A stretch of DNA of 22,357 nt. Source: a virus. A program made the translations under genes and the position numbers. The DNA is taken from positions 1-22,357 of IMG/VR virus record IMGVR_UViG_3300025168_000747, one strand, 5' to 3'. Below are positions 1-22,357 of the stretch, piece by piece (position 1 is the first letter of the stretch; each line of letters opens with the position of its first letter). The notes beneath the pieces are model-generated. The model was not told the origin of the DNA. It made no database searches and worked only from the letters and a program-made list of their open reading frames with translations.

Positions 1-15
1 AATAGGAGAGTAAAA

Positions 16-219
16 ATGAATGAACTGGATAAAAAACGAGATGAAAAACAAGAGATGATCATGACATTAGTTGAGCATGAATTTCAATTTATTACTTTAA
101 ATAAATGTATAGATTTAGCCTTAATAGGGCTAAAACAAGAGATTGAGCAGTTGAGCTTCCAAGACCTAAAAACTAGGTATTCATGGTTACAAATAAATAA
201 GGAAGGAGAATTAGAATGA
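16..219 (+). CDS. Small hypothetical early protein (67 aa)
   Basis: I do not recognise this protein. It is 67 residues long, highly charged at the N-terminus (MNELDKKRDEKQ) and predicted mostly helical, with a hydrophobic middle around residues 14-45. There is no signal peptide or known motif. The start is supported by a strong ribosome binding site (AGGAGA at 4-9) spaced normally from the ATG. Its stop overlaps the start of the next gene (ATGA arrangement at 216-219), so it is translationally coupled to the zinc-finger protein downstream. Position at the head of a run of tiny genes suggests an early, host-takeover type gene, but that is inference from location only. Confidence 0.7.
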   Translation: MNELDKKRDEKQEMIMTLVEHEFQFITLNKCIDLALIGLKQEIEQLSFQDLKTRYSWLQINKEGELE

Positions 220-401
220 GGTGCCGACTATGTAATAACAAGCTATCCATTACTGAAAGCGTAATTAAAAATACTCATGGCGATTACAGAGATACATGTG
301 GTACATGTGAAGTTCAAATATCAAATTTAATGTCAGGCTACGATGATTTTTTATCAGGGTGGCTAAATGACCTTAAAATTGTAAAAGGAGATGAGTCGTG
401 A
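216..401 (+). CDS. Small zinc-finger-like protein (61 aa)
   Basis: Two CxxC pairs are visible, Cys3/Cys6 (CRLC) and Cys28/Cys31 (CGTC), separated by 21 residues. This is the pattern of a small treble-clef or zinc-ribbon metal site. The rest is acidic and has no recognisable domain. The start overlaps the stop of the upstream gene by four bases and its own stop (TGA at 399-401) overlaps the GTG start of the next gene, so three small genes form a coupled unit. Small zinc-finger proteins are common in phage early regions and often bind host proteins or nucleic acid, but nothing here identifies the partner. Confidence 0.7.
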   Translation: MRCRLCNNKLSITESVIKNTHGDYRDTCGTCEVQISNLMSGYDDFLSGWLNDLKIVKGDES

Positions 402-468
402 GCAAGATGAAATATATGAAAAATTATAAAAGGAAACGAGTCATGACCAAGATGAAATATATGAAAAA
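382..468. repeat. 45-base in-frame tandem duplication over a ribosome binding site and start codon
   Basis: The stretch from about 382 to 423 is repeated with a 45-base offset at about 427 to 468. Both copies contain AAAAGGA, then GAGTC, a start codon (GTG at 398, ATG at 443) and an identical run of about 18 bases coding for a KMKYMK peptide. Because 45 is a multiple of three, the reading frame stays open through both. The copies differ at only a few positions. Confidence 0.8.
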
Positions 469-619
469 GTGTAACAAATGCAATGGTTTAAAAGAATACA
501 TCATGCACGTGAATGGCTTTGCACAATATATGTGTTTAGATTGTGAAGATGTTAGCTATGGAGATAATTCTGAATTAGTTTCCAGAAACCATATCGAGCA
601 TGAAAATGATATGTTTTAG
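398..619 (+). CDS. Small basic zinc-ribbon-like protein with duplicated N-terminus (73 aa)
   Basis: The N-terminal 30 residues are two 15-residue copies of a basic peptide (M-S/T-KMKYMK...), made by the 45-base tandem duplication at 382-468. A zinc-ribbon-like site follows, with CNKC at residues 25-28 and CLDC at 46-49. Two starts are possible. GTG at 398 has an ideal AGGAG site and a four-base overlap with the upstream stop. ATG at 443 has AAGGAAA and would give a 58-residue protein without the duplicated part. The duplicated signals mean both forms may be made. The C-terminus is acidic and His-rich. The function is unknown; the metal site and basic N-terminus would fit nucleic acid or host-protein binding. 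Confidence 0.65.
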   Translation: MSKMKYMKNYKRKRVMTKMKYMKKCNKCNGLKEYIMHVNGFAQYMCLDCEDVSYGDNSELVSRNHIEHENDMF

Positions 620-640
620 TCATGAATTTATATCATGTGA

Positions 641-676
641 CACTTTGAATATTCTATTGTAGAATATTCTTAAGTG
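641..676. repeat. Hairpin-forming inverted repeat
   Basis: GAATATTCTA (647-656) and TAGAATATTC (660-669) are perfect reverse complements around a TTG loop. CACTT (641-645) and AAGTG (672-676) extend the stem after a small internal bulge. The stem is AT-rich and is not followed by a T-run, so it is not a classic intrinsic terminator. A dimeric regulator site or an RNA processing or stability hairpin is equally possible. Confidence 0.6.
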
Positions 677-705
677 TTCATGAGTAATTAACACTTTAGT
701 TATTA

Positions 706-726
706 ATTAAGTTAACACTAAAGAAC
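706..726 (+). promoter_or_regulatory. SP6-promoter-like sequence (speculative)
   Basis: By eye, this 21-base segment matches the SP6 phage RNA polymerase promoter at 16 of 21 positions, including the core ACACTA and the start-site G (G723). It ends 14 bases before the next start codon. No phage RNA polymerase gene is in this window and the rest of the arm shows host-type promoters, so this may be a chance match in AT-rich repeats. Confidence 0.2.
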
Positions 727-739
727 CCTAGAGGTAGTT

Positions 740-886
740 ATGGTTAAAATTAAACCTAAAAATTATGTTAAAATAGATATGGATAAATATTGTAAACCAC
801 AAACATTTATGTCTAAAAAGAATAAGCTAACAGAGAAAATATTGGATAAAGAAATTGAGGAATATTTTATTGAGGAAAATAAGTAG
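740..886 (+). CDS. Small Lys-rich hypothetical protein (48 aa)
   Basis: This is an open frame of 49 codons from ATG 740 to TAG 884-886, with GAGG at 731-734 as ribosome binding site. The protein is Lys- and Glu-rich (starts MVKIKPKNYV) with a helical, alternately charged C-terminal half and a single Cys. It has no recognisable domain. It is the first gene after the repeat-rich intergenic region and its 3' end overlaps the start of the lipoprotein-like gene. I call it a gene on the basis of its ribosome binding site, tight fit between neighbours and the absence of any other use for the stretch. Confidence 0.55.
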   Translation: MVKIKPKNYVKIDMDKYCKPQTFMSKKNKLTEKILDKEIEEYFIEENK

Positions 887-1064
887 TATAATTTTATGTC
901 TTTCTATTTTGTCATCTTGTGCCGTTTCCTCTGGCATCTTATCAGGGGCAGGGGCTGTTCGGTCATACAAGGTTGAGCAACGTGTCGATGATAGGTTAGA
1001 ATCTCTTGAGAAAAGCCTAGAATATATATTAGAAATAATGGAGAAGAGAGATGATCTACGATAG
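870..1064 (+). CDS. Small lipoprotein-like protein (64 aa, TTG start)
   Basis: From the TTG at 870 the protein begins MRK, has a hydrophobic stretch of about 12 residues, and then a lipobox-like LSSC with Cys17. This is the layout of a bacterial lipoprotein signal peptide. The mature part has a short Gly/Ala/Ser stretch followed by a charged, probably coiled-coil helix (about residues 28-64). GAGG at 857-860 could serve TTG 870. An upstream in-frame TTG at 855 is the alternative and would place extra residues before the signal. Length and layout resemble small outer-membrane lipoproteins such as o-spanins, but the gene lies in the early arm, far from the lysis genes, so superinfection exclusion is another option. 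The non-ATG start lowers certainty. Confidence 0.5.
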   Translation: MRKISSIILCLSILSSCAVSSGILSGAGAVRSYKVEQRVDDRLESLEKSLEYILEIMEKRDDLR

Positions 1065-1416
1065 CGATATAAAATCTCACATAATCGAAGAGGCTTTACA
1101 CTCCCTAGCCTCTCATGTTCAATATGCAATTGGAGATAATAAATTTTCTCATGAATTAATTTCCGGTGATATATTTTTTGAATGTTCCGGCACACGGACT
1201 TCTGGAAATACTCCGGAAAAATATCATAGACAATCAGATGTCTATAGGTATCGGTGTAACTTGTTCTGGGATACTAGTAGAGATGTTATCTCGCCTATAC
1301 AGTTACGGGCTTGGCCTGTCTATGTAGATGCAAAAACTGGAGAGTTTAGAGAGGAGGGTGCAGAGGAAATAACAATAATTTGGGCAACAGAGGATGAAAA
1401 GTATGAGAATGAGTGA
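1051..1416 (+). CDS. Hypothetical protein (121 aa)
   Basis: I do not recognise a family. The protein is soluble, mixed alpha/beta by composition and acidic at the C-terminus. It has aromatic-rich segments around residues 66-92 (NLFWD, LRAWPVYVD) that look like beta strands of a small compact domain. There is no signal peptide, membrane segment or obvious catalytic motif. The start overlaps the 3' end of the lipoprotein-like gene by 14 bases and has a purine-rich GAGAAGAGAG just ahead of the ATG. Its 3' end overlaps the next gene. It belongs to the run of coupled small genes before the replication block. Confidence 0.7.
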   Translation: MIYDSDIKSHIIEEALHSLASHVQYAIGDNKFSHELISGDIFFECSGTRTSGNTPEKYHRQSDVYRYRCNLFWDTSRDVISPIQLRAWPVYVDAKTGEFREEGAEEITIIWATEDEKYENE

Positions 1417-1678
1417 AGACAGAGACCCGATTGTGCAGACTGTGATTGATCGTATGCGGTCAAGATCAGAAGTTGGTATGGAGAAGTATGGTGTCACCAT
1501 GATGCGGGATGATGTATCAACTGTAGAATGGATAGACCATGCAATCGAAGAGCTACTCGATGGAGCTATATATCTGGAAAGATTAAAGTTAGATATTAGT
1601 TCTAAAAATCAACGTCAATCTGCCATTAATCAGCTAAAGGAGGTTGAGAAAATATTTACCAGTGGTGAAGTGGGTTGA
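1403..1678 (+). CDS. Small helical phage protein, MazG-like fold suspected (91 aa)
   Basis: The sequence has the signature RSRSEVGMEKYG followed by a helix with WIDHAIEELLDGAIYLERL. I recall this from a widespread family of small phage proteins whose pattern (H-x3-EE-x2-D) resembles the metal-binding helices of all-alpha NTP pyrophosphatases (MazG/dUTPase-like). Whether it is an active enzyme cannot be told from sequence alone. Start codons at 1394, 1403 and 1409 are all in frame; GAGG about ten bases ahead of 1403 favours that one. The stop lies inside the -35 box of the promoter at 1675. A second MazG-like gene is found at 8483. Confidence 0.65.
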   Translation: MRMSEDRDPIVQTVIDRMRSRSEVGMEKYGVTMMRDDVSTVEWIDHAIEELLDGAIYLERLKLDISSKNQRQSAINQLKEVEKIFTSGEVG

Positions 1679-1703
1679 CAGATAAATAAATAGAGAGTAG
1701 AAT
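1675..1703 (+). promoter_or_regulatory. Host sigma-70-type promoter ahead of the replication block
   Basis: TTGACA (1675-1680), a 17-base spacer and TAGAAT (1698-1703) match 11 of 12 consensus positions at optimal spacing. Transcription would start near 1710, about 23 bases before the single-stranded DNA-binding protein start codon. The -35 box overlaps the stop codon of the previous gene. Confidence 0.75.
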
Positions 1704-1732
1704 ATTTATATTAACTATAGGAGAGATGCGAT

Positions 1733-2116
1733 ATGATAACAGAAGGTATAGTAGCGTTTAGTAATCTAAATGAGACAGAGCGTTTCAATGGAACGGACAC
1801 TGGTAAGTATTCCATTGTGATAACAATCCCTGATAAGGATGAAGCTAAGAAGCTTTCAGATGAGGGGGTTCTACTTAAAGAATATAAGAACCAGAAGCAG
1901 AGGAAGTTTGTTACTAAGTTTCCACAGTTTGAAGTTGTCGATGTAGATGGAGAGTCGGTAGCTAAAAATATTCCATATGGTTCTACTGTTAGAATTTTAT
2001 GGCAAGGTTCTAAACCACACCCTACTTATGGAGTATCACCATACTTTAAGAAGATTAAAGTTCTGGAATACGCAGATATGTCTGGTGATGGTGCAGATGA
2101 CGAAGAAGATTTTTAA
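1733..2116 (+). CDS. Single-stranded DNA-binding protein, T7 gp2.5-like
   Basis: The protein (127 aa) has the layout of T7 gp2.5-type binding proteins. It is a single beta-rich domain (OB-fold expected; strands around ITEGIVAFSN, GKYSIVITI, FEVVDVDG and STVRILWQG) followed by an acidic tail ending DGADDEEDF. In T7 the acidic tail with terminal Phe contacts the DNA polymerase and blocks the DNA groove until DNA binds. It is shorter than T7 gp2.5 (about 230 aa). The role would be coating single-stranded DNA at the replication fork and in recombination. A near-consensus host promoter is placed directly upstream, and GGAGAG precedes the ATG. It heads the replication block. Assignment rests on the tail, size and neighbours; the core domain is too divergent to be certain by eye. 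Confidence 0.75.
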   Translation: MITEGIVAFSNLNETERFNGTDTGKYSIVITIPDKDEAKKLSDEGVLLKEYKNQKQRKFVTKFPQFEVVDVDGESVAKNIPYGSTVRILWQGSKPHPTYGVSPYFKKIKVLEYADMSGDGADDEEDF

Positions 2117-2137
2117 CTAAAGCAAAGGGGTGAGGTA

Positions 2138-2635
2138 ATGATAAAAGAGTTAATCTTAGCAAGTCATATAATGACAGCAACGCCTCACCCTGAGGCTTTC
2201 TGCCTAGCTTTAAATGTATATCATGAAGCTAGAAATCAATCATTCGCTGGTAAATTAGCAGTAGCGAATGTAGTTATCAATCGGGTGAATGATGAGAGGT
2301 TTCCTAATACAATATGTGAGGTGGTGTTCCAAGGACCAACCAGACCATCATGGAAAGGGACAGGCGAGTTAATACCAGTACGGAATAGATGCCAGTTCTC
2401 TTGGTACTGTGATGGTAAATCAGATACTCCATTAGAGAGGGAAAATTTTAATACTATCTATAATTTTTCTCTTAAAATGATATCCAAACCAACGTCTATT
2501 GATATTACTGATGGAGCAACGCATTATCATGCCGATTATGTGCAACCTTCATGGGCTAAAAGTAAGACAAGAACAGTTGAGATCGAGGACCATATATTTT
2601 ATAGGTGGGATTATGCAAACAGCATTGAAAGATAG
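2138..2635 (+). CDS. Cell wall hydrolase of the SleB family
   Basis: The 165-aa protein matches the Hydrolase_2/SleB family. It has an N-terminal ALNVYHEARNQS with the expected catalytic Glu30, then AVANVVINRV (41-50), CQFSW (85-89), ATHYHADYV (127-135) and HIFYRW (152-157). These enzymes cut peptidoglycan, typically as lytic transglycosylases. No classical signal peptide is evident, so export would need a holin or it may act in another way. GGGGTGAGG precedes the ATG. The gene sits between the single-stranded DNA-binding protein and the primase-helicase, whose start lies inside its last 23 bases. It is therefore on the opposite strand and arm from the late endolysin, implying expression with replication genes. 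Pelagic phages often carry a SleB-like gene in this position (recollection). Confidence 0.85.
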   Translation: MIKELILASHIMTATPHPEAFCLALNVYHEARNQSFAGKLAVANVVINRVNDERFPNTICEVVFQGPTRPSWKGTGELIPVRNRCQFSWYCDGKSDTPLERENFNTIYNFSLKMISKPTSIDITDGATHYHADYVQPSWAKSKTRTVEIEDHIFYRWDYANSIER

Positions 2636-4268
2636 TAAGGTAATTAATCGAGAGCCTTGCCCTAAGTGTCGAGGTAAGGGAGAAGATCGTAAAGGAGATA
2701 ATTTAGCAATATATGATGATGGTCATGCCTACTGTTATAAGTGTGGCTTTGTTAAGTTTGTTGATGGTCAAGAGAAAACAGTTAAACTTACACCAGTGAA
2801 AGGTTTTGAAATGCTAGGTACTAGTGGACCTATTAAAGACAGAAATATATCACAGTCTATCGTGGCTAAATTCGGGGTCACGTTAGAGCAAAACAAGAAG
2901 GGTGATATTCTTAAGCACCATTACCCTTACTACGATAAAGATAATGGAACAGTCGTAGGAACTAAAGTCAGGACTGTAGAGAATAAACAATTCTATGCTA
3001 CAGGAACCTTAAGTAATACCGGATTGTTCGGTCAGAATTTGTGGCGTGAGGGTGGTAAGTTTGTCACCATTACGGAAGGTGAGGCTGATGCACTGGCTAT
3101 TGCTGAGATGTTTGATGGCAAGTGGCCTGTCGTATCTATTAAGACAGGATCAGCCGGAGCTAAAGCAGACATCAAGGAGAACTTAGAGTGGCTTGAGACA
3201 TTTGAGAATGTCGTTATCTGTTTTGATAATGACCCTGCTGGTCATAAAGCTACTCAATCTGTACTACCATTATTTTCCCACAATAAAGTCAAGGTTGTAG
3301 CCTTACCGGATGGTGTTAAGGATGCTGGTGATATGCTTAAGGCTGGTAAGGTTAGGGAATTTACATCTTGTTGGTGGGATGCTAAACCCTACCGCCCAGT
3401 AGATGTTGTTCCCTTTTCCGATGAACAATGCTGGGATGAGTTTGTTCGCAGGGGTACTGAGGAAGTAACACCTCTTCCGGCTGCTTTTGGTACACTCAAT
3501 GGAATGATGAATGGAGGTATCGCTGCTGGAGAGGTGACTGTTATCGGAGCCTTAACTTCAGTCGGTAAAACCACAGTAGTCTATAACCTTCTATATGGTA
3601 TGAAACAGGAGAGTAATAAGAAGATCGGTGTAGCTTTCCTAGAGAGTAGTTTAGGTGAGACTACGGAGAAGCTTGTCTCGATACACATGGGTAAGAATTT
3701 ATCAAACATTCCTAATGCTGATCGTGACTATCAAGAGTTCCGTAAGTTCTATGATGATCTTAAGAGAGATGAGAAGTTACACATTCATAACCACCAAGGT
3801 TCCGATGATCTGGATGAGTTGTTTTCCAAGATCAGATTTATGGCTAAAGGTTTAGATTGTGATGTGGTTATTATTGATCCGTTACAAGTTGCTGTAACAA
3901 GTAATGAGAACGGAATGATAGATGCTTTTATGGATCGTTGCCTTAAGCTTGCAAAGGAAACTAACATTAGTATCATTGTTGTTTCTCATATGCGTAAGCC
4001 ACAGGTTAAAGATGCTCATGATGTTAGTGAGTATGACATGAAGGGTTCCGGTTCTATTAATCAGATAGCATTTAATACAATCTTACTTAGTCGTGATAAA
4101 TTATCGGATGATGATTATGCTCGTAATTCCACTAAGGTACAACTTGTCAAGTGTAGGCGTACTGGACGTACTGGTACTGCTGGCTGGTTATACTATGAGC
4201 AAGACACATCTAGGTTATTACAAGGCAACCCTCCAGAGATACAGGCGGTGAATGATGAAGAGTTTTAA
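2613..4268 (+). CDS. Bifunctional DNA primase-helicase, T7 gp4-like
   Basis: The 551-aa protein has all T7 gp4-type parts in order. There is a four-Cys zinc site (C16, C19, C41, C44), then a TOPRIM primase domain with ITEGEAD (153-159) and FDNDPAG (204-210). A RecA-type hexameric helicase follows, with Walker A GALTSVGKTT (312-321), Walker B VVIIDPLQ (418-425), SHMRKP (458-463) and an arginine-finger-like KCRRTGRTG near 513-521. It ends NDEEF, an acidic tail with terminal Phe as in T7, where it docks on the polymerase. It would unwind DNA and make primers at the fork. I start it at ATG 2613, with AGGTGGGA in front. An upstream in-frame ATG at 2499 would add 38 residues lying entirely over the SleB gene and is unlikely. 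The last 17 bases overlap the HNH gene. Confidence 0.95.
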   Translation: MQTALKDSKVINREPCPKCRGKGEDRKGDNLAIYDDGHAYCYKCGFVKFVDGQEKTVKLTPVKGFEMLGTSGPIKDRNISQSIVAKFGVTLEQNKKGDILKHHYPYYDKDNGTVVGTKVRTVENKQFYATGTLSNTGLFGQNLWREGGKFVTITEGEADALAIAEMFDGKWPVVSIKTGSAGAKADIKENLEWLETFENVVICFDNDPAGHKATQSVLPLFSHNKVKVVALPDGVKDAGDMLKAGKVREFTSCWWDAKPYRPVDVVPFSDEQCWDEFVRRGTEEVTPLPAAFGTLNGMMNGGIAAGEVTVIGALTSVGKTTVVYNLLYGMKQESNKKIGVAFLESSLGETTEKLVSIHMGKNLSNIPNADRDYQEFRKFYDDLKRDEKLHIHNHQGSDDLDELFSKIRFMAKGLDCDVVIIDPLQVAVTSNENGMIDAFMDRCLKLAKETNISIIVVSHMRKPQVKDAHDVSEYDMKGSGSINQIAFNTILLSRDKLSDDDYARNSTKVQLVKCRRTGRTGTAGWLYYEQDTSRLLQGNPPEIQAVNDEEF

Positions 4269-4671
4269 ACAACCTAGGAAATGGCATCATAGCGGTGTTT
4301 ATAATAAGGAGAAGTATATAAAAAATCGTACTGACATGAGATGTCAAATTTGTAATCAACAATATGCTACTGAGCTTTTGGATTTTCACCACCCATTAGA
4401 TAGTAATAAATTAATGGGTTTAGATGTTAACAGTTGGCGTGGTGTTAAAGGTCCAAAAAAAGAAACACTTGATGAAGCAGATAAATGTGTTATACTATGT
4501 AGTAACTGTCATAGGCTTGAGCATATTGCTTTAAGAAGAGGTGAGACATTAACCAATGACAACAAAGCTTATCGTAGATATAGAAACCACAGAGTTACCC
4601 GTTACGAAAATCTGGATGATTGGTACTCTGAGCGAGTCGGGAGAGGTCAGAAACTTTCTACCACCATTTAA
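4252..4671 (+). CDS. HNH endonuclease
   Basis: The 139-aa protein has an HNH core: CQIC (31-34), the DFHHP box (44-48), a second CSNC (83-86) and HRLEH (87-91). The four Cys would hold a structural zinc and the His residues a catalytic metal, as in HNH nicking or cutting enzymes that often act as free-standing homing endonucleases in phages. It starts inside the last codons of the primase-helicase. Its final 38 residues (from about 102, basic and low in similarity to anything) are encoded by the first 116 bases of the DNA polymerase gene in another frame. This suggests insertion between two originally adjacent replication genes, with the frame running on into the polymerase. The core is intact, so activity is possible. 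Confidence 0.85.
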   Translation: MMKSFKQPRKWHHSGVYNKEKYIKNRTDMRCQICNQQYATELLDFHHPLDSNKLMGLDVNSWRGVKGPKKETLDEADKCVILCSNCHRLEHIALRRGETLTNDNKAYRRYRNHRVTRYENLDDWYSERVGRGQKLSTTI

Positions 4672-6283
4672 CAAAGAGGAGATACAACAATGGCTAAATC
4701 AACACGAGGAAATTATTGGTCACAACTTCATAGATTTCGATTCAGTACAGTTAAACAAATTCCTAGGTATCTCGTTCGATGGGATAAAAATAGTAGACAC
4801 TTTAATTTTATCAAGGCTGTATAACCCACAGTTAGAAGGAGGACATTCCCTTAGAGCGTGGGGTGACAGATTAAATTTTCCTAAAGGAGAGCATAGTGAT
4901 TTTAATTCCTTCAGCCCTGAGATGGAACAATATTGTATCCAAGACCTTAAGGTTACACAAAAGCTGTATAATATACTTACAGATAAGCTGGCTGCTTTTG
5001 GTGATACAAGTATCGATCTGGAACATCAGGTTCAGTCAGTGGTTACACAACAAATTCAAAATGGGTGGACGTTAGATCAGAAGAAGTGTTGGGATTTATT
5101 AGCTACCCTTAAGGAACGTAAGATACAACTAGAGGATGAAGTTCATGAGAAATTTAAACCACTACCTGTATTCATTAAAGAGATACATCCTAAGTACAAG
5201 AAGAACGGAGAGCTTTCCAATGTCGGTATTAAGTTTCTTGGTGATGAGTGGCGGTCTGTATGCGGTCCTTTTAGTCGCATAGATTTACCAGAGTTTAACC
5301 TAGGTTCTCGACAACAGATAGGCAGACATTTACAATACTTTGGATGGAAGCCTGATAACTTTACAGAGAAAGGCCATGTGATTGTTGATGAAGCTATACT
5401 TTCCAAAGTGGTTGGTATTCCAGAGGCTCAGTTAATATCGGAATACTTATTAATACAGAAACGTCATGCTCAAATACAATCATGGTTAGATGCAGTCGAG
5501 GAAGATGGTAGAGTTCGGGGTTATGTTAATACAATAGGGGCTGTTACTGGTAGGATGACACACAGTAGTCCTAATATGTCTCAAGTCCCTGCAAGTTACT
5601 CACCTTATGGTACGGAATGTCGTAGCTGTTGGACTGTACCAAAAGGTAGGAAGTTAGTAGGAGCAGATGCTTCCGGAATAGAATTAAGAATGTTAGCTCA
5701 TTACATGAATGATAAGGAGTACACACATGAAATCCTCCACGGAGATATACACTCAGCAAACCAAGAGGCTGCTGGACTTACAACAAGAGACACTGCTAAA
5801 ACTTTTATCTATGCTTTTTTATACGGAGCAGGAGACAGGAAAATTGGTTCCATCGTTGGTGGTTCAGCAACAGATGGAGCAAGACTTAAGACATTATTTC
5901 TCGACAACACGCCATCTCTTAGAGACTTACGAGAAAGAGTTGAACGTGCCACTGTTAGAGGGCATCTTAGAGGCTTAGATAATCGTAAACTTATTATAAG
6001 AAGTAACCATGCTGCTCTTAATACTTTATTACAATCAGCAGCTTCAGTGGTTATGAAGAAGTCCTTGACGATACTTGATGAATACGCTAAAATATATGGT
6101 ATAGACTATAAATTTGTAGGTAATATTCATGACGAGTTTCAAGCGGAAGTTAGGGAAGACCAAGCAGAGAAATTTGGATGGCTGGCAGTGGAGTGTATAA
6201 AAGCTGCTGGTATAAAATTTAACTTACGCTGTCCCTTAGATGGCGAATACAAGGTAGGGAAAACATGGGCAGATACGCATTAG
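4556..6283 (+). CDS. Family A DNA polymerase with 3'-5' exonuclease domain
   Basis: This 575-aa replicative polymerase has an N-terminal DEDD exonuclease: VDIET (7-11, D8/E10), GHNFIDFD (55-62) and YCIQD (126-130). The polymerase domain follows, with motif A VGADASGIELR (368-378, D371), motif B R411-K415-Y419 ending in YG (423-424) and motif C HDE (525-527). Tyr419 is at the site equivalent to E. coli Pol I Phe762/T7 Tyr526; Tyr there is associated with lytic phages. It is shorter than T7 gp5 (704 aa) and I see no thioredoxin-binding insertion. The ATG at 4556 is the only sensible start, because an in-frame TAA lies at 4550-4552; GAGGTGAG precedes it. It therefore starts inside the HNH gene. 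The 3' end overlaps the next gene. Confidence 0.95.
   Translation: MTTKLIVDIETTELPVTKIWMIGTLSESGEVRNFLPPFNKEEIQQWLNQHEEIIGHNFIDFDSVQLNKFLGISFDGIKIVDTLILSRLYNPQLEGGHSLRAWGDRLNFPKGEHSDFNSFSPEMEQYCIQDLKVTQKLYNILTDKLAAFGDTSIDLEHQVQSVVTQQIQNGWTLDQKKCWDLLATLKERKIQLEDEVHEKFKPLPVFIKEIHPKYKKNGELSNVGIKFLGDEWRSVCGPFSRIDLPEFNLGSRQQIGRHLQYFGWKPDNFTEKGHVIVDEAILSKVVGIPEAQLISEYLLIQKRHAQIQSWLDAVEEDGRVRGYVNTIGAVTGRMTHSSPNMSQVPASYSPYGTECRSCWTVPKGRKLVGADASGIELRMLAHYMNDKEYTHEILHGDIHSANQEAAGLTTRDTAKTFIYAFLYGAGDRKIGSIVGGSATDGARLKTLFLDNTPSLRDLRERVERATVRGHLRGLDNRKLIIRSNHAALNTLLQSAASVVMKKSLTILDEYAKIYGIDYKFVGNIHDEFQAEVREDQAEKFGWLAVECIKAAGIKFNLRCPLDGEYKVGKTWADTH
6065..6093 (+). promoter_or_regulatory. Host sigma-70-type promoter inside the DNA polymerase gene
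   Basis: TTGACG (6065-6070), a 17-base spacer and TAAAAT (6088-6093) match 10 of 12 consensus positions. It lies about 170 bases before the PD-(D/E)XK gene at 6265 and could feed the nuclease block. It shares its -35 hexamer and spacer length with the elements at 7167 and 8814. Confidence 0.5.
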
Positions 6284-6585
6284 AAATCTGTGCTAAAAGA
6301 CAAGGAGATATGTCGGAAATAAAAGCTTTATCTTTTTTATTAGATAGTGGGTTTGATGTATTTAGAAATGAATCTTCTACTGGTCCTGTAGATATAATCA
6401 CGTTAGATATTACAAGAAAAAAAGTTATTTTAGTTGATGTTAAAACTCAACCTCCGGCTAAAACTACAGGAATATATCGTATTCCAAACAAGACTAAAAT
6501 TCAACAAAACTTAGATGTTCAGTTTCTATTTTATGATAAAAATACTGATACGTTTACATGGGAAAAGGATATAGTAAATGAGTAA
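6265..6585 (+). CDS. Small PD-(D/E)XK endonuclease-like protein (106 aa)
   Basis: The fold signature is visible: Glu18 in an N-terminal helix (MSEIKALSFLLDSGF), then PVDIITLD with Asp43, then VILVDVKTQ with Asp58 and Lys60. This is the D...(D/E)xK metal site of the restriction-endonuclease-like superfamily. It is most like the small stand-alone proteins related to archaeal Holliday junction resolvases or intron-type PD-(D/E)XK proteins. The substrate is not evident. It starts within the last 19 bases of the polymerase gene and overlaps the exonuclease gene at its 3' end. It may act on branched DNA or in breakdown of host DNA. It is one of three proteins of this superfamily in the arm. Confidence 0.75.
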   Translation: MGRYALEICAKRQGDMSEIKALSFLLDSGFDVFRNESSTGPVDIITLDITRKKVILVDVKTQPPAKTTGIYRIPNKTKIQQNLDVQFLFYDKNTDTFTWEKDIVNE

Positions 6586-7459
6586 AACTTTATCAACATT
6601 AGTTGAGGATATTTATACTCTTATGAAGAACAGAAATGTTCCGGAAGGTATAGATGCCGAAGCAGAGATTGAGAAATTTGGTGAAGCTATGAAGGCTCTT
6701 ATGCGTAAAGAGTTTTTACCAAATGATAATTATCAAAATCGTAAAGGTTTACGTTTATCATCTATAGGTAAACCGGAACGTGTCCAATGGTATAGCTTTA
6801 ACAAATGGGTAGGAGAAAGAATACAACCCCATACGTTTATTAAATTTATGTATGGTAATATAATAGAAGAAATGTTGTTGTTCCTTACTCGTATGTCAGG
6901 TCATGAAGTTACTGATGAACAGAAAGTTTGTGAGGTTAAAGGAGTTAAAGGTCATATGGATTGTAAGATTGACGGAGTAACTGTCGATGTTAAATCTACA
7001 AGTACCTATGGGTTTAAGAAGTTTAAGGATGGTACACTGGCTGCTGATGATCCATTTGGTTATATACCACAGGCAAAAGCTTATGCTCATTCAGAAGGAG
7101 AACGTAAATGGGCATACTTAGCAATGGATAAACAGAATGGACATTTGTGTGTTTTGAATTATGACCTTGACGATACTAAAAATCCAATGTATAATTATTA
7201 TAAGGAAGATATAGAGGAGCTTGTAGAACGTGTAAAAAAATCCGTAGAGGGAGAAGAACTTCCCTCTCAATGCTCAAAGCCCATTCCGGATGGCAAGTCG
7301 GGCAATTTAAAACTATCTACTATATGTTCTTATTGCCAGTACAAAAAACATTGTTATCCAGAATTAAAAGCATACGCTTATTCAACCGGACCTAGATTTT
7401 TAAGTAAAGTAGTAAACCCACCTAACGTACAGGAGATTAATTTAAATGCCATCATTTGA
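6578..7459 (+). CDS. PD-(D/E)XK exonuclease of the RecB/Cas4 type with Cys cluster
   Basis: The 293-aa protein carries the RecB-family nuclease motifs in order: Glu97/98 in GNIIEEML, GHMD (125-128), VDVKS (136-140) and QAKAY (165-169). Near the C-terminus is CSYCQYKKHC (250-259) with Cys232 upstream. This C...CxxCx5C set resembles the iron-sulfur or zinc site that closes the nuclease fold in Cas4 and AddB. Such phage proteins degrade double-stranded DNA from ends and take part in recombination or host DNA recycling. It overlaps the gene upstream by eight bases and the small gene downstream by 14, and contains a promoter-like element at 7167. The C-terminal 35 residues after the cluster have no motif. 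Confidence 0.85.
   Translation: MSKTLSTLVEDIYTLMKNRNVPEGIDAEAEIEKFGEAMKALMRKEFLPNDNYQNRKGLRLSSIGKPERVQWYSFNKWVGERIQPHTFIKFMYGNIIEEMLLFLTRMSGHEVTDEQKVCEVKGVKGHMDCKIDGVTVDVKSTSTYGFKKFKDGTLAADDPFGYIPQAKAYAHSEGERKWAYLAMDKQNGHLCVLNYDLDDTKNPMYNYYKEDIEELVERVKKSVEGEELPSQCSKPIPDGKSGNLKLSTICSYCQYKKHCYPELKAYAYSTGPRFLSKVVNPPNVQEINLNAII
7167..7195 (+). promoter_or_regulatory. Host sigma-70-type promoter inside the exonuclease gene
   Basis: TTGACG (7167-7172), 17-base spacer and TATAAT (7190-7195) match 11 of 12 consensus positions. The hexamers and spacing are the same as in the element at 8814, and both have TG directly before the -10. It lies about 250 bases ahead of the small genes and endonuclease I. 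Confidence 0.6.
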
Positions 7460-7580
7460 AGTCTTACTACCGGACGGAAAACGAGTAGACATAACTAAAT
7501 CTATTAAAAAAGATACCTCAGAAAAAGGGATCACAAAAACATTAAAGGACGCTTTAAAAAAAGGGGTCAAAAATGATTGA
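7446..7580 (+). CDS. Tiny basic hypothetical protein (44 aa)
   Basis: The frame runs 45 codons from ATG 7446 to TGA 7578-7580. It overlaps the exonuclease 3' end by 14 bases and the next gene by eight. AGGAGA about 10 bases ahead serves as ribosome binding site. The product begins MPSFEVLLPDGKRVDITKSI, a likely beta hairpin, and ends in a Lys-rich helix. It has no recognisable family. The coupling on both sides and the ribosome binding site support it as a real gene. Confidence 0.6.
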   Translation: MPSFEVLLPDGKRVDITKSIKKDTSEKGITKTLKDALKKGVKND

Positions 7581-7746
7581 ATTTAAAGTAGTTACTTCTA
7601 TAAGACCGGAAAAATTTGAATCAATGATTACTATTCTTTTAAATGAAAAATGGGAGTTACATGGCGCACCTTTTGTAACTTCTGGAGGAGTCATGACACA
7701 CGCTCTTATAAGAAATATAAAAGATGTTAAGAAGTCTAGTGCCTAA
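7573..7746 (+). CDS. Small DUF1737-like protein (57 aa)
   Basis: The sequence MIEFKVVTS...FESMITILLNEKWELHG...H-A-L-I-R-N-I has the pattern of the small DUF1737-type domain: an initial strand, a helix, the W-E-L-x-G turn and a final strand. The role of that family is not known to me. It starts within the last eight bases of the preceding small gene (GTCAAAAATG) and its end overlaps endonuclease I by 23 bases. Its size, codon-perfect coupling and recognisable fold make it a likely true gene. Confidence 0.6.
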   Translation: MIEFKVVTSIRPEKFESMITILLNEKWELHGAPFVTSGGVMTHALIRNIKDVKKSSA

Positions 7747-8086
7747 ATATAGAAATAATTTTGAGAAACAAACAGGGTTAATTTTAGGGATAGATTATGA
7801 GTACGAGTCCCTAAAATTACCCTACGTTGTTCATAGAAATTACATCCCTGATTTTATTAAAGGAAATACTTTAATTGAATGTAAGGGTTTCTTTAGAGTA
7901 GGAGACACTCAAAAATATACATCGATACGAGATTGTTTATACCCACAAGGATATGAATTAGTCTTTGTACTTCACAACCCATTAAAAAAAGTTAGAAAGC
8001 GTGGTAAAATAAACATGGCTCAATGGTGTGAAAAAGAAAAATTTAAATGGTATACCTTGGAGAATATAGAAAATGTCCTTACCTGA
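7724..8086 (+). CDS. Endonuclease I (Holliday junction resolvase), T7 gp3-like
   Basis: The 120-aa protein matches phage T7 endonuclease I in layout and active site: FEKQTG with Glu14, YEYESLKLPYVV (25-36), YIPDF with Asp43 and IECKG with Glu52 and Lys54. A C-terminal FCEKHG-like segment appears as WCEKEKFKWY. In T7 this enzyme resolves four-way junctions before packaging and helps break down host DNA. The usual length is about 149 aa, so this is a compact version. ATG 7724 overlaps the gene upstream; a GTG at 7739 is a shorter alternative that keeps all active-site residues. It ends inside the next small gene. Confidence 0.85.
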   Translation: MLRSLVPKYRNNFEKQTGLILGIDYEYESLKLPYVVHRNYIPDFIKGNTLIECKGFFRVGDTQKYTSIRDCLYPQGYELVFVLHNPLKKVRKRGKINMAQWCEKEKFKWYTLENIENVLT

Positions 8087-8285
8087 TAAACAATTTTTAA
8101 ACAGGCTATCTAATTTAGCTGAACCTTCCTTTCTTTGTGAGATTTTAAACATTTCTTCTGATGATATTATAGAAAGATTTTCTGATCTAATTGAAGATAA
8201 CAATCAAGAATTAAGAGAAATCTTTGATGTAGATACCGAAGAATATTTTGTTGAAGAATTTAAAGAGGAGAAAAATGTTGATTGA
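8073..8285 (+). CDS. Acidic small hypothetical protein (70 aa)
   Basis: A short helical, very acidic protein. The pattern LCEILNISSDDIIERFSDLI in the middle resembles small phage proteins I recall from marine phage genomes, in which a conserved helix-turn-helix-sized segment (L-C-E-x-L-x-I-x-x-D-D-I-x-x-R-F) is followed by an acidic tail. No function is known to me. It overlaps endonuclease I by 14 bases and the next gene by 11. No membrane segment, Cys pair or catalytic motif is present. Confidence 0.65.
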   Translation: MSLPDKQFLNRLSNLAEPSFLCEILNISSDDIIERFSDLIEDNNQELREIFDVDTEEYFVEEFKEEKNVD

Positions 8286-8481
8286 TAAAGATGAAACAAC
8301 ATTTCATTTTACTCCTGATCCTCTTATAGGAAGAATTGAATTAATAGCAACTCTTGTTTTTAGTTTAGGTGATAAGGATAGTACAGAGGAACAAAAAACT
8401 ATGATAAGAAAAGCAATACATTTATTATTTGATAGTTGTTATATGGATTTAGCTTTAACAGACCCTAAAAGGTTAAATTAA
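8275..8481 (+). CDS. Small hypothetical protein (68 aa)
   Basis: Soluble and probably helical, with a GRIELIATLVFSLG segment in the middle that is hydrophobic but too short and mixed for a clear membrane span. I choose ATG 8275 because GAGGAG lies directly in front of it. An in-frame ATG at 8248 adds nine basic residues and lacks a good ribosome binding site. It overlaps the upstream stop by 11 bases and ends one base before the MazG-like gene. I do not recognise the family. Confidence 0.6.
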   Translation: MLIDKDETTFHFTPDPLIGRIELIATLVFSLGDKDSTEEQKTMIRKAIHLLFDSCYMDLALTDPKRLN

Positions 8482-8482
8482 A

Positions 8483-8914
8483 ATGATGTATAATTATAAA
8501 ACAAGAGAAGATAAAGTTAGTGAATTTCATAGAGCAATGGGATTAGATTTAAATAATGATCCTAGTGTTTCTTTATTGGAACTCCGTAAAAATTTATTAC
8601 TAGAAGAAGTACAGGAAACTGTAGAAGCTATAGATAAAATTATTATGGAATTAATGCGAGGTAGAAAACCTTCTTCAGAAGATTGGGCTAATTTTCTTAA
8701 GGAATTAAACGATGTCCAGTATATTATATCCGGCACTTTCATTAGTTTTAATACCTTTCTTGGTAATCTTGATACCTCTTTTAATAGGGTTCATAACTCT
8801 AATATGTCTAAACTTGACGAGGAGGGTAATCCAGTGTATAATAAAGAGGGGAAGGTGCTTAAGGGATCGAATTATAAAATCCCTGACCTTAAAGATTTAA
8901 TAGGAGTAAAGTAA
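8483..8914 (+). CDS. MazG-like nucleoside triphosphate pyrophosphohydrolase
   Basis: This 143-aa all-alpha protein starts with a V-x-E-F-H helix (KVSEFHRAMGL). It has the metal-binding pair of motifs LLLEEVQETVEAI (E41, E42, E45) and KELNDVQYI (E74, D77), as in MazG and related NTP pyrophosphatases. The C-terminal part (NMSKLDEEGNPV, GSNYKIPDL) matches a phage subgroup in which this segment follows the helical core. It would hydrolyse NTPs or dNTPs to monophosphates, either to tune the nucleotide pool or to lower alarmone levels, as proposed for cyanophages. It abuts the previous gene and its stop overlaps the next start. A strong promoter-like element lies inside its 3' part at 8814. Confidence 0.8.
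   Translation: MMYNYKTREDKVSEFHRAMGLDLNNDPSVSLLELRKNLLLEEVQETVEAIDKIIMELMRGRKPSSEDWANFLKELNDVQYIISGTFISFNTFLGNLDTSFNRVHNSNMSKLDEEGNPVYNKEGKVLKGSNYKIPDLKDLIGVK
8814..8842 (+). promoter_or_regulatory. Host sigma-70-type promoter inside the MazG-like gene
   Basis: TTGACG (8814-8819), a 17-base spacer and TATAAT (8837-8842) match 11 of 12 consensus positions. Transcripts would start near 8849, about 65 bases before the small exported protein and ahead of the reductase and oxygenase-like gene. The hexamers are identical to those of the element at 7167. Confidence 0.6.
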
Positions 8915-9123
8915 TGAAAGTTATAATATTAATTTTAACCATTGTGTTTTCAGATAACACAGTACAATCTAAAGTATTTCAAGCACCTTCCTCTGAAACT
9001 ATGACACACTGTAACAATGTTGTTCTTCCTAATGCAATAAACACTATGAAACAATCAGTCCCTTTTGCTGTTGGAATATCTGGTACTTGTTTTAAAGTCA
9101 CTATAGATTTGAAGTTAATATAA
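8914..9123 (+). CDS. Small probably exported protein (69 aa)
   Basis: The N-terminus (MKVIILILTIVFS) is a Lys followed by about ten hydrophobic residues, consistent with a signal peptide or a single membrane anchor. The remaining ~50 residues contain two Cys (33 and 59) that could form a disulfide in the periplasm. I do not recognise the family. The ATG overlaps the MazG-like stop and its own stop overlaps the ATG of the reductase (TAATG), so it is tightly coupled to nucleotide metabolism genes. That may be coincidence of packing. AGGAG precedes the start. Confidence 0.6.
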   Translation: MKVIILILTIVFSDNTVQSKVFQAPSSETMTHCNNVVLPNAINTMKQSVPFAVGISGTCFKVTIDLKLI

Positions 9124-10820
9124 TGCAGTATGGTCCACAAGTTCCGTCATGCGATTCCTTACATTCTCAAAAGTATAGGTTAGCAAATGAAGCGTTCAGT
9201 GAAGCGTGTTCGAGACAGGCAGCGGCAATGGCCGATAGTGAAGAACATAGACAAGAGTATAAAGACATTTTACTCAACCAAAGGTTTATGCCAGCAGGAA
9301 GAGTTCAAGCAGCTATGGGGAGTCCTAGGGATGTTACAGCGTATAACTGTTTTGTTTCCGGAACTATTGAAGACTCTATGGAAAGCATTATGGAGAGAGC
9401 TACACAGTCCGCTGAGACTATGCGTAGAGGTGGTGGAATTGGCTTTGATTTTTCTCGTATTCGCCCCAATGGCGATCGTATTGTCTCTCTTGATTCTAGC
9501 GCAAGCGGTCCTGTGTCTTTTATGGGAATCTTTGACTCAGTATGTCAAACAATTATGTCAGCAGGACACCGAAGAGGAGCTATGATGGCAGTCCTCCGTG
9601 TTGATCACCCAGACATCGAGGAATTTATTAGAGCTAAACGTAATGAAAACACACTAACTAATTTTAATATATCTGTAGGTGTTACAGATGAATTTATGGA
9701 AAGAGTTAAAGATGGTAAGTTGTTTACTCTAAAGTTTGATGGACAGCCTTATAAAGAAATTAATGCCGAAGCTCTATGGAATGAGATTATGCGTAACAAC
9801 TGGGATTGGGCAGAACCGGGGGTATTATTCCTAGATCGTATTAATAATGATAATCCTTTGTGGTACTGTGAGACTGTCTCAGCAACTAATCCATGCGGTG
9901 AACAACCTTTACCGCCTTATGGTGCTTGTCTTTTAGGTTCCTTTAACCTTGTTAAGTATGTTAATATGGAAACTAATAAGTTTGATTTTATTAAATTTAA
10001 GGAGGATATACCTCATGTTGTTAGGGCTATGGATAATGTCATTGATCGTACTTCCTATCCTCTTCCTAGTCAGGAGAAGGAGGCAAAGACTAAACGAAGA
10101 ATGGGCTTGGGCATTACAGGACTTGCTAATTGCCTTACTCTTTGTGGCTATAGTTACGGAAGTGTTAATGGTAGGAAATTCACTCGTAAAATTCTAAAGA
10201 CACTTATGTGTGATAGTTATGAAGCAAGTTCAAACTTAGCAGTAGAGAAAGGATCGTTTAAATTATTTGATGTAGATAAATACCTTGAGGGAGAATACAT
10301 CTCTCGTCTTCCTGAAGATATAAAAGATAAGATTAAAAAACAAGGTATGAGAAACTCTCATCTTACTAGTATAGCACCCACAGGTACAATTAGTTTTACA
10401 GCCGATAATATATCCAGTGGAATAGAACCAGTATTCCAACATGAATTAGATCGTACAGTACAAACAGAAGATGGTCCTAAGATTATTCGTTTACGAGATT
10501 ATGTATATGATAAATACAATCTTAAAGGAGAGACTACTGACGAGCTTTCCGTTGACAATCATCTTGATATGCAGATTGCAGTTCAACCATTTATTGACAG
10601 TGCTGTATCTAAAACTATTAACATTGGTAGCCAAGTTAACTTTACAGAGTTTAAAGATGTTTACTTTAAAGCATGGAAAGGTAAACTTAAAGGAGTTACT
10701 ACCTTTAGATTAGATGGTAAACGATATGGAATATTAAATAAGATTGAACCAGAGGAAACACAGGAAGACGGAGCAGCTTGCTTTGTTGACCCAGCAACAG
10801 GACAAAAAGAATGTGGTTAA
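9123..10820 (+). CDS. nrdJ: Adenosylcobalamin-dependent (class II) ribonucleotide reductase
   Basis: This 565-aa enzyme would reduce ribonucleotides to deoxyribonucleotides for phage DNA synthesis. Visible features are YNCF with Cys76, the RRGGGIGFDFS loop (101-111), the active-site NPCGEQ (N256, C258, E260), PPYGAC with Cys269, and APTGTIS. The C-terminal tail has a Cys pair (AACF and KECG) that would re-reduce the active site. The thiyl Cys258 and redox Cys269 have the 11-residue spacing expected for class II enzymes, and PLPPYGAC after the catalytic loop is typical of the B12-dependent class. There is no ATP-cone at the N-terminus and no second-subunit gene beside it, as expected for class II. 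It overlaps the stop of the small exported protein. The host must supply cobalamin and thioredoxin-like reductant. Confidence 0.93.
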   Translation: MQYGPQVPSCDSLHSQKYRLANEAFSEACSRQAAAMADSEEHRQEYKDILLNQRFMPAGRVQAAMGSPRDVTAYNCFVSGTIEDSMESIMERATQSAETMRRGGGIGFDFSRIRPNGDRIVSLDSSASGPVSFMGIFDSVCQTIMSAGHRRGAMMAVLRVDHPDIEEFIRAKRNENTLTNFNISVGVTDEFMERVKDGKLFTLKFDGQPYKEINAEALWNEIMRNNWDWAEPGVLFLDRINNDNPLWYCETVSATNPCGEQPLPPYGACLLGSFNLVKYVNMETNKFDFIKFKEDIPHVVRAMDNVIDRTSYPLPSQEKEAKTKRRMGLGITGLANCLTLCGYSYGSVNGRKFTRKILKTLMCDSYEASSNLAVEKGSFKLFDVDKYLEGEYISRLPEDIKDKIKKQGMRNSHLTSIAPTGTISFTADNISSGIEPVFQHELDRTVQTEDGPKIIRLRDYVYDKYNLKGETTDELSVDNHLDMQIAVQPFIDSAVSKTINIGSQVNFTEFKDVYFKAWKGKLKGVTTFRLDGKRYGILNKIEPEETQEDGAACFVDPATGQKECG

Positions 10821-10861
10821 TAGATTTAATAATATCAATACTTTTACTTTAGGAGACTTAG

Positions 10862-11962
10862 ATGCCAGCTAGAAAGCACACTCAATGGTTATCTGAACCA
10901 TCTGTTGAATACGTTGATAGTCGTATTTATAGTAGTTGGGATATATTTAATAGAGAACAGGAAAAAATTTTTAAGAAGTGTTGGATACCTTTGTGTCATG
11001 AATCAGAGTTAGTTAATCATTTAGATTTTAGAAATTCCAGTATAGCTGGTTGTAAAATTGCTATGATACGAGACAAGGAAAAAATTGTAGCCTTTCAACA
11101 TAGCTTTCAATCAATGCCTGTCAGTGGTAATCTAACGGAAGATGGTGGTTATGATCATTGGAATTGTCCTGAGTTACATTGTGAAGTTAAATTTGGTGGT
11201 ATGGTATGGGTAACACTTAATCCAGAGCCTACACAAGATGTCGAAGGATGGGCTGCCGGGGCATTTGATTGTATTAGACCAGCTTTAGACACAGAACCAC
11301 TTGAAGTATTCCACTATCACAAAGCTATTATTAAAAGTAATTACAAGTTATGGCATGACACTAATAGTGAATTTTACCATGATTATATGCACTACTTTAA
11401 TCGTACAACAGGGTTCAATGAAGAATACTTTGCTCGTAAATGCACGGGGTTTGATAACGGACACGTTAACGTAGGTAGTTTTGAAGTGCAGTATACAGCT
11501 ATGGAAAACGGAAAGGACAGAGGTGAATTAAGCTTTCCTCATTTACCCCCTAATCAATGGTATATGATTGATTTATTTCCGGGGATGAACTTTAACCTAA
11601 GAGGTAGTGCGCTCCGTACAGACGTTGTAACGCCATTAGGACCAGACAAAGTTATGATAGAGTTCAGGGGGTTTGGTCTTAAGAAAGACACACCAGAGGA
11701 ACGTAAGACACGCATAGAACACCATAATACCATATGGGGTCCAATGGGTAGAAATTTACATGAAGACTTAATAGGTATCCAAGGTCAAGGATCAAGTATG
11801 CAACCTAACTCAGAGCATCGTCATATACTACATGGTAGACATGAAGATGAAACTATCCATGACGAAGTGGGCATGAGACATTTTTATCAAGAGTGGGGTA
11901 ACTGGATGGGTATTGATCCTTCAAACCCTATGAAAGATAATGCAATCTGGGAAAATAATTAA
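10862..11962 (+). CDS. Ring-hydroxylating-oxygenase-like protein with degenerate Rieske site
   Basis: The 366-aa protein follows the alpha subunit of Rieske non-heme iron oxygenases along its length. It has an SRIY...EQEKIFKKCWIPL start, SELVNHLDFR, an iron-binding NYKLWHDTNSEFYHDYMH segment (160-177; Glu170, His173, His177) and NLHEDLIGIQGQG (298-310; Asp302 the likely third iron ligand). The Rieske domain is abnormal: where CxH is expected after AF (78-79) the sequence reads FQHSFQSM, and the second pair is CPELHC (102-107) rather than CxxH. A [2Fe-2S] Rieske cluster is therefore unlikely. The His-His spacing is also one residue shorter than usual. AGGAG precedes the ATG. It is the last gene of the arm, after the reductase. 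Phage HMO-2011 was reported, from memory, to carry a methanesulfonate monooxygenase-like gene of this superfamily. The substrate is unknown. Confidence 0.8.
   Translation: MPARKHTQWLSEPSVEYVDSRIYSSWDIFNREQEKIFKKCWIPLCHESELVNHLDFRNSSIAGCKIAMIRDKEKIVAFQHSFQSMPVSGNLTEDGGYDHWNCPELHCEVKFGGMVWVTLNPEPTQDVEGWAAGAFDCIRPALDTEPLEVFHYHKAIIKSNYKLWHDTNSEFYHDYMHYFNRTTGFNEEYFARKCTGFDNGHVNVGSFEVQYTAMENGKDRGELSFPHLPPNQWYMIDLFPGMNFNLRGSALRTDVVTPLGPDKVMIEFRGFGLKKDTPEERKTRIEHHNTIWGPMGRNLHEDLIGIQGQGSSMQPNSEHRHILHGRHEDETIHDEVGMRHFYQEWGNWMGIDPSNPMKDNAIWENN
11959..11962. other. Convergent gene junction with overlapping stop codons
   Basis: The + strand oxygenase-like gene stops with TAA at 11960-11962 and the - strand virion gene stops with TAA whose complement is 11959-11961. 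The palindrome TTAA serves both. No intergenic space and no convincing intrinsic terminator hairpin with a T-run is visible around it, although the two arms of the genome meet here. Confidence 0.85.
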
Positions 11963-14886
11963 AAATCTTTATCTGATAATTTTTCGTTATATTTTTCAGC
12001 CCCACCTAAAAACCAATGGTACATAATAGTTCCTGCTATTGGTACGTTTTTAACTTGTTTTTGTATTTTTTCATAATCAGTTTCTTCTTGAACAAGTTCT
12101 GATGCAATTTTTCCAACACTTTCAAGTAAAGGATTTGCTGGAGATATATTTCTTAGCCCAGCTTCTAATATTTTTCCATCTGATATAAGTTTTTCCGTTC
12201 CATATTTAGTTAACCCATAAACTCCTAAAAATGACCATACTAAATTTTCAGGAATATCATCTATCCTTACATCCTTACCTAATATTAAATCTTTAACAGT
12301 TTGTGTACCTAAGTTTGCTCCGGATAAATAAGCTGCAAGTTTAGTCATATCTTTAACAGCTTTTATTTTATGTCCCATCCCTTTTTTAGATGCTTCTTGA
12401 ATTATATCTCTACGAACAACATCTATTTGTTTAAGACCAAAAGATTTAAGCATATAAAATACTCTACCATCTTTTGATTCTAAATATTTTGGAGGCATTT
12501 CACTTAAAGAAATTGGTTGAACGTCAGACAATTCATTAAACAATAATAACTTTACATTTTCACTCATTTTCCCTGCTTGAAGATCAGCTATAAGAGGTTC
12601 TGTATCATTTCCAAAAACTTTACCCCATTTTTCCTTTAATTTTTTTATTCCTTTTTCTGATTTAACTAGTTTTTTATTTTTTATTAGCGCAGCATTAATA
12701 TATGTTTCCTTACCAAATTTATCAACTGATCTAAACCCTGAAGCTTTAAACAATTTACTTAAACCATTTGCAAATTTACTAGGATTTCCCATTTCCGTAG
12801 AAATTACATTATCTAATCCTAAATCAACTAATCTAACTTTTGGTCCTGAAAGATTAAAAACTTCAGGCATTGCTGCTTTTAATGTAGGTTTCAATCCATT
12901 TTTAAAACCAGATAAACCTAAATCCCCTACTTGTGTTACAGCAGCAATAGGGTTAGCTATTGTTCCAGCATACCCTACATCTTTAAAAGCTCTGGACCAC
13001 TGACTTACAGATTGTTCACCTTTAACAAATCTTGCTTCTAATAATGATTGAAGTTTTGTTTGGTCAGCATTATTAATATCAGGAAGTTCTTTTTTAATCC
13101 AAGCTCCGATACTATCTTCCGTATCTATATCAAAACCCTTACCAAAAAATTTTGATCTTTCAATATTATTAATTGCACTTCTAACATATTTTTGTAAAGA
13201 TTCAGCAGGGGTATCATAGAATTGTAAAAGATCATCTGTTACATTATCTATTGTTCTTCCTTTAATAAAACGAGGAGTATTCCCTGTTACATCTACTTTA
13301 TAACCTCTAACTGCATTATTTAAAATTTCATTTTTTATTTCCGGTTTTATATTTGTTGGAGTTATGTTTTTACTTTTAGCGTAGGCTTCTAATTGTTGTT
13401 CATAAAAACCTCTACGCTCAGACCCTAAAGCATTTGTTAATCCGTCAATATCATTTACTGATCTAGGAAAATAATTTTTTATTTTATTTGGATTTATTTT
13501 ATAAACACCTTCTAATTCTTCACCTAAATTTTTTAAAACAGGTATAACTTTATTAAAACTATCTGATATATTTATTACTCTTGAATTGCCTGTGAGTGTT
13601 ACATCTACTGTTATTTCCTTTGCATTATTTTTTAAAATATTTGAAACCTCATCAAATCTTCCGTTAGATAAATGAAGTGCAACATCTCTTAAACTTCGAT
13701 CATCTAATGTTTTATGTAAATTTTCCGCAAAATCTTCAATTTCCAAAAGAGAATTTTGAGTTTTTACAGCAACATTGGATTCAAATTTTCTTAATTTTCC
13801 AAAAATAGGAATAGAAATGTTTCTAATTTGAGTAGAAAGAATACCTAAATATTCATCTAATGTTTCACTGTGAAAACGAGAAACAGCACTATCTTCTGTT
13901 ACTGCATGATCTGCATTTGTTTTTGATAAATCTACAGTTCGAGCGTAAGGTTTTTGACCCATTGCTTGATATGCTCTTTGTACTTGTTTTTCAGTATAAC
14001 CTAATTCTGTAGCAATTTTAGGAATATCTTCTTGGGTAACTCCATTGCCTAATTTGTTAAGTTCATCCATTCTGTTATTCATATTATTTACAACTTTAGA
14101 AGCACTTTTTTGAACTATTTTATCAATACCAAATTTAGCTGCTGGCCCAATTATAGCACCACCTCCTGTATATAAAGCAGCTTTTGTTTTATCTATAGGT
14201 TTGTTTCTATTTAAATCTTCAAGAAGACTAGTAACTAATCCCAATCCCCCTGATACCGCAGCTACTTTTTTATATGTTTGTCCAACAGGTATTAAACTTC
14301 CGGGATCAATTACTGCTCCGGCAACACTTCCTGTTTGATAAGCTAAACTATCTTTATCAGGTTCAAAACCAGCAGGAAATTCTTCTTTTAGTCTTTTAAT
14401 TCTTTCTCCAAAAATTATATTTCTACGTTCTTCAGGCGAAGCGTCTTTAAAATCTGGTCCATATGTTTCACCGGGAGCATCGTAAGTAAATCCAAGAGTA
14501 CCCGGAGAACGTGAAAAATCAAACCCAAGTCTTCCTAAATATGGAGTTAAAGGAAGTATAGATTCTAAATAATTTCCTAATGCAAAAACTGGACCTTCTA
14601 ATTCTTCATATCCATAATCTAAATTTTGTAAAGTAGTTGGTTCTTTTGTTCTAACTAATTCACCATCAATTATACGATCACCTACGTTTGCTTTTTCTTG
14701 TTGTAAAAAAGGAGTTGCATTTATATTTTCCTGAGAAATTACAATACCTTTTTCTACATCTCGTTCCTTACTAAAAACTCTAATAAATTCACCATCAACA
14801 ACTTTATCCCCCGGCAAAGCTTTAGATTCCTTAAGAAAAGGAGTAGCATTAATTTGTTCTGGACTAAGAATAATTTGTTCAGCCAT
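11959..14886 (-). CDS. Large putative internal virion (DNA ejection) protein (975 aa)
   Basis: I do not recognise a precise family. The protein begins with two 34-residue copies of a module containing INATPFL...GD...DGE-x-V/I-R (residues 5-38 and 48-81). A small Gly-rich segment follows, then long helical, charged stretches. The last ~130 residues contain helices with mixed hydrophobic character (LAAYLSGANLG, NLVWSFLGVYGL) that could insert in membrane. Its size, helical nature and place at the end of the tail/virion operon fit the large core proteins that short-tailed phages eject ahead of their DNA (T7 gp16-like in role). I see no transglycosylase or polymerase motif. ATG 14884-14886 lies nine bases after the previous stop, with weak purine-rich signals. 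Confidence 0.6.
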   Translation of the reverse strand: MAEQIILSPEQINATPFLKESKALPGDKVVDGEFIRVFSKERDVEKGIVISQENINATPFLQQEKANVGDRIIDGELVRTKEPTTLQNLDYGYEELEGPVFALGNYLESILPLTPYLGRLGFDFSRSPGTLGFTYDAPGETYGPDFKDASPEERRNIIFGERIKRLKEEFPAGFEPDKDSLAYQTGSVAGAVIDPGSLIPVGQTYKKVAAVSGGLGLVTSLLEDLNRNKPIDKTKAALYTGGGAIIGPAAKFGIDKIVQKSASKVVNNMNNRMDELNKLGNGVTQEDIPKIATELGYTEKQVQRAYQAMGQKPYARTVDLSKTNADHAVTEDSAVSRFHSETLDEYLGILSTQIRNISIPIFGKLRKFESNVAVKTQNSLLEIEDFAENLHKTLDDRSLRDVALHLSNGRFDEVSNILKNNAKEITVDVTLTGNSRVINISDSFNKVIPVLKNLGEELEGVYKINPNKIKNYFPRSVNDIDGLTNALGSERRGFYEQQLEAYAKSKNITPTNIKPEIKNEILNNAVRGYKVDVTGNTPRFIKGRTIDNVTDDLLQFYDTPAESLQKYVRSAINNIERSKFFGKGFDIDTEDSIGAWIKKELPDINNADQTKLQSLLEARFVKGEQSVSQWSRAFKDVGYAGTIANPIAAVTQVGDLGLSGFKNGLKPTLKAAMPEVFNLSGPKVRLVDLGLDNVISTEMGNPSKFANGLSKLFKASGFRSVDKFGKETYINAALIKNKKLVKSEKGIKKLKEKWGKVFGNDTEPLIADLQAGKMSENVKLLLFNELSDVQPISLSEMPPKYLESKDGRVFYMLKSFGLKQIDVVRRDIIQEASKKGMGHKIKAVKDMTKLAAYLSGANLGTQTVKDLILGKDVRIDDIPENLVWSFLGVYGLTKYGTEKLISDGKILEAGLRNISPANPLLESVGKIASELVQEETDYEKIQKQVKNVPIAGTIMYHWFLGGAEKYNEKLSDKDF
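14644..14874 (-). repeat. Two-copy N-terminal module in the large virion protein
   Basis: Codons 5-38 (14773-14874) and 48-81 (14644-14745) encode two related 34-residue units sharing NATPFL, a GD pair nine residues on, and a DGE-hydrophobic-x-R end. Protein similarity is clear while the DNA has diverged, so the duplication is not recent. Confidence 0.75.
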
Positions 14887-14895
14887 AATTTACTT

Positions 14896-16008
14896 TCACT
14901 TTCTCTTTTTTGCTTTAGGAATTAAATCAGTTAGGTTATTTTCATCTCTTAATTCTTTAGCTTTTTTAGCAGTTTCATCTCCGGAAGGTGGAGTGATTCC
15001 AGCTAATACTTTTAAACCATCTAAAACATTGAGACTGTCATCTTTACCTAGAATTTTTGAAATTGCATCTCCTACTATACGAATTGCTTCGGGGTTTGGT
15101 TTTATTGAAAAAAATTCTTCATTTTCTTTATCAGCAAGACTAAGTTTATTTCTAACTTGTTTCCATAGTTCACCATCTTTTGCATTTAAATAGGTCTTTA
15201 TTAATTTAAGGTTACTTTTGTTCATTTGAGGAGGCACTCTTTTTTTAGACGCACCTAGTTTTAGTAAATCAATATTATATCCAAGTTCTGCTAATCTTAT
15301 TTTTGCATCTAATGCTGTTTTTTGGTCTTTTCGTGTTTTACCATCTTTATGTTTTTCATAGTCTAATTTAGCATATGCAATTTCTCCTTGTTTTTTTATA
15401 CTAACTCCGTCTTGCTCAAGTCGATCCCATGAAATTTCAATTTTTTCTCTTTCGATCTCGTCTTGTAATTCACGATAATTTTGATCAGCATCAAATTTTT
15501 TACCTTGAAATTTCTTTTCCCACTTAAACATATTTTGTTTTAAAGTTAAATCCCCTGCTGTAAGAGCAACTTTTTCATCTTCCCTTCTATCTGTTCCTAG
15601 TGTAGTAGATAATTGTAAAAATTTAGAAGCTTCATTAGGATAACCACGTTTTAATAATTCACCGGAACCTAATTTAATTTCCTTTTCAGTAATTTGCCCA
15701 TCACCATCTGTATCAAGCATGGCAAGTATCTCATCTCTATCTTTTCGTCTTTGTACTTCGGCTCCTAATGCAGGGTCTTTTTTAATATAAGAACCTAACA
15801 TCCCGGCTGCACTATCCGGTGATGCTCCACCTAAAGCTTGTCCTATACCTCGAAAAGCATTAGTAACTTGATCACCAAATTGTTTTTGATAATATCTACC
15901 GGGGTCTTTTAGTCTATCCATTTTACTAAGTTCAGCTTTTTGTTGCTGTTTTATTAAATTTTCAATATCTAAATTAGGACTAAATAAACCTCTTGGTGGT
16001 AACGCCAT
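14896..16008 (-). CDS. Putative virion protein with EF-hand calcium loop (370 aa)
   Basis: The protein is highly charged and largely helical, with likely coiled coils around residues 150-245. A perfect 12-residue EF-hand loop is present (DTDGDGQITEKE, about residues 99-110, bases 15679-15714), with Asp at positions 1, 3 and 5, Gly at 6, Ile at 8 and Glu at 12. One complete loop is seen; a partner loop is not obvious. The C-terminus is Lys-rich. Its place between other putative internal virion genes suggests a structural or ejection-related role in which calcium could matter, but this is inference. I choose ATG 16006-16008, eight bases after AGGAG; a GTG directly before it would add one residue. 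Confidence 0.6.
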   Translation of the reverse strand: MALPPRGLFSPNLDIENLIKQQQKAELSKMDRLKDPGRYYQKQFGDQVTNAFRGIGQALGGASPDSAAGMLGSYIKKDPALGAEVQRRKDRDEILAMLDTDGDGQITEKEIKLGSGELLKRGYPNEASKFLQLSTTLGTDRREDEKVALTAGDLTLKQNMFKWEKKFQGKKFDADQNYRELQDEIEREKIEISWDRLEQDGVSIKKQGEIAYAKLDYEKHKDGKTRKDQKTALDAKIRLAELGYNIDLLKLGASKKRVPPQMNKSNLKLIKTYLNAKDGELWKQVRNKLSLADKENEEFFSIKPNPEAIRIVGDAISKILGKDDSLNVLDGLKVLAGITPPSGDETAKKAKELRDENNLTDLIPKAKKRK

Positions 16009-16045
16009 CACTGTATCTCCTGAGTATAAAATTTATTAATCATTG

Positions 16046-17005
16046 TTAAAAAGGATCATCTGCATCTGGTTCATCAGCACCATCAGGAGCATCTCCACTT
16101 GTATCATCCGTAGGTTGACCAAATCCTTCTCCTGTAGCAAGACTATCTCCTACGCTTTGACCAAAGCCAACTCCAGTTACAGAACTTGGTGGACTTGCAG
16201 TTGGACCTCCAATAGAAGGTAAATCAGTAGGCCAAGTTGCCAAAGCATTTGCGATTTTATTTTCTATTTGCATTTGTTCTAAATCATTCATAGAGAATGG
16301 TTGATCTTGTGGACCTTCAACTTGTTGAGCATCATCTAAACCAAAAGGATTATCAAATCCAATTATAGAATCATAATCTTCCTGTAGTTGTTCATCTACA
16401 TCACTACCAAATAATCCAAATGTTAAAGTATTAAATAAATTACTCCAAAAAGATTGTGTTCCAACATGACCTGTTGCTTCCGAAAAAGCTTGATTTCCTA
16501 CTTCTGTATCTTGATATGCTCCTATTGCCCCTCCAAATAATCCACCTAAAGGACCAAGCATGGAAAGTCCTGTTGCTAAACCTAAACCTTTCCCTAATAA
16601 ATTTCCTTGTACGGAAGGATTATTAATACTCATAGCACCTTTGGCAAGACTATAACTTTCAGGAGGACTAGTCACTGTTTCATCAAATTCTGATGGAGGT
16701 GTTATAGAATTCAAAGGTTCAGTATTATCAAAATTATCCGGCATACCTCCACCACTTATATCGGGAAATAATCCAGTATTTATAGGGGCAGAGCCTTGAA
16801 ATAATTTAAAAGCGTTATTTACACTTGTTGGTATAGGTTGTGGTGTATTAGTCATAAGACTAGTAGCACCTCGATTAGCTAAAAAATTATTTAACCAATC
16901 AGCATTAGTAACAATTTCAGTATTAAAATCACTTGATCCTAATAACCCTGTAGCGTTTTGTTCTAAGGGTACTAAGGAAGCCCAAGTAGGTAAAGGAGTA
17001 GCCAT
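16046..17005 (-). CDS. Putative virion protein, low complexity (319 aa)
   Basis: I do not recognise the family. The N-terminal 130 residues are rich in Pro, Asn, Thr and Ser. Residues about 135-163 form a Gly/Leu-rich hydrophobic stretch (LLGKGLGLATGLSMLGPLGG) that could enter a membrane or pack as an amphipathic helix. The last 60 residues are Gly/Ser/Pro-rich and end in an acidic tail (PDGADEPDADDPF). No catalytic motif is seen. It lies between two other structural-type genes with short gaps (34 and 15 bases), so a minor virion or ejection protein is the best guess. A flexible, disordered protein is clearly indicated. Confidence 0.55.
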   Translation of the reverse strand: MATPLPTWASLVPLEQNATGLLGSSDFNTEIVTNADWLNNFLANRGATSLMTNTPQPIPTSVNNAFKLFQGSAPINTGLFPDISGGGMPDNFDNTEPLNSITPPSEFDETVTSPPESYSLAKGAMSINNPSVQGNLLGKGLGLATGLSMLGPLGGLFGGAIGAYQDTEVGNQAFSEATGHVGTQSFWSNLFNTLTFGLFGSDVDEQLQEDYDSIIGFDNPFGLDDAQQVEGPQDQPFSMNDLEQMQIENKIANALATWPTDLPSIGGPTASPPSSVTGVGFGQSVGDSLATGEGFGQPTDDTSGDAPDGADEPDADDPF

Positions 17006-17020
17006 ATTTAGTTTACCTTA

Positions 17021-17845
17021 TTAAATATTAAAACCTGTGTTATACCCCGGACCAAGCTGACTAATTACACCGGGTCTTGAACTAACAGGATTAGAAAATA
17101 ATCCACCTAAAGCTTGCAACCCTGCTCCAGTTAAACTTCTATTATTTGCATCAAACATAGAGTTAGCCCCAGCAGTTCTAGCAGATAACCCATAAGCAGC
17201 AGCAGTTCCTAAATTACCACCAATACCTCTTCCTAATGCTCCATATTGTAATGGTATATTTAATAATCCAGTAGCAGTTCCTATATCAGCAGACTCTCTT
17301 CCTAATAGTGCATTAATTAAACCTTGAGCTTGAGACATTGAACCAAGTCTACGTTGATCTCTTGAAGCTAATATTTGTTTTTCCAATTCACCCATAGCAC
17401 GTTGACCACCAGTGCTTCCTAAACGTCCTTGTGCTAACAATCTGGTTTCCGCATCTGATCTTAATTGAGCTTCTTCAGGAGCAACTAATGCTTGTTGTTG
17501 ATTATAAAACATATCCGCAGCTTCAAAAGGATTAGATCCAGCTAAGTTCATAGCTTGTTGACCAAACAACCCACTTCTTGATAAAGCACCTTGATAAATA
17601 TTTTGGAGTTCTGGAGATAAACTAAGTAAAGCAGTTCGGCTTTCCGGATCAGTATCAAATGTTCCTCCGGCTCCACCAACTCCATAAGGTTGAGCTTGTT
17701 GTAAAGCAACATCAGCGTTTCTAGCTAATGAATCTGCCCTTACTGTAGCAGCTTCTTGATTAGCGTCTGATTCCATTTTTGAACCAAGTAATCCTAAACC
17801 ACTACCAATAACAGGAGCTATTAAATCTGTCCATTTAAACGCCAT
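17021..17845 (-). CDS. Putative internal virion/DNA transfer protein (274 aa)
   Basis: The protein starts with a Gly-rich hydrophobic segment (VIGSGLGLLGS, residues 12-22) and continues as Ala/Gln-rich helices (e.g. SDAETRLLAQGRLGSTGGQRA). It ends in a Gly/Asn-rich tail. Composition resembles the Ala/Gly/Gln-rich ejection proteins of short-tailed phages (P22 gp7/gp20, T7 gp14-like in role) more than a capsid or tail fibre. It directly follows the tail-tube gene in the - strand operon, which is the usual place for such proteins. AAAGGAAAAG precedes the ATG. No enzymatic motif is visible, and assignment rests on composition and position. Confidence 0.6.
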   Translation of the reverse strand: MAFKWTDLIAPVIGSGLGLLGSKMESDANQEAATVRADSLARNADVALQQAQPYGVGGAGGTFDTDPESRTALLSLSPELQNIYQGALSRSGLFGQQAMNLAGSNPFEAADMFYNQQQALVAPEEAQLRSDAETRLLAQGRLGSTGGQRAMGELEKQILASRDQRRLGSMSQAQGLINALLGRESADIGTATGLLNIPLQYGALGRGIGGNLGTAAAYGLSARTAGANSMFDANNRSLTGAGLQALGGLFSNPVSSRPGVISQLGPGYNTGFNI

Positions 17846-17856
17846 AATCTTTTCCT

Positions 17857-19572
17857 TTACCTAATTTTACCTTGTTTGGTTAATAGTGTTGTATTGTTAA
17901 GACTTGAATAGTTACCATTAACCTCTGTAACCATCTTTAGTTTAATAACTTTACCTGTTCTACCTAAAGCTATTTTGTATTCATTAGGACCTTCAGAGGC
18001 TCCATATTTTGCTGAACCATAAAGAGTAGTAACATCTCCCCATAAAGATATTGCTCCTTCTTGCGCTAAATTAAAAGTTTTAGAGTAAGGAGAACCTATA
18101 GAAAAATCTTTAAATACAGATACAGTAGAAGCTGCTCCTCTTCCTCCTGTAATAGTAAACAATCCTGATTTAATAATCTTTGAAATTGTAGGGCTATTTA
18201 AATCTAACCAAGAAGTTTGAAATGTATAACTATAATTTGAAGAGGTAGGATACCAACATTTAGAACCATCCCATGTTCCTCCAGAAATACTACAAGCTCC
18301 AGAGACAGAGGCTCCATACTTTGATGAACCATATAAAGAAGTAGCGGCTCCCCATAAAGCTCCTTCTTGAACTAAATCAGCAGTTGTATCTGTAATAACT
18401 ACATCCTTATAACCACTGTACTCTGCTATTCCAGTAGTAGTTCCCATAAATAACTTACCATCAATAGTTCCTAGGCCACATAAGGGAGCAGTAGTAAAAG
18501 CCCATGTTGTAACTTTAGGTGGAGATTTAACAAGTTTTAAATCAAATACATAACACTTTTTTTCATCCGGCATAAAGATAATAACTAAACCTTCCTCCGG
18601 ATAATATGTACTTTTAATATTCGCTATTGTAGCGGAAGATAATATTCTTGTTAAATCATTTCTAACAGGAACAGATAATTCCTGATAAGGAGCTTTACCA
18701 TCTGTTTGTGCTAAACGTGATAAAGACATAACTCCTTCATAACTAAGAAAAATAATATCTGTACCAACATAAACAATATTATCTCTACCAGCTAATCCTG
18801 TTCCTTTAATAAGTTCATCAAGAGCCATAGAACCGGGAGTAGATGCTCCTTCATAAACAGCAATGTTTTGTTTACCAAAAATTATAAGTTTATTCATTAA
18901 GGATGCAAGACCAACTACTTCGTCATTACCCCATACTGTCTTTAAATCAATTGCTCCAGCAGCACCAGTATTAAGTTTTTCACCAATTAAGTTATCAGAG
19001 TAATAAACAACTCCCGGTGCTTCCGTAATACCTCCGTACCACATACGTCCAAAGTCACCTAAGGCACATGAGGGATCAAAAGTAGTTACTCCTGAAGGAC
19101 CAACGTAAGTTCCTAAGTCTGTAATGTCAGACCAAGCTGAACTAGTATAGTTAATAACTTGATGTCCTGATTGTATTCCCCATAATTCATCATTAAAGTT
19201 AATCCATTGCCAATTACCATTTGATATAGTTTGGGGGCTACCAGCAAAAGATTGAGCCGTTAAAGTATACGGAGTTGTAGAAGTATCGATTTTATAAATA
19301 GCATTTCCAGCACCAGCATAATACTCTCTAGTTCTATTAGATTTAATATATCCACCAATAGATTTAACAGAACTTGTAATAGCTTTAGATACTTGTTTTA
19401 TTCCTTTACGAGAAGACATACGTCCTTGCAAATCAAAAACAATACCATCTGCTTCCGTTAACCATTGAGGACCAAGAGTAGAATCTTGAGCCTGAGTATT
19501 CAGACCTGCGCTACCCATATCATTAAGTAAAACTGGAGTTGTTATTTTAGCTGGCATACCATGTCGTTTCAT
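17857..19572 (-). CDS. Tail tube/nozzle-like protein (571 aa)
   Basis: A beta-rich protein with many short strand-turn units (GxxW, YxGG, SxxGV, LFMGTTTGIAEYSG), suggesting a propeller-like body. It has typical opening words PVLLNDMGSAGLNTQAQDS and a SSRKGIKQVS segment. Placed immediately after the tail-adaptor gene, it occupies the slot of the stubby-tail nozzle protein (T7 gp12 or P22 gp10 in role). A segment of about 20 residues, QEGA-LWG-x2-T-x-LYGS-x-KYGAS, occurs twice about 100 residues apart in the C-terminal third. Two starts are in frame: ATG 19570-19572 (26 bases overlap with the adaptor gene) and ATG 19555-19557 (11 bases overlap, beginning MPAKIT). The second looks more natural, but neither has a strong ribosome binding site. 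Confidence 0.65.
   Translation of the reverse strand: MKRHGMPAKITTPVLLNDMGSAGLNTQAQDSTLGPQWLTEADGIVFDLQGRMSSRKGIKQVSKAITSSVKSIGGYIKSNRTREYYAGAGNAIYKIDTSTTPYTLTAQSFAGSPQTISNGNWQWINFNDELWGIQSGHQVINYTSSAWSDITDLGTYVGPSGVTTFDPSCALGDFGRMWYGGITEAPGVVYYSDNLIGEKLNTGAAGAIDLKTVWGNDEVVGLASLMNKLIIFGKQNIAVYEGASTPGSMALDELIKGTGLAGRDNIVYVGTDIIFLSYEGVMSLSRLAQTDGKAPYQELSVPVRNDLTRILSSATIANIKSTYYPEEGLVIIFMPDEKKCYVFDLKLVKSPPKVTTWAFTTAPLCGLGTIDGKLFMGTTTGIAEYSGYKDVVITDTTADLVQEGALWGAATSLYGSSKYGASVSGACSISGGTWDGSKCWYPTSSNYSYTFQTSWLDLNSPTISKIIKSGLFTITGGRGAASTVSVFKDFSIGSPYSKTFNLAQEGAISLWGDVTTLYGSAKYGASEGPNEYKIALGRTGKVIKLKMVTEVNGNYSSLNNTTLLTKQGKIR
17995..18369 (-). repeat. Duplicated LYGS/KYGAS segment in the tail protein gene
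   Basis: Bases about 17995-18064 and 18306-18369 encode the same ~20-residue unit (LWG-x2-T-x-LYGS-x-KYGAS preceded by QEGA). The DNA is also clearly similar, including GGCTCCATA, GAACCATA and CTCCCCATAAAG. They flank a region with two Cys and may mark repeated beta modules. Confidence 0.7.
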
Positions 19573-20203
19573 TCACAGTTCTACCAGAATCCTGTGAAAT
19601 TGCATCTGTTAAAGCTGTTTTAAATCTTAAAGCTGCTTGGTCACTAGGAGTACCACCATCTTCACCACGTTCTGCTAATGCTAACGAATAAGCTCCTAAT
19701 ACTACTAAATGTTCCTGAACTAATAAAGTATCACTAGCGTTTGTTAAATCATCAGGAGCATCAACAGCGTGTACTTTTATAGCATATGTTCCTCCCGGTA
19801 CAGGCCAAAAGTCTATTGTATTATTATTTAAACGATAGTAACTAGGAACTCCATTAGCTGTTGATCCTGTGTGTGTTACTTGATAAAAATACGCATCAGA
19901 AGTTTGAGGTAAAACAGCATTGTTAGTTGAGTCAATAACTTGTAATACTCTTCCTCTATTTGTTAATCCTGTTAAAGTATATTGAGAAGTTGATGCAGAT
20001 GTATTAAAACTTATAACTGTCCGTAATGCTCCCCAGTTCCATGCGTCCTCTACAACTGTTTTAGCTTCATTAACAAATTCACCTATAAGTTTTTGATAAT
20101 CATCAACTGCTGTAGAATCATTAATAACACCGGACCAATCGGAACTAATAGTATCTTCCCTAAGTCTCACTAAGACTTTATTAAGTGTTGTACGAAATGA
20201 CAT
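19547..20203 (-). CDS. Tail tubular protein A-like head-tail adaptor (218 aa)
   Basis: The N-terminus (MSFRTTLNKVLVRLRE, then IGEFVNEAKTVVEDAWNW) is the helical part seen in T7 gp11-type adaptors that form the ring under the portal. A beta-rich middle follows (TSQYTLTGLTNRGRVLQVID, PSYYRLNNNTIDFWPVP), then a C-terminal helical part (LVVLGAYSLALAERGED). Length is close to T7 gp11 (196 aa). It would bridge the portal to the tail nozzle encoded next. The ATG overlaps the holin-like stop (TAATG at 20201-20205), and its 3' end overlaps the nozzle gene. I recall near-identical openings in pelagiphage tail tubular A proteins. Confidence 0.8.
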   Translation of the reverse strand: MSFRTTLNKVLVRLREDTISSDWSGVINDSTAVDDYQKLIGEFVNEAKTVVEDAWNWGALRTVISFNTSASTSQYTLTGLTNRGRVLQVIDSTNNAVLPQTSDAYFYQVTHTGSTANGVPSYYRLNNNTIDFWPVPGGTYAIKVHAVDAPDDLTNASDTLLVQEHLVVLGAYSLALAERGEDGGTPSDQAALRFKTALTDAISQDSGRTVNETTWYAS

Positions 20204-20601
20204 TATTTCTTCTTCCCATCAATAAATGTTTTAGTACCCTTAATAACTCCTTTGATGCCAAAAGATGCACTAAAGGCAATTATGAGTAATGTCCAATACT
20301 GCTCTGGTACTTCACTCTGAAGAATAATAAAAGCTTCTCCAATTCTTTCCACCATTTCTCTTTTATCTAAAACAGCAGCTAAAAACATAGCTATAAAAGG
20401 AGCCGTTATAATAACAGTAAGGTATTCGTCTTTCCAGCTATCACCACTGTTACGAGCTTGTATCTCATCCCAGTTTTGATCTCCACGGATAACAGCTAGT
20501 TCTTGATCATGTTTTGCTTTAGACTTTTCAGCTTTATTGCTAAGGTACTGTTTACCAATACCAAAGATACCTTCTACAACTGGTCCTAAAAACGGAATCA
20601 A
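20203..20601 (-). CDS. Holin-like membrane protein (132 aa, TTG start)
   Basis: Two membrane segments are visible, about residues 61-78 (LTVIITAPFIAMFLAAVL) and 102-120 (YWTLLIIAFSASFGIKGVI). An amphipathic N-terminus (IPFLGPVVEGIFGIG), a charged linker and a Lys-rich tail (DGKKK) are also present. The W-K-D-E-Y before the first span and overall length resemble phage and gene-transfer-agent holins of the three-helix type. It would permeabilise the inner membrane to release the endolysin. The frame has no ATG until residue 71, so the TTG at 20599-20601 is the start. It lies one base after the preceding stop, with GTAGGTAAG as ribosome binding site. The non-ATG start and coupling may keep its synthesis low. 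Confidence 0.65.
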   Translation of the reverse strand: MIPFLGPVVEGIFGIGKQYLSNKAEKSKAKHDQELAVIRGDQNWDEIQARNSGDSWKDEYLTVIITAPFIAMFLAAVLDKREMVERIGEAFIILQSEVPEQYWTLLIIAFSASFGIKGVIKGTKTFIDGKKK

Positions 20602-20602
20602 T

Positions 20603-20764
20603 TTACTTACCTACTTTTTTCATAGCAACTTTATGAGCTTGTGTAAATGTTTTACCTTTTTTCATAGCAGATTTCATTTCAGTCATGTGTTTTTTACTAT
20701 GATGTTTCCCATGTCTTTTTAAAGTATCTACTTGTCGTTTAGTTAAAGCTTTAGTTTTTACCAT
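20603..20764 (-). CDS. Tiny Lys/His-rich protein (53 aa)
   Basis: The product starts MVKTKALTKRQ and is dominated by Lys, His and Arg (TLKRHGKHHSKKHMTEM), with an amphipathic KTFTQAHKVAMKKVGK end. It would be strongly positive and probably forms two short helices. I recall similar 50-residue proteins in marine phages, always small and near structural or lysis genes. DNA binding is plausible but unproven. AGGAG (complement of CTCCT at 20773-20777) precedes the ATG at 20762-20764. A much longer frame reading through this region from 21058 is not the real gene, since it would overlap two better-supported small genes out of frame. Confidence 0.7.
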   Translation of the reverse strand: MVKTKALTKRQVDTLKRHGKHHSKKHMTEMKSAMKKGKTFTQAHKVAMKKVGK

Positions 20765-20780
20765 TAATATAACTCCTAGT

Positions 20781-20921
20781 TTATCGTTTTTTCTTTTTCT
20801 TTTTATTAGGTTTAATTCTACCGCTACAAACCCCAGAAGCATACATATTAGCATACGCTGATGGATATACTTTAAATTTACGTTTAGCAGCAGCCTTACC
20901 TTTTGCACATAGTTTAGCCAT
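20781..20921 (-). CDS. Tiny basic protein of the MAKLC...KFKVYPSAYAN family (46 aa)
   Basis: A frame of 47 codons encodes MAKLCAKGKAAAKRKFKVYP followed by SAYANMYASGVCSGRIK and an all-Lys tail. The K-R-K-F-K-V-Y-P-S-A-Y-A-N core with Cys before and after is a family I recall from marine phages and also from large algal viruses (a DUF5872-type domain). The function is unknown to me. Cys5 and Cys32 could bind metal or form a disulfide. It lies 16 bases upstream of the Lys/His-rich gene and seven bases after the next basic gene in transcription order, forming a three-gene basic cluster between endolysin and holin. Confidence 0.8.
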   Translation of the reverse strand: MAKLCAKGKAAAKRKFKVYPSAYANMYASGVCSGRIKPNKKKKKKR

Positions 20922-20927
20922 AATGCA

Positions 20928-21179
20928 CTACCATTTTTTACAACTCCAATATCTAGCAGAAAGTTTACTAGGAGGGCTTGTGTCACATTTATGTCTAGCT
21001 CTAAAACTTTTTCTACGTTTAGGTTGATCTTTTTTGATTGACATATTAGCATCACCAAATCGAATCAACTTAATTTTATCTCCTTGTTTAGCAAGAACAG
21101 CAAATTTTTTACCACCCTTACGAGAATTTTTAGGTTTGTTATAACCGGAAAATTTTTCCCCTGCACGTTCAACAGTCAT
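20928..21179 (-). CDS. Small basic DUF5754-like protein (83 aa)
   Basis: The sequence reads RFSGYNKPK-type opening (KFSGYNKPKNS), then KKFAVLAKQGDKIKLIRFGD, KKDQPKRRKSFRARHKCDTS and a final ARYWSCKKW. This is the pattern of a small family I recall as DUF5754, shared by marine phages and nucleocytoplasmic large DNA viruses. The FRARHKCD...YWSCKKW part holds two Cys and a His that could bind zinc. The function is unknown. The ATG overlaps the endolysin stop by four bases (ATGA), so the two are translationally coupled. Strong basicity and a beta-strand start (FAVLAKQGDKIKLIRFG) would fit nucleic-acid or structural binding. Confidence 0.8.
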   Translation of the reverse strand: MTVERAGEKFSGYNKPKNSRKGGKKFAVLAKQGDKIKLIRFGDANMSIKKDQPKRRKSFRARHKCDTSPPSKLSARYWSCKKW

Positions 21180-21544
21180 GTTCTAATCTCCCAATGAGGC
21201 ATATCCCATTGCCATAGATCAAATCCCCAATGAAGATTATCTACTTCAACAGTTTTACAAGCTTCCTTAATAACCTCTGACAATTCTTTAAAACGATGAA
21301 TATTATCCCAATCAATAGGATAGGGAACCACATCCACTGCCAAAGATGGAGCAACATTATGTTTTGAATTAGGGAATTGGACTTTACTAGCCCCTGATTC
21401 AAAATACTCTTGTTGTTTTTCCTCAGTTCTATGTCCTTCTAATACGGAAAAATCATAGTGTTTTATAGCTTCCTCAAGAACCTTTTGTATTTGAGGGTCA
21501 CAAGACTGTAATCTTTCCTTACTTTTTGAACCGAACTCCGGCAT
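21176..21544 (-). CDS. M15-type peptidase endolysin
   Basis: This 122-aa protein is a D-Ala-D-Ala carboxypeptidase/L-Ala-D-Glu peptidase-type (M15) enzyme. It has EGHRT with Arg39, SKHN with zinc ligand His62, LAVDVVPY with zinc ligand Asp71, and WDMPHWEI with catalytic Asp114 and zinc ligand His117. The length matches small single-domain phage endolysins. It would cut peptide cross-links of the cell wall at the end of infection; without a signal peptide it depends on a holin, for which the gene at 20203 is the candidate. AAAGGAAT precedes the ATG. It is coupled to the basic protein downstream and lies two bases after the membrane/coiled-coil gene. Confidence 0.9.
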   Translation of the reverse strand: MPEFGSKSKERLQSCDPQIQKVLEEAIKHYDFSVLEGHRTEEKQQEYFESGASKVQFPNSKHNVAPSLAVDVVPYPIDWDNIHRFKELSEVIKEACKTVEVDNLHWGFDLWQWDMPHWEIRT

Positions 21545-21546
21545 TT

Positions 21547-21888
21547 CTATTCCTTTATGTGTGGATGTTTTCCATTGTGCATTGAAGCATTTCTATCTAT
21601 TCTATTTTCAGCTACTTTAACTCTAGCCATTAAATCAGCTATTTCTCTATGAGACTTTTCTAAAGCAGCAGGGGAAAGGATATGACCCAATATTGTAATT
21701 TGATGTTGAAATACAGCCGTTGAACTTTCCGCTATATCTAATCTTTTGTTTATTGATTCCAATTCATCATTAACTTTTTTTAAGTCTTGAATTACCCTAG
21801 CTAGTTGATTTTTAACTACAGCATACCCCCCAGCTATAGTTGCTACTAGCATTAAACCTTGCATTGCGTGTGCGCTTGTTAATTCCAT
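21547..21888 (-). CDS. Membrane-anchored coiled-coil protein, possible inner-membrane spanin (113 aa)
   Basis: One hydrophobic segment lies near the N-terminus (about residues 8-25, AMQGLMLVATIAGGYAVV). A long heptad-like helix follows (VIQDLKKVNDELESINKRLD, then further helix to about residue 100) and a His-rich end (NGKHPHIKE). N-terminal anchor plus periplasmic coiled coil, located directly before the endolysin, is the layout of an i-spanin (Rz). Alternatives are a pinholin-associated or tail-chaperone-like protein. No matching o-spanin frame was found overlapping it. The gene lies 12 bases after the preceding stop. Confidence 0.6.
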   Translation of the reverse strand: MELTSAHAMQGLMLVATIAGGYAVVKNQLARVIQDLKKVNDELESINKRLDIAESSTAVFQHQITILGHILSPAALEKSHREIADLMARVKVAENRIDRNASMHNGKHPHIKE

Positions 21889-21900
21889 ATCTTCAATACC

Positions 21901-22357
21901 TTAATAATATTGTAATAACCAGTATAGAAAACCAGATACAGCTATAACTAATAATACTCCTTTACTTATTTCTATATAAAATAATTTCCTAGCTTTTTTT
22001 GTTTCTCGTATTTGATTCTGTCTTTCGTATTTAAGTTGTTCTTGTTTTTCTATTCGTTTTCTTCGTATCTCTAAAATCTTATCCCACGTTCCTTCACCCC
22101 ATTTAACATCTAACCTAACTCCAAGTCGCCATAACTCATTATTAAGAGCTTTAGCATCTGTCACTTCTTGTACGATTGCACCTAAGTTAGTAGATTCTCC
22201 ATCTGTATTGTCTTCAAATTGTTCTAAATGCTTATTAATTCTTGTCTCTGTTTTACCTTTTGGCTTTGCTGTTTCTTTTTTCTTAGCTCTATCACTTAAA
22301 TTAAGAGCAGAATCTAAACTAGAAGCAACTTCTGCTACACTTTTAGCTGAGTCTATA
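21901..22357 (-). CDS. Membrane protein cut by the window edge (at least 151 aa)
   Basis: The frame stays open for 64 codons upstream of the GTG at 22162-22164 and runs off the right edge without a stop, so the gene begins outside the window. The visible N-terminal part is rich in Lys, Ala and Glu. It continues through ALNNELWRLGVRLDVKWGEG, a very basic coiled-coil helix (IRRKRIEKQEQLKYERQ) and one membrane span at the C-terminus (about the last 20 residues, GVLLVIAVSGFLYWLLQYY). The product is unrecognised. A C-terminal anchor with a cytoplasmic coiled coil could fit a lysis-associated or ejection-associated role. It is upstream of the lysis genes in the same operon. Confidence 0.6.
   Translation of the reverse strand, partial: IDSAKSVAEVASSLDSALNLSDRAKKKETAKPKGKTETRINKHLEQFEDNTDGESTNLGAIVQEVTDAKALNNELWRLGVRLDVKWGEGTWDKILEIRRKRIEKQEQLKYERQNQIRETKKARKLFYIEISKGVLLVIAVSGFLYWLLQYY

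Follow-up and report, generated by a model that had tools for sequence, protein, structure and literature searches.

The virus fragment that we analysed (the window: 22,357 nt, IMG/VR record IMGVR_UViG_3300025168_000747, positions 1-22,357) encodes a protein resembling methanesulfonate monooxygenase MsmA that has lost its Rieske cluster and kept its mononuclear iron site. Its sequence suggests that the protein, MsmA', is the iron-bearing half of a methanesulfonate-monooxygenase-type Rieske oxygenase. SAR116 bacteria that have this half also encode a complementary protein in which the electron-carrying cluster survives and the iron site is gone, so the phage product probably works as part of a host enzyme; we think it likely that MsmA' is the catalytic iron half of a split methanesulfonate-type oxygenase and that the phage borrows the Rieske-reductase, beta subunit, and ferredoxin of its host. 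With somewhat less assurance, we also propose that MsmA' is one chain of a two-part Rieske oxygenase that has degenerated reciprocally, and that abundant marine phages insert their version into the enzyme of the host.

The msmA' gene follows a ribonucleotide reductase gene, with genes for MazG, a Cas4-type exonuclease, DNA polymerase A, and a primase-helicase further upstream in the window. Its 3' end abuts a converging 975-aa ORF (11962-14886, minus strand), perhaps a large virion protein, which has no PHROG family and no tblastn match among 50,697 phage records. The features of the gene are as follows:

10851..10855, plus strand: AGGAG, ribosome-binding-site-like, shortly before the msmA' ATG (direct reading)
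10862..11962, plus strand: msmA', Rieske-less MsmA-like gene; intact ATG frame, 366 aa
11093..11173, plus strand: remnant of the Rieske cluster segment, residues 78-104; no cluster ligands (from alignments)
11294..11896, plus strand: catalytic (mononuclear iron) domain, residues 145-345; PF00848, about 75% identical to intact MsmA
11369..11371, plus strand: Glu170, at the bridging-glutamate position (CntA E205); invariant in the family
11378..11392, plus strand: His173 and His177, iron ligands (HxxxH); invariant in the family
11765..11767, plus strand: Asp302, iron ligand; invariant in the family

Alignments reveal what happened to the Rieske cluster segment. The interval from FLN to LRCEV runs to about 70 residues in intact MsmA versus 27 in the window protein, and all four [2Fe-2S] ligands are absent; no CxH...CxxH motif occurs anywhere in the window. 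The earlier note had read CPELHC as a degenerate CxxH pair, but these residues simply lie at the edge of the deletion. Nor is the cluster rebuilt from other Cys and His residues, a possibility raised at the time: C64, H80, C102, H106, and C107 are not conserved across the phage family. A Pfam comparison matches the catalytic domain (PF00848, residues 147-350, E 8e-7) and not the Rieske domain (PF00355); PHROGs holds no family for this protein. Mean identity to intact bacterial MsmA is 75% over residues 145-345 and 23% over the cluster segment. Thus, of the features of MsmA, the catalytic domain with ExxHxxxH...D is present and CxH-X26-CxxH is absent; of those of a Rieske oxygenase alpha subunit, the fold, the 2-His-1-carboxylate site, and the bridging acidic residue are present and a Rieske domain on the same chain is absent.

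The alpha-subunit layout proposed for the protein is confirmed by its predicted structure (pLDDT 72): residues 12-351 match NagG, BphA1, and TPADO at Z 26-27 (27.2 for the whole-subunit match to NagG), with a low-confidence stretch at residues 169-214, around the iron site. The iron ligands named previously hold up for H173, H177, and D302. E170, however, is not a ligand; it corresponds to E205 of CntA, a glutamate located three positions ahead of the first histidine ligand of the iron. E205 forms the bridge to the Rieske cluster on the adjacent subunit and is essential for electron transfer between subunits (PMC7948474). The HxxxH spacing is no oddity either, given that every intact MsmA examined has the same ExxHxxxH.

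In Rieske oxygenases generally, each iron sits about 12 A away from a cluster carried by the adjacent subunit (PMC12445004). The retention of E170 is hard to explain if the protein never meets a Rieske cluster. The claim that electron delivery by a [2Fe-2S] cluster is impossible does not follow, because the cluster that feeds the iron lies on a neighbouring subunit and because SAR116 bacteria encode an MsmA that keeps its cluster and has no iron site (see below).

Throughout the lineage, the Rieske cluster is missing and the iron site is kept; this is not a local error. We scanned viral contigs twice, obtaining 55 and 80 partly overlapping loci (the second scan gave more than 500 confirmed relatives, of which the best 80 were taken). 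Among the matches listed, 0 of 120 viral homologue proteins contain CxH...CxxH, and E170, H173, H177, and D302 (EHHD) are kept in all 113 copies that span both sites, the other seven being cut by contig ends; these counts are of loci rather than independent viruses, because a contig is in some cases represented by several overlapping pieces. The consistent pattern of missing cluster ligands and kept iron ligands is what the earlier note had proposed to test for in viral relatives, and the same loss in more than 100 viral copies rules out a local mutation or sequencing error. A single Rieske-like motif in the viral loci, in L041, looks like chance.

The gene is also maintained, as its intact frame had suggested. 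Within the phage family, conservation reaches 99% at residues 161-180 and about 65% at residues 61-100. For moderately diverged viral pairs, dN/dS is 0.04-0.09 over the whole protein and 0.01-0.07 over the catalytic part; comparisons with the window copy itself are near synonymous saturation. The absence of the four ligands from the MsmA-like proteins of phage HMO-2011 and of viromes was reported in 2015, together with the finding that SAR116 strain IMCC1322 has two proteins annotated as MsmA and that the motif is present in just one (PMC4433239).

We scanned about 85,000 genomes, recovering intact MsmA genes as well as SAR116-type alphaproteobacterial Rieske-less genes of the phage kind. Intact MsmA proteins carry both the Rieske motif and EHHD in 63 cases, and one more (L134) has an X at the last Rieske ligand; Rieske-less genes on bacterial contigs lack the motif and keep EHHD. 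In nine of the SAR116-type loci fetched, an ORF of about 800 aa lies some 2.3 kb upstream of the Rieske-less gene. The N-terminal part of this fusion is an MsmA with a perfect CxH-X26-CxxH, whose former catalytic domain has neither the iron-site motif nor the Asp; an FAD/NAD(P) ferredoxin reductase resembling MsmD makes up the rest. The Pfam domains of the fusion are Rieske, Pyr_redox_2, and Reductase_C. With copies fetched from further genomes included, all four Rieske ligands are found in 14 of 14 fusions and the iron-site motif in none of the 14, with 97% conservation in the Rieske segment and 49% in the former catalytic domain. In the AlphaFold model of the fusion, confidence is low over the Rieske region (pLDDT about 35). 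Genes for an MsmB-like protein and a Rieske ferredoxin (msmB and msmC) usually follow the fusion gene.

The setting of one such locus, L062, fits conversion of methanesulfonate to sulfite and formaldehyde, judging by gene content: a divergent ABC transporter lies upstream, and LysR, a TauE sulfite exporter, PanB, formate-THF ligase, and FolD lie downstream. The same locus contains an unlabelled ORF of about 275 aa (6921-7742, plus strand) without a Pfam match, with relatives in L087, L088, L092, and L104. We considered it as an assembly factor specific to the split enzyme, an idea weakened by its presence in intact as well as split msm loci. At another locus (L211, on contig C5 of genome G009), the fusion appears as two adjacent ORFs of 341 and 491 codons, through a frameshift, a sequencing error, or natural fission; the split version shows the same pattern, with the Rieske motif kept and the iron site lost.

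To follow the two genes across genomes, we took 61 genomes (species) from the family of one SAR116 genome. The Rieske-less gene is present in 12 of the 61 and the fusion in the same 12, outright in 11 and, in the twelfth (G012, locus L074), as a C-terminal fragment at a contig end; the remaining 49 have neither, their matches being to the reductase part only. No intact MsmA was found in the 12 carriers. The naive hypergeometric probability of this pairing is 6e-13, although these genomes are related, mostly draft, and so not independent events. The two genes occur together even in genomes that place them several kb from each other or on separate contigs (G004, G009, G030, and G010). Outside the family list, both halves also occur in L071, L075, and L080, and 385 genomes drawn evenly from the class yielded only three good matches to the window protein, all with both halves. 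L061 starts inside the operon, so that the fusion would be cut off there, and we read L057 and L058, from their neighbours, as phage-like contigs in metagenome bins. G030 is probably the HMO-2011 host IMCC1322, with one MsmA that has the motif and one that does not, as published (PMC4433239); if so, the phage-host pair HMO-2011/IMCC1322 holds both halves.

Viruses carry the iron half only. When the fusion was searched against viral contigs and against phage records, among them the complete HMO-2011 genome, the only matches were unrelated reductases or oxygenases and MsmA' itself. Linked msmB, msmC, and msmD genes are present in SAR116 loci and absent from viral ones (the window being a fragment), with no msmB or msmC near the viral copies. 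On these scans of viral contigs and phage records, and on the lack of a Rieske motif in the window, we reject a phage-encoded Rieske partner.

The reciprocal loss suggests a split oxygenase like NdmC/NdmD. From the complementary losses, domain make-up, co-occurrence, and constraint that the sequences display, we infer a ring assembly, an electron path, a substrate, and a benefit to the phage. MsmA' and fusion chains would assemble in the usual head-to-tail ring. Electrons would pass from NADH to the FAD domain, then (by way of the ferredoxin MsmC) to the Rieske cluster of the fusion, and through E170 to the MsmA' iron, where O2 would oxidise methanesulfonate (or a closely related sulfonate), yielding formaldehyde and sulfite. 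During infection, the phage would bring its own MsmA', with the Rieske-reductase, beta subunit, and ferredoxin coming from the host; keeping or boosting sulfonate oxidation in this way could supply one-carbon units and reduced sulfur.

Besides the relatedness of the genomes behind the co-occurrence and the low model confidence noted above, further observations weigh against the split model: the window DNA polymerase A (4556-6283, plus strand) is nearest, at 50-52%, to those of the Pelagibacter phages HTVC103P, HTVC104P, and HTVC115P, and the window clade is sister to the group that contains most other copies, those of SAR116 among them. A search of the phage records found no match to the MsmA-like protein in these three phages. 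A host without the fusion would be allowed if the Rieske-less protein took its electrons directly from MsmC or a generic host ferredoxin, with no need of the fusion. The SAR116 operon does encode a Rieske ferredoxin, of 133 aa, and a bridging glutamate would suit any docked Rieske cluster. But direct transfer accounts neither for the near-invariant Rieske segment and lost iron site of the fusion nor for the finding that, of the 61 genomes, the 12 with the Rieske-less gene are the very ones that have the fusion, and we consider direct transfer improbable, if the most serious of the competing explanations.

The earlier note had left several roles open, of which partnership with a host oxygenase is now favored; a stand-alone cofactor-poor enzyme, a binding protein, and a decoy are less likely given the bridging glutamate and the 75% of catalytic-domain residues retained. 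That same identity to intact MsmA makes mixed rings plausible, and a decoy MsmA' could enter the rings of a host's intact MsmA, break the electron relay, and shut the oxygenase down. Yet bacteria keep the same Rieske-less gene themselves, in several genomes inside the msm operon, the 12 family carriers have no intact MsmA to poison, and the iron-site residues are strongly constrained, so that we hold this to be very unlikely. We give an equally small chance to a role in binding methanesulfonate, or to an iron enzyme with new chemistry that needs no Rieske cluster. Such roles would suit an intact iron site on a protein with no cluster of its own, but not active-site surroundings that match those of intact MsmA, bridging glutamate included, nor the existence in SAR116 of a dedicated Rieske-bearing MsmA without an iron site. 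Finally, the deletion of part of a domain could point to a gene that was acquired and is now decaying, or to a sequencing error confined to this copy; because more than 100 viral copies and about 20 bacterial ones show the same loss while their frames stay open, and dN/dS is as low as reported above, we regard this explanation as refuted.

Several known proteins help to place the split oxygenase that we favor. The best annotated relative of the window protein is the 'methanesulfonate monooxygenase' of the SAR116 phage HMO-2011 (GU557055, ADW08429), 60.5% identical over 361 residues, with the same missing cluster and the same iron site. The two phages differ in gene position, near lysozyme and terminase genes in HMO-2011 and after ribonucleotide reductase in the window, and in their DNA polymerases, that of the window being closest to Pelagibacter phages. 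Intact MsmA has the same ExxHxxxH...D site in its similar catalytic domain; the window protein differs in the deleted cluster segment and so is not self-sufficient. The second, Rieske-less MsmA of SAR116 belongs to the same clade, is about 60% identical, and has the same kind of deletion, but it is chromosomal and adjoins, or shares a genome with, the fusion, msmB, and msmC.

NdmC, too, is an oxygenase that has iron but lacks the Rieske cluster. The corresponding domain is part of the reductase NdmD, an arrangement presented as the first in which a Rieske domain has parted from its oxygenase and joined the reductase (PMC4408171). NdmC differs in subfamily and substrate, and NdmCDE, a caffeine N7-demethylase, needs the GST-like NdmE. 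Of the features of the NdmC/NdmD type, the SAR116 system has both the cluster-less iron subunit and a Rieske domain on the reductase; the virus has the iron subunit only. In SAR116, unlike NdmC/NdmD, both chains come from the same alpha subunit, the Rieske partner being an MsmA whose own iron site is dead. We found no phage version of an NdmC/NdmD-type oxygenase described in the literature searched, and no mention of the fusion partner in the openly available papers covered. The fusion partner of the Rieske-less MsmA is what appears to be new here, the missing motif itself having been published in 2015.

The HMO-2011 gene has been cited as an example of phage influence on sulfur cycling in the ocean, and its lack of a Rieske motif has been on record, unexplained, since at least 2015. 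The complementary losses would offer an answer: the phage gene encodes half an enzyme, and the other half is in the host. If true, this would be the second case of a Rieske oxygenase with its cluster on the reductase, the benefit to the phage would be tied to host genotype, and corrections would be due in surveys that treat msmA of viruses or SAR116 as a complete methanesulfonate monooxygenase.

In our phylogeny, the viral and bacterial Rieske-less genes form one clade (100/99 support), with only L050 apart. A tree that separates viral from bacterial copies is rejected (p-AU 0.017), the SAR116 genes nesting among viral ones. The window clade is sister to most other Rieske-less copies, including those of SAR116, so the host of the window phage could lie outside the known SAR116 bacteria. 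The nesting of the SAR116 loci L059-L086 within viral diversity may reflect phage-to-host transfer or repeated exchange. L050 (5001-6089) encodes a divergent Rieske-less relative, 49% identical, with a remnant of different shape and a very long, unplaced branch. It is possibly an independent Rieske loss; a tree holding all Rieske-less genes together, L050 included, is also acceptable (p-AU 0.35).
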